Shown one piece after another: positions 1 through 64,000 of a stretch of 64,000 bases of DNA. This DNA is from Thozetella sp. PMI_491 (Eukaryota; Ascomycota; Sordariomycetes; Chaetosphaeriales; Chaetosphaeriaceae), in assembly GCA_021432635.1 (NCBI GenBank), contig MU270052.1, positions 62,001-126,000 on the forward strand. Direction: 5' to 3'. Within the stretch, counting starts at the first letter, position 1. Every line of letters starts with the position of its first letter. The notes below the pieces were generated by a model that made no database searches, had not been told where the DNA came from, and was given only the letters and a program-made list of their open reading frames with translations. The translations under genes were made by a program, and so were the position numbers.

Positions 1-926
1 AGAGCCGGCGCCCAGAAGAAGACGAACAGGTACATGGAACCCTCGAACATAGTAGAGGCAAGCCCGAGCGAGAGAACCTTGGGGTTAGAGAGTATACTCC
101 ACACTCTGTTCTCAGCGGGCTTCTTAGGAGCTGCCCCTTTTGTCTTGGACGCCGCAGCTCCTGTCTCTCCGTAGTTCTCGTCCTAGAAATCCGTCCGTTA
201 GCATCCCCGGGATTCCAACTACCAAGAACCACCATCACATACCCATTGGGACCAGATCACCCACAAGGCCGCGCTCAGAAGCGCAGCACTCGTTACAAAT
301 GGCGCCTTCCTCGTACCGGTCGCAGAAACGAGCCACTCGCTACCCACGCCGCTCAGAATGGCCACAACGCTGTTGATGGTGCTCATCTGACCGAACGTCC
401 TACCCAGGTCGCCGCCCTGGGCCGCCAGCCCCCTGGCGTGGAAGTCGGTCACCATCCAGCTCTCGAACACACTGAACAGCAGGCTCGTGCTCAAGCCGCC
501 GAGCACGCGGCCCACAAACAGCAGCGGCAGGCGCGGGAGGGTCGTCAGGAGGCACGACGTGGCATATGCGATGCAGAAGAACATGCAGGCGGCCTTGCGC
601 CCGCGCTGATCGGCCACCGAGCCGACGAAGGAGCCGGACACGGCGCCGGAGACGAAGCCGCTGGTGAAGAGAGTAGACACGAGGCTGGAGGGGATGCCGT
701 GCTCGTCGGTGTACAGCGAGTATAGGAACGGCCCCTGCAACCAGTCGGCGCCCATGACGAGTGCGTAGACGACTAAAAAGGCCGACTGAGATGCTGAAGA
801 TTTAGGCCGGTCTTGTTTGGATTTGGAGGAGCCATCTTGTGTCGGTGATGTCTTGGACCGCTGCGTCAGGAACAGGGCTGCGCAGAGACCAAGCAGGCCG
901 ACGAGGTTTATTTGGTATGTATCCAT
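1..926 (-). CDS. MFSD5-like major facilitator (molybdate-anion transporter family), 5' part
   Basis: Partial gene that runs off the left edge. Exon 1 is 926-243 and exon 2 begins at 182. The intron 242-183 has donor GTATGT and acceptor CTAG and keeps phase 0. The start chosen is the ATG at 926 (MDTYQINLVG), because the further in-frame upstream residues lack an ATG context and this one opens directly into a hydrophobic first helix. The protein shows several membrane segments, an MFS-type loop (GSVADQRGRKAA) after the second or third helix, then GRVLGGLSTSLLFSVFESWM, and a charged loop rich in Lys and Ala before the second half begins (NPKVLSLGLASTMFEGSMYL). This matches the MFSD5/DUF791 family, implicated in high-affinity molybdate uptake in algae; the substrate in fungi is not certain. 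It is divergent from the GH92 gene, about 1 kb away. Confidence 0.85.
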
Positions 927-1905
927 CCTGGCGATGTCGCAACCGCGGGTGCACCGTCCAGGCGTCGGATTGGCGATATTTTTCAACAGGGCGAGCGAAA
1001 GGCCTGGTCACTGCCAAACTTCTTTTATGCCTCTCTTCGTCAAAACTTTCCTCGAGAAAACAGCTGGCCTTTTATAATTACCCGCCGCCGGTTGCAGGGC
1101 CCCCTGAGGGCTGTCGCAGGTGCGAGGTACCGAGTAGGAGGTTTCGTTTCATCTTTTAAGCACGTCCCGGCCACTGAGGCTCGCATCTCTAGTAGCAGCT
1201 ACCTTAAACAACCCTGTTCAAACGACTCCATCAGACGAACCTGGCCCGGGCTCAATTGAGTCGTGGCCTAAGTCTGGCTGCTATTTGGGCTTTTCCAAGC
1301 GAGCTCAAAATCGAGAGCGCGTCCGTCCCTGACGCATGACGGGCGGGTAAACGGCGTATTCTAGAAAGCGTCTGCCGTCTTTGCCTCAGCCTACCCGCCT
1401 TGTTCTTAGCTCGGTCGCTTTCGTGGCCGCTTCGCTTGATTTCCCCACGACAACTGCCCGCCAGGAATGGCCGCTTCACGGAGCGGTCTCGCCTTCACCG
1501 TAGTGGTGAGAGTTGTTTTTGGGGAGCTTGTTTACGAGCCGCCCCTCTTCCGCGGGTAAAAGGAGAAGGTGAGGTGGGATGATCATCAGAAGTCCCGACG
1601 ACCCCGGCTTCTATGAAGCTTAATCTGCCCGCTGCCCGTCCAGGGTTGCACTGCAGCGGCGGGGTGCGTCCTGGAATCCCTCTGATGATGACGTTCGAGA
1701 TGCCTCTTTCGGACCCCTAGATCACCGGGCTAGGTAGTTCTTTGATAACGTTGCCACGGGAGGGGGACCCAGGAGATGGTGATATTTGTGCTGTACCACC
1801 CCGCCCGCCTTCTACAGTCCTGCGTGCCCCCCCCTTTACCCCTTCGCCTCTCCCTTCCCTCGCGCCGTGAAAGCCTCCACGGGGCAATCTGGGCTTCCTC
1901 CGAAA
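927..1905. other. Divergent intergenic region, MFSD5-like / GH92
   Basis: About 980 bp between two divergent start codons. It holds the TATA candidate at 1068-1076 on the minus side and pyrimidine-rich stretches near 1800-1860 just ahead of the GH92 ATG. No convincing gene is present; the open frames here have no ATG or no protein-like composition. Confidence 0.5.
1068..1076 (-). promoter_or_regulatory. TATA-box candidate for the MFSD5-like gene
   Basis: On the minus strand this reads TATAAAAGG, about 145 bp upstream of the chosen ATG at 926. The consensus match and spacing suit a core promoter, but no transcription start is known. Confidence 0.4.
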
Positions 1906-4311
1906 ATGGCGACGATGTCCCCTCGCAGGCTGCGCGCGGCATTTGCCCTGCTTCCCTTGTCCCTGCCCCTCTGCCTGACGCAAGCCTTCGACCCGCTCCA
2001 GCTCGTGGACCCCCTCATCGGGTCCACGAACGGCGGCAACGTCTTCGCGGGTGCCTCCTTGCCATACGGCCTAGCCAAAGCGGTTGCCGATGTAGACGGG
2101 GAGAACACCGGCGGCTTTTCTACCGATGGATCCAATGTGACAGGCTTCAGCGCGGTGCACGACTCCGGCACAGGCGGCAACCCTAGCTTGGGCAATTTCC
2201 CGCTGTTCCCCCAGGTGTGCCCCGGCGACGATCTCAATGCATGCAGCTTCCGCATCGGTGACCGCAAGGTACCGTACGTGAGCAGCTCGGTGGTGGCAAA
2301 GCCGGGCTATTTCGGCTTGACCCTTGAATCCGGGATCGAGGCACGGATGACGGCGGCCGAGAGGACGGCGGTGATGCAGTTTGAGTTCCCAGCCGACACA
2401 GAGCACCCGCTGGTGTTGCTGGACTTGACGGATCTGTGGCAGAGCCGGCAGAATGCTTCTGTTAACGTCGACCCGGACACGGGTCGGCTGACGGGGAATG
2501 GCACTTTCCTGCCCAGCTTTGGCGCCGGCTCCTACGTGCTGCACTATTGCGTCGACTTCTTCGGCGCGGAGGTCTTCGATTCGGGTGTCTGGGTAAACAA
2601 TCGTGCTGGAACGGAGCCGAAGGAACTCTTCGTGACCAGGGGATTCAATTTGTTCTTCCTCGAGGCGGGCGGCTTTGTCCGGTTCCATGAGCTGTCGAAC
2701 AACACCGTGACGGCTAGGGTAGGAATGAGTTTCATGAGCTCGGCCCAGGCGTGCAGGAACGCCGAGGAAGAGGTTCCAGATCCTCTGGAGAGCTTCGACG
2801 ACCTGAGGACAACAGCTGAAGATGCGTGGAGAGAGAAGCTGGGCCCTGTATCGATCGCTGCGGAAGGGATCAGCAAGGATCTCCAGAGAAGTTTCTGGAG
2901 CGGCCTGTACCGCACCATGCTGTCTCCCCAGAACTACACAGGCGAGAATCCACACTGGGATAGCGGGATCCCCTACTTCGACTCGTTCTACTGGTGAGAA
3001 GCCCGAGCTGTGAATGCCTTCTTCGACGATCTGACCGAGAGCAGCATCTGGGACTCATTCCGAGTGCAGCATCCACTATTGACCATCATCGACCCAAAGG
3101 CCCAGGCCCAGATGGTTGCGTCGCTGCTGGACATCTACAAGCACGAGGGCTGGCTGCCCGACTGCCACATGTCGTTATGCAATGGTTGGACTCAGGGAGG
3201 CAGCAACGCCGATGTCGTCCTAGTGGACGCATACGTCAAGAACCTCACCACTGGCATCGACTGGGACGTAGCCCTCGAAGCGATTGTGAATGACGCCGAG
3301 AATGAGCCCCGAGAATGGAGCTATCACGGGCGGGGAGGATTGACGTCGTGGAAAGCGCTCGGCTACATTCCCTATCTGGACTTTGACCCGTACGGGTTCG
3401 GCACTAATTCACGTAGCATTTCGCGGACACTCGAGTACTCTTACAACGACTTTTGCCTCGCCACCCTAGCCGACGGGCTCGGCCGGACGGACCTATACGA
3501 CAAATACATTGCGCGTAGCACCAACTGGCAGAACCTGTGGAGGGCCGACCAGGAGTCCGTCATCCACGGGAACAACACCGGCTTCGAAGGGTTCTTTCAG
3601 CCAAAATATCTGAACGGTACCTGGGGGTTCCAGGACCCAATCGCGTGTTCGTCGTTGGCCGGCTTCTGCAGCCTGACCTCGAACCCGAGCGAGACTTTTG
3701 AGGCGAGCATTTGGCAGTACCAGTTCATCCTCCCGCAGTCCATCGCGACTCTAATAGACCTGATGGGCGGAGAAGATGCTTTTATCAAACGCCTGGACTT
3801 CTTCCACACCTCCGGATTGGCGGATATCTCCAATGAGCCCGTCTTCCTGACCGTCTATCTCTACCACTACGCCGGCCGGCCCTCGCTGTCGAGCCAACGA
3901 CTCCACACCTACGTTCCTTCTGCCTTCAACGACACGAACTCGGGGCTACCCGGGAACGATGACAGCGGCGCAATGGGCAGCTTCTTGTTCTTCGGCATGA
4001 TCGGCTTGTTCCCTGTGGCCGGTCAAAACGTATATCTCATCTCGCCCCCCTTCTTCGAGGAGGTGAATGTGACGAGCCCGCTGACGGGCAAAACCGCTTC
4101 CGTGAGGAGCGTGGGGTTCGACCCGACCTACCAAAACTTGCATGTACAGAATGCCACGGTGAATGGGAAGCCTTGGACGAAGAGCTGGATCTCACACGAG
4201 TTCTTTACGGAGGGATGGACATTGGAGTTGGTCCTCGGGGACCAAGAGTCGGGCTGGGGCACTTCGCTCGAGGATAGGCCTCCTAGCTGGACAGCCAGTG
4301 TGTCGGCTTGA
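1906..4311 (+). CDS. Secreted GH92 family alpha-mannosidase
   Basis: Glycoside hydrolase family 92 enzyme, expected to trim alpha-linked mannose from fungal or plant glycans outside the cell. Exons are 1906-2993 and 3045-4311, giving 784 aa, which is normal for the family. The intron 2994-3044 (donor GTGAGA, acceptor GCAG) is 51 bp and contains an in-frame stop; removing it joins the halves as DSFYC-IWDSFR, the typical GH92 sequence. The start at 1906 has A at -3 and gives a signal peptide (MSPRRLRAAFALLPLSLPL, cleavage likely after TQA). Family signatures are visible: VDPLIGSTNGGNVFAGASLP near the N-terminus, SAVHDSGTGGNPSLGNFPL, and GLPGNDDSGAMGS near residue 660, which carries the catalytic-domain acidic residues. 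A second in-frame ATG at 1915 is possible. The exact linkage specificity cannot be read from sequence. Confidence 0.95.
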
Positions 4312-4562
4312 TATATGTCCTAAATGCTATAAGATGCACGTGGTATAATCAAGAACTTTTTATTGATAATCTCGACCGTGCCTTCCCAGCTAATTCCGCG
4401 TTTCAAAAGACGGTACATTCTGTGCTGCCTCGGGTATCCTACAGCCATTGAACCAAAAAGAGACCTCAAACTCCATCGCTCAGGTAGATACCATTACCAT
4501 TACAAGTCCTCGGGAAACCAGTGGCGTTTCGAACAACACTCGGTTGTAAACCGTGCTTCGTA

Positions 4563-5892
4563 TCAGGTCGTCCCCGTCTCAGTGTCTGTCGACTGCTCAG
4601 CCTGGTATGAGCTTGTAGGTCGCAGCGGCAAGCCCGCTTTCGCATAAGCCAGATCGATCATGCGCATCTGCGAGATGCTCTCGTCGTGGGTTATCCACAC
4701 GCCACTACCCTCTCGCCCCTTAAGTTTGTTGATGAATTCTTCCAGCTGGTAGCGGTATGACAACCAATGCCGCTCGCTCGGCCGGTCGATACCCGCTTCC
4801 TTGAATGTATATGCCTTCCTGCTCTCCTTGGACTTCCATTTCTTTACAGTCGCGCCGGTCTCCGCCTGGCGCACCTCCCACGCGTCCTCAATATCGATCC
4901 GGTGCCAGATGTTGCTGATCATAAAGTTATGCAGCGAGACCTTCCGCGTCCGAAGTTTCTCTTGCCCCTCCGGCAAGCTAAGGTCTGCCACCAGCGTCGG
5001 TCGATGTCGGACCTCGACCTTGGGGGGTTGCGCCAGCGTCTCCCCCATCGTTGGCTGTAGGTTCCCGTGCATCTCAGCGGTGACGCCGCCGGGGAACTTC
5101 CATGCAGCATCGAAGCGGACGTCGCAGAGCTCATGAGGCGGTGGCAGCGTCTTGCATACGCAGTCGATACACATCTCCGGCTCGGCGTCTAGGATGGTCC
5201 GGATCACATTGCACGTGTACGTCAGATCCATCATACCACCACCGGCGAGGTCGTATCTGAATCGAATCTCATCCGCCTTGGTGACCATGGATGGCGGTCC
5301 GAACGCGCGAGTCCATATGTGCGCAATATTTGGCCGGTCCAGCAAGGACATGAAGAGCAGCCATGCCGGCTGGAAGCGGTAGTGGAACGCTTCGAGCAAG
5401 ACCGGTGCGTTGGGGCTTTGGAAGAGCGGCGAACGGAAGAGCGACACAGCCTCTGTGGAGTTGGAGACGGATGGCTTCTCTAGCAAGACGTGCTTCCCCT
5501 TGGCCAGCGCCTTGAGCGTCCACTCGTAGTGCAAGCCGTTGGGCAGCGGGATGTACACAGCATCGATGCCCGGGTCGTCTAGGAGAGCCTGGTAGCTGTC
5601 GTGGACCTGCGGGATACCGTGCTTTTTAGCAAACTCGGCTGCCTTCTTCCTGTCCCGTGCCGCCACCGCCTGCACGACCACCTCGGGGTGCTGCTTGGCC
5701 GGCGTGATGATGGCTGATGGGCTGCGGTTCCATGTTAGTGGGTCCCGATTGAGACATGCCTTGAGCCCGCAGACCCCCAGCGACTTACGCGATCCGGGCC
5801 GCACCCAGGAGGCCGAACTTTATTACATTGTCGGCCTTGGGCGGCGTCGGATAGGAGAACAGAATCTCCCAGCTACGACTGACGAATCCCAT
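4563..5892 (-). CDS. Gfo/Idh/MocA family NAD(P)-dependent oxidoreductase (dihydrodiol dehydrogenase-like)
   Basis: Exons are 5892-5789 and 5721-4563, giving 420 aa. The intron 5788-5722 has donor GTAAGT and acceptor GCAG and joins GAARIA to PSAIITPA. The N-terminal Rossmann fold shows the dinucleotide motif GLLGAARIAP at about residues 28-37, and the family motif EKP sits in HVLLEKPSVSN. The C-terminal half fits the GFO_IDH_MocA C domain. Homologues include trans-1,2-dihydrobenzene-1,2-diol dehydrogenase and NADP D-xylose dehydrogenase, so a sugar or diol substrate is likely but unproven. No signal peptide is obvious, so it is probably cytosolic. The start at 5892 is the last ATG before the Rossmann strand; a longer upstream open frame exists but looks non-coding. 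It converges on the GH92 gene, with about 250 bp between stops. Confidence 0.9.
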
Positions 5893-7262
5893 CTCGTTGT
5901 CGCGCGGCGAGGCGAAACGCGCTTCACAGCATGGAATTGGGTGAAAACAGCCGGGAGTCGCGCGAGGGCGAGGAGAACACTCCAGAGGGAATGGAGGGAG
6001 AGGGGCGTGCACTATTAAAACACCACGGCGGCATGGGTGCGCCGCAATTGCTCTGAGGGCATCGTAAGCTATCAGTACCTCCTTCCCACCAAGATGCAAT
6101 AGAAACCCCTCTTGGCCGGGGGCCCCCGCGTCGCTTGCCTCCCCGGCAGTGCTAGGGCGCTTTGGCCGGGCGAGGGCCAGAACCCCTGACGACGACGGTG
6201 CTGGACGCCTTGGCCACATGCTGTTGGGGTACTACTACAGAGTATGTGCTACCCTCCAGGCGAGTTCCAATCTGGGGAAAATTGCAAGCCTGGGCAGAGA
6301 TCTAATAACCACAACGGATTATAGGGTGGTTTAGGCCCCCTTTAGTCGCGCCTCTAGACCGAGAGGTGTCCACCTTGCAGTCCGGGGCACACAGCAGGCG
6401 AGAGCAATGGGCAATCATGCTGAGGGATGCTAATTTTAACATGCATGGCTAAGGTTGCGCTGTGGCGTGCCCCCTTCCGCATTGCACGGCGTTGGTTGTC
6501 GCGTTGCATCCAGCTGTACACGTACAGCATGGGGGCAAGAGGGATTCGTCGCTTGGAGCTCCCCAAAGGCCTCTAACCTCACTTTGTAGCAGCAGTCAGG
6601 TGCATTAAATATTTCTTCTTTTGACCACGATACCTTGTGGTCTATGTATACACGTAACGAGCATAGATAGTAGGCACACTACTAGCTTTGCCCAGGCAGT
6701 CCTATTGCCGTATCGCACCGAACCCCAGCCCCGTGGGGCGCGACAAGCCCGAACTCCTGTTCCCTCTTCGCTCTCGATATCAACTGCGTAGCCTCTTCGT
6801 CCGTCCAAGTGAAGGGGAAGCCCCTCTGCGTCTCGGTATGCTCACCAGCCCAGCGCCTTCTAACTCTCCCGTATGTAATCCCCACGAAGAAATGAACGGC
6901 GGTAGAGCCTCCAAAATACCAAAAGTCAGCAACCGTAAACACCTCGCCAAAATGCTTGCAATGATGTGCGTCATGAGATCGCCCTTTCCATGCCCTGCCA
7001 TGCTGCAAAGATGCCCGCGTGATGCCATGCTGGTGCTCCGACAAGCTCCGCACAAGAAGACGGAACGACCGTGTAGTTAAGGATGCGTGTAAAGTTTTTT
7101 TTAGTTTTTTCAAAGGGGGTGTGTCAAACAAGCGCTGTGCCGCTTAACCGGCAGATAGGTATAAGTGGTTGGATTGGGTATAAGTATGGGGAGAAAGGCT
7201 GGTAGCATCGAGAAACAAGGAGAGCTACCCCGAACGAAAGGCGTCTTGGGGGATGCGCGAGA
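5893..7262. other. Intergenic region, no supported gene
   Basis: About 1.4 kb between the start of the oxidoreductase gene and the stop of DBF4. It contains T-rich tracts near 7095-7110 and scattered short open frames. A 149-codon minus-strand frame at 6682-7131 has no initiating ATG and no recognisable motif. Confidence 0.4.
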
Positions 7263-9335
7263 TCAGAGCCACTCATCGCCTTCGTCCTCGTATCGAGGAG
7301 TAGCGCTGTACTTGGGTTGACGTTCAAGTTGGTCGAGCAAAGAATCGAGCTGCGACCAGTTGTCGTCATGTTCCGCGAACTTGCGGTGCTTGCGAGACAA
7401 GATATGCTATCCCCGTATCAGTATGCGCTAGTGTACGGCGGGACGGGTGCGTGATTTGCGTTACTCACATCATCAAAGTCATCAAACTTGTCCTGGCAAT
7501 TCTCGCAGTAGCCCGGCTTGGGGTCACGCTTCTTCTGCTTCTGCTGTGTGGGGGCACTGACGGTTCTGCGCAGCTTTTCCCTCTCCTTCGTCGTGTCGTC
7601 CTCGTCGATCAAGTCCAGCTTGCGGTGGGTGGACCGTCCCAGGCTCTGGGAGCGAATGAACGTGTTACTATCGTGGCTCATCTCGGCCATGCGGCGGGAG
7701 CTCAGATCCTGTGAGACGAGCGGAGTGCTAGCCTTCTGCAGCACCTTGCGCTGGAGACCGTGCATCTCTTTGCTAGTTCCGGCCTTGGCACCCAGCACAC
7801 CCGTAGTGGACGAGATCATCTGAGACCGAATGGCAGAGGTGACATGTGAGGCCTGCATACCCGAGGCCACAGGCTCGCCAGCCACGAGACGTCCGGCCTT
7901 CGCGCGGCTCATGAAGGCATTCTGCACTCGGAAGTCGGTAGAAGGCTGCTCAAAGTTCTGCACAATACGAGATGCGGGCTTCGCCTGGCTCTGGCTATCC
8001 TCCATCTCGGCGAGCGAACGCTTTCCCGTGACAGGTTTCACTGCTGGGGCCTCGGTCGGCTTGAGGCTGGGAGCGGCTGCCTCGACGGGAGCTTTTGCCA
8101 CACGCTCCTTAACCCGGGCCTGGGCACGCGACTCCCGATCGTCGTCCTCGATGAACGGGCAGCGACCCTGGGAGGCAGTGCGGAACTGAGGCCAATCTCC
8201 GTCCTTCTTCTCCTGGACCTTGGCGTACTCCCTCACCATGACCGGCTTGGTCTTCTCTTCAATGTCGAACACATATATAAACGGGCCCTTGAAGTAGTGG
8301 ATCTCTTGGGTCACGACGGTGGGATCTCTGTCCGACGGGCCGTGAATCCGCTCATTCTGGAGCATCTGGAGCAAGTTGGACTGCTCTGTCTTGCTTCCCG
8401 TACCAGCATTGGCACGCGACGCCGTTGCCTTGTACGCGTCAGGTTCCAAGTTGTCCAGAATCTTCTGGATTTTCTCCAGCGACCAGATCTTCTTTCCCAT
8501 ATCACGAGCCTTGTGTAAAATATCTGTATTGCGCGTCTTGGGCATCTTGATGACTTCGTCTTGGGTCTGGATCGCATGCCGCCGGCTGGAAGCCGTGTCA
8601 AACAGCAGCTTACGTTTCGTGGGGATAGATGAGGCTCCAAAATCGGCATTGCGGTTGAGGAGGGAGGGATCGATCGTCTTGGGCTGCTCGATGTTGGGAT
8701 TGGCATTTGCCTCGATCTCTTGGAGAGCCTTTTCGGAGGGAATTGGCCGAGTGGTGACCACGTGGGTAATGTCGATCGAGAAGAACTTTTCTTCACGCTG
8801 TAATGAAGCAGGAGGGGTCAGTCTCGAGGTCTCTATGCCGCGGCCTTCTCGCACTTACAGCACCAAGTTGAGTCACTTGCTTCGCGAGTTTGACTCGCAC
8901 ATCGTCAGGGATACTCTCAAAATAAAAAACCATCTTGGGGAACCGGCTCCGCGTCTGAGCCTGCCATTGCCGAATATTGTCCAGCTCCTTGTCAGTCGGC
9001 TTATAGGTAGTGGCCTGGGATGCTTTGTCGGCGCCGACCGAGGCCTTAGAGGCAACAGGCCGCGTGCCATTGAGCCGTACAACCCGCGACCTAGTGGGAG
9101 AGCCTAGAGCACGGCTGCCCTGCTCTAGCATCTGCCTCTTGGACGGAGGCGGTTGGCCATAGGCCTCCTCACGCTGGAGTTCGGCATGGGAGCGGATCCT
9201 CTTGGTGGCCTGGGCGAGGGCAGAGCCTCCTCGCAGGGGTGAATTGGCGAGGGTAGCATTGTTGGAGAGAGGCACCCGCCGGCTCGACATGGTGGAAAGA
9301 GACACGGGAGTCGGTGATAGAGATACTGTTGCCAT
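7263..9335 (-). CDS. DBF4: DBF4/Dfp1-type regulatory subunit of the Cdc7 kinase (DDK)
   Basis: Activating subunit of the Dbf4-dependent kinase, which phosphorylates MCM helicase in the nucleus at origin firing; the Aspergillus orthologue is nimO. Exons are 9335-8859, 8797-7469 and 7406-7263, giving 649 aa. Introns have GTAAGT and GTGAGT donors and ATTACAG and ATAG acceptors, both in phase 0. The BRCT-like motif N spans roughly residues 110-185 and crosses intron 1 (PKMVFYFESIPDDV, then KFFSIDITHVVTTRPI). Motif M is near residues 325-385 (GPFIYVFDIEEKTKPVMV and CPFIEDD). The C-terminal DBF-type zinc finger is assembled over intron 2: GYCENCQDKFDDF, then DHILSRKHRKFA, giving the C-x2-C and two His ligands. 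The ATG at 9335 begins MATVSLSP; an ATG for MSSRRVPL lies downstream. The rest is low-complexity, as usual for this family. Confidence 0.93.
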
Positions 9336-10102
9336 ATGTATGCCCAATCGATACGCTCTGGGGGGGTGGTGTCGGGGGAGTGAGAGGCGAGGTTTTTGGT
9401 GCGGTGGCTAGGAGGGGTTGCCGGGAGGCACAGGGACGCGCACAGCTCGGACTCAAAACGCGTCTCTGCCTGGTCAGGAAGGAGCGGTTCAGAGGAGCAG
9501 GGGCGTCGAGCGACTCGGGAGGCGACAGGAGTCGAGTATCGTGAGACCCAATGGCACAAAAAGCACCCCGGAGCGACTGCCTTGGGAAAGAGAGGCAGAA
9601 ATGCTTGGTATGGCCGGTGTATTGGTTGTCAAGACAGAGACGGACGTGGTGGGAGACGGTTTTGGTGCGAGCTCGCGCAACGGCAAACAAAGGTCCGAGC
9701 TCCTGGGCTAAGCGGGCCAGGCTAACCCGGTTCGTTGCCCATCAACAAACCGAGACCCCACAGTCGCGGATGGCAGCTGCCGTACACCCCTCTGACCCGG
9801 CAACGCCCTGCCATCTAGTGTCTCGCCAGCTGGCAGGGCCCGCCAGGCCCCGGTTTGGGTTTGGCGTAAATGGATCCGAGCCACTGACGACATGCTTGGA
9901 TTTCTAGAAGAAATGAGTGCATTCACATGCGGCCCGAGAATCTGCCCATCGAAAAAAAAAGTTTCTAACACTCCCGCGTCTCGTTGGTATTGTGGCGCAA
10001 GCCAATTCCCATGGCAATGCGGCAAAACATTTGAGTTGCTATTTCGGACGCTTCCTACGGGCCTCCCGGTCTAGCCCAGTCTCCAATTCTCCGACTGCTG
10101 AG
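9336..10102. other. Divergent promoter region, DBF4 / ICP55
   Basis: About 770 bp between two divergent start codons. GC-rich, with an A-run near 9951-9960. The open frames on both strands lack protein signatures. Confidence 0.4.
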
Positions 10103-11685
10103 ATGAAGCTCTCACCAACTGCCTTGCAGCAGTTCCGTCGGCATATCCGCCCTCGTTACGACTTCGCTCTGGCCAGGTCACAAACGGCGACCGGCTCGTT
10201 TCTCCCCACTCGGACCAGCCGCAATGCCACTTCCTGGTCGTCGTGGTGGTCAGGCCGAGCCTATACCAGTGTCTCGGCCGCCAGTCTACAATTTGGCCAA
10301 CCAGTCCACGAAACCCATCCGCACATCTTGAAGGCGGGCGAGAGTACGTGAGGCCCTATGTAATCATTTCTGGCTCATCCCTCAAATGTATGCTAAAGCT
10401 GCAATCTCTAGTCACGCCCGGCATCTCTGCCCAAGAGTACGCGAACAGACGCGCTGCCTTGGCCCATGCGCTGTCCGAAAATTCCATCGTCATCCTTCCC
10501 GCCGCCGAGTTATTGTATAAGTCCGGCTCCGTGTTCCACGCCTTTCGGCAAGAGTCGAACCTGCTCTACTTGACGGGGTTTCTCGAGCCGAAGTCTGTAG
10601 CAGTGATACAAAAAACTGGCCCGAACTTCGACGATTACATCTTCCACCTCTTTTGCCGACCCAAGGACCCCAAGTCGGAACAGTGGTCCGGGCCGTGGAG
10701 CGGGGTGCAGGCGGCCAGGGATGTATTCAACGCGGACCAGGCATACGATATTGCCACCCTAGACACGGTGCTCCCGGGTTTGCTCCAGGGTGCAAGCCGT
10801 ATATACGCGGACGTCAAGCTGACGTACCCAGAAGGCCACCGGACGGCCTGGGCAGAGCGCTTCCGCGCCGCAAACAAGCTTCAGAGCGTGAGCCCGCTGC
10901 AGCCGGTGATCAACCAGTTGCGAGCCATCAAGTCGCCTGCGGAGATCGCCAACATGCGCAAAGCAGGACGTGCTTCCGGGCGCGCCATCACGGACGCGAT
11001 GCGGCGCGCATGGGCAGGCGAGAAGGAGCTAGAGAAGTTCCTTGACTATCAGTTTACCGTGCACGGCTGCGACGGCCCCGCATACGTGCCGGTGGTGGCC
11101 GGTGGCGAGAGGGGTTGCATGATTCACTACGTCCACAACACGGCGACCCTGAAAGACGGGGAGATGGTGTTGGTGGATGCCGGCGGCGAATATGGCGGCT
11201 ACGTGACGGACATCACCCGGACGTGGCCCATCGGGGGTAAGTTCTCGCCCGCGCAGAAGGATCTATACGAGGCCGTGTTGAAGGTACAGAGAGCGAGTGT
11301 CAGTCTGTGTCGCGAAAGCGCCGGCCTGACGCTAGACCAGATCCACCGCTCGACGGAGACGGGCCTCACGGACCAGCTTAGACAGCTCGGATTTGATATG
11401 AGCGGCAACGCCTTGGACGTCCTGTTCCCCCACCACGTGGGCCACTATGTCGGCGTCGACCTCCATGACATTCCTGGCTATGCGAGGCACATTCTCCTGA
11501 AAGCTGGTCACTGCGTCACCGTTGAGCCAGGCATATACGTCCCAGATGATGACAGATTCCCCAAGCACTTTAGGGGCTTGGCTGTTCGGATAGAGGATAG
11601 CGTCTGTGTTGACGAAGACTCCCCCTTGATCCTCACTACTGAGGCAGTGAAGGAGGTGGTCGATATCGAAGCGCTGAGAGGCTAG
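10103..11685 (+). CDS. ICP55: Mitochondrial intermediate-cleaving peptidase, Xaa-Pro aminopeptidase family (M24B)
   Basis: Exons are 10103-10343 and 10412-11685, giving 504 aa. The intron 10344-10411 has donor GTACGT and acceptor CTAG, joining KAGEI to TPGISAQEY, which is the normal start of the aminopeptidase-P N domain. The first about 60 residues are rich in Arg, Ser and Thr and lack acid residues, as in a mitochondrial presequence. ICP55 removes one destabilising residue after MPP cleavage of imported proteins. The pita-bread catalytic domain has its metal ligands visible: D336 in LVDAGGE, D347 in TDITRTWP, His in HHVGHYVGVDLHD, Glu in VEPGIYVP and Glu in AVRIEDS. Assignment to ICP55 rather than a cytosolic prolidase rests on the presequence and on overall similarity as I recall it. 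Confidence 0.92.
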
Positions 11686-12243
11686 CGGCGTGATAACATG
11701 TGTCAATATAGCTGTATACATATAACGCTTAATGTATTAAAACCGCCCACAGCGTTTCAAGCGAACATTAGTTCCATCTGTGGCTATGGCCACACATAAC
11801 TTCCTTCCACCTGTTGCCCCTAGTTATCAGAGGGACTTTTGGCGTCAGTTTAGCTTGTCGCTTATTCATACATACTAGGCAGACAGCCTCTGTGCATAAT
11901 ATGCGCACTATCCGGACAAAAAGCGAGAGAGAGATGAGATTTATTCATCGCAGGCTCAGGGGCACTGGCGAGGATGCGATTTTTGATGATTTGCAGGCTC
12001 TTGTAGAGCGGCTAGAATGGGCAAGAAGCCAAAGCCATAGCCCAGAGGGTTCGCCGGAAGCGAGGCTTGAGTACATTTCGACGCCGCTGGTATTTCCCAT
12101 GCAACCATCCTCCATAATCTATGAATTAGTTGCTTTCGTGTCCCGTAAATGCTTTGCCCTTTCCCAGCAACCCTAGTATGTACAAAAATTGAAGAAAAAG
12201 TAAAAGTAAAAACACAACGAAGTGAGAGACAAAACCGACAATA
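11686..12243. other. Convergent 3' intergenic region, ICP55 / SREBP-like gene
   Basis: About 560 bp between two stops that face each other. AT-richer than the flanking genes (near 11700-11760 and 12180-12230), consistent with 3' UTRs and polyadenylation sites. No gene seen. Confidence 0.4.
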
Positions 12244-13878
12244 TTAACAGAAACCTCTTGGGTCGAAGAGTGTCCTGCTGTAGCTTGGCATTTGAAAATT
12301 CTGTCGTGCTGATGCCTGCAGGAGCTGCTCGAAGGCCTGTAGTCTCCGTGAAAGCTCATTGTGCTCGAGCACAATCTGCTTGTTTCTCCGTTCGAGGTAG
12401 TGGATGTACTCGGTCGCCTTAGTTAGGACTGTGCCCTGTGCATCAGGTTAGGTCGAGTAATCAATTGAGCGGACGAGAGCTACTCTTTTTAGGTGCTTAC
12501 CTTGCTGACTTTCGGCGCCCTAGAAGGCTGCGAGCCGTCAAGCTCATCTCCGTCCACCTCCGAGATGGTCCGGAGCGATGGCACCGCGTCTCGCAGCTCA
12601 GCGATCTTGTCCTTCAGATTCGTCCGATATTTCCGCTCGATGTCGTTATGCGCCGCGCGGTCACCAGACTTAACCTTGTCCTTCTCCTTGTCCAGCCCGC
12701 TCCCTTGTCTTTTTAGGCTGCCGGGCTGCGGCGGGCGAGCCTGCGGTTTCTGCTGGGGTCCTGGGAGATTGCTGATCTGGCTCATGGTGGTTGTTCCGAG
12801 CCCGGCAGCGAGGGTGGTATCGAGTCCTCCGTACTGCAGGCTGATGTTGGAGCCCAAGCCGCCGGTGCTCGGTCCTGGGTTCATGGCGATGGCAATCAAT
12901 CGTCGTTGCTCTGCTTCACTCAGGATGGGGCTATTGAGTCCCATCAACGAGTCCATGCGTAGGCCAGGTTGTGGCTTCTCCCAACTTAGTGGCGTACTGT
13001 AGAGGCCCTCCCGTGGTGGTACGTCGCGGGGTGGTGCCGAATCGTATTTGGATAGGTGATCCGCCAGGTTTATGGAGAAGGCCTGGTCGTCATCCGAGAG
13101 CGCATTCTCTAACGCGCTGTCGTCGATGTAGTATTCGTCCGCGTGTACTCGGCTGGACACGTCGGAGACGGAGGTGGCAGATCGCAGGGGCGGTCGTGGG
13201 ACGGTCCTCCTTGCCCTTGAGCAATAAGTCAGTCAATCTGTGCCGTGGGCCAGGGGTGGCAGCAGACAACCTGTACCAAGCTGCCTTGATGAGCAGCCAC
13301 TCACCGCTGCATCGACGGAGCTCCTGTCGCGTTCTCGGGCTTAGACACGGTGGTCTCGACGTCCTCGGGAACGTCGGCGAGGGCCGACTCGTCGTTGTCA
13401 AATTGAATCCAGTAGTCCACCGAATCAAAGGGGGTTGAATCGGTGCTGAGCTTGGAGCGTTTCCTCTCGTGGCCGGCCCTCTGTCGCGGTGCCCTGGTCG
13501 GCAGGATCTGCCTGGACTGGCCGCCGTACGAAGACGGTCGAGAGGGGGCGGGTGAGTTGGGGTCGGTGAGGGCTGACGAGCCTGAAGCTTGGGCAAGCGA
13601 GCCAAAGGATAGAGTGGTTGGTGCTGTGGATGGCGAAGTAGGGCCAACAGCGTCAGCTGTCAAGTCGTCCCATAGCAGCGGCGAAACTTGAACAGAGGAT
13701 GTACCCGTGAGGTTGAGAGTCTGGTCAACTGAGTTGACGCCCTGGGTGGTGGTGTCAGCAGTAATATCAGCGAAGAGGGGGGGAGGCGGTCGACTAGTGT
13801 CGGCGCCTGGCGGTGCAAGCATACCTGATTGTCTGGGGAGGAAAAAAGGTCGAGGTTGTTTGGGGCATTAGATGCCAT
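12244..13878 (-). CDS. SREBP-like bHLH transcription factor without membrane segments
   Basis: Nuclear bHLH factor of the SREBP group. Exons are 13878-13825, 13741-13305, 13215-12501 and 12435-12244, giving 465 aa. The basic region and helix 1 lie at residues 349-378 (DRAAHNDIERKYRTN), with the Tyr that sets SREBPs apart from other bHLH proteins and widens binding to SRE-type sites. Helix 2 is in the last exon (residues 403-430, GTVLTKATEYIHYLERR) followed by a leucine-zipper-like stretch. The first 340 residues are Ser/Thr/Pro-rich, as in activation regions. There is no hydrophobic segment, so unlike Sre1/SrbA it needs no membrane release; it resembles the short SAH-2/SrbB type, which acts in aerial growth, cellulase control or hypoxia in relatives. 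The exon 3 acceptor is ambiguous by 6 nt (13215 or 13209, both AAG and both in frame). Confidence 0.88.
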
Positions 13879-16043
13879 GGCCAACGTCCTGAAAAGAGAA
13901 TTCCTTGGCGAGGAGGCGATGACTGAAGGTTGGATGGGTGGATGGGATGAGAGGCTGAATCGTATGGTGTCTTGAACGGCTGGTGGCGACTCGATATAAG
14001 GAGACGCCTAAGGTGGTGCAAGTGTTCAACAGTGGCTATAGGGTGGCACGGCGTAAGACGGGAGACTGAGTAAGGTACTCGCGCGCTTCGCTGTATATAA
14101 GTCGGGGGTGGTGCGCAAGGTGGGAGCCACGAGCCGGGATGATCGGCGCCAAGCGTCTGTCACTTTTTCGACGCCTCTAGCTAATGTGACCGAAAGGGTC
14201 CGCGGTACATCGAGGACGGCCGAGCAGGAGATGTAGAGGCAGAATAGAATGATCGCGCGAGCGGGACCCCGAAGGAGGAGAGACGCAGGCGGCCGCTGCG
14301 TCCTGGTTGGTTGGGACGAGGGTCAGAACGGGCGCATCCGAGTCGAGCACCACGTTGTTCGTATCCGGGGCTTTATCGTGCACACTATAGCTAGGCACGT
14401 TGGGGCAGGAGAGGGGCCTGGGGGAGCGTGGGCAAAGCGGTAGCTTGCAGAGGGGCGGAGAAACGTAGCGCCAGGGGGACCGGTTCAGCTTTGGACAAGG
14501 ACAACACCAAGTTCCAAGGACTGCTTTCCAACCCCAAGGGTATGCCGGCTGCGCTCGGTTGGGCAACGTTTAGATCTAACGGTGCGGTTCGGGCAACAGG
14601 AAAGGAGAGCGAGTCGGGTTGATCCTGAACGGTGTGTACGACGGGGGTGGAGGGGGACGGAGGGGTAGGGGGGCTACGGAAATGCGAAAGAGTTATGCGA
14701 GGAACGCAGTAGAGAGGTACGGCAGCAATGGGCGAGTGCACAATGAGTACGAAGTACTGGGGGCGACTACAACAACGAAAAAGGTGACGGAAGGAGCCTC
14801 CACCGGTAAAGATGCCGAAGTCAATGGCCGTTTCCTGGACTCAACGCAAACCAAAGTCGAGGCCGGCCGATAACTCGGTTCTCGAAAGGCACGAAAATCT
14901 GAGGATGGCGTGACTCGAGACCATCCTCGACTCATATGCTGGAGCATTCATGTCAAAAAATCGATTCATCTGGAGGGATCCCAGCCCTGATGCAAAAAAC
15001 ACTCCATTTGACCCCATTTTGCCTTGAAATCAGACCACTTTTTGAAATAGGGAAGGCTGCCACCGGCGAGGTACTCCACCCGCGGCTCCCGCCTCCTATT
15101 GGTCCCGTCGTTGAAAACGGTTGCTCAGCCTTACCTTGGCGGGGCCTTCGGCTCCTCTACCGCAGGTGGATTGGTGGGCTAGTCTGTGGTCTAGCGGTCT
15201 AGACCCCTGGCATCTGGTGAGGTTTTGAGGGATCCGCCCGTCTGGCCGGTTGCCGCCCTCCCAGGATGCGGCCTGGAATCCCGCCAGTGCTTCGTAGGCC
15301 ATTTGCTATCGGAGTTACCTTGCAGGAGGACATATGTCGCCAAGCTCTTCGAGAAATGGGATGAAGCAAACCGTTCCCCCTGCCTTCATGCGTCAGCCAC
15401 TGCGCCTGTTCTAGGCTTCGATGTCCATCGTTAGCACCGATCGACAGAGACCCAAGCTCCGAAGAGTGACACCACGTGAACCCGCGTAAACAAGCTGTCG
15501 GCGGTTGCTCCCGTCCCTGCTTGGTGTTCCGCCGCCCCCCCGCTGACGGGAGAATACTTCTACCGCTGGAGCATCCGACATTATCGGCCGACCGAACGGA
15601 GGGGTAGAGCTTTTCCAGCCTGCTTCACCCTGTGACCTACCTGTTAGCCGCGATCCCGGATTATATTCTGATGCATCAGGTGCTATTATGACTGAACGAA
15701 CCTCTCCCGTCGGTCAGTCTAAAAAGCAATGAATCCGTCCCGTGATGCTTGTTGCGCGCTGGCGGAAGCCTCGAGGGACCGGGCGCCACTTTTCTCTTTC
15801 GGCAATGTTGGCTCGCGCTTTGCATCGCGCCGCGGGGCAGCAGCTACCCCACCTCGCAACCTGAGGCCTCTCAGCTTCTTGGTCGAGCTCCTGTCATCTC
15901 TGCCAGCCTGGAGATTGAATTCACCATCATATCTGCATCACCATCACCCTCAACCACTCTTCGAGCGGGACAAATAGATGTCGAATTTCTCCAGGTAATC
16001 CGACATATCTCCTCCCTCGTCCATAGCCGCAACACGCGACACG
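13879..16043. other. Long divergent promoter region, SREBP-like gene / ATG12
   Basis: About 2.2 kb between divergent start codons. A TATATAA-like element lies at 14093-14100, a CCAAT box in reverse at about 15098-15102, and an E-box CACGTG inside ACACCACGTGAA near 15472. A proline-rich minus-strand frame at 14391-14741 could be part of a leader but has no support as a gene. The length of the region suggests complex regulation. Confidence 0.4.
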
Positions 16044-16619
16044 ATGGCTTCTACCCCCTCGTCGCCGAATCCGACAGCCGGCGAGGCTGCGTCTCCCAGG
16101 CTCGACATCACGACCACAGCATCGCCCGATGACCCGCCGGGGTCGCCGGCCGAGGAGGAACCCGATTCTCCCGACCTTCCGCTCACCATGTCCGCCTCCA
16201 CCCTTCTAATGTCCCTGCCCCGCGATGCAACCGCTGCCCTCGCTGCCGTGCCCGGCTTCCCCAAGCCCAAGGTGCCGGTTCGCTTCAAGCCCGTGGGCAA
16301 CGCGCCAACTTTCCAAATCAGAGGCGGCATGCAGGCAAACGTCTCGAGCACGCAGAAGTTTGAGGTTGTCGCGAGGTTCCTTAGGAAGCAGCTTAAAGTG
16401 AGCGAGCAAGACCACGTCTTCTTGTACATCAACAATACGTTTGCACCTTCGCTTGATGAGGTGGTAGGAAATCTCTGGATGGTTGGTGCTTCTCATACTA
16501 TATTTGCTCTCTAAGTTTGGAGGGCCTGGAAATGCTGACAAGTTCCCGGACTGCAGTGCTTCAAAGACTCAAGCAACCAACTAAACGTCTCGTACTCTTT
16601 AACGCCTGCCTTCGGCTGA
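16044..16619 (+). CDS. ATG12: Autophagy ubiquitin-like protein ATG12
   Basis: Ubiquitin-like modifier that is joined to ATG5 and so forms the E3-like complex for ATG8 lipidation. Exons are 16044-16481 and 16557-16619, giving 166 aa. The intron 16482-16556 has donor GTTGGT and acceptor CTGCAG, and joins EVVGNLWM to [10 protein letters not shown]. The first about 75 residues are acidic, Pro/Ser-rich and disordered; the ubiquitin fold follows ([39 protein letters not shown]). The chain ends in SLTPAFG, with the bare C-terminal Gly needed for conjugation, so no protease trimming is required. Without the second exon the frame ends early and lacks this Gly. Confidence 0.95.
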
Positions 16620-16905
16620 GCTGCGCAAACAGTTTATAGCGAGAGAGAACGACAGCACACCTAGAGGCCGCTCACTTATACGAACCACGGGGTTCCTAGT
16701 GGTGGTGGGCGATATCTCTCTATATTGCTTAGCCTGCCGGGCCTTGCCGAAGCTCGGGTGCAACAGTGAGGCTCAACCAAAAAAGGGGGTATATTGACGG
16801 TGCTCAGGGGCGCCAAGACCGCCACCACGTATCCAACCAATGCTATCAAATAAACGTGCTCGCTATGCCTTGAAAGCAATCGTCACCATCGGTGATCGTC
16901 AACGA

Positions 16906-17996
16906 TCACAAGCTTTTCACCCGCTCTGAAAAAGCCTCTAGCTCTTCCTTTCCTATTGGGTAGGTATGCTCAGCAGACGGGTACTGCCGGCTCTTCACGT
17001 CGTCCCGGTATGCTTCGATGGCTCTCAGGCTCTCTCCCCATACGTCACCATACTTCTTGACAAACTTTGGTAAGAATCTTCCGGGTGGGAAGTTTCCCAG
17101 CATGTCGACTCCAACGAGAACTTGGCCCGAGCAGCCATTCCCGGCACCGATCCCTATCGTCGGGATAGACAATTTCTCGGTGATCAGGGCAGCAATCTGG
17201 GGCGGCACGGCTTCGAGAACCACTGCGAAGCATCCGGCTTCCTGGACAGCAAGAGCATCTGCTAGGACCTTCATGGCTCCGTCAGAGGTCTTGCCCTGAA
17301 CTCGGAAGCCCCCGAGGGCGTTTTGGCGCTGCGGTGTGAGGCCGACGTGGCCCAACACAGGAATGCCCACGCTGGTGATCTTGGCGATCGTAGGCGCCAT
17401 CTCTTTCCCGCCTTCGAGCTTGATGCTTTGGACGCGGCCCTCTTTGATAAAGCGGATGGCCGTCTCAAGTGCCTGGGCCGGGGCAATCTCGTAGGAGCCC
17501 ATTGGGAGGTCACCCACCTGCAGGGAAGTTAGAGCCGCTCCAGACCGACCGACAGACGGACAGACATGTCTATACGATGCAAGTACAGAAGGGGCGGGAG
17601 TCTCACGGTGAAGGCCGACTGGGTCGCGCGAGCAACAGATCGACAGTGCAACAACATCTCTTCAACGAGGACCTCGCTTGTATCCTCCATACCGAGGGCG
17701 ACCATCGCCAAACTGTCGCCGACGAGAACCATATCCATCCCTGCCGCATCGGCGACGTGGGCGCTAGGAAAGTCGTGTGCTGTGAGCATGGTGATTGGCT
17801 CGCCCTTTTTATGCATTGACCGCAAGGTACCAAGCGTGACTTTCTTTCGCGTGGTGGCAGATTGTGCACCCATGGGTGAGTGGGAACTATGCCTTGTCTG
17901 CAGAGCCGACAAGAGCGGTCTGGCAGCGAACAAAGATGGTCGCGTGCCTTGCACCAGGGCGGCGCTTGTCCGGGCCAGTGAGGAGGAGAGGTACAT
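16906..17996 (-). CDS. panB: 3-methyl-2-oxobutanoate hydroxymethyltransferase (ketopantoate synthesis), mitochondrial
   Basis: First step of pantothenate and CoA synthesis: 2-oxoisovalerate plus methylene-tetrahydrofolate gives ketopantoate. Exons are 17996-17607 and 17517-16906, giving 333 aa. The intron 17606-17518 has donor GTGAGA and acceptor CTGCAG, and joins TQSAFT to VGDLPMGSYE. The first about 45 residues are rich in Ser, Arg and Ala without acids, fitting a mitochondrial presequence. Family motifs are clear: MLTAHDFPSAHVADAAGMDM, VLVGDSLAMV (metal-binding Asp), GHVGLTPQRQNALGGFRVQG and GIGAGNGCSGQVLVGVDMLG. The start at 17996 is the ATG just before the presequence. It is divergent from UBC8. 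Confidence 0.95.
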
Positions 17997-19700
17997 CGCT
18001 ACTGCGGGGCTCTCCAGACCTATGTTGATGGCAAAGGTTGACGATGAAGGCGATGAAGGAAAAAAATTGCCGTGGTAGACGCTGATGGTTATCCGCCAAC
18101 TTGAACCGAAGTGGAGGAAAAGAGAAAACAATTGGCGGCCATGGCTGGGGCGAAAACGCGCAGCTTTTATTCAGAGGTCATGATGGTTTTTGCTGCGTAC
18201 AATTGAGTCCCTTTGCAAAAAGTCTTGGTGTTTTCTGGGCCGGGGCCAGCAATGTACCAAGGTACCTGGATCCACTAACCGAGCTTGATAGTTTTTGATT
18301 GGCTGTAGTCTCTAGAGGTCTTCCGCCAGGGCCGAGGTTAGAACCAAAGGCGCCTTCTAGAACAGATGGACGGAGGCCGAAGTGCTTGACTCCAGTCCAG
18401 CCTGTTTCGCACTATACCTGGCCTGGAGATAAACTTGTTCCTCTGCGGTCCATCATCTCGCCCGCTATGGCGTATGGATGCGGGCAGGGCAGGTTCCTCC
18501 GGATGTACCGGGTAGGTGGGACTGTTGGGAGCGACTCCGTGCCGCCAACTCACCCTCCTCCCTCCTTGCTCACCCAAGCACCTGACCTAGGTGTATTAGG
18601 CGAGAATTGCATGCGTGAGCATCCGCTCTAGGTAGCCATCTGACTTGGGCGTAATGCATCGAGCTAGGTGTTGGCTCCGTACGAGGCAAAGAGCTTGAGA
18701 AGGAAGAAGAAGGAGCCGTGCAAACCCATCAAAGTGGGCCTACTACCATTCACCAAAAGTATCACAGTGGCTGGAGCGATGGATTGGTGGCCAATCGCTT
18801 GCGACAACTGCCGACCCATTATCCCTCCTCACTAAGGTGCGATGGGTGCAAAGACGTGGTATTGGCTGCTCAGAGCAGCCTCTACTTGCCGGATTCATCG
18901 CGTGGCTCACAGAAGTGCTAGTGCACTAAAACGCTCGTAGGCTGAAAGAAGACAACCCCGCAGTCAGGTCAGTGGGTGGCTTAGAAGCGGATATGTAGGT
19001 ATTGAGGCAACCCCGCCGAGCTCAAGTAGAATAGCCAGGGGGGCGGGGGCGAGGGGAAATGGAGGGGTGATTGTCTCTGTTATCGTGGTGAGCCGTATCC
19101 TACAACCGCCTAAAGACCAGGGTGCACTGAATCACGTCGCTCGTGCCTGTGTGGCCTTTTACCAACGGCCTCTTCACCTTTTCAGCGTTGAAACATTGTG
19201 GGACCACCGAGCCGGTTCGACCCTGAGACAGGCGCCTATTGTCTCCCCAAGCAGCCCAAACCCAGTCGTCATTGAGTCATCACTACTAGACCCCGGCAAA
19301 GCTGGTGCCGCACGTTCCTTCCCGACCCAGCTACGAAGCTTATCGGCAAATCGCATAATCCTCGGTAGCTTATCGCGCCTTAAACCAGACCTGACGTCGT
19401 GACCGGGCAGCATCGGACCTCCTCTTTGACTCTTCCCCTTTGCACACCACTGCAGCAACGTACCACCACCACGAGACGCGCCGTCCGGTCACTCCTCTCA
19501 CCGCCACTCAATCTTTTAACAGCCGCACGGCACCCTGCGACAGCAAGTACCCCTCTCTGATCTCCTCCCACCGCACGGGATCGCTCAAGCCCCGCTGCCT
19601 GTGCTCTCCGCGCGCGCGTAGCTTCCAGTACGCCAACTAACCTCTGCACCCACCTCTAGGAAGACCATCCGAGCAGTAGCCCCTGCAACCCGACGCCACC
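17997..19700. other. Long divergent intergenic region, panB / UBC8
   Basis: About 1.7 kb without a supported gene. Two CCAAT boxes in opposite orientation sit 3 bp apart at 18783-18787 and 18791-18795. The last about 250 bp before UBC8 are rich in C and T, as in fungal leaders. Short open frames lack motifs. Confidence 0.4.
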
Positions 19701-20726
19701 ATGAGTTCACCACGACGCCGCATCGAGACTGACGTACGTGATACCGCCGCCCTCCACCAGTACTAGGACATGCTTAGGCCTTGATACTCACCACTGTCGC
19801 TCCTGGTTTAGGTCATGAAGATGTAGGGCACCTGGCCACACGACCAGCCGCCGAAGCGAGGCTAACTCTTCCTAGGCTGATGAGCGACTACGAGGTCACT
19901 CTGGTCAACGACAACAGTGAGTTCCAGGCCTCCTCTTGTCACTAACGAAGCTTGTTTTGCTGACCTCAGCAGTGTAAGCCGCGATTCACGCGTCCAGAAC
20001 GAAAATGAAGGCTTACACAGGAACAGGCAGGAATTCTACGTCCGGTTTAAGGGACCAACTGAGAGTCAGTCTAGCCTGAAACCCCCTGAGCAGTCTTCTG
20101 CGAATTCTCACTCACACTGCTCCAGCTCCTTTCGAAGGAGGTCTCTGGAAAGTCCACGTCGAACTCCCCGACCAGTACCCCTACAAGTCCCCGAGTATCG
20201 GCTTTGTTAACCGAATTTTCCACCCGAATATCGACGAGTTGTAAGTGCCACGGACCCTACTTAAGAAGAAGAAGCAAGGCGCACAGCTGGGTCGCCCGGA
20301 GGCTATATTAGGCGAACTAGAGAGCTGATGGCCCAGCAGGTCGGGATCGGTTTGCCTCGATGTCATCAACCAGACCTGGTCGCCCATGTTCGACATGATC
20401 AACATCTTCGAGGTCTTCCTCCCACAGCTACTGCGGTATCCCAACCCCACCGACCCTCTAAATGGCGAGGCCGCTGCGCTCTTGATGCGTGAGCCCAAGG
20501 CCTACGATGTCAAGGTGAAGGGTAAGGCCCAGAGAACACCTGGACTGCACTCAAAGCAAAGCAGAACCTAACACAGACCAACGCAGAGTACGTTCAGAAA
20601 TACGCGAGCAAAGACGCCGCAGATGATGCAGGTGCGGAATCCGAGGATGACGATGACATGTCGTCGGTGGCTAGCTTCGGGGACGAGGAAGACGAGGAAC
20701 CGGCGGGCCAGATGGACGATGTATAA
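19701..20726 (+). CDS. UBC8: Ubiquitin-conjugating enzyme E2 UBC8/UBE2H, highly fragmented gene
   Basis: E2 enzyme that in yeast acts with the GID/CTLH ligase on gluconeogenic enzymes. The frame needs eight exons: 19701-19733, 19812-19822, 19876-19916, 19973, 20027-20064, 20126-20240, 20340-20521 and 20587-20726, total 561 nt and 186 aa. Exon 2 is 11 nt and exon 4 a single T. All seven introns begin GT and end AG (donors GTACGT, GTAGGG, GTGAGT, GTAAGC, GTCAGT, GTAAGT, GTAAGG). The protein begins [20 protein letters not shown], shows [20 protein letters not shown] with catalytic Cys85, and ends in an acidic tail ([20 protein letters not shown]) typical of UBE2H. Exon 6 and 7 borders are supported by the conserved [17 protein letters not shown] and [12 protein letters not shown]. 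Only the microexon region is unsettled. Confidence 0.92.
19812..19822 (+). other. 11-nt microexon of UBC8
   Basis: Coding exon GTCATGAAGAT between acceptor TTTAG and donor GTAGGG. It supplies V-M-K and two bases of the next Met, giving ETDVMKMLMSDYEV. Skipping it shifts the frame of everything downstream. Confidence 0.8.
19973..19973 (+). other. Predicted single-nucleotide exon (T) of UBC8
   Basis: The base T lies between acceptor CTCAGCAG (ending 19972) and donor GTAAGC (starting 19974). With A from the previous exon and G from the next it makes ATG, giving VNDN-M-QEFYVRF. Without it, joining 19916 to 20027 shifts the frame and soon meets a stop. If the upstream AG at 19969 is used instead, the exon is CAGT (4 nt) and encodes T-V in place of M. 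Confidence 0.65.
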
Positions 20727-21268
20727 TTCATCGTCTTCGCATTGATTTATTGCGCTCTTCGGGGTATCGGTGGAGTCACAACGGAAGGGCATCACACGGG
20801 GGCATCAGTGCGCGGCGTTGATTTGTATACGGTTTGCTTTTCACCTTCCTTTTTCTTTCCTCTTTAGTAATGGACTTCCAGCGGGCAGAAAGTCATACCT
20901 TTTTTCGACACCCCAGGGCCGGAAAGCGGTTCCGGAGGCTTGGGAATGTGTTAGGTAGGAGGCCCTGGATGTTGATACCCATCCTCCAGCTGGATTTTCC
21001 TCGGATGCAAATCGGATGATAGAAATTTGACAATAACTTCACCATTGCTTGACAGCTAGTAAGGATCCGTGGCTGTGGATACCAAGTAGCGCACCCACTC
21101 TTGCCCGAAGGTGATACCAAAGTTTGCTCCTGTAAAACTTATATTAGAGCTTTCGAATGCAAACTGTTCTATGGTCTCTCTCTTCAGGGTATCGATATAC
21201 AGTCATAACTTCATAAATTTCGCTCGGATCCCCTCCCCAAAAAATAGTGTCGTCGCTGGAAATCCGAG
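20727..21268. other. Convergent 3' intergenic region, UBC8 / Saf4-like gene
   Basis: About 540 bp between facing stops. T-rich near 20830-20870 and AT-rich near 21130-21215, as expected for two 3' UTRs. No gene seen. Confidence 0.4.
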
Positions 21269-22372
21269 TCAATCTGAGTCGGAATCATAGCTCACCAGAG
21301 CCGGTGCAGCCGCGGGTTTCGCTTTCACTTCCGGAGCAGCCCCGGGTGGTTCGTCAGGTTCATCGACGGCTCGTTTCCTCTTGATGCCGGGTAGCCGAGT
21401 TGGGCCCCTCGCAGCTTCCTTGCTTCCGAGGATAAGGAAGGGATCCTTAGCCACCCGCGTGTTCGCCGCGACCGCCGATGCCAATGTCTCCCGCGTCTTC
21501 AACGCCACCATCTCGGTCTTCAGCTTTCCCCTCGATCTTTCATCGGCTTCGGCCCCCTTTCGAATGTTCCCGCCCGGCCCTGCAGTATCGAACAGCGGGC
21601 GGGACAGCATCTTGTCCAAAGTAGCATCGCCTTGTTCCAGCGCGGCGGTTCCAAAGTCCACCAACGCAGCCCTCCTAGAGTCGTCTTCCGTCCCCGGCAG
21701 CAGGTCGATTCCCAGGCTCATCCGGTCTTTCAGGCCCTCCGCGGCTATCGCCTCCTTCTCCCGTTCTTTCCGCCCGGACCGGAAGGCCCGCCGCAGTTTC
21801 TGGTTCTGCGTGTACGGGTCTTCCCAGTCTTTGGCAGTTGCGTCCTGGAGCTCCTCGATGCGCAGCTTAGCGTGCTCGAGCTGGGCGCGGTCGGCGATGG
21901 TCTTCTCGAGGTTCGCAAACGCGCTCTCGCGCAGGTCCTGGCGCTCCCGCTCCGTCACGATGGCGAAGTCGCCGCTCTTGACCAGACTGTCCCCGTCCTT
22001 AGCCTCGCCCGTGTCTCGCTTCTTCGCGCCGGACACTACCACGTACGCCGTGCTCTGCGGGTCCGTTCGTATCTCGATGGTGCCGCCACACGCCGTGTGC
22101 CGCATTCGAAAGGTGTAGATGGGGGTGCTGTAGTAGTTGCCGGTCTTTTTCTTCTCCGCGTTGAAGCGCACGCCTTGGCCAATGATTGTCTCCTTCGGAC
22201 ATGTTGAGCACCAGATCGCGAAAGGCATCTCGAACCGCACTGTAAGGCCGCCGCCTTGTGAGCCGAGCTTGGAGGCGCGCGCGCCGAGGGGATGTTTCTT
22301 GTGCAACGCATTGCCAGATTTGACGCCTTCTTGGTCCGGCGGGACGTACCGCCCCATATTGAAGCCCTGCAT
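21269..22372 (-). CDS. CWC16 family splicing factor, CCDC130/Saf4 type
   Basis: Intronless gene of 367 aa. The N-terminus carries the YJU2/CWC16 (DUF572) domain: MGRYVPPDQEGVKSGN, then WCSTCPKETIIGQGVRFNAE with a C-x2-C pair, and FRMRHTACGGTIEIRTDPQS, which supplies the remaining zinc ligands. The HTACGG form and TDP-x-x-TAYVV context match the CCDC130/Saf4 branch rather than Yju2 itself. The middle is a charged helical region (about residues 150-215), the C-terminus has a nuclear-signal-like KRKRAV and ends in an acidic SYDSDSD. The family acts in the spliceosome around the first catalytic step and helps discriminate introns. The ATG at 22372 opens directly into the conserved domain. Confidence 0.93.
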   Translation of the reverse strand: MQGFNMGRYVPPDQEGVKSGNALHKKHPLGARASKLGSQGGGLTVRFEMPFAIWCSTCPKETIIGQGVRFNAEKKKTGNYYSTPIYTFRMRHTACGGTIEIRTDPQSTAYVVVSGAKKRDTGEAKDGDSLVKSGDFAIVTERERQDLRESAFANLEKTIADRAQLEHAKLRIEELQDATAKDWEDPYTQNQKLRRAFRSGRKEREKEAIAAEGLKDRMSLGIDLLPGTEDDSRRAALVDFGTAALEQGDATLDKMLSRPLFDTAGPGGNIRKGAEADERSRGKLKTEMVALKTRETLASAVAANTRVAKDPFLILGSKEAARGPTRLPGIKRKRAVDEPDEPPGAAPEVKAKPAAAPALVSYDSDSD

Positions 22373-23052
22373 CTTGCCGACTGGTTGGACGAAGCGATCG
22401 TGTGATGGAGGGAGGCGCGGAAGAGTCGCGAGGGGTTAACGATGTCTCGTGCGGTAGCCGAGCGGGGCGAGCACGAAGACGCTTCTCAGGTTTCCTCCAC
22501 GGCGAGCGAGTTATGGTCCTAGTTGTGGCAGCAAGTTGGTATCATAACGGCGTCACGCAGCATGCATGCGCCAACCGTCGCCGTGGCGAAGTTTTGGTTT
22601 TTGGTGACTCGATGTATGCAGGATAGTTTGTCTGTTCTGACTGGGCGCCAGGCTACGTAATGTGGGGAGGGCGCTAGTCTAGTGCCCGATAACCGAACCA
22701 AACTCTCGGCCTCTCTCACGGAACACAAGGATTAGGCAAGAACAATACTGCATCTCGTCCAAGGGTATCAACATCTCACAGCACCAAGCACGAATGAAGT
22801 TGGGGCTTTGTATAATCGGAAAAAATTAAAACATGAGCTTTAGTCCCAGTAGGTTGCTAATCACTGAGAATCCCCAGTCCTACATCTAGTCAAGATTGTG
22901 TACTACGTTGATGGCAACCATCTGTTGGGGCTGGGTGATTTTCTTCAATATAGAATGGCTGCAGTTACTACCCGATAGGATTTCATGCCAATATCTCCCA
23001 GCCCGGGGCTTACCTCAAAGAACTACCATGATACCACAGTTTCCCCAGAATA
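22373..23052. other. Intergenic region, no gene seen
   Basis: About 680 bp upstream of the Saf4-like gene and downstream of the next minus-strand gene. It becomes AT-rich near 22800-22990. No coding signal beyond short frames. Confidence 0.4.
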
Positions 23053-23589
23053 CTAGACCTTAGATTCAGTGTCAGGATGCGTGGCATTGGGGTCATCGTT
23101 ATGGCAACTGTGTGTGTCCCGCTCAGCGTGGGCCGGAGCGTAGCCATCCTCTAGTGTTCTAGCAGAGACCATCCATTTCTGGAATTCGAAATGGTCATTA
23201 CTCTGAGGTTCTGGGTTCTCGGTGCCTTCTGAAACCCTTGTTCCTACCTCAGCATCGCCCGCTACCTCTTCTTCTCGAGTCTCTTCCGCCCCGGGGCCAT
23301 AACTAGAGCCGTTCGACTCACCGCCGGTCTCCCCGCGGGGAGCGAAATTTTGGTAGCGCGGGGATTTCAGGCTCTGCCAGAGGTACTCTGGAACATCTCG
23401 GTACGGTTGCTCACCTTTAGGCTCTGTCGCTACCTCAGCATACATCTTCGCCATAACCTCGTCGTCATACCATCCACCAGGAATGCAATATGCCTTCTTC
23501 ATCTTGAGGCCCTTGGCTAGCCGAGGCTGGGTCTCTGCGATAGTATTGGTAGGAGACTCTGGACTTTGGTTTGAAGGCATGTTAGGCAT
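23053..23589 (-). CDS. Hypothetical acidic protein, 178 aa
   Basis: I do not recognise this protein. The first ATG is at 23589 (MPNMPSNQSPESP); the frame is open a little further upstream but without ATG. The middle has ordinary protein-like composition with aromatic residues (KAYCIPGGWYDDEVMAKMYA and YRDVPEYLWQSLKSPRYQNF), followed by a Gly/Glu/Ser-rich acidic tail ending at the TAG at 23053. No signal peptide or membrane segment. A 5' exon further upstream cannot be excluded. Support is length, composition and an uninterrupted frame only. Confidence 0.45.
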   Translation of the reverse strand: MPNMPSNQSPESPTNTIAETQPRLAKGLKMKKAYCIPGGWYDDEVMAKMYAEVATEPKGEQPYRDVPEYLWQSLKSPRYQNFAPRGETGGESNGSSYGPGAEETREEEVAGDAEVGTRVSEGTENPEPQSNDHFEFQKWMVSARTLEDGYAPAHAERDTHSCHNDDPNATHPDTESKV

Positions 23590-24674
23590 TTGGTTGAGGA
23601 TGGTACGGCGGGCGTGGCTGCTTGCTACGAGACTGGGTGCCAACCTAGGTAGTAGCAGAATGGCTCGGATAGAAGCAATGACTCGATCCTACGACTCTGA
23701 GAGATATCTTGAGGGCGAGATAGAATAAATTTCTGAGTAGGTTCCACAAGCAGCTTATGTAGTACGGCTGGTCCATGGTGCACAACAAGAAGACTGATGG
23801 TGTAGGAATAGGCTTAGCCCAGTTCATGACAAAGAAACAGAGCATCTCAATGGCATTGTACGAGATAAAAGCTTCATTGCTTAGATCTGATTGCGACACA
23901 GAACACTGTACCAGGCTGCCATCACAATAAAACAAGAGCACCCTTGGATTTAAGACCTTTCCCGCAACAAAGAAGCTTGCTCAACACATGAGCCGAACCC
24001 ACATATAGTAGTTTCCTTGGATCGAGACGTCGCGCGACCTCGCGCGGCTGAAGTGTGTGTGGTAGGGGTCACCTTACTAGCTGCCAGTTCCAACCAGTTG
24101 CAGCGTTCCCGTGTTCCCCAGACCCCGCATTACCAAGGGCGTTGTGGGGTTTGGAGCCCCACCATCGGCCCTGGCGCTCTCCTTTTTTGTACCTATCGCT
24201 GTTGCCTCTGCAGTCTAGCATCACGTCTGGGCGGGACAGGGGCATCCAGCTACAAAATACTCTTGGGTGTGTTCCCATGACGAATTAACCACCCCCGCAA
24301 TCGGAGTGAGTCTTGGTGCTGTACAGCGCCGTGGTCGCCCACAGATAAGCCCTCCTAGGGGCTCTCTCCAGTGGATACTGGTCGTTAGTTTGGCCTGGAG
24401 CCTCTGCCCAACAAAGGCGGTTAGAAGACCAAGACTCCCCCAGTGATGCCCTTAGCCGAGTGTCGCCGAGTTGACCCCTCCTCCGGTACTCCATTGGCCC
24501 GGCACCTTTCCTTTCTCTTCTCCTCCCCGCCAATCACCACCGTGAACCTCGGAAGCTGTCTGGACCTACCTACATCTATCTATCTGTATATAGGCCCCGA
24601 CGTCACTCATCCTATCCTCCACCTACATTCAATTGGGGTCAAAAAGGGGGAAAGAGAGTAAGAGCTGAAGCAAA
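23590..24674. other. Intergenic region upstream of the transhydrogenase gene
   Basis: About 1.1 kb between divergent starts. A minus-strand frame at 23645-23941 is AT-rich and looks non-coding. A TATA candidate and a GACGTCAC (CRE-like) site lie close to the downstream gene. Confidence 0.4.
24587..24592 (+). promoter_or_regulatory. TATA-box candidate for the hydroxyacid-oxoacid transhydrogenase gene
   Basis: TATATA within CTGTATATAGG, about 85 bp upstream of the ATG at 24675, followed by GACGTCAC at about 24600. Position and sequence fit a core promoter. Confidence 0.4.
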
Positions 24675-26368
24675 ATGGGGGCAGCCATCCGAATACTACC
24701 CAACGTAAGCTCCCTTCGTCTCCCCCGGCATCTTCTTGGTCGTGGATGCTAAAGCTCCTTCTCGGTATCCTGCAGCGGGCAGCGAGGGCGTCCAACCTCC
24801 TCCGGACCATCCAGTACACGCATCCGCCATCATGCCCCTGCCATTCTAACCCCAACCACCACCACCACCATGTGCAGCCCGCCGTGTCCAAGTTCGCGGA
24901 GCGGACTTCACGGCGGTCCTACGCAACCCCCCAGGACCCCACCCAGCTTAAGGAGTACGCGTTTGAGATGGCCGCGTCGTCCATCCGCTTCGGGCCCGGC
25001 GTCACCCAGGAGGTCGGCATGGACCTCAAGAATATGCACGCCAAGCGGATCTGCGTCGTCACCGACGAGACGGTCGACAAGCTCGACGCCATGCGGCAGG
25101 TCCGCGAGGCCCTCACCCGCGAGGGGCTAGACTTTAAGGTCTTCAACAAGACGAGGGTCGAGCCAAAGGACTACTCGTGAGTTCCCTGCCCCGCAACCAC
25201 AAGTCCTCTCAAGCTGCTCACCTTGCTCGCTCGCTCTAGCATCAAAGAGGCCATCGCGTGGGCGAAGCCATATAACCCTGACGCCTTCCTCGCCGTTGGT
25301 GGTGGCTCTGTCATCGACACGGCCAAGCTGATGAACCTGTACTCGTGCTACCCCGATGCGGATTTCCTAGACTTCGTCAACGCGCCATTAGGCAAGGGCC
25401 GCCCTATCGACAAGAAGCTGCACCCTCTCATCGCCATCCCTACCACCGCCGGCACCGGAAGTGAGACCACCGGCACAGCTATCTTCGACCTGGTGTCGAA
25501 GCGCGCCAAGACGGGCGTGGCCCACCGCAACCTGAAGCCCACTCTTGGTATCTGTGATCCCATCAACACCCGGACCATGCCGTCGGCCGTCAAAGCTGCC
25601 TCCGGTCTGGACGTCCTGTGCCACTCCCTAGAGTCGTGGACTGCCATTCCTTTCAACGAGCGCACCCCCCGGCCCACCAACCCTCTCTTGCGGCCCGCGT
25701 ACCAGGGCGCTAATCCTATCAGTGACATCTTCTCGCTCAACGCCCTCAAGGCGACGGTCAAGTATCTACCCAGGGCCGTCAAGAACCCGGACGACATGGA
25801 GGCCCAGAGCGAGATGCTCCTAGCCGCCACCCTCGCCGGTGTCGGGTTCGGAAACGCGGGCGTCCATCTGTGCCACGGTAAGCAAACAGCCCCTCCCTAT
25901 CCATCCGGCACCGCCCGAGATCCGGGCTGACCGTGACCAGGCATGTCGTACCCCATCTCGGGCCAGAATCCCGGCTACAAGCACGCGGGTTACGAAGTCA
26001 ACGAGTCCATCATCCCCCACGGTGTCTCGGTGGCCGTCTCGGCCCCGGCTGTCTTTCGCTTCACCGCCCCCTCCAACCCGCTGCGTCACCTCCAGGCGGC
26101 CGAGGCTTTCGGCGTTGACATCAGCAACGTGAAGCTTGAGAGCGCCGGCGAGGTGCTCGCCGAGGCGCTAACGAAATTCCTCGCCGACCTCGGCGACCAG
26201 CCGAGCGGACTGAAGGACCTGGGCTTCCAGTCGCAGCATCTTGAAGGCCTCGTGGAGGGTACCATCCCCCAGGCCCGCGTCTTGATGCTGGCTCCTGGGC
26301 TGGCGAAGGAGCTGCAGCAGGAGAGGGAGCAGCTCCACCGGTTGTTCGAGGATGCCATGGAGCACTGA
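24675..26368 (+). CDS. Hydroxyacid-oxoacid transhydrogenase, iron-type alcohol dehydrogenase family, mitochondrial
   Basis: ADHFE1-type enzyme that converts 4-hydroxybutyrate to succinate semialdehyde while reducing 2-oxoglutarate. Exons are 24675-24704, 24776-25176, 25240-25877 and 25941-26368, giving 498 aa. Donors are GTAAGC, GTGAGT and GTAAGC, acceptors TGCAG, CTAG and CCAG. The N-terminal about 60 residues are basic and acid-free, as in a mitochondrial presequence, and include a natural run of five His. The cofactor motif is FLAVGGGSVIDTAKLMN; the iron-site region includes GLDVLCHSLESW and, across the third intron, VHLCHG-MSYPISGQNPGYKHAG. TAGTGSETTG is the usual loop. Exon 1 encodes only ten residues and is supported by clean splice sites and the phase-0 join. 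Confidence 0.93.
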
Positions 26369-26682
26369 TCAGGCGTAAATACACTGGGCGTCGGCTGTGA
26401 CCCAGCTCACGTCGGACAAGGGACTCACATACTGTCACAGCTCTAGCTCCCCTTGGTAAGGCTTCGAGCCTCGCCGAATCACGTAGTTGTGTAATCCATG
26501 AACGATAGCATATACAAGATATATATTTACACACACGTCCCCGAGCAACTCTCTATAAACTGTATGCTTTCTCAGGTTCCTTATCCTGATATTACAGCTT
26601 CGCCGTAACCCCATCACGGATACATTCACCAAGTATCTGCGGATCTCAAAAATACCAATCTCGACACAATATCCAGTTTGGC
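26369..26682. other. Short intergenic stretch
   Basis: About 310 bp, AT-rich near 26505-26600, between two plus-strand genes. No gene seen. Confidence 0.35.
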
Positions 26683-27185
26683 ATGTCGAGCAACGACGAC
26701 GAGGCTGCTCTCGCCAAGCTCATGGAATGGCTCCGCGCCAGATATCCGGGGATCTCTGAAGATGAAATCAGACAGAGAGTTGAGGATCATCTAGAGTTCA
26801 AGAAGGAATCGGTACTCAACGAGTCTCCTAAAAATGAGGAATACCAATCCCGGGGAACCTCTCGAGAGGAAGAACAGGAGAATACGACTAATGCCAGCTC
26901 TTCCTCTGTAGGTATCTCTCGACTTGCTGACCCCTGATGTATCCTCTGACACAGCAGCCTTATTTATAGACCACTGACAATACAGCCACGGAGGAAAGCC
27001 GCGAAACTACGCCTAGGGCTTCTGCAAACCCGGAGACGCGCGACACAGTGCAGTCCAACATAGGTCAACCACACTGGCTGCAAGGTGATCTTTTATCTGC
27101 CATAGAAGCCTCGGCTTCATATAGCCCGCCGAATGACAAGACCTCCACGGAGAGTCAACGTCCTCCAGATTGGCGCTGGATCTAG
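26683..27185 (+). CDS. Hypothetical small acidic protein, two exons
   Basis: Not recognised. Exons are 26683-26907 and 26970-27185, giving 146 aa. The intron 26908-26969 has donor GTAGGT and acceptor TTATAG; an earlier AG would lead to an immediate stop, so this acceptor is the one that keeps a frame. The N-terminus is a probable helix (ALAKLMEWLRARYPGISEDE, then EIRQRVEDHLEFKKES). The rest is rich in Ser, Thr, Glu and Asn and ends in PPDWRWI. No signal peptide or membrane segment. Support is the open frame, splice sites and composition. Confidence 0.5.
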
Positions 27186-27384
27186 ATACAAGGTAGATTC
27201 ACGGCGTAGTTTACTGGCAATGGTTCTACAGCGGCTCTTGAAGCGTGAACACGCCGGAAAGCAGTGGAGATAATGGCACCGAGCTTACTAGTCCTAGTAA
27301 GACCAATTTTTCTATGAATTACAAATTGATACAAAGCCACAAACACCGAGAGCCGTTCATTTTTGTCTTCTATGCCGGTTTTCC

Positions 27385-28326
27385 TCAAAACAAGAACCAC
27401 GACCCGGCGCCCACGGCCATCAGCATGGACCCTACGACCGTGACGACGGCCATGCCCCCTACCTTTACCCCCCGGACCGCCGCGCTAAAGGCTGCGCAAT
27501 CGCCGGTGGTATTACCTGTTTCGATGCATCGTGCTTTGAGCAGAATGTCGGAAATGTTGCGCGCCAAGGTGGCATCGACCTTGACGCCGCAGGGGTATAC
27601 GGGATTGATGTCCTCCTCCACGTACCCATCCTCCGGCTTGTCCAGCGTGCCATATGTCACCGTGGTGCTCGCGTCCTCGGCCAGCACGGGGCAGTCGTAC
27701 GTGCCACCAGTGGCGTTGACGTGCCCCAGAACGTCAAAGTTACCCAGCGCCCCAGCGCACGGCCCGGTCGCTGCGATGTCCGGCACCGTCCCGTTGTCAG
27801 CCACGGTGAAGGACACCAGCCCCTCGAGCAGCGTGATCGGTGGGCCAACCCGGCCCCGGAGCTTCCCGTCATCGGTGGCATTGCAGCTCGCCATGTACCC
27901 GAACTCATAGCCCAGGAACCAGCGCGAGTCGGCACCGCGGTCGAGCAGTGCGTCGCCGGTATGGTTGACGACGAGGAACGGCTCCGGTACCGGCTCGTTA
28001 GCGCTTGTGTTGAAGACGCCGTGGTTGAGCGTCCCGAGCAGGGACGTCTTGCGTTTGAAGTTGGATAGATGCCACTGGAAGAAATAGGAGAAGTTATTCA
28101 CGGCGGTGAAGTTCTGGAAGGCGAAGACGATGGGCATGGCGCTCGTGGGCTTGTAGGTGGCATTGTGCCTTGGGAAGACGAGGTCAATCTCGACGACGGT
28201 TGGGTACTCCAGGCTGCCGGGCTCGTGGTCGTGGTCTCCATCGTGTGCAGCCGCGAAAGGACATCGGGACAAGGGCAGGGTGAGGAAGAGATATGCGCAG
28301 AGAAGGTTGAGCGGCTTGGGCGCCAT
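27385..28326 (-). CDS. DUF7136 family secreted protein, probably GPI-anchored
   Basis: Intronless, 313 aa. The start at 28326 gives a signal peptide (MAPKPLNLLCAYLFLTLPLS). The body shows the features of this fungal family: YPTVVEIDLVFPRHNATY early on, then PIVFAFQN, several N-glycosylation sequons (NAT, NFT, NFS, NTS, NHT, NGT) and paired cysteines. The C-terminus ends in a hydrophobic stretch (VVTVVGSMLMAVGAGSWFLF) preceded by a small-residue region, as in a GPI attachment signal. Function unknown; expected at the cell surface. Family assignment comes from my recall of the conserved N-terminal motif. Confidence 0.8.
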   Translation of the reverse strand: MAPKPLNLLCAYLFLTLPLSRCPFAAAHDGDHDHEPGSLEYPTVVEIDLVFPRHNATYKPTSAMPIVFAFQNFTAVNNFSYFFQWHLSNFKRKTSLLGTLNHGVFNTSANEPVPEPFLVVNHTGDALLDRGADSRWFLGYEFGYMASCNATDDGKLRGRVGPPITLLEGLVSFTVADNGTVPDIAATGPCAGALGNFDVLGHVNATGGTYDCPVLAEDASTTVTYGTLDKPEDGYVEEDINPVYPCGVKVDATLARNISDILLKARCIETGNTTGDCAAFSAAVRGVKVGGMAVVTVVGSMLMAVGAGSWFLF

Positions 28327-29666
28327 GGACACCGACGGTGGCGCCTCGGAGCCGAGGTACCTGCGGTATCGACTTTAATAGCTGCGCCTCTGTCCTCCGG
28401 CGATGAGCTATCCACTTGGCCGTGAACAGCTAGGATCGCTCGCCCTGGAACACTTGGGATGCGCCTGGCAAACCAGTTCGCTCGAGATCGACTTCTGGGG
28501 GCGGGAATCACAAGGGAGAATCCGGGTCAGCTTCCAGGCCTGGCCCCTCCATTACCTCAACGCCAGGCTCGTATTTCATCATCGATGCCATCCTCTACCC
28601 CGGCTTTTATACCGCGTTCGAGTTATATCAAATCTTGCTCACCGGAAGCTCCATGGCCAACGATTCGATGCGACTACAGGCTAAAACAGCGCGCTCGGTA
28701 GATGCGGTGCGGGCTCCTAGACAACTCATTGCGCGCGGGCTGCAGGCTCCGGGGATTAATCAAAAGAAGGTTCTGGGCACTGGGACGGCTGATCTGCAAC
28801 GTCGCGCGGCGCTCTGCGTTCTGGTTGGGGAAGCGCAGCACAGCAAGCTGGTGTGTGTATTTTGGGATCCCACATCCCGAATGCCCCCTTGCCCCGTGAA
28901 CTACCGAGACCTCGAATACAGCCTTCTACAGACGAGAGGGGGCCTGGTAGGTCTGACTTGCAGGGCGACGAATTAAGCTTAAATAAAAGCTTTCTTCGCT
29001 CTTTCCAACCCCTGAAATCTCCGAGCCTGAGAGGGGTCTAGGCGGATGGCTCGGACAGCAGTGACAGCCCTTCGTGTTCGTCATCCGTGCATATAGATCT
29101 GACCTTAATCTGGCTTATGAGAGTTCCTCGTATCATACGGGGTGATGCAGGTCCATTCTGCCGCGAACCTTGTGCTACTCATCCCACAGTGCCGAGCCTT
29201 TTGGATCCTGGGGGATTCTACCAAAGGGATTTGGCGGCCTCTTGGCAGTGTCTTGGCAGCAGCCGCAGCAGCCCCTAGCCTAGACGGCTCTGCATGAGGT
29301 GTGGTGTTGTGGTCGGCCTGTGCCAAGCTCCTGTTGTATATTCCAACTCCACAGCCAATAACCTTAGCCCGGGGGCCCAGAGAGGCAGACCCAAAGATAA
29401 TATGCTGCAAGCAGCTCAGTTATGTCGAATTCTCGGTCGGCACAAGGCTCGAGCCGCTATCAATAGTCTAAGATAGAATAACACGGCCGATGGCCCCTAA
29501 TAACTTTCCAAAACCCGCGGTATGCCAGGACGCCATATATCCATGCTAGAAACAAAGTATGCTCCCGAGGTCGGGCTCACCGACGACCGCTCCAGCCATG
29601 TCGTCTTTCCTCTCCCCGGCGGGGTTAGTTGCCCGAGGCAAGTTGGGCAGCTAGGCTCCACGTCCC
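28327..29666. other. Intergenic region, no gene seen
   Basis: About 1.3 kb between two minus-strand genes, holding the TATA candidate above. Remaining open frames are short and show no motif. Confidence 0.4.
28604..28614 (-). promoter_or_regulatory. TATA-box candidate for the DUF7136 gene
   Basis: The minus strand reads CGGTATAAAAG about 280 bp upstream of the ATG at 28326, a good TATA match. It implies a leader of roughly 250 nt. Confidence 0.4.
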
Positions 29667-30179
29667 TTAGAGCATGCCTACGACGCCGATGAGCGCGGCG
29701 GCGGCCATGCCCATGGCAGCAACGCCGGTCTCGCGAGGAGCCGCAGCATTTTTGGTTCCCGCGCAGTCGGGCAGATTGAGGACCTCGGTGATCTCGGCGG
29801 CGGCGACATCGGAGGACTTGGAGGCACAGACGGTGAGCGACGACAAGATGTCGGCGTGCGACTTGAAGGCCGCATCGAGGCCGGACTTGTACGAGCTGAG
29901 CTCAGACTGAATCGAGGTGGGAGCGGCGCGGATGGCGGCGCAGGCGTCCGTGGCGGTAGCGGTGGACTGGGAGTCTGCGTACGAGAAGAAGGCCGGGTCT
30001 GTCGGGGTCGGCACGGCAGCGATGACGGACAGCGCATCGTAGTAAACCGCGTCGCAGCCTGTGAGGCCCGAGTCCGAGGTGGCACGGGGCGCGAGGTTGG
30101 CAACGGGCACATTGGGGAACGGGGCGACGGCGGCCATGGCGGCCGAGGCAGCGGCAAGGAGGAGGACCTGGGTCTGCAT
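29667..30179 (-). CDS. Small secreted GPI-type protein, paralogue A
   Basis: Intronless, 170 aa. The ATG at 30179 opens a signal peptide (MQTQVLLLAAASAAMAAVA). The mature part has four cysteines, in GCDAVYYDAL, DACAAIRAAP, TVCASK and PDCAGTKN, and is rich in Ala, Ser and Thr. The C-terminus PRETGVAAMGMAAAALIGVV is a short polar segment then a hydrophobic tail ending GML, as in a GPI signal. It aligns along its length with the gene at 31590-32108 (same cysteines, AVPTPT, APTSIQSELSSYKS, PRETG). Function unknown; such proteins often sit in the cell wall or are expressed in infection-like structures in related fungi, which is only a recollection. Confidence 0.75.
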   Translation of the reverse strand: MQTQVLLLAAASAAMAAVAPFPNVPVANLAPRATSDSGLTGCDAVYYDALSVIAAVPTPTDPAFFSYADSQSTATATDACAAIRAAPTSIQSELSSYKSGLDAAFKSHADILSSLTVCASKSSDVAAAEITEVLNLPDCAGTKNAAAPRETGVAAMGMAAAALIGVVGML

Positions 30180-31589
30180 GGTGGTGATTGGTGGCTGTCC
30201 TGCGTGCACGATCGATCGTGGAGGGTTGGGAGGCGATGGATGGCCGCGGGAGAGTGTGTGGCGCTTTGTTGTTGACTGAAGACCGAGAGAGGAAGGACTT
30301 TAAGAAGATAGACAGAGCCTCGAGCTAGGTATATATATCTACTATCTACTCCGTATCAGGCAGTGGTACATGGAGAGCAGGAGAGCAGCGGAGGTTCGGC
30401 CGTTTGTTCTTATGGCCCCCCTGTCATCAGCACAGGAGATCATCGTGAATTTGGGCGGGGGGTTACCCTGGCATGTCTTGCTACGATTTGTAGTGCGTGC
30501 TGTACTATGTAGTATGTGGTGTCCCCTAACAGGGGGGTTCAATTCGGCTGTCACCCTGTCATTTGGGAGACCAAGAAAGTCTGCCCCATCGCCAGCCTCA
30601 ATGCAAAATTACCACCGCGGTCCGTCATGCTGTGCACGCTGGGGTCGTTGGTGATGGCTCTAGCCGCTCCATAATTAGCTCTCGAGGTTCACGCCAAGAC
30701 AGAGCCTGACCCGATGCAAAAGGCGTTAGCCAAGGCTTCAGGCAGCTGCAGTGACAGTGATAGGGCTACGGCCGAGTTTCTCGTTGTTTCCTTCCCTCTT
30801 CAACAATTCCCTTTAGCAGCAGGAGCAGGGGAGAAGTGACGCCAGGGGGCCGGCCCCGACTATAGGTGGTCCAGAGCCAAGGCCCCACTAAAAAACAACC
30901 TAAACCCCACAATAGTTTAAGGGGTGACTTTGCCGCTAGCTTCACCATTGGTCCCGTCTGCCTGGCAGCTCCCATGTAACTAGAAGGGGAAGAAAAAAAA
31001 AAGAAAAGAGTCGATTGTAGAAAGTCGTCCAAGCCAATCCAATCCGGCTTATCCAAGCCAGCATTGAGCACATACCCCTGGCCTGTCTTAGTCTGCTTCA
31101 GAACAGAACAGCCTCACTCCCCCTAATTTACTGGCACTTGCAACAAAGCCGCAGGAGAAGCCTACGCCCTTGTGCGGGGCCGTGTTGCCCGTTCTTGGCA
31201 GCTGGAACTGTCCATGTAAGTAAGCCCGTGTGCGGTTCAAGAATTGCACCGAGTTTACTGGATCGACACGACCTGGCCCTTCGCACAAACTCCCCTAGGC
31301 CTATCGGCTGCCCTCAGCTCGGGTAGACTCGTAAAGATGGCCGTGTCTTGCTGACAGTCAGAACACACCGCGCCAAGTTACAAAGGAAATTGCCAGGACA
31401 TTTCTTCCTAAGCCACTGAGCATCCGAGGAATATCTATCGTACAACGAGCTGCCCGTCTGTCTTTCTTCCAAGGCCTGCCCTCCCGGCAATCTTGTCTTT
31501 GAGAGAACCATCCAAGCGGCCGTTCTCTTGCCTCCACTGCGCTGTCTCGCACAGCTCGCCCGCACCGCCGGATCGAACCCCCCGTGATG
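30180..31589. other. Intergenic region between the two GPI-type paralogues
   Basis: About 1.4 kb. TATATATA at 30331-30338 lies about 155 bp upstream of paralogue A and may serve as its TATA element. Otherwise no gene or repeat was seen. Confidence 0.4.
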
Positions 31590-32108
31590 TTATAGCATGC
31601 CGATTGCGCCGATCACCGCGACGACGGCGGCGCCTATGGCAATCGCCCCTGTCTCCCGCGGCCCGGCGTTCTTGGTCCGGGACCCTGTTGGCGCACCAGT
31701 GCAGGCAGTGACGTGGAGGATGGGATCTATGATGGTCTTGAGGTCGGGGTCCGCCGCACAGCTGCTGACCTTGGTCACTAGCTCCGGCTTGGCTTGCACA
31801 TCCGAAGCAACGTGCGATAGGTAAGATGAGATTTCGGGCTGGAGTGAGCTCGGAGCCGCGCTGAGGATGCTGCACGGGTCGTCGATGCCGGACACGCTGG
31901 AGACGAAGGAACCCGCGGCACCGGTCAGGGTCGGCACTGCGGTGATTACGTCCAGTAAGGATGCAAGGACGGTGGTGCAGTCCGCGAAAGCGTCTGTCGA
32001 GGTGGAGGAAGGCGGGCCCGAGGTCGTCGTGGTCTGGGCAGCTTGCCGGGCTTCCAGCGCTAGTACTGCCGGGGCCGCCGCCAGAAGGCCGATGAACATG
32101 CTCCGCAT
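31590..32108 (-). CDS. Small secreted GPI-type protein, paralogue B
   Basis: Intronless, 172 aa, ATG at 32108. Signal peptide MRSMFIGLLAAAPAVLALEA. Four cysteines fall in FADCTTVLAS, DDPCSILSAAP, VSSCAADPD and VTACTGAP, matching the positions in the gene at 29667-30179. Shared blocks include ITAVPTLT, APSSLQPEISSYLS and NAGPRETGAIAIG. It ends in a hydrophobic AAVVAVIGAIGML, again a GPI signal. It has the same orientation as paralogue A, so the pair probably arose by tandem duplication. Function unknown. Confidence 0.75.
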   Translation of the reverse strand: MRSMFIGLLAAAPAVLALEARQAAQTTTTSGPPSSTSTDAFADCTTVLASLLDVITAVPTLTGAAGSFVSSVSGIDDPCSILSAAPSSLQPEISSYLSHVASDVQAKPELVTKVSSCAADPDLKTIIDPILHVTACTGAPTGSRTKNAGPRETGAIAIGAAVVAVIGAIGML

Positions 32109-34043
32109 ATTGGGATTCCGAGAAGATGCCGAGTAGAAAGGTGCTGGACGTTGCGACGGTACGGAATGCTGACAGAAAGACGAGCCTCCAGGGCCTCTAC
32201 AAGCTTAGACAGTCGTGAGAATCGGCGTGAATGTTGCTGACTAGAAGGCCCCACGACACACAAACCTGCACAGGGGGCTCGATAAATTTATATTCGTTCG
32301 CATTCCAGTCAGTTGCTCGCGAGCGCGGCTCGAGCATTGCCATAGCCTGGCCAATCCCACAGCCCTTGCGATCCTTCCCAACTCTGAAGCGGCTCTCCCT
32401 GGCGTCTCATCCTTCGCCGGCGCGGATAGGATGGAGACAACCCACTCAACGCCTAAGAAGATGTCCGGGCGCACATGGGTCTGCTTGTTGAGCCCCAGTC
32501 GTGCTCCTGAACGCAACTCGACCAGGACCAATAGTATACTCTTCCGGGGTTCTGGGATAGTTGACATGTTGCTTCCTCGCCGCCCTTATGCCTTTGGGAG
32601 AGATCCGCCTCAGGTAAACACACGCACAATTCATGCCATGCCCTCAAGATGTCGGTAGCAGAAAGATTATTAGCTGCTGCTATACTTCAAAATTGGGCAA
32701 CCTGTGTTTGATGCACTTCTGCTGCGCCGCTCCGTTAAAACTGATCAGTTGTTACAGAGCTGATCTCGGCAGTGTATACGGCCATAGCTGTGTGCCTGGC
32801 TAGCGTTAAGCAGAATATGTTTTCTACTCAGCCACATGGGGATTGGAACCTGCAAGTGCCAGTGTTCAGTCCATTCCAGACCACAAGCTCGGCTGGGTAC
32901 TTCACGTTTCGAGAATGATCCCACGTCCAAGGGCTTTGAATGACACGTCCTGTAGGAACCTCGACAATCGGCACTGATGAGTTCTTGATTCCGTCGTTGC
33001 GTTGATCCCTATGTTTGTGCCGCCTCCTGGACGTCATGGTTACTCGGTTAGGTTCGTGAACCGCTTGCCAGGGACTTCTGCCGCAGCGTGCCGAAACCAA
33101 GTAGAAATTTCATGCCCGCATAAAGTGCCGTATGCTCGCCGCAGCCTATGCGGGCTCCCTGATTATTTTGTAGAAGGACTGTCTTCTCAAAGACTTCATT
33201 TTCACATACGCTCGCCTGATCTAATGTGGGCACCTCATCCACGACAGGTATGAGATAATTGATGAGTTTGGGGCGAATATATTCCGTCAGCTAAGAGACT
33301 CGCTGGTAAGCTCGCAAGCCGCTGTCAACGCCCGAATGTATTCTATCTGTGGGATCCTGTTAATGATATGTCGGTTGCTTTATTACCATGCCCGATTGAC
33401 AGCCACCATGATTCAGATGGACGGAGAGGGAGAGTTCCTGCGAGGTAAGAAGTGTTAGGACCAATAGGCGCGGCCTTGCATGGAATTACCGTTGAAGGTT
33501 GTTGGTCTACATCCTGACTTGCTATTACACCAACAAGCGTCTAGCCGCCGGCCTTACCGTGGGGCTTCTACAGGTCAAGCGCCCGGGCCCGTCATCCGGG
33601 GCGTTACTCGCAGGAGAGTGGCGCCCGTTACGGGGCACATGGCTCTGCTTATGCTGGCCGGTACGTGGATAGGCACAGATTTCTATTTTGATCCGTCGGA
33701 TATGCATCGCAGAACCAGAAAGACGCCGTCCGAGTTCTGTCGGGGAGCGGGAGGAATTGTTCTACACAGTTGCTGTGAAGGGCCCGCTGGCTTGCACCTT
33801 CCTTCTGCCATTTAAAGCAATTAGTATACTAGAAAATATGAAACATATAAAGGCATGAGCTGTGGTTTAAAGAGACCTCGCCGGTACTTCTCCAGAGCCA
33901 TGATTCCTCGTCCCGTCGTGAATCGTGTCGTCCGTAGCTGGGATCGCCCTCACGTCCCCCTCTAACTACACAATGGTGCTTCCGCCTGCCGTCTATCCCA
34001 CTTCCATGGTTGGTACAAATACACCCGCGCAAAGTTCTCTGGC
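32109..34043. other. Gene-poor stretch, no supported gene
   Basis: About 1.9 kb between paralogue B and the 7-TM gene. On the minus side GAATATAAATTTATCG at about 32280-32295 may be the TATA region of paralogue B. Several short open frames are present without motifs. Base composition is lower in GC near 32650-33450 than in the flanking genes. Confidence 0.4.
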
Positions 34044-35492
34044 TCAAATGTTGAGCCAGCTTCCCTTTTTCTCGGTCTCGGTTGGTCTCTCGGGACCCAC
34101 CTCAGGATCAACCGGCCTCTCGAGGCCCATTTCGGGGTCGTCGGCCGGCCTCTCAAGGCCCAGCTCAGGGTCGGCCTGGCTGTTCCGCCGCACCAGCAGC
34201 TCTACACTGATTCGGCGCACGATGCGGTCGCGTGTTTGCTCCTTGGCGAGGCTCGAATCGCTAATCGTGTCTTCCAGGTCTCCCGTCCGGCTCACCGATA
34301 CGGCCGCCATCGCCCGTCGCGAAGCCGACTCCTTGGGTTTCCCGCTCACACGGCCGAGCTCCATCGCCAAGCCCCGGCTACGGTTCTGTGCAGGGGCCGC
34401 GAGGTTGTGGAAGGCGCCGGTCTTTAGCGCTCGGGAGAAGAGTGGTCGGATCGCAGGAACGCTGACGGCGACGATACCGACGTTCTGCTCGATGCTGGGA
34501 AATCTTCAGTTAGTCTAGAGGGCGGGGGCTGTGGAGCCTTTGTTTACTCCAGGATAGGGGCATGGCGCAGGGCTTGGCACGACGTACATGGACCAACATG
34601 TCAGGGAGAAGGACTCATACGTCAGATCCTTCCTATTGTTGAGCTCGTGCAGTGATAGGGACTTCATCAAGGCGGCAACGCCGATACTTCCCCTTTCTGT
34701 TAGTTGCACCTTCGCCACGCAGTGCGGATGAGGCAATCGACGCGGGACTTACAAGACGCCAAGCCCCATAATCAGGCCAATGGCCCACTTTGTCCTCTTC
34801 GCCATGTGCAATCTGTACAAAATCACAGCCGGGAAGAGGGCCACCGTCCAGTCGCACACGATAGAGCTGTAGCCCTGCACGCTGGAAATCGCGATGATGA
34901 CGTTGAACGGCCAGCATTCGCCTGGGACGCTGGGATCCCAGAGTCTCGGCAGCGGGCGGCACTGTACAAAAGTGCAAATACAGCACACCAGGTTGACGAT
35001 GTTGTTGACAGCGATGATTCCCCAGAGGAAGACCCTGCAGTAAAGCATATCCTTTACGATCCGGAGGAGGAAGAGGCACATCGACGTCCGAGCAAGGGTG
35101 GCCGAGAACAGATTAGGGATGATCGAGAGCTGGCTCCATTTGGAGGCGTTCACGGCGCCGTCCCCAAGGTAAAACATGTGGCGGCCTTCTCCGGCCATGA
35201 CGGCCTCGATCTCAAATGCCATGGTGACAACCGCGCATGCCTGGGACCTGGGGTTAGTACGTGAGGCATTCGACAGCGCAAGAGCGGAACAGGAGCTTGG
35301 GAAAATCCTTACACCGGCAGCGACTAAAGTATAGTCATCCCATCCTACAGTCCGCACCACTACGATCCTCGTATACAGCCTCGTGGCGATGAAAAACAGG
35401 GCGATGATAGTAGTAACGTTGAGTAACGCGAGTAGACTCGGACCACGAGTGACGTCTCCCTCTGGCGGTTCCGGGAAGCCAAGGTCGGACAT
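34044..35492 (-). CDS. Rhodopsin-domain (Pth11/SAT4-like) seven-helix membrane protein
   Basis: Plasma-membrane protein of the fungal rhodopsin-like family that includes Pth11-like receptors. Exons are 35492-35313, 35240-34753, 34686-34588 and 34494-34044, giving 405 aa. Donors are GTAAGG, GTAAGT and GTACGT. Seven hydrophobic segments can be counted, with family motifs VGWDDYTLVAAG after helix 2, ARTSMCLFLLRIV, FVQCRPLPRLWD and, in the last exon, IIEQNVGIVAVSVPAIRPLF. There is no CFEM domain before the helices, so it is not a classical CFEM-Pth11. The cytosolic tail is polar and ends in three degenerate copies of a DPE-x-G-x-ERP unit. The exon 3 acceptor is uncertain by 6 nt (34686 or 34692, both in frame; the latter gives GVL-GSIGVAA). 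Ligand unknown. Confidence 0.87.
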
Positions 35493-36181
35493 GGCCCAAC
35501 TCTTCTTGCGCGAAGACGACCGTCGGTGCAGTGACCTGTACGGCGGCACGATGTGTTGGTCCCAACAGTGAGCTAGAGAGTTATATTAACCCCAAGCGAG
35601 AAGCCGTATCACGGGGACCGTGGGTCGAGAGCTCCAGGTCGACATCGACATGGCAGACAAACAGACAGACAGGCAACCCTGGGGAGTTTGGACCAGGGCC
35701 AGGGTTTATGGAGAACGCGACATGCATGGCCGGTCAGCCGCGCCTCAGTCCAGCGAGTGAGAGTGGTTGCGACTCTAGGTGAGAGGCAAGAACTTGGCGA
35801 CATGTGCTTGGCCCTTGGCATGTTGCTGATATGCACTGACAGAGTGACACGGAGATGCAAGTGAACCAGGCGGGCAACCAAGGCGAGTTGGGCATCGCAC
35901 GCCGCAACCTCGCCATAGTCGTGCAGACCACCCCCTCCCTGGCCAAGCACGCATGCCTGTCGTGGAGTCCGGGGAGGTGCGTTAGGTCATCGGGTTAGAT
36001 CGAGTTAATTATTCATTTCGCCACGCGAGAATGCCAGATAGGCTCTGGCCCCCGTTTCAACTAGTCTGGGTGTGTCTCTTGATCACAGCCCCAACATTCA
36101 CGGCGGGCGAGTAAGATATCGTGGGACTCGACACATCTGCCCAGTTTTGGAAACATCCCACGCATGATCATGGCGCTCAAG

Positions 36182-36201
36182 CACACACGCACACACACAC
36201 C
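36182..36201. repeat. CA-dinucleotide microsatellite
   Basis: Run of CA repeats with a single CG interruption, within the gene-poor gap. Confidence 0.7.
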
Positions 36202-37304
36202 TCTACAATCCCACCCTCGCCTTTTCTTTTCCTAGAAAGTCGCAGGGCAGCTTTGAACACCACGGACCTTCAGCATTTGAGATTGCTTACCATGGATCGG
36301 CAGGTCAAGCCTCATGTGAACACACACGCCAAGCGCATGTCAGCCAGCGCTTTGTTGAAGAAACCAGCCTGCTCAGCTGGATAGACAATAATACAATGAA
36401 GGCGGAAGCAGCCACACGGCGGGAGCCCGACTCCTACTGACAAACCGCCTGCACACTGCGTGGGCATCCCCCGAGGCATCCATGCAAACGCGCTCTCCAC
36501 CCCCGCACTATCAATAGTCGTACCAGAAAATCGCGGTGCTTTTTAGGCAAGTAGCTTCATGCTTGAACCAGAAACAACACACCCACTCTCCCCCGAATCC
36601 CACAAGCCCGGTACTTCTCAAATCTGGACGTAGAGGTCTCTCGCAAGGCGCCTGCGCAGCCAGTCGATCTGTCCCGTCCCTGGGTGTGTTCCGCTTGGGA
36701 TAGACGTCATGCAGTTGGTGAGCAGCGCAGAGCCCGGGCATCTGCTGCCCGCGTATCTCCAAAGATGCACGATGCAATCTGAGTCAACACGATCGCAGCG
36801 ACCAAGGCGGCGGAAGCGAGAATGGTCGTGATACAATCAAACAGGCGCGGGAGCCTCGAGTGCTGCTTTGGGGTATGACATACGGCTGCCACGAGGCACA
36901 GCAGTGCGGGAGTCGAATCAGAGCTGCAGAGAAGCCCTGCTGGGGGGACACGGGGAGCCCCTGACCGGTCAGCTACGGCGTGGCATGCCGGTACCATCGC
37001 CGACTGTCGTGTAACTAAGATGCCACTCCCCCGCCAATGGGCGGTTCCGGGGCATGTTCAAAAGTTCCGCCGCGGAAGGTACTAAACTTGCCGCGGCCAC
37101 GGACCTTGGGACGGCATAAATCGAATTCTAAGGGGTGGCGGGCTTTGGGCCGTTATTCTTTTTGCACTTCTTACTCCCCTTCTCTAGCTATTTGAAGGTT
37201 GACGGCCCCCGCGAAGCCCTCATGGAGGCATATCACTCCAGCGTGCCAAGATCTCTGCCGTATAGGGTACCGTATCCGGCCCAGCGCTGGAGCCGCTCAA
37301 GTCT

Positions 37305-37323
37305 CCCCCCCCCCCCCCCCCCC
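37305..37323. repeat. Poly-C homopolymer, 19 bp
   Basis: Nineteen consecutive C followed by TTTTC. Exact length may be a sequencing artefact, since such runs are error-prone. Confidence 0.8.
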
Positions 37324-38666
37324 TTTTCAGCGCTGCCACCCGGCCAACTTTACGTATTTCTGAACTTGCATATCGTCACTTGACACATTGATCAAGTAAC
37401 GTCTTACACATCGTGCCGTCCGTGCCATGAATCAGCCATGGGGTCCCCTCCCGCCGCACTGAGAAGAATAGTAGCTTATAGCATAGCCTTGTGAATCCTG
37501 AAGTCTTGGTGTTGCGAAGATATCCGTGTGTATTTGCGCTCGGAACTTCTACTGGCTTCAACGACGGGCCGATGCGAGGCATGTTGACAGGGAAGATGCG
37601 TCGCCGATCCTGATCCCGCAGTCGCTCGACCACTCAAGAACCGTTGGTGACTGAGCGATGCATGGTGGTGTTATGCGGCCCAGCCCCCGGTACCAGTCGC
37701 GCCACGCGATGTGATCGGATGCGCCGGCGTTGCAGGCCCGGACTTTTCAGATACAAAGCCGGTGGCTGGCCTGAACTCGAAACTGCCCTGTATTGGGGAA
37801 GGATCTTTGCTTACTTGTGCGGTTCGTAACGTTTGAGTGAGTCCGATTCTGAGGGTCTAATGCGAGAGACAACGCTGTCAAGTCCGAGGAACAGCAGCTT
37901 AACTTGTTTGTGTAGCACATCAAGGTATTTACTTCATGGTATGGCAGAGTTAATTGAGAAACACTCTGAGGCGGGGTGCGAGGTTCTGGTTATCCTCCTC
38001 TAGTAGGTATGGGCTAGTTGAAGTGCGAGTGCGGCAAGGAGTGTAATGTAGACCAAGAGGACGGAGACAATTGGAGCTGATGAAGGAGCATATGCAGAAG
38101 ACGACGCCTTATTTGTCGTGCATAGATATACATTTGTACATCATCGCTATTTCTAGCCTGCTGCAGCCTATCGAGATGCCACATAGGTAGCACAAGAACA
38201 CGCTCGGGGACGGATGCTATATTACAGGGCTCGCCAAGGCGGACGACCAGCTGGTAAGGCGCAGCAGTACAACTGAGATACAGGCGAGATGGCCGATGGA
38301 CCCGTGGAAAACCCCAAGAAACAACTTTGATTTGAAGGCCATCGCCATCCTGAGCTAACCTTTCCCGGAACGCCGGCCCTGCGCGTCTGATTACATCGAC
38401 GCCTCGCGCAGCGAATGCTACAAGGTTCCGAGTAAGGTCTGAGGAACGAAGAAAAAGAAAAGAAAAGAAGCTCATAAATACAGAGTTCATCGACGCCAGA
38501 GACATTTGGGCAAAACTATGCCTCTTGGCTGCTGAACGGTGGCGACGTATGTTCATGTGCTCCCGCGGTCGGCACCCTGTCCCCGACCTCGCCTCTCCCG
38601 TGATTCTGGTATGCTCTCGTTCCATGCCATCATCATCCCATCGTTTCCCGTACCCCTCGCCACCTC

Positions 38667-41600
38667 TCACCTCCCAACGGTAGAAAATGCGCTTTTGACT
38701 TCTGCCCTAGGCCACTCGAAGAGCACGTCTCCGCCATACACGTCGGTCGTGATGGCGCCGATGCGCATCTCGACGTTGCCATAGAAGCGCTCGCACTCCT
38801 TGAGCACGCGGTTGACCAGCGGTTTGGCCAATGCCGGCTCGTCAGCATCGCCAAAGTGCTTCTCGACTCGCTTTCTCAACGTCTCGATGCCCTTACGCAC
38901 CTCGCGTGCGTCATAGGCACCAAGCACCTTGTTGAAGACGGCCTTAGAGTTGCTAGGCTGTGCGGCAATGGCAGAGGGGCTCTTGCCGTTGTTGAGCTGC
39001 GCCTCGATGTTCTCGAGCGTCTCGAGCAGCTTGCCCAGCGGGCGGCGCATCACAGCGTTAAGATACAGGCCCATGTGCTCGGCCATTTCGTTCTGCGCCT
39101 GCTCCTTCCACTCATCAAGCACCTCGATGCTCCGGGGCCCATCGACCTCCTCGAGGTAATGGTTCATGTTCTCAATCAGGAGGATATGGAAGTTCAGTGC
39201 CTCCTTATCTTCAGGATCGGCCGAGTTGGAGCTGGAGATATTGGCGACGCTGACCGCCGGATTCTCGCGGGCAATGACCTTGAGCGAGTCGAACATGGAC
39301 TTGAGAATGCGGTCGTACTCGCGGTCGACCATGCGGCGGATAGGAAGATGGGGGTCAACACCTGCAAGCATAGCCTCCACAGCCGCCGAGAACTGCGGGA
39401 AGATACGCATAAAGCCGATAACGCCCTTGCGCTTTTTGATCTTGACCTTGGTCTCCTCGATAGCTCGCACTTGGTCGTCTACAAACTTCTTAAACTTGCT
39501 CTCGAGCGCCCCGTGCAGCCTCTGGAGCGCGCTGTTTAGGAAGTCCTGGTTGGATTGGCTCATGTCGGCCATCTTGCGCTCCAAGGCGGCGAGGACGCCG
39601 ATTCCTTGGCTGAGTGGAAAGTTAGTGATGGTAAAACGCACCTCGGAGCTTGGAGGGAAGGAATGACATACAGAGGATCTGAGCCCAAGACCCAGTCGAT
39701 CAGCTGTTGAATACTTGGCTCGAGGAAGCTGAAAATAACCTCCATAGCACGGGTTACTCTCCTGGCGAGCTCGCGATCCGGCTCCATCAGCCGATGCCGC
39801 TTGAGGTCGTTGCCACGGCGCTCCCTTGGCCGCGACAGCGCAACAATGTCTGGGAAGTCCATCTGCTCGAGCGATGTGGCGTGGAAAAAATCGATGATGA
39901 AGTTCTGCTCCATCTCGACCAGGGGCAAGAGGTCGTCTAGGACGCCTGCAAACACCTCATAAGGGAGGGCTCGGCTGTCTGCGACCTTGTCAATGTTCGA
40001 GCGGCTTCCATCCCCTAGCGGCGACCGCAGAGTCCTGGCAAGCGTCTGGCTCCGCTTCACGGTGAGCTTGCGAGCTGTTGTGGCAATGCCTTCCTCCTTC
40101 TTTTCCTGCAGCGAAGTGAAGAGAAGTTCCGACTCTTCCCCTGTCGGCTTCTTGGCATTCTTCTTCCAGACCTCCATCGCTTCCTTGAACTCGGCCTTGT
40201 AAATAGGATAGCTCTTGTCTTGGTAGACCTGAAGGATGCGGTTCCAGTTGTCGAGATCCGCATCCCTGGCGTAGAGAATGAGGGGGCTGTACATCCACAG
40301 CAGATCCCGGCCTGCATCGTGGTTTCGGGTATCAACCTTCTTTGTGAGCGCACTTTCAAGTGCCCCCCGTGTTGCCCTGGAGGCTTCTTCAAACTGGCGA
40401 GCCATGAACTCCACAAGCCGTCGCATGAACATCTTGCTCTCCGCCACGTACATCTCCTTCTTCTCTTGAACGATGCGCATCTTGCCATAGTCGCTGTTGA
40501 GGGTGGACGATTGGTCACCGCTCTCATCTTCGCTCTTCCGTGCGTCAGCGGTACCCATGGCTGGATCAATCTTGTTCATCGCCTTGAATAAGGTGACCAA
40601 TGCGGCCTCGATCTCTTCAATTCCGCCGAGGCTCTCAAGTGGCGCGACCTTTAGCGCGTCGAGATCAGACTCGCTGATGGCACACGTCTCGATCAGCGAC
40701 TCGAGCTCCTTCATCAGAAGCTTCTGGTTGGCTGCCTGGACTTGTAGACCTTGTCCCTGGGCCTCAATATAGGCAATATCGTCAGAGAGTGTCTAGAAGG
40801 TAGTTAGCATACGCTGAGCGAAACGGCATACCGTGGTGCCTTACCGAGAGCTCCACGCTGTAGAGCGTGAGCAAGTTGTCCAGCTCTTCGCATTCTGTTA
40901 TCGCAACGTCGATGCCTTTCTTGATCAGATCGACTCTCTCATCCTCCTCCTGGAAACGAGCCAGCCAGCCTCCTGCCTGGGCCTTGTTGAGCTCACGTTC
41001 CATGTCTATCTTCATCTCATCGTAGTTCTTTGCCCGCATCTGATCGCCAGGAACCCACGAAAAGTAGTCAAGCCATTTCCCAAATTCGGTGCTCCGGTTG
41101 TCCAACACAGCTGGGTCAATACCGAGGCTGGCCAGATACTTCGCGTCATTGCCTGTGATGATCGATTTCCTCGCCTCTTCCTTCGCTTCTGCTTCGGCAT
41201 TCTTGACCTCCTTAGGCGGCGCCTCTAAACTGGTGGGTCTGCTGGAGTTGGGCACCGTGACCTTCACCTCCGGTAGCGCAGATGTCCTGTCAGCAGCTTT
41301 TGGTGGGGGCTCGGGTGTCGGGGTCGTGGGCTCAGGCGTCTTGTGCGAGGATACGGGCCGAGGCGGTGCGGGTACGACCTCCGTGATCCCGTCCGGACCT
41401 TCGTTCGATTTATTCAAGTTTCGTAACCGGTCGGCAGCACCGCCCGGGCGCGGCCGAAAGGCCGACGCCGCCGAGGCGGCCTTCCAGAATGCTCCTGCAA
41501 CATCACCCTTGGACTTCTTAGCTTTGATCATGGGTCCAAGCCCTGGGCGTATATCCTCCTGCGCCGGTTCAACGGGGGACTCGACTGGTGTCTCAGTGCC

Positions 41601-42968
41601 GGGTGGGGGGGATGTGGTCGAATTCGCAGAGATTGGCGTCTCAGCCAAAGGACTAGTCACGCTGGCTGGGTCTCGGCTCACATCGTTAGCTACTATCCGA
41701 TCACCTATCGGCTCTGGCCGTCGGTTCGTCGAATTCTTCCGCGGCGACATTCGGTCTACGCTTCGGGGGGGAACCATGGGCTCTCGCCGCATGGCCGGGC
41801 TCATTAGTGGAGCCGGAACAAGATCTCGATCGGCGCTCTGAGGTCGTAGGGGGTCCATTGGCGGCCGCTTTCTTTCCGGAGGCGGCTCGTTGACGGGTGG
41901 CGGCGGTGGTGGAGGCTCGGGGGTCGTGTATGCGGACCCTCCGTTGACGACACCGTTCCTCGATCTTGGCCGCAACGAACCGTCGTCGCTCTTCGTCGCG
42001 AGGGACGCAGCGACCGAATCCTGGCTCTTGTTGTTAGAGGCGAGCCGTCGTAGCGGCGCCATTTCTTGGGAGCGGCTGGAGTCAATGCTCGCAGAAGGTG
42101 ATGCGGAGCCATTCATCATCATTGGACTGCGCGAGCTTCCTCGGTCAGCCGTGGTCGGCCGGGGAGCCAAGTTTCCGTTTCCGTTGAGGCCAGAGGAAGC
42201 AGAAAGATTGCTCGAGGAGGCATCGGGAGGCGCAGGACGCCGGGGTATCGTCTGCTCTACTGGCTTCCTTGCAGCTTGGGCTCCGCCGAGGACTTGGTCG
42301 ATCTCTCGCTGGTCGAAGTTGGTCAGCTCCGGCATCCTGCCATTGGTGTATTTCCCGTAGATCTTGATCAGACTAGCGATGAAGAATTTTTTCTCCTTGT
42401 CGGACTGGGCTTGCCAGTAATACGGTTTGCCAAGGCTGATGATGAAGCCGACTTCACCGGCCCAGTCTCGCAGATTGGGAGACACACCTGGGCCAGTGAA
42501 GGACTCGAGGGCGGTCAAGTCGTCGAGGTTCCATGTTTTCCCGATTGAAAATGAGCCGTTTGGATTCTCCTTAGACTTGTGCACGCGCACACGGCCGGAT
42601 TTACGAACGGCAACGATGATGACTCGAGGCTTTTGGGACTGGGGGGTTCGGGCTTGAGGAGGCGGAGGTGACGTGGGATGGGTCGAGAATTCGAGGATAC
42701 GAATATGGGTAATGTAGGTTTCGAGCACTAATCAAAAAGGCCACTGGTTAGCCGTCGATTCTGTGGGTGGTATCGCCGCATGACACGCATCCGAAGGGAT
42801 GACGCGGTGCGGTCAAGAGCGCGAGCGCCGGGCTCTCGTGGTGGGCCGGTAAGGGCAGAGCGTACCTGAGCCATCTTCATCTTTTTTGTTGAAGCAGCTT
42901 TCGACGATGCGTCTCTTCTCATCGTCAAACCTCTCGGCCCGGTTTAATTCGCGGCCGTTGGTCGCCAT
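38667..42968 (-). CDS. SEC3: Exocyst complex subunit SEC3
   Basis: Exocyst subunit that marks exocytic sites at hyphal tips. Exons are 42968-42866, 42727-40845, 40792-39672 and 39609-38667, giving 1349 aa, normal for filamentous fungi. Introns use donors GTACGC, GTAAGG and GTATGT and acceptors ATTAG, CTAG and CTCAG, and join KDEDGS-VLETYITHIRIL, YSVELS-TLSDDIAYIEAQ and LGSDPL-QGIGVLAALE. The N-terminal PIP2-binding PH-like domain covers about residues 30-150 (RVIIVAVRKSGRVRVHKSKE, TWNLDDLTALESF, IGKPYYWQAQ-like segment). A Pro/Ser-rich disordered linker follows to about residue 490. After a coiled-coil region (AYIEAQGQGLQVQAANQKLL) comes the helical Sec3_C domain to the end. The ATG at 42968 begins MATNGRELNRAERF and has a good context. 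Confidence 0.95.
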
Positions 42969-44345
42969 GGCGGCGGTCGCCTCGGGGCTGTCCAGTCAGT
43001 CCGAGGCAGGCGGTCAAGTTGGCGACTCATGAAGCTCGGGTCGGCTGCGAAGCGACACGCAACACGAGCATGTCGAAGCCGCCCAGGCAAGGGGGGGCAA
43101 GACGGCGGGCAGCTTGTTCGCGAGAATCGGAGATGGTACTGGGGTGCTTGGCGATGGAGGTCGGCAGGTGGCGGGGAAGCCGACAGGAATTCGCGGGCTA
43201 GAGGGCGAAGCTTTGACGAGGTTGGGTTGCTTGGGAGTCTAGAGGCTCTTTGCTAGAGCCAAGTCAAGGTCGACGTAGATGTGGCTGAGGTGGAGTTAGC
43301 GACCCGGGTTTCCCTTGGCCGGTGGGTCCCGTGCTACAGAAAAGAAACGGCCCGGCCGGACCTGCCGGGCCAGCACCTACCAAATTCCCTCCTCCCCCCC
43401 AAGCTGTTCTCTGCATTCCCCACCAGATTGGTCGGATTACAGAAGTACGACGAGCGGGAGCTTCAGACTCTGAGCAAAGACGATGTGATTTGACATCTCG
43501 AGAGCATTTTTTCAACCTTAATTCTAATATTAGATAGCGATCTATGGGACCTTCCTAGGCCGCCGACTACTCTAGTTCTTTTGCAAGGGCTACGAGGATC
43601 AATCATATCTGTGCCGGGTCTGGCCTGGGGGCGATGGCCAAGTTGCGATTTTTCTGTTCTCCCCCTAGTCTCCTCCGCGGGCAAGCCACAAGCAGAAGTT
43701 GGCTCTAGCGATTCCCCCCAAATGGGAGAGGTGTTTCAAACTGTAAGCACCCAACCTTCCGCTGGGATGACCCACTAGGCGCCAATTGCATTAATTGAGC
43801 TGCCTCTTGGAGCTCCTCTCAGTCACCACGGTTGAAACAGTACCAGGTCGGATCTTTGATCCTCTTTTTCGAAAGAAACGCGTACGCATGGCGCTCTAGA
43901 CTTTTTGACTTTGCGAAAGAGCGAATGGCAGGAATGGCCCCAGTCCTTATTAGTGCCGGATCCCCATCCTTCTTTCCTCCAGCTGTTCGCGGCAGCCGAG
44001 TTCCCTCCCAGATAGCCTTCGTCAAAGCCCATTATGCTATCGACTGGCTTGTTTCATAATGCCCTGAGGGGCCTGCGCAGTCCACCGCACATCGACCATT
44101 CCATGTCTCATCCCCTGTCCTACCAATGGCAGCAGAGCCAAGAAATTGGGCTTATAACCAGCCAGTCGAGAGCTGGTGACAATCATTACTTCTTTTTGAG
44201 GCCGGCGCTACGGAAGTTTCGCCAAGATCCCGCCCTTTGAAGGACTTCGAGACTCGGCTCAGTCGGGTAGTCTATATATATATAAAATACATCAAGTGCC
44301 AGCGACCACAGCATCAACCTTCCCAGGAAGAGTTGCGATGACTGC
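42969..44345. other. Intergenic region upstream of SEC3
   Basis: About 1.4 kb between SEC3 and the stop of the ASCH-domain gene. An alternating TA run lies at 44273-44284. No gene seen. Confidence 0.4.
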
Positions 44346-46796
44346 TTAATCGAGACCGCCCTCGTCGTCCTCCGAGTCCCAGAGTCCCACGGGAGGATCC
44401 CTGATGTTGTCGACCACCAAACTGTCTGGCGGCAAGATATCAGAGGACGGCACCAAGGAGAAGCCACCGTTCGGCGCCCTGATCGGAGTCCCGTCGTCGT
44501 CAAATTCCGACAGTGATGGTATACTAGAGAGCTGTGTCGGCCGGGGCACTGATTTCTCGGGCGAGGCCACGGGGCTCGACGATTCGCTTGCCGTCGTGGC
44601 CTGTGAAGGTCGGATAAAGTCGGATTTTCTAGCCGTTGTCCGTGCCTTCTGGACTTGGCTTGGAGCGGGCAGTGATGGGCGCACGAAAATGTCGTCGGAT
44701 CTATCGGAGGAAGCCGATCTCACGTGCCCTGGCGTAGCGGCTTCCTGTGTCGAAGGAATTACTTCCGCCTCATCGCTCTCTTTGCGTAAAGCTTCCGAGG
44801 TAAGCATCTGTGTGGAGTGCACCAAATCGCTGAGCAACTGTTCCTGGAGCTCCTGTGATACGGTTGCGCCCTCGCCATGCTCCTCGAAGAGCGCACAACG
44901 CAGGTTCCCAAGTAGCTGTCCTACCGCGGCAGGGGGCAAGTAGGTGTGGCTGCTCGGTGCATTCTCTGCCCATCCGTTCTCCTTCAAGGTCTGCAACGAG
45001 ACCGGATTGTTCAGTTGGTATACCTGAAGAAGCTCATGTGCAAATTTCGCCTTCATCTTCCCACTGTTGAATGCAGCATTGCCCTCGCCATGGCTGTTCG
45101 TGATCTCGCCCGGCCGCTTTGCCTGCCCGACCAGGGCCAGATACTGCAGCTCCATGACTGGCTTTGTAACGTAGATCCACATGCGTGTGACCTGGTCGGG
45201 GATCTTGACGCTGCGAAATTCGTGATTTTTCAGGCCTTTTTTGATCAAATCAACTGGCTTGGGATGCATGGACACCAGCACGTCAGAGCGATCGGTTTGG
45301 GGGCCCATCGCTTGGATGACCTCGAGGGGTACGCGTTGGCTCTCCAGGCCTTGACTCTGGTACTGACTTCTTCCTTGAGTATCTCTCGGAAGCTTCGGTG
45401 AGGAATGTAAGTCCGAACAGTCAGTCGGGGTTTCCTTCAAGACTTCTTCTGGGCTGGATTGTGGGAGCTCGATATGCACCCGCCGAGCTTTCGGTGTTGG
45501 GGTACCTGGTTGTAGTATTTCATCGTCGGATTCGTCATGTTCTTTCGGGCTAGGTGAATCTCTGGCGCTCCGACGCCGTTCGGTGCTGAATCCAGTGATT
45601 GAGCGTTGAGAAGAGCTAGGAGGAGGACAAGGCTTAGGACTAGGCGTTGCGCCATCTCCAAGGTCGCTGGATACCTTGTCCTCTAGCTCGTGGGTCTCCT
45701 CACTTCCCTTGCAAGGGGTGGCACTCTCCTGAGGAGCATCTCCACCCTTGCTCCTATCATCATCATCCACGTCGGCCTCTTCTATCGGTGCTTCATCCAG
45801 CACATCGGCGTCAACTATTCGGGGCGCAGGTGTCGGCGTTCCGATTTCCTCCTCCTCGGCCTTGGCGTATTGGCGTTGAGGGGTTTCATCCCTAGTTTGC
45901 GACTTCTGTGGCGATGGCCCCATGCTGGACCATTCATCGTCGGAGTCGGGTATTTCAGTGACATTCCTCGGCTGAGCAGACGGAGCGTCAGGTAAATCGG
46001 CTTCTGGGGCTGTGATATCGGCCAGTGCAGACCGTTTAGGCTGCTGGGAGTTTGCTTCAGCTGGTGAAACAGCCGGCTGGCTTGACCTCAGTTTGCGACC
46101 TGAGGATCCGAACAGCGGAACAGGGGACCTTTTCGCTATCTCCTCTTCGGTCGGCAGCGGGACGCCAACGTTGGTCGACTTTTCTGTGAGTGGTGATCTG
46201 TAGAGGGAGGGGCTCAGGAACTGCTGGTGCAGCATCGGGGTGAAGGGGGATGGTTGAGAGGATAGGATTTCTTCCTTCTCGCGGACCCTCTTGGTGCTAG
46301 GTGTCTGAGGCAGGCTGCTGAGTGGCTGCGCGGGCTTTTCCATTTCCACATCTTTGCCAGTACTGCCCGGCCCCCAGGCTCCCAGGTGGGCGTCCGAGGC
46401 TTCATCATCAGAGTCTGGCACCTGAAGCATATCCTGGCCTTGTTGTTCGTCACTGTCTCCCTTCTCGGACAACATCTGCGTGAGTGTTTGGGTATGAAAC
46501 GAAGAGCTTGGTGTGTCGCCCATCGTCTTCCGGCGCTTGTTCGACTGTTCCGGCTCGGTCGGCAGCACCAACATCTCCTCCTGCTCCGCTTCCTCCGCCG
46601 CCTGTATCTGGTGCAGATAGTCGAATTGAGTCAGAGTCTGCTGCCGCAGGGCGCGAGCCGAGGAGGGAGCCCGGCCATACGTCCTGATGTTGCGATTCCG
46701 GGCTGGGAAATGCTGCTGCTGAGGGGCTGGCGAGGAATGGTAGACCCTCGAGGCTGCCGAGGATGCGACGGCTCGACGACGCGTCTGGGGTGCCAT
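44346..46796 (-). CDS. Large disordered nuclear-type protein with an ASCH (PUA-like) domain
   Basis: Intronless, 816 aa, from the ATG at 46796 (MAPQTRRRAVASSAASRVYH). Residues 1-490 are low-complexity and charged, rich in Ser, Pro, Glu and Asp, with KRRK near residue 85 as a possible nuclear signal and repeated acidic motifs VPDSDDEASD and EIPDSDDEWSS that resemble SUMO-interacting motifs. Residues about 500-640 form the only folded part: VLVSMHPKPVDLIKKGLKNH, then EFRSVKIPD and RMWIYVTKP. The string G-L-K-N-H-E-F-R fits the ASCH pattern GxKxxExR, with Gly521, Lys523, Glu526 and Arg528. The tail after about 640 is again disordered. ASCH/EVE-type PUA-like folds bind RNA or modified nucleic acid in known cases; a chromatin or RNA role here is inference. 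Many [ST]P and SQ/TQ sites suggest phospho-regulation. Confidence 0.8.
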   Translation of the reverse strand: MAPQTRRRAVASSAASRVYHSSPAPQQQHFPARNRNIRTYGRAPSSARALRQQTLTQFDYLHQIQAAEEAEQEEMLVLPTEPEQSNKRRKTMGDTPSSSFHTQTLTQMLSEKGDSDEQQGQDMLQVPDSDDEASDAHLGAWGPGSTGKDVEMEKPAQPLSSLPQTPSTKRVREKEEILSSQPSPFTPMLHQQFLSPSLYRSPLTEKSTNVGVPLPTEEEIAKRSPVPLFGSSGRKLRSSQPAVSPAEANSQQPKRSALADITAPEADLPDAPSAQPRNVTEIPDSDDEWSSMGPSPQKSQTRDETPQRQYAKAEEEEIGTPTPAPRIVDADVLDEAPIEEADVDDDDRSKGGDAPQESATPCKGSEETHELEDKVSSDLGDGATPSPKPCPPPSSSQRSITGFSTERRRSARDSPSPKEHDESDDEILQPGTPTPKARRVHIELPQSSPEEVLKETPTDCSDLHSSPKLPRDTQGRSQYQSQGLESQRVPLEVIQAMGPQTDRSDVLVSMHPKPVDLIKKGLKNHEFRSVKIPDQVTRMWIYVTKPVMELQYLALVGQAKRPGEITNSHGEGNAAFNSGKMKAKFAHELLQVYQLNNPVSLQTLKENGWAENAPSSHTYLPPAAVGQLLGNLRCALFEEHGEGATVSQELQEQLLSDLVHSTQMLTSEALRKESDEAEVIPSTQEAATPGHVRSASSDRSDDIFVRPSLPAPSQVQKARTTARKSDFIRPSQATTASESSSPVASPEKSVPRPTQLSSIPSLSEFDDDGTPIRAPNGGFSLVPSSDILPPDSLVVDNIRDPPVGLWDSEDDEGGLD

Positions 46797-47667
46797 GTTG
46801 GGCAGGCGAACGGTCACACGCGATGTGGCTAGCTGGGGCGTCCTAAAAAGGAACGTCGAGGATCGTTCTAAGTGCCCTCTGCGGATATCGGTTTGAAGGG
46901 CATTTGGCGGCCAGTGCTGTGATGTCGCTCAAAGCTTGCTGAATCAGGCATACGCCGGAGCTGCTCATGCCTAGAACCTCTCTAAATCTGCAGACGCGTC
47001 CAGCCGCTCAGAAGACGCGTCTTAGCGGGGCTATCCCTACTCAGGAGTGCATGCCAGCACACTTAGTCATCAGTGACGTCGGGTTCTGGGTAAACGACGG
47101 CAATAATCGCCCTAACAGGTACAGTACAGTAACCCACGGACCTGCCTTCTCGGTTCATCGCATCAGGCCGGCCACTGCTGCTAGCCCATCACACAACGGG
47201 ACAAGTATTCACGAGCAAAATCCATTGTCAGTCTATCTTGCGAGGCGGTTCGAGCCCGGAGAGGAGTGCTGGGCTAACGTAAAAACAACCCATCCGGAGG
47301 CCAGTCATTCCTGGCTGCGTCCTTTACGACTACTTCCCCTCCTACCACCGCCGGGAATCGCCCACCAGGCGTCGAGAATGATCCGCCAAGCCAGTTAGAA
47401 CTCGATGTTGGACACAGGATGCGCAGTCTTGGCCATCCGTGCCCCGTTCCTATGCATGCAAGCAAATGCCTGTCAACCCCATGGCCTCCGTTTTTATGTT
47501 CCCTGTAAAGACGAGTCTGTGCCTCCAATCCCATCACGCCTTCCGTCCATGCTGCCTGTGATCGTAATTCTGCATAACGGAGCGTAAAGGGGTCGTATAG
47601 GGTCAGAACTAAAAGAAAGAGCTCCAGCCGGCCTCGGATATGAGATATTAGAAGTGTCGGCCCTCCC
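46797..47667. other. Intergenic region between the ASCH-domain gene and UFD4
   Basis: About 870 bp holding the promoter of the ASCH-domain gene and the 3' flank of UFD4. A plus-strand frame at 46967-47398 has no motif and is not called. Confidence 0.4.
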
Positions 47668-50600
47668 TCACGACAGATGGAAGGCTCCCTGGCCCTCCTT
47701 GATAGCGGTAAATAGTCGCTTCTTCATGATGTTAATGTCGGTATAGTCGGGTAGTTTGAGATAGTTGACGCAAGTCATCACGCTCGGGAGGTAGTCGTCC
47801 GACGTGTAAGGCGCCTCACTGGGCTTGCACACCACCGTAAACATGGGAGTCAAGCTCCGGAAACCTGCCAATCGTTAGCTTTCTCTCCTCCGCCACACTA
47901 TACAACCAACGCAATACATACCGCCAATAGGCAGCTTAGGGCTGCCGGTCGTGAACTGTAGGAAGTCCCTGCGCTCGCTGAGACTCAGTTCGCTCATGGC
48001 CTGGAGAAGGTTCTTCACGCTCTTGCTGTCCATGTTGTAACCATGATCAGCTTTAACCGAATCCATAAGCGCTGTTATCGTGCGTTAGCTTGTATAATCG
48101 AAGAAGAGGGCGACTGGGGTGCTCGACTTACTCTCAAGACTCCAGTCTTCGTCAACGCGCCCGAAGAGGCTGCAAAGCTCATCGGGGGTGAAGGCGCTCA
48201 AGGCCGAGTAAGGGAAGACCTGCGAGAAGCCGACGCGGAACGCATCCACTTGGCGACGCACACCGCTCCCCAAGGTCATGTCGATGACTTTCTCCAGGTA
48301 GAGGTCAACATTCTCGATGCTCAGCTTGACCTGCGAGCCATTCGGAATGAGCTCGATCTCGGGGAAGCCCGGCAGTGTGAAGTCCAGGTAGAGGTCATCG
48401 ATCTTGATCTTGTCAACTACAATGTTCTCGGTGTCGGTGACCTTCTGGGCTGGTGTCCGCGCCGGATCCTCGTCGATCTCCTTCTTGGCTGTGGCAAACT
48501 TCTTGATAAGCATCAACGACCGCGCAATGACGGGGTCGACGGATTTGACAGCCCCAAGGGATGGTCGAATGCTCGTGGACTCGTCCCCAATACGGAAGAA
48601 GATAGGGTTCAGGTTGATATCGATGATGCGCGAATCGAGCATAGATCTGGCAACAAATTTGCCCAACATCTTGAAGAGCTGGAGCACCTTTTCTCCCTCT
48701 TCGGACGCTGCATACTCGTCGCTCAGCGGTCGTGGGAAGAGGCCGGTCTGGCCATTCACGAACTCGTCGTCTCCGCTAGCATCGCTGTCGCGCCACAGCC
48801 TCAGCTTCTTCTTCGCAAACTCTTTAGATACAGTCGAGTAGAACTCCAAGGTCGGCCCGAGACCCGTCCCGACCTCCTCGAAATACTCGACTTCCAGGAT
48901 GCTCTGAGAGGCCCCGTACAGCTCCATGACTTTCACCGCCGACTCGAGGATCTTGGACCGAGAAATCCGGACCTTCTGTCGCTGCAGCCGCCCCAGGAAC
49001 GGCCGCTCGTCGCGGCGATCGCGGCGGTTCTCCTCTTGAGACTGAGCGTTCTGCCACCGGCTCATAGACCTTGCGTAGCCGAACGACGTGGATTGAAGAA
49101 AGAGATGGCGGGTCTCGAACGGGAAGAGGAAAGGATAGAGCCTAGCCAGGTCCTCGCTCCAGCTCGGCAAGCAGTTGCTTGCCACGATTAGCGGCTCCTC
49201 CAGTTGCCGGTTGAGCTTCGCCGTGAGCTTGGTATTGACGAACTGGGATAGGGGCTCCACGTTAAGCTTGATTGTCTCCTTGTTCTCTACGATGACATCG
49301 TCGATATTTGCGTTCAAATCGTGTAGCTTGTTTAGGAGGCGAAGGATTGACGCAGTGGTAGGATGCCGAGCGAGTGACCCAGGGGTAGATGATTCCTCAG
49401 TATCCATACTAGCATCAAAGGAGGCGCCGAAGGCGATGGACTCTGGAGGCGGAGGCCCCGGAACGCGCTTAAATTTGACGGTATGCACGGCAGACCAGAG
49501 GCTACGGTTCAGGGTGTCATCTGGGGACTGTGCTGAACTGTGGACAGCACGGTAAATCGTCGTCTCGTTGGGAATCACCTTGCTCTCAATGCTGAATTCA
49601 ATGTGCCAATCTTGAGGCACGGCCTGGATAGCGGCAGCATACGACATTGGCCGTGAAGGTGCGGATGGGGTCGGGGTGCTTTGCAGGGCCGCTGCTAGGG
49701 CGCTCATGCGACTAGGCAGGTTACTGGTGGTCCGGGTCTGGGAAGGAGTCGGCACGCGAGTGCCATCCTCCTTCCTCGCTGTGATCTTGCCTCCAGCAGC
49801 CACCTCCATGTTCACGGCTGTCGGATCCGGGGTCGGAGCGTCGTCCATGTCGTCGTCCAGGTCTCGGAGCACATTCAAAGCACTTCCCTCGCCGAGGTCC
49901 TCATCGTCGTCCGAGAGCTGTTTCTCATCGGCGCATTCGAGTGCATTGGCCAAATCATCATCGTTGTCAGGCGGTGGGGGCGGAGGTGGGGGAGAAGTGT
50001 CAGATCCTGCTTGACGGCGGCTAGACCGGCGAAGAACAGCCTTCTCCCTTGCGTTTGATGGCTCGGGGGTGGACGGTGTCTCGGCCAACGGCTGCGTCTT
50101 CGAGCTGGACTTCCGGGCGGAGCGGGACGCAGATGACTGTGGAGGGGCGACTGGCGGTGGTGCTGGGGTGGAATTGCCCGACGGGGGTTGAGATCGGTCC
50201 ACAAGCCTCGCAGCAGCGGCACTCAGTGGTAGGCCCGTGGATCCAGCCATGGCAGCGAGGGCTCGGGACACGGCATCAATCCGCTTAGAGCCGCGCGGTC
50301 GCTCAGACAGAGCAATCCGGGGCCTCAGATAGTCGTCGAGAGACTTAAAGGTCGTAATAGCGTGGATCGTAACCATGATATTACGATACGCCCTGGGAAT
50401 GTCGGAATCATCGTCGGCCACCAGCTTGAGGCGAATCTGCTTCGCGAGCATCGATGCAGCGCTGATCCGGTTGCCATCAAAAGTATTGTGATGGACGGTG
50501 ATGACCTCGAAGTGCTCCGATCGGCTTAGCAGATCCTGCAGTTTGTGAATCATCACACTCATCGGCGTCGTTGGCGACTCCGCCGTGGCGGTCTTGGGCC

Positions 50601-53600
50601 TCGACTTGACCGAGTAGCCCATGAAAACCTGCAGGAAGGCTGATTGGGCCTCCGCTGCAAGTTCCTGGTCAGGATTGCTAAAAACCTCCTCAAGCACGCG
50701 CACGACCCCTGACGCTAGCAACTCAGCGCTTGTGACGCTCTCCAGTACATCGGAGTCGAAATAAGACGCGAGCTGGGTGAAGAGAGCGGCACCATTTTCG
50801 GGCGCGAGGTTGGCCGAGGTGCGGTGAAGATAGAATGCTTCAATATCAGCTGCGAGTGTCGAGAGATTGGTGAGTATCTTCATAGCTTTCTTCTTCATGC
50901 TCTTGCCCTGCTTCTCGGTCTCGTGGGTCTCCAGGAACTTCTTGGCAACTTCAGTGATGCGTGCCTTCATGGACGGGATATCGGCGACGAAGTGCCGAGG
51001 CGGACCATCGATTGACATAGTCGAACCCTCGCTACTAACAGGAGAGCCAGACATGTCGTCTCGGTGGTGATCATGCTCGTTTTCATACTCATCGTTGCCA
51101 TCTTCGTCGGACTGGTCCTCTTTGTCGTCTTCCTCGTCACCGTGATCCCCGTGCTCAGCCTCACCCTGCTCCCCATCTTGGCCGTCGATCACCACGTCCG
51201 AGTCCGAGTCATGCCCGTCGGATGGCTCGCCCGGGTCCTCAGCAGGGGTCTCCACGACCGAGTCGTTGCTGTTACTTCGGGCTGGCTTCCGTTCCAGTTC
51301 GGGCTCAGCAGTAGAGAGCTTGGTGATCTCGGTGATGACGCCTTCCCTGTAGAGCTGGTAGCGGTATACGCTGTCCAGCCTGCTCATTAAGAGCTCTGTG
51401 GCCTGCAGGGCAAACATGACCAGGGTTGGGTGGTCTTGCTGGGAGAGGATGGAAGCGAGAAACGAGGCGTACGGCACCGTTTTGAGAGCCTCGACTAGTA
51501 TGTCCTCGTCTAGGTTGGACAGCATCTTAAGTTGAGCTGTCAATACCTTCTGGCGCACGCTAAGGTTCACAGTGCTGGAGAAGGCGTCCGTGAGGGTAGG
51601 GAACAGGATCAGGGCAAAGCGACGGACTTCGTCCTTGCATCCCTCTAGCAGCTCTATGCGCTTCTCATTAGTCGTGGTCTTCCTAGGCCCCATTGAAGAG
51701 GGCGTGATGGGCTCGGGAGGCGAATGGACTTCAACGAAGTCGCCCGACGCAGGATCCGCAGCTTTTGGTAGATTCGGGAGGAGCTCGCATATGACGTTGA
51801 GCGTCTCGATAATCTGGTCGCGTGGGCGGTGGATGAGGGCCTGCATTATGAGAACACTGTCTAGCTTTGAGGCGACATCCTCTGTGCCGCTCGGCGGGGA
51901 AACCCCTGTGAGAATCTGATAGAGCGTCTCTACGACGTTCATCTGGAAGAGCTCAGCCGACAGGCGAGGGCTCGCTCGGGCTGTAAAGGCCAGAACGCGG
52001 AGGAATTGGGTGTGAATGTTGGGCCCGATCAGGTTCGTGGTGCCAGGCAAAAGGAGGCGGAGGATCGTCCTGAGGAGGCCCACACTGACGAGTTCCTCGA
52101 GTCTCTGAGGCTGATACTTGAAGCTCTCGACGATCCGGGAGACGCAGAGCGATGCCTGCTCAACCACACGCTGATCGCTGCTGCCAAGTACCTGGAGAAG
52201 AGTAGGCATCACGTCTCGGATGACTGGGAATGAGTCTTCGGGGATGTTACGGCAGCAGTTGGCCGCAGTAGTGACGGCAACACGCTGCGTGCTCGTCGCA
52301 AAAAACTCAAGGTACGAAAGACACGCTGTCAGACCACCCTCGCGTACGATGCTTGCTGGGTACTCAACCGAAATCTTCTCCAGTGTGCTAAGGGCTTGTT
52401 CCGCGAGGTCGATAAACGAAATCTCGAGGAGCTTTTGGCACAGAACGGGAACAGCCCCGCCGTAGACGACATTGGCAGTGCTAGGAGGAAGAGCCTCCAT
52501 CAGGTTGGCCAGGCACCGGCAGGCGAGGAGCATGATCTCTGGGTTCTCCTCGCCCGTGAGCTCGTTTGGCTGCATCAAGGACACCAGCTCCTTGACGAAC
52601 GAGTCCGGAGAGAAATGGCCGGATAAGTTGTCCTCGTTTGAGACCAAGAGGATCTCCGAGAGCTCCTGGAGCGCTATGAGCTGGATCGACGGGTCGTCCT
52701 TTTGCCGCAGATTGCTCAGAATCTCCCGTAATCTAGACGATATGCCCGACATCATGCCCGTCAGCGCGCGGAGGGTGCTGGAGAGGCCGTGGCCAGGCCC
52801 TCCTGGCCCGCCAAATCCGCCAAATGGATCTTCATCTTCATCGTCGTCACCCTCGTAGCGGTGCCCGTCCTCGTCCTCGTCCTCATCCTCGTCCTCGTCT
52901 TCCTCCTCGTCATCGTCGTCATTCTCGTCGCTGTCATCGGCACTCGAATGGTCGTCAGGAGGTGGCGGCGGCTGGGGGATGGTGTCTTTCTCCTGCTCCT
53001 CCGTCCCCGCCATCACGACATCTTGGTCCTGGGCATCGTTTGTTGGCCGCTTCGACCGACGGGCAGAGCTCGAGGCTGAGGCTGGTTCTTTTAGTTGGGC
53101 GGTGAGATCGTGGTTGGCTCTCCTGGTTGAGGGCCAGCACGTACCTTGACCACTCTGGGCACTCTTCTTAGTCCGACTCGGTCGACGGCTAGACGAGGTT
53201 GAGGGTATGGCATCCGAAGCAAGGTTAGGCTCGGTGGGGGTCCTAGGGCAATAGGCCGTCAGCATCAGTTGGCTCTGTGGGAAAACCGCGAGAGCAGGGT
53301 AGAGGAGCATCCAACGTACTCTGGACTCGACATAGTCGCTGCAGCCTTTCCCTTCCTCGCACGTGCAGATGTGGCCGGGGCGGCAGAGTGGATGGGAGGA
53401 TGTTGCGGCGGGTGTGCTATCCGCTGTCGCTTCGAGCGTCGAGAAGGCTGTTCTGCAGAGGCGTCAGGCGGACTCGGCTCGGCTTGCGTCTTCCGCTTGC
53501 GAGTCGTCGATGGTTGGGGCGGGGCGGGTGTGGTGGGAAGGACTGCTCCCGAGGCAGCGGCGGCCGATGGGGTCGATGAGGCTGCCTGTGCTGCTTGTCG

Positions 53601-53630
53601 AGCCGACGACCTCGTGACTCTAGCCGACAT
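47668..53630 (-). CDS. UFD4: HECT-type ubiquitin ligase UFD4/TRIP12
   Basis: E3 ligase of the ubiquitin-fusion degradation pathway. Exons are 53630-53320, 53242-53145, 53081-48132, 48071-47922 and 47864-47668, giving 1901 aa. Donors are GTACGT, GTACGT, GTAAGT and GTATGT; acceptors CCTAG, ACCAG, AACAG and GGCAG. The N-terminus is basic and Ala/Pro-rich, followed by an acidic tract and the armadillo-like region (SSRLREILSNLRQKDDPSIQ, onwards about residues 195-600). A second acidic block lies near residue 800. The HECT domain fills the last about 380 residues (SKILESAVKVMELYGASQSI, EEVGTGLGPTLEFYSTVSKE, RDFLQFTTGSPKLPIGGFRS) with catalytic Cys1868 in LPSVMTCVNYLKLP, 33 residues from the end. 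The 63-bp intron 53144-53082 is a multiple of three without a stop, so its removal is likely but not certain. Confidence 0.95.
52868..52922. repeat. TCC/TCG trinucleotide-type repeat encoding an Asp/Glu tract in UFD4
   Basis: Imperfect tandem TCCTCG units on the plus strand; on the coding minus strand they encode an alternating Asp-Glu run. Likely length-polymorphic. Confidence 0.7.
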
Positions 53631-55526
53631 GAGTAAATGTGCGATCGTGGCAATTCATGGGTTAAGTTGTGGGTTGCAGAAAAGGCGGCGGGGAGGATCT
53701 AGCGAAGGGGGAGAAGGAGATGGTGGGAGACAGTAAGAAGAACGACGAGGGGTGATTGCTTTGTGCAGGTGAAATTGTGACGGTAGTTCTGGCGCCACTT
53801 GGTGACCCGTCACAGGATGCAGTGCCTCAGGCCCAGTCGTCGGCTCTCCGGCGAGGCGATGGCTGATGCGGAGGCCGCGAAGGCTCTAAATAACGATGCC
53901 GCTCTGTCGGGCGGATGCCAGGCGTTTGCCCAGGGGTTGGGCGACGAGAACCCTGAAGGCTGGCTGATGGGCCGGCGGGAGTCGGCGGAGACGTCGAGTT
54001 ACAAATGCTCGACGGTTCCGGACCATGCACGCCACGACCGACAGGGCAAGGCAGGGCAGGGGGGGTTATGCAGGGTCGGAGAGACTTCAAAAGTGCAGAG
54101 AGGGGAAGAAAAAGTCAAGGGCGGTATGTACCTGGATGATGAAGACGTGCGAGGGGAAGGAGCCGCAGGCCTCGCCGAGGAAAGAATGGAGGATGCGATC
54201 GAAGATGGGGACGAAGCGGAGGAGGGCAGGCGCACTGCGTGATCGTTATCAAGAGCCGATCTGGAGCGCGGGTGATGTGCGGAGCTTCGTTCTGCCATGG
54301 ATTACGCCATGAGGCAGGCCGCGTCGGAGTATCGATGGGCGAGAGGGGGGTTCGCTGGCTTGGATGGTGTCACGTATGCAGACGAGTCGATGTTCTGGTG
54401 GTCGGGAGTAGATGGTGGGGTGGGTGGTTAGTCGTTGGGTTCGTGATCGCAGTGGCAGAAGGCCCTCGACAGCGGTGGAGATGCAGATAGTGCAATGGCC
54501 GGATAGAGGGGGGGCATGCTAACTTTGATCCGATGTGGGCTGCTTGGCTGCTCCAACCCCCGATGCCGCCGGCGGCTCGCAAGCACCCATGGCGTGCGTG
54601 CCTGAGGGTGCGCACAGACGGTCAATCCAAGGAAATGCACGGTCTTGATTGGATCCAACGCAGCAGGGCCGGAGCCTTGCCAAACCTTGACTTGTACAGG
54701 GCCAAAGTTCCCCAAGACACCGTCAGTCTGTCTCTGAGGGACTGAACTCACTCGGTAGGCCTCGCATCACGGTCGCCCGGATCGCTGCCATGCCAGCGGT
54801 TCCGCCCTTTCGGTTCTCGTCACCCCCCTACTCGCTCTGCGCCAGCCCAATCCTACAGGATCATAAATCACGAACCATGAGCGCCATGGGTCGCTTGGCT
54901 GTCCAGCTCGCAATGGGGGCTGAAAGGCTATGGACCGCCCAGCTCATCATGCAATCTCTGCGCATTGTACAAGCGAAGCACGCCTGAAAGAATTCCCGCT
55001 GCCTACTCTGCCTGTCTTAAATGCCGGAATAGCGCACGACGGCACCTGCTTCCCTACCTAACAATGACTTTGTTGTCCTTTTTACATTCCTCGCCCAGTC
55101 TTCCGCTTCTCGACCACAGCTGGCATATGGCCGGCTTGCGCTCGAGTGCAGCCGGCGCTTACATACAGGGCCGGTCCGCCTTCCCTCCTACACTAGGCAA
55201 CACTCGGCACGAGGGTCAGCACTCGTCGCCCTGCGGCTTCGATACCGAACCCATAGAATTGTAGTATATCTCCAATCCCTTATCACGTGGGGCGGTGCAC
55301 GGAACATGGGGAGCGAGGGTCCGGCCGGCACAGCAGTCGCGGGGGCCCCAATGGGCCGGCCAAAGCCGTCGCTTTCCATCGGCTCAAATGACGTCGGTAC
55401 TCGGATGACCGAGGACGAACTTACCCCTAGTTGCTCTCCCTCCTCTACCCTCGGCGAGACTCTCTCCTATTCCTACCCCGTAGAAGAGTGAATAGTTGCC
55501 GCTGTCGACTGACGGGATCCTCCAAC
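53631..55526. other. Long divergent promoter region, UFD4 / BCKDH E1-alpha
   Basis: About 1.9 kb between divergent starts. TATCACGTGGGG at about 55281-55292 contains an E-box with an SRE-like flank, 235 bp before the E1-alpha start. Open frames at 53799-54312 have no motif and are not called. Confidence 0.4.
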
Positions 55527-56955
55527 ATGCTCAATTGCACCGTTGCCGCGAGGAATCGCCTCATTCGCCCGAGAGTGCCCGCCGTTGCTTACCTCGCGTC
55601 CCTACGGCCAGCCCCGCGGCGGAGAGCAGGCTCTCTGTCGCAGCGGCCCGATTCCCAACATGTATCCTTCCCAGGAGCTGTCAAGTCGGCCTTCAGCCAC
55701 GAGATGAAATTCGAGCAGCCCTCTACATACCCTGCGATCCCCACCTATCGTGTCGTGGACCCGAACGGAGTCGTGGTGGATCAATCGTTCTCGCCGGACC
55801 TAACCGACGACGAAGTTGTGAAGCTGTATCTCGACATGGTGACCGTGTCCATCATGGACGTCATAATGTTCGATGCCCAGCGACAGGGCCGACTAAGCTT
55901 CTACATGGTATCTGCGGGCGAGGAGGCAGTCTGCGTGGGAAGTGCATCAGCCCTGACAAAGGAGGATGTTGTGTTCTGCCAGTATCGCGAACAGGGCGTC
56001 TTCAAGCAGCGAGGATTCCAACTGAGCGACTTCATGAACCAGCTATTTGCAAACAAAAAAGAGCCCGGTCAGGGAAGGAGCATGCCTGTGCATTATGGAA
56101 GCCGAGAGCTCAATATGGTGAGCTGATGCCGACTATCATTTCGTGAAACAAAGGCCCCTCGAAGGCTAACAACTAAAATACCAGCACACAATATCCTCTC
56201 CGCTTGCCACGCAGCTGCCTCAGGCATCTGGGGCGGCTTATGCACTGAAGATCCAGAGGATGCAAGACCCGGCGATACCACCACGAGTCACCGTGGCTTA
56301 CTTTGGAGAAGGCGCGGCCAGCGAGGGCGATTTCCATGCCGCACTAAACCTGGCGGCAACACGTTCATGCCCCGTGGTATTCATCTGCCGGAACAATGGT
56401 TATGCTATCTCCACTCCGACCTTGGATCAATACCGGGGAGACGGGATCGCCAGCAGAGCGATGGGATACGGCATTGACACGATCCGAGTGGACGGTAACG
56501 ACTTTTGGGCCGTCAGGGAGGCGACTAAGAAAGCCCGTGCAATGGCACTGGAGGATGGAGGGAAGCCGGTGCTTTTGGAAGCCATGACGTATCGCGTCAG
56601 CCACCACAGCACCTCGGACGATTCGTTTGCCTATCGTGCGCGGGTAGAGGTGGAGGACTGGAAGCGGCGAGACAACCCGATCGCGCGACTCCGCAAGTGG
56701 ATGGAGGCAAAGGGATGCTGGGATGAGAACAAGGAGAAAGAGGCTCGTGAGAGCATCAGGAGAGACGTCTTGAAAGCGTTCTCGGAGGCAGAGAAGGAAA
56801 TGAAGCCGCCCATCCGAGCTATGTTCGAAGATGTGTATGAGGAGATGACACTAGACATCAAGGCACAGATGAAGGAGTTGAGGGATCAACTAGAACGATA
56901 CCCGGACGAGTACGACGTTGGGGAGTTCGAGGGTGGAAAAGACAGCCTGAAATAG
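55527..56955 (+). CDS. 2-oxoisovalerate dehydrogenase (branched-chain keto acid dehydrogenase) E1 subunit alpha, mitochondrial
   Basis: Thiamine-diphosphate enzyme of Val, Leu and Ile breakdown. Exons are 55527-56117 and 56185-56955, giving 453 aa. The intron 56118-56184 has donor GTGAGC and acceptor CCAG and joins SRELNM to HTISSPLATQLPQA. The first about 40 residues are Arg/Ala-rich (MLNCTVAARNRLIRPRVPAV), a mitochondrial presequence. Motifs include MDVIMFDAQRQGRLSFYM, the metal/TPP region FGEGAASEGDFHAALN followed by ICRNNGYAIST, and the loop YRVSHHSTSDDSFAYR (about residues 333-348), which carries the serine phosphorylated by BCKD kinase in animals. The start at 55527 is the ATG just before the presequence. 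Confidence 0.95.
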
Positions 56956-57247
56956 ACAGCAGATAGCGAAGTAAATAGACAAGCTTGGGACTGCGCTACT
57001 CCGCAGGCAGTGCAGACGCAAGGTCTCGCCTGCTCCTAAATCTGAGAACACAGTCTGGTTTTCCACCATACACCCATCGTCCCCCACTCCGCCCAAGATT
57101 TGAGATTTATCGCCAACTCCTTGATCCATCTACTATTTCACCCACCAGGCAGCCCCAGTCAGAAGCCAACTGGCGAGTTGAAGGTATCAAACTAGGAAGG
57201 ACAACTCCTCTCTACTGAATAAGCCATATCTTGCAAGATACAGCGGC

Positions 57248-57394
57248 ATGGACCACCCGAACGCCCTGATCGTTCTGACCATCATCCTCGTCCTGGTCGT
57301 CATCGCCCTGGTCGGCTACTGCGCGAGAAAGTACGTTGCCCTCTTCGCGGAGGCGATGCTGAAATCCCGACGCAACCGGGACTCCGCTGCCTAA
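57248..57394 (+). CDS. Single-span membrane microprotein, 48 aa
   Basis: Short complete frame between two well-supported plus-strand genes. It begins MDHPNAL, has one strong hydrophobic helix (IVLTIILVLVVIALVGY, about residues 8-24), then a basic, helical tail (CARKYVALFAEAMLKSRRNR) and stops at TAA 57392-57394. The layout suggests a tail facing the cytosol or matrix. A splice-donor-like GTACGT occurs inside at about 57331, so a longer spliced form is conceivable. I do not recognise the family. Confidence 0.5.
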   Translation: MDHPNALIVLTIILVLVVIALVGYCARKYVALFAEAMLKSRRNRDSAA

Positions 57395-57693
57395 GGTGCG
57401 TTTTAGCTGCTTCGTTCAGTCCTTTTCCGCTTCATATACAGGAACTTTCTGTCTTATATTTCACCTGTACACGTCGTTGCGTGGGGCGGGTTGCGTTCGT
57501 CTCCCCTGCCAAGACCAAACAACAGGGGCGACCTGCAAGGCTGCGGGCCGCCACACGCACTAGCCACAGGTCGATCATAAGATTTTCGCAGCCTTCTCCA
57601 AGCTCATAGCAACCACCTCCCGACTAACCTTGCCCAACAACTAGCTAGTCGACTCCCCGGGTCGAACCTGGCACCAGATCCAGATCTCCCACG

Positions 57694-58788
57694 ATGGCGG
57701 CCCGCCCAGCTCTGAAGAGAGCTATCCGCTCATTACAAACTGGAGCAGCCCACTCTCGCACTCCCGTCGCCCAGCGCATTCGACCATTCTCTACCTCCCT
57801 CCCCTCCAAGGCTGCGAGCAGCTCCTCCTCAGACTACGCCACACCGGACCCTAATAGACCGACGCATTTCGGCTTCGAGACCGTCACCGAAGCCGAAAAG
57901 AGAGATCGCGTGGCTGGCGTGTTCACCAGCGTGGCCGATTCCTATGACCGCATGAACGATTTGATGTCCTTTGGCTGGCATCGGATCTGGAAGTATGCGC
58001 CCCCTCCCCCCCGCTCTGTTTCGAGGGTATATACTGACGGCTCCTCACGCAGAGACCACTTCGTCGCCTCTCTCAACCCGGGCTTCTCCCCATTGACCCC
58101 GGGACCAGACCCGCGTGCGCCGCAGCACATCCTAGACATCGCCGGCGGTACAGGCGACATTGCCTTTCGCATGCTTCACACGGCCCACATCGTCAACGGA
58201 AACCCGGACGTACGCGTTACCATTAGCGATATTAACCCGGCTATGCTACGGGTCGGGAAAGAGCGGTCGCAGACGCTGCCCGCCAGCCAACAAGCCGCGC
58301 TGACGTTCGTCGAGGCCAACGCCGAGGACCTCACCAAGACCAAGCCCTTGAGTCTCGCCGGCAGCGAGTCTGCAGAGCCTTCCAATCCCGATACTTCGGC
58401 GATCCCATCCAACAGCGTCGACCTGTACACAGTTGCTTTTGGCATCCGCAACTTTAGCAACATACCCGCGGCGCTCCGGGAGGCGCACCGGGTGCTGAAG
58501 CCCGGTGGTGTATTTGCCTGCCTTGAGTTCAGCAAGGCGGACAGCTTCCCGCTGTTCAATGCGGTCTACAAGCGCTGGTCATACGGTGCGATCCCGTTGA
58601 TCGGTCAGCTGGTAGCTGGCGACCGCGATAGCTACCAGTATCTGGTAGAGAGTATCGACCGATTCCCGAGCCAGGAAGAGTTCCGGGCAATGATTGAAGA
58701 TGCAGGCTTCGTGGTGGGTGGAAAAGGCTACGAGGACTTGACAGGCGGCGTGGCAGCCATCCACAAGGGAATGAAACCTCGGCAATAG
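57694..58788 (+). CDS. COQ5: 2-methoxy-6-polyprenyl-1,4-benzoquinol methylase COQ5, mitochondrial
   Basis: C-methyltransferase of ubiquinone synthesis, in the matrix CoQ synthome. Exons are 57694-57992 and 58053-58788, giving 344 aa. The intron 57993-58052 has donor GTATGC, a TACTGAC branch point and acceptor CGCAG; removing it gives HRIWK-DHFVASLNPG as in the family. It is 60 bp, without an in-frame stop, so an unspliced reading would add 20 residues. The first about 45 residues are basic and Ser-rich, a mitochondrial presequence. UbiE/COQ5 signatures are RVAGVFTSVADSYDRMNDLM, the SAM motif ILDIAGGTGDIAFRML, VAFGIRNFSNIPAALREAHR, and LKPGGVFACLEFS. A fungal insertion after NAEDLTKTK is Ser/Pro-rich. 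Confidence 0.95.
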   Translation: MAARPALKRAIRSLQTGAAHSRTPVAQRIRPFSTSLPSKAASSSSSDYATPDPNRPTHFGFETVTEAEKRDRVAGVFTSVADSYDRMNDLMSFGWHRIWKYAPPPPRSVSRVYTDGSSRRDHFVASLNPGFSPLTPGPDPRAPQHILDIAGGTGDIAFRMLHTAHIVNGNPDVRVTISDINPAMLRVGKERSQTLPASQQAALTFVEANAEDLTKTKPLSLAGSESAEPSNPDTSAIPSNSVDLYTVAFGIRNFSNIPAALREAHRVLKPGGVFACLEFSKADSFPLFNAVYKRWSYGAIPLIGQLVAGDRDSYQYLVESIDRFPSQEEFRAMIEDAGFVVGGKGYEDLTGGVAAIHKGMKPRQ

Positions 58789-59799
58789 AGAGCCGCGCTT
58801 CAGAAGCGTGACCGGGGGGGATGTGTAAAATATTCGGCGGCAAGTTTGACGAACTATCGCAGTGTATAACCAATGAAGCTGTACGCTAGGAGCATCTTGG
58901 GCGCTGGTAGGGCAAATGTGCGGAGCATAAGAAATAGAAAGTAGTGGCGGCTCTGTACATTACACCACTCTTAATACAAAATTTGTGCATCGTGCAGAGC
59001 TTGTCCCATTCAAAATCGTTCACCACATGAGATTCCCCAGTGTCGACTGTACATTGTGAAGGATAAACACGCCCGAGTGGGAGACAGCAGCTTTAGCAGC
59101 TTGTTGCTTATACCAAACCTACCTTGGGCGCACAACAAGCATCTCTCTCATCGAGTTTCGCTTAGCGTATGATTGCATCTCGGGTCGGCCAGGCAGGTCG
59201 GCAATACACTCACAGCAAATCACAAAGATATTGGATAGGGGGGCGTCGTTGATGACTAGTGTGACATTGACAGCTAAGTGAAGAAGAACGGATCTCTAAA
59301 CTCCCCATCCATTCCACCAGAGCGTCGGCGGAAAGAAAGACCCGGTCTGGGCCGAGCAAAGAGAAATGTCGACGACACATTTCTTTTTCCGACCAACCGA
59401 AGAGGCTATTACCACGAGATAGAGAGAGAAACGCAAAAACAAGAAAGCGCAGGTGGCGCGCTGGAGAGACAAGCTAGGAAGTGGCCGACGATTCCACCCA
59501 AGCCCGCCTCATGAAGGCTGGTACAAGGTAGGGTTTCTCGAGTGCGGTAAGCGCTGAAAATAAGTCGAAGGCTCTTCTGGATGTTCGGTACTCGATTGTG
59601 ATAGCAAGTAGGTCGTGTTTTGTTAGGTTAAGCAGACCGCCTTGTAAGGCGGCTGATGGTCCGCTGCGGGCAGATGACTCTCCGACCTTCGTCGCATCGC
59701 TCCCAAGGTCGGTCCGTCCGGGGTAACTGGTAGGATTCTCCGGTATAGAGGTTGGGTTATTGGTGACTCTCCCGGCCCCCTCTGGAGGTCCGTCTCTCT
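58789..59799. other. Convergent 3' intergenic region, COQ5 / DUF2433 gene
   Basis: About 1 kb between facing stops. AT-richer than the genes. A plus-strand frame at 59278-59514 has no motif. No gene called. Confidence 0.4.
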
Positions 59800-62028
59800 C
59801 TAGGAGTCAGCAGGGGTAGCTGATGCCGGCGCAGGGCTGCCGCCGTCCTTGGGTCCGCCGCGGCGGCCACCACGGCCGCGCTCTCCTCCGCGCCCTCTGC
59901 CACCACGGCCGCCACCGCGTCGGCCAGCGCCTTCACTGTCACTAGCAGTGCCACCGCCCTGGCTTCGGTAGCCGCTCTGGGTGCTGCCAGGCTCACGCCC
60001 GCCGCGGCTGCTGCCCCAGTTTCCGGCACCGCCACGTGAGCTGAAGGATCGGGGTCCGGGAGGGAGGTAGACCTTAACAAGGGGCTTCGATCGGTCCTCC
60101 TGGCCATGGGCGCGGGTCTTCACCTCTTCGGGAAGGTGCTCCAGGGCCGCATCGCGGTCGTCGGCTGTCTTGAACTCGGCGACCTTGTTCTGTCCCCACC
60201 GGAGAATGTCGACAATCTTGTCTTTATCCTCGTCGGCAAAGAGGTCTCGAACCTGCTCATCTGTGTGAACATTCATGACGAAAAGACCAATTGTAGTCTC
60301 GGTAGCAGTCTTCTGGCCTGCACGCGACGCAGAATCGGGACCCTTCGCGTTGCCGTTAGCACCCTTGTCCTCTCGGGGAGCCGGCGAAGCAGAAGGCGCG
60401 GGTGTCGCGGGTTTCGCCTGCTGGGGGACAGGTGTGCCGCTCGCCGGCTTGGACGCCTGGCTTTGGGAAGCCTGGCGCTGAGGCGGAACGGACGGGGCAT
60501 TCTGGTTGGAAGGGGTGGCAGCGGTCGGTAGAGGGCTCGGGCCGGCAGAAGTGGCGGCTGCGGGGCCAGCGACACCGCCCTGCTTGGAACCACGATGGGA
60601 GAAGTTGAATCCTTGGGCTCGCATCTCCGTTCCGATCCTGCCATCCTGCACTTCCAGAACCAGCCAGCCGAAGGCGGCATCGGCCAAGTTGAAGTTCCAC
60701 ATATTCTTGAACGCGCTCTCATCCACCTGGCCAAGGGCTGTACCGCTCACATTGCCACCGAAGGGGTTGCCGCCGGCCGCGGTCGTAGGCATCTTCTCCA
60801 CGATTCCTAGGGCGTTCTTGAGCAGGTTTTGCTGTGCCTCGTTCTGGGAGATGGCAGGCTCTACCTCGCTCTTCACAGTTTCCCAAACATCGTTGAACGA
60901 AGCCTTTGACGCAGCAAGCTTGCCACGGTAGTGATCGAGAGTCGGGTTAACACTGAATTCGTTGTAAGAGCTTCCGTAACGGAAATGGAGGCCGGCCGAG
61001 ATCGAAAAGTCCGCCTTCAGAGTCACCGAGAGTTGGTTCAGGATGCCCTCACGAGCAGGAGAGGCATGGGTGACAAAAACTCGGGTCTCGGTGGGGTCAT
61101 AGACGCGGTTCGCGGTATCGACAAGCTCGCCCATCTGCAGCAGTGTCGTCCACATGGTTCCCTGGCCACCGGCGATCGTAGTTCTACCCTCGCCGTTGTC
61201 GAAGAGCTTGTGCATCACTACCGCGCCGCCCAAGCCGAGTAGCCGGAGCTTGACGCCGCCCACCTCGAGGAGCATCGATTGTGCCTCATCAATGATGAAG
61301 AGGTTCGGTACCTTATACTCCTTTGAACGGAACTTCTCCAGTACGCGGACATCTTCGCAAGCGCCCCATACCGTGTAAACCGGAATTTCGAGCTTGAGCT
61401 CGCCCGTTAGGAGGAGAGAGAGCTCGGAGAGGGGGAGTTCGTGGGGCTGGAAGCGTGACTTGACGGGCGCAACGCCACCCTGCTGGATAGCCTTCTTGGT
61501 CGGCTCCGCGATCAACGGCGAATATTGGGCGACGTGCTTAAGCGTCCTGCGCAAACTCGGGTCAGCACGGGGGCAAGGTACCGAGAGGGAGGTTTAACTT
61601 ACTTCTCCGCGATGCGATCCAGAGATGACTCATCGTAGAAACCGAAATCGCCAGTGTGAACAATGTAGTCGGCGCGAGCTTGCTTGGCGAGCTCATTCAA
61701 CGACTTGAGGTTACCTATCATCAAGCTATCAGCGGGTGTGCGCGCGCAATCTCGGCAGGATCGAAGGAATCGTACCGCGAACATCTGCGATGCAAAGAAC
61801 TCGAATAGCACCGGTCTGGAGGACACGGCCTTGGTTGGGCAGGAGGGGTACAGCTCCCGGAACTGGACCTTGGTGAGGCGCCGCCCCGTTGGGCAGGTAG
61901 CCTCCTTGGTTGTAAGGGTGACGGTTCTGCTGACGAGAGGCATTCGCAGTTAGCACATGGTAGATCGGTATGGCGGGCTGTTTGTTCGTTGGCTGCCTCC
62001 CCCGGGGGGTAGGAAATGTATCCCCCAT
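59800..62028 (-). CDS. DUF2433 protein: calcineurin-like phosphatase fold, RRM-like segment and RGG tail
   Basis: Exons are 62028-61776, 61714-61603 and 61546-59800, giving 703 aa. Introns have donors GTACGA and GTAAGT and acceptors ATAG and GCAG. The N-terminal half is a metallophosphoesterase-type domain: VLCIADVRGNLKSLNELAKQ with D82 and R84, VHTGDFGFYD (G106, D107), VYTVWGACEDVRVLEK (G183-D187) and FVTHASPAREG (H282). Compared with active enzymes, the DxH motif is DxR and the GNHE motif is GACE. A Pro/Ala/Gln linker follows, then an RRM-like stretch at about 540-592 (TTIGLFVMNVHTDEQVRDLF) and a C-terminal RGG-rich tail from about 620. RNA binding is inferred. The start at 62028 (MGDTFPTPRGRQ) is uncertain: a possible branch point and CAG pair at about 61930-61950 could mark an intron and an upstream first exon. 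Confidence 0.85.
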
Positions 62029-62624
62029 CACGAACAATCAGATTGGGGGTGGTCGGGCAGGGCACGAGATGCGGCGGCGCGACCGTCGGGAGGAAACGAG
62101 CAGCCGGGAGAAAGCCGTGGGGATTTCCTGTCGGCGGGGTGGGAGGAGCTCACAGAGGCCATGCCGTGGGAGTGGAAGGTCTACTCGGACGGGCAGGTGG
62201 AGGAGGATTTCGTGGTAGCGACTTCTGTTCTCGACGGAGGGGGATCGAGACAGCAAGTTCGAAATCGTGACAGGCGGTCCGAGGAAGGCAAGTCGGGGGA
62301 GGCGCGATCGATCGGATGGGTATCAAAGTGAGGCGGAGGTGAATTATATTACAAGGCCCCAAGAAGGCAGAAAGCTCGGGGGAGGAAGGGGATGAAGGGT
62401 TGAGAAGGCAAGGCCGAGGATTGTTGTCGAGGGTGGTGAAGTTTTAAAAAGTTCCATTTCTGAATGGCTGAACTGCCACTGGCAGCCAGCCAGCGTGCGC
62501 AAAACCACGAGCAGGGGAGCTGGTAGGGCCGTTTCCATATTCGGTTTAGTGCAAGGGAGGTAGGTTTCCTGGTCTGTGCACCCTTAACAGGGGGACAAGA
62601 GGCTGAAGGGGAAGCTCGCCGAAG
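62029..62624. other. Intergenic region, DUF2433 gene promoter and 3' flank of the next gene
   Basis: About 600 bp. It may contain an untranslated or small first exon of the DUF2433 gene. No independent gene seen. Confidence 0.35.
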
Positions 62625-63923
62625 TCAGGGGCAAGTACCATCGAGACTCTGCAAAATCCAGCCCCAGGACGGAAATGAAGAAGAAGAAAGAAAAAAAAAA
62701 AAGCGATAGAGTAGGAAGAATTGATCCTTACAGAATATCCATAAGCTTGTTTCATTCCTGCAGGACCTCCACTTCCGGACGGGTGCGAATACGTGGTTAG
62801 CCCATACCAAGGCTCTCCTTGATTGTGCGTCACTGCCCGGACTAGCTGAGCGTCGGCGCTGTTCTTGATGGATGCAAGGTGGTATTGGTTAGAGTCCGAT
62901 GAGAGCCCTTCGTTGTTTCCGTCGGCCCCCGTGCGGCTTTCTTTGGCCTGGTGCGTTGCTTCAACCTGTGCCGTTGGTGAGAGCCCGCGAGCACCGGTTC
63001 GGTCTCTCTTCGCTATACCAACTTGGGCTGCCATTTGCATGTCAGTCATCTTCTGGATTCGCTCCTTCGTCGGTATATATTTCTTCTCATCCGAGAGCCC
63101 CTCTTCTTGGCCGTGCTTGGCGGCCTCCACGCTTCCATTCTCGGAGGTCTTCTGCTGCGGGACCTTCTCAGGGACCATCTTTAAATTATGGCTGGGGGTC
63201 TTCTGCAAGTCGTTCTTGGAGGCATCCTGCTGTACAATGTTCTCTAGAGTTTGCTTGTCCTGGCTTGGCTTGTTATCGCCTGGAGATGTGTTGGTGATCT
63301 CCATGTCGCATGCCTCAGCACTCCCGGCGACCGTCTGAGTGTCGTCCGACGCGATTGAGACCTCGGTGATCTCTTCGATCCCTTCTATTACGCCCTCTCG
63401 TGTAATATTGTTCACTGAAGATGCTTCGGTATCCTGTTCGCACACGTGGTCGGTAGGATGCGACGAGTTGCTGATGTCTCCAAAGTGCTCGCACACGCTT
63501 GATGCGGTAGTAGCCACCTCGATCTCCTTTTCATTGTCTCCTAACGGGGTCGTTTCCTCATCCCTGGTAATATCGTCGCAATCCTCTATGCGGGCGGCTC
63601 GATAGTTAGCGCCATCCTGCTCGGGGACGATAGGTCCGGAGCGAGAAGAGGTCCGTCCAGCATATGTATCGGAGTGGGAAAAAACTGAGTGCTGAGAGAG
63701 TATTCGGTAAACCTCGTTCGTCCCTGAACGGGCTTCGGCCTGCATCATCATTAGTACTCTACCACTGGTCAGGGCCATCGAGGACCGGTACCTTGCGCCC
63801 CGTCATCTCGGTGAACTTGGCCACTGTCAGTTTGAATTTATTCACTTTAGCCATCCTGGCGTTGACCTCGCCTTTGGCCTTGTGAAGGTCGGTCTTGTCG
63901 GGTTTGGTTCGGTTCACCGCCAT
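62625..63923 (-). CDS. Hypothetical protein, probably 5'-incomplete at the window edge
   Basis: Not recognised. Exons are 63923-63792, 63739-62732 and 62648-62625, giving 387 aa if the ATG at 63923 (MAVNRTKPDKTDLHKAKGEV) is the start. Intron 1 (63791-63740) has donor GTACCG, a TACTAAT branch and acceptor TGCAG. Intron 2 (62731-62649) has donor GTAAGG, a T12 tract and acceptor TTGCAG; the last exon adds only SLDGTCP. Upstream of the ATG the frame stays open for nine codons to a good acceptor (TTCCAG ending 63951) with CTAAC before it, so the true first exon may lie beyond 64000. The N-terminus is basic (ARMAKVNKFKLTVAKFTEMT); the rest is acidic, Ser/Thr/Glu-rich and disordered, with KYIPTKERIQKMTDMQMAAQ as the most ordered-looking part. 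Confidence 0.55.
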
Positions 63924-64000
63924 CTCGAATGGATTAGACGCTTTCCGTCTCTGGAATATGAATTTGTTAGTTTTGGTTGAGTGAGGAGACAGTTGCGAAT
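63924..64000. other. Window edge with a probable intron end
   Basis: On the minus strand this begins with a probable intron that ends in CATATTCCAG at 63951, followed by nine in-frame codons into the ATG at 63923. Confidence 0.4.

Follow-up and report, generated by a model that had tools for sequence, protein, structure and literature searches.

Exons of a single nucleotide have been described in very few nuclear genes. In the portions of the published reports available to us, three such genes are in print: APC11 (PMC4674806), VPS55 (PMC8831610) and CYP621A (PMC12940212). A preliminary description of the locus studied here had spoken of very few genes and named Arabidopsis APC11 as the case; that gene is indeed known, but it is not the sole one, as VPS55 and CYP621A have been published too. 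The CYP621A exon of Fusarium is, according to its authors, the first one-nucleotide exon in a fungus; in the available text its base is a G (AG-G-GT), found in 20 to 24 genes, both figures being given there, and covered by 18 RNA reads from two species (PMC12940212). In APC11 of Arabidopsis and other land plants, the base is an A lying in a 422-nt interval, and the exon was proven by GFP fusions and cDNA (PMC4674806, PMC8831610, both seen in part). VPS55, likewise a plant gene, has some lineages with and without the base in the part of the report drawn on here (PMC8831610).

Here we describe a further, probable case in the window, that is, the whole 64,000-nt stretch of contig MU270052.1 of Thozetella sp. 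PMI_491 that was analysed, which belongs to a genome of 72 Mb in 157 contigs. A gene for a UBC8/UBE2H-type E2 enzyme occupies positions 19701-20726 of the forward strand, and its product of 186 residues is read without interruption from the following exons.

19701..19733, + strand: UBC8 exon 1, 33 nt; start codon after GCCACC; aligns with yeast Ubc8
19812..19822, + strand: UBC8 exon 2, an 11-nt micro-exon; matches yeast ETDVMKLLMSD without gaps
19876..19916, + strand: UBC8 exon 3, 41 nt; last base is the A of a split ATG codon
19973..19973, + strand: UBC8 exon 4, the predicted single nucleotide T, middle base of ATG (Met29)
20027..20064, + strand: UBC8 exon 5, 38 nt; first base is the G of the split ATG codon
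20126..20240, + strand: UBC8 exon 6, 115 nt
20340..20521, + strand: UBC8 exon 7, 182 nt; contains the catalytic cysteine region
20587..20726, + strand: UBC8 exon 8, 140 nt; acidic tail and stop codon

The introns between them measure 78, 53, 56, 53, 61, 99 and 65 nt. The 11-nt and 1-nt exons thus both lie in UBC8, within about 160 bp of each other.

A search of the protein against Pfam returned UQ_con (PF00179) only, with 133.3 bits. In a comparison with structure chains, for which the query carried one mistyped residue, the top three matches were 8pmq_E (ubiquitin-conjugating enzyme E2-24 kDa), which we take to be yeast Ubc8, and two chains named E2 H. Residues 1-102 align to 8pmq_E without gaps. 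The cysteine block aligns with chain 2z5d_A (E2 H), its cysteine presumably being the catalytic one, and the tail is rich in D and E. By its best matches and UBC fold family on the one hand, and its cysteine block and acidic tail on the other, the protein is a predicted member of the UBC8/UBE2H class of E2 enzymes. Within its own genome no second close copy was found: among the best candidates scored, 18 matches comprised three exons of UBC8 itself and 15 weaker matches elsewhere, at 30-53% identity. Exon 1 is absent from the UBC8 model of our trained gene finder, which starts at an ATG inside exon 2 (19815), so that homology is the basis for exon 1 and the first intron.

Several other genes were noted in the window. 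The convergent gene next to UBC8 (21269-22372, - strand) encodes a protein of the Saf4/Yju2 family (PF04502, 225 bits). Yju2 is a splicing factor, and its position beside UBC8 is probably a coincidence. On the other side, 16906-17502 (- strand) encodes a ketopantoate hydroxymethyltransferase (PF02548, profile positions 85-258 of 259), whose N-terminal part probably lies in a further exon outside the predicted model. A large predicted protein of about 1,820 residues (47668-53310, - strand) presumably resembles HECT E3 ligases of the Ufd4/TRIP12 kind, judging by eye from its first 400 residues only. Two small proteins of about 170 residues, predicted to be secreted or anchored (29667-30179 and 31590-32099, - strand), share a similar layout with PRETG near the C-terminus, and are perhaps a tandem duplicate.

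The interval between exons 3 and 5 spans 110 nt. Joining 19916 directly to 20027 gives a 560-nt coding sequence that loses the frame and terminates after 98 residues; with T19973 included, the sequence is 561 nt long and open through all 186 residues, exon 3 ending on the first base of a codon and exon 5 opening on the third. The resulting VNDN-M-QEF aligns without gaps to NDS-M-QEF of yeast Ubc8, and the Met that the preliminary description ascribed to other UBC8 proteins is borne out in one fungal homologue, where it stands opposite the yeast Met. Three more distant homologues carry Leu, Thr and Val there, which indicates that what is conserved at the split codon is the position, not the letter. 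According to the genetic code, a T at 19973 yields Met, the residue of yeast, while the other three bases would yield Lys, Arg or Thr; Thr is found at this position in one of the four homologues aligned.

The two introns and the tandem acceptor between them have the following features.

19917..19972, + strand: predicted intron 3a, 56 nt; GTGAGT...CTGACCTCAGCAG; branch A at 19963 within GCTGACC, 9 nt from the intron end; tandem acceptor CAGCAG
19970..19972, + strand: second CAG of the tandem acceptor; intronic in the 1-nt form, exonic in the 4-nt form CAGT
19974..20026, + strand: predicted intron 3b, 53 nt; GTAAGC...CTTACACAGGAACAG; branch A at 20015 within GCTTACA, 11 nt from the intron end; acceptor GAACAG

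The letters and coordinates reported earlier, a complete acceptor to 19972, one T and a complete donor GTAAGC from 19974, are confirmed. EST-supported branch motifs of Fusarium include CTTAC, and the median intron there is 57 nt in the part of the source consulted (PMC5677156). To score the signals, we used a gene finder combining order-4 coding statistics with donor, acceptor, branch, branch distance and intron length. It was self-trained on about 313 kb of the same genome, made up of the window, five joined 40-kb blocks and 15 loci (L005-L019, of which L011 and L012 overlap), and the training set held no UBC8 intron. Four rounds of training yielded 71 predicted genes with 123 introns of median length 64 nt, with GTAAGT-like donors and a GCTRAC branch mostly 9-20 nt before the end. 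Against these 123 introns, the total score of intron 3a exceeded 54.5% and that of intron 3b 37.4%; the acceptor at 19972 is weak, at the 11th percentile. The second donor (19974) scored 5.33 in its genomic context and 5.98 once intron 3a was removed.

Applied to UBC8, the trained model picked exactly 19917-19972, the T and 19974-20026, followed by the later introns. This reproduces the path proposed before, in which removal of 56 and 53 bp leaves exon T, makes ATG and restores VNDN-M-QEF, with a frame of 186 residues. Before any training, the starting model likewise recovered the T exon, yet it extended the following intron to 20093. The trained model shows no tendency towards tiny exons: out of 107 internal exons predicted on both strands of all the sequence, unfiltered, two were of 12 nt or less, namely the T exon and a 7-nt exon. 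The latter lies at about 5445-5451 (- strand) of another sampled locus (L032), as an internal exon of a 2226-nt coding sequence.

We then enumerated in-frame solutions for the interval, restricted to GT-AG introns no shorter than 40 nt, with a minimum donor score and a first intron above -10. Among the 46 solutions obtained, 29 of them nested, the one-nucleotide exon ranked first by splice signals (4.40 nats), CAGT second (2.05) and the best single intron third (-2.84, with loss of conserved residues). When the training introns were bootstrapped, the 1-nt form beat the 4-nt form in 200 of 200 replicates, with a median lead of 2.45 nats (95% range 0.84-3.96), and it did so equally (200/200) against the in-frame single introns 19895-19997, 19917-20010 and 19921-20026 and against the frame-shifting 110-nt intron, although the latter has decent signals (19917-20026, score -0.05). 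GC-donor readings were enumerated among the weaker sites and rejected. A U12-like intron was rejected as well, there being no RTATCC between 19877 and 20064.

The earlier statement that the 110 bp cannot be one intron is correct when donor 19917 is paired with acceptor 20026, but poor sites do allow single introns that stay in frame, for example 19921-20026 (GTTCCA, giving SE) or 19917-20010 (GAAG, giving SLHRNR). Such introns leave no stops in the reading frame, yet they score -8.52 and -3.45, respectively, against 4.40. No training intron has a donor as poor as that of the former, and 97.6% of them exceed the latter in total score. Both also insert residues where the yeast alignment is gap-free, and we consider a single intron of this kind highly improbable. 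With a profile of four homologues, the 1-nt form scored 259.1 bits, the 4-nt form 255.8, the SE form 253.9, the SLHRNR form 248.4 and the frame-shifted form 15.2. The Pfam score of the 4-nt form was 132.0 bits, close to that of the 1-nt form, and the protein profiles would thus favour the latter slightly. Of the features that mark a single-nucleotide spliceosomal exon, three are found here: no in-frame join with good sites, complete introns on both sides and restoration of a conserved codon.

The closest competitor is use of the first AG of CAGCAG, which would give the 4-nt micro-exon CAGT and the protein NDN-TV-QEF. This variant exists as the preliminary description had it, with T-V in place of the Met; it is in frame, comes second in the ranking and differs little in the profile scores. 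NAGNAG acceptors of the training set used the second AG twice and the first AG twice, and so favour neither. The distance from the branch point speaks against the 4-nt form. From the best branch A (19963, GCTGAC), the first AG ends at a distance of 6 nt and the second at 9 nt, and AGs 5-8 nt from the branch were beaten by AGs 9-22 nt away in all 12 training introns where the frame settles the choice (in one of them only in part), these introns having been called by the same splice model. The 4-nt variant is disfavoured on this ground. In the four frame-neutral training introns, the far AG was chosen in three and the near AG in one. Branch distances of 9 and 6 were each used by 1 of 104 training introns with a good branch, and a branch-like CTAAC further upstream (A at 19945) would favour neither AG over the other. 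The extra residue of the 4-nt form is not present in any of the four aligned homologues, and every bootstrap replicate preferred the 1-nt form. We therefore regard CAGT as unlikely to be the main exon.

To estimate how often such a structure would arise by chance, we kept donor 19917 and the final branch and acceptor, and replaced the 84 nt between them. In a first run, the observed double-intron score was reached by none of 5,000 shuffles and none of 5,000 genomic pieces. In a larger run with 100,000 sequences of each kind, a one-base exon reached it once among dinucleotide shuffles and twice among random genomic pieces; the counts were 1 and 0 when the base had to be T, and 2 and 3 when the exon could measure 1, 4, 7 ... 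28 nt. The looser mark set by the score of the 110-nt single intron was reached by 35 shuffles and 44 genomic pieces per 100,000. An AG-N-GT split (halves of at least 40 nt, first half above -8) was found in 2 of the 24 training introns of at least 85 nt, both with totals below -11. With about 5,500 introns of at least 85 nt in the genome, a rough extrapolation would give about 0.05-0.1 chance look-alikes.

These counts also bear on the possibility that the assembly lost a base at an exon edge and that the 110 nt form one ordinary intron. The signals of that intron are usable. Against this, the loss would have had to fall within the split codon itself, the flanking exons match yeast Ubc8 up to that codon, and the double-intron signal, matched by just 1-2 in 100,000 null sequences, would be left unexplained. 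A lost base is thus very unlikely.

Stwintrons, in which an intron is nested in a splice site of another and the whole is one contiguous excision, occur in filamentous ascomycetes according to the parts of the literature consulted. They combine an in-frame contiguous excision with an internal intron that splits the external splice site. Here, contiguous excision from 19917 to 20026 is out of frame, and the best of the 29 nested in-frame solutions scores -4.16 nats against 4.40 and removes conserved residues. The probability that we assign to a stwintron is accordingly close to nil.

As to the origin of the two introns, intron 3b was considered as a duplicate of 3a and rejected, their alignment score of 1.0 being equalled by 45% of 2,000 random pairs drawn from 53 introns of 48-62 nt. 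Against simple letter shuffles (mean -8.2, sd 3.3), the contrast seemed stronger, we think on account of the end motifs that real introns have in common. Dispersal as a repeat was likewise rejected: 19700-20300 matches its own genome once, at itself.

Taken together, it is highly probable that the 110-nt interval consists of two short U2-type fungal introns with the exonic T19973 between them. The message very probably contains this one-letter exon, and we infer that the cell makes use of it. Removal of the 56-nt and 53-nt introns would join A19916, T19973 and G20027 into the ATG of Met29 and keep the E2 frame. Each half would fit intron definition, being short and having its own donor, branch and acceptor. 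Introns 3a and 3b would be removed sequentially, because U1 bound to the donor at 19974 (about -3 to +6) would overlie the AG of the first acceptor (19971-19972). With sites that overlap in this way (AG-T-GT) and U1 clashing with the factors of the first acceptor, one intron would have to go first, and this could be either 3a or 3b.

Minor products are also conceivable. The 4-nt form, with T-V replacing M, may occur, as may an exon-skipping, frame-shifted form. Given the decent signals of the 110-nt intron, skipping of the T may even be common; since it leads to an early stop, the skipped form would be unproductive. A more far-reaching proposal, which we regard as rather doubtful, is that UBC8 of filamentous ascomycetes has long carried a conserved T exon and that CAGCAG-T-GTAAGC acts as a three-way switch (Met, Thr-Val or the skipped form, the last being removed by nonsense decay) setting the dose of the enzyme.

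No one-nucleotide exon of UBC8 turned up in literature listings on one-nucleotide exons, fungal micro-exons, UBC8 introns and stwintrons, with subscription papers mostly outside their scope. No fungal relative of UBC8 was found in viral_contigs, where one pattern matched three stretches, none related, and a second search gave no match, nor in genome_contigs, where the matches were three bacterial or archaeal loci at 29-35% identity.

The predicted T exon of UBC8 adds to the very small known class of one-nucleotide exons. A one-base exon shows that the spliceosome can dispense with an exon body, each site having to be read from the intron side in sequential reactions, and a fungal housekeeping gene would give a simple system for testing removal order and acceptor choice. 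Annotation without the T exon would here produce a broken UBC8 protein, and aligners of short reads overlook a one-nucleotide exon unless the annotation supplies it (PMC8831610). The one-base exon of placozoan cox1 is mitochondrial and not spliceosomal. It resembles the present case in its length of one base, as far as the consulted part of the report goes (PMC5436844). Stwintrons of filamentous ascomycetes, as described in the available text, likewise consist of two touching short U2 introns with necessarily sequential removal, but keep no exonic base between them, whereas UBC8 would keep one; a term search of the text of three stwintron papers did not find micro-exon terms. In the portions of the plant reports at hand, VPS55 shares the one-base micro-exon and has a conserved GTRAGT donor, though in another gene (PMC8831610), and APC11 is alike in having a constitutive, frame-restoring one-base exon in a gene of the ubiquitin pathway, although it encodes an E3 subunit and UBC8 an E2 (PMC4674806, PMC8831610). 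CYP621A, again by the available text, differs from UBC8 in its base, that of UBC8 being a T (AG-T-GT) in an E2 gene, with a tandem CAGCAG acceptor and predicted in one genome; the two agree in belonging to nuclear genes of filamentous fungi, in the loss of frame without the base, and in the place of the base, which is the middle one of its codon (phase 1 followed by phase 2) and falls within a conserved motif (PMC12940212).
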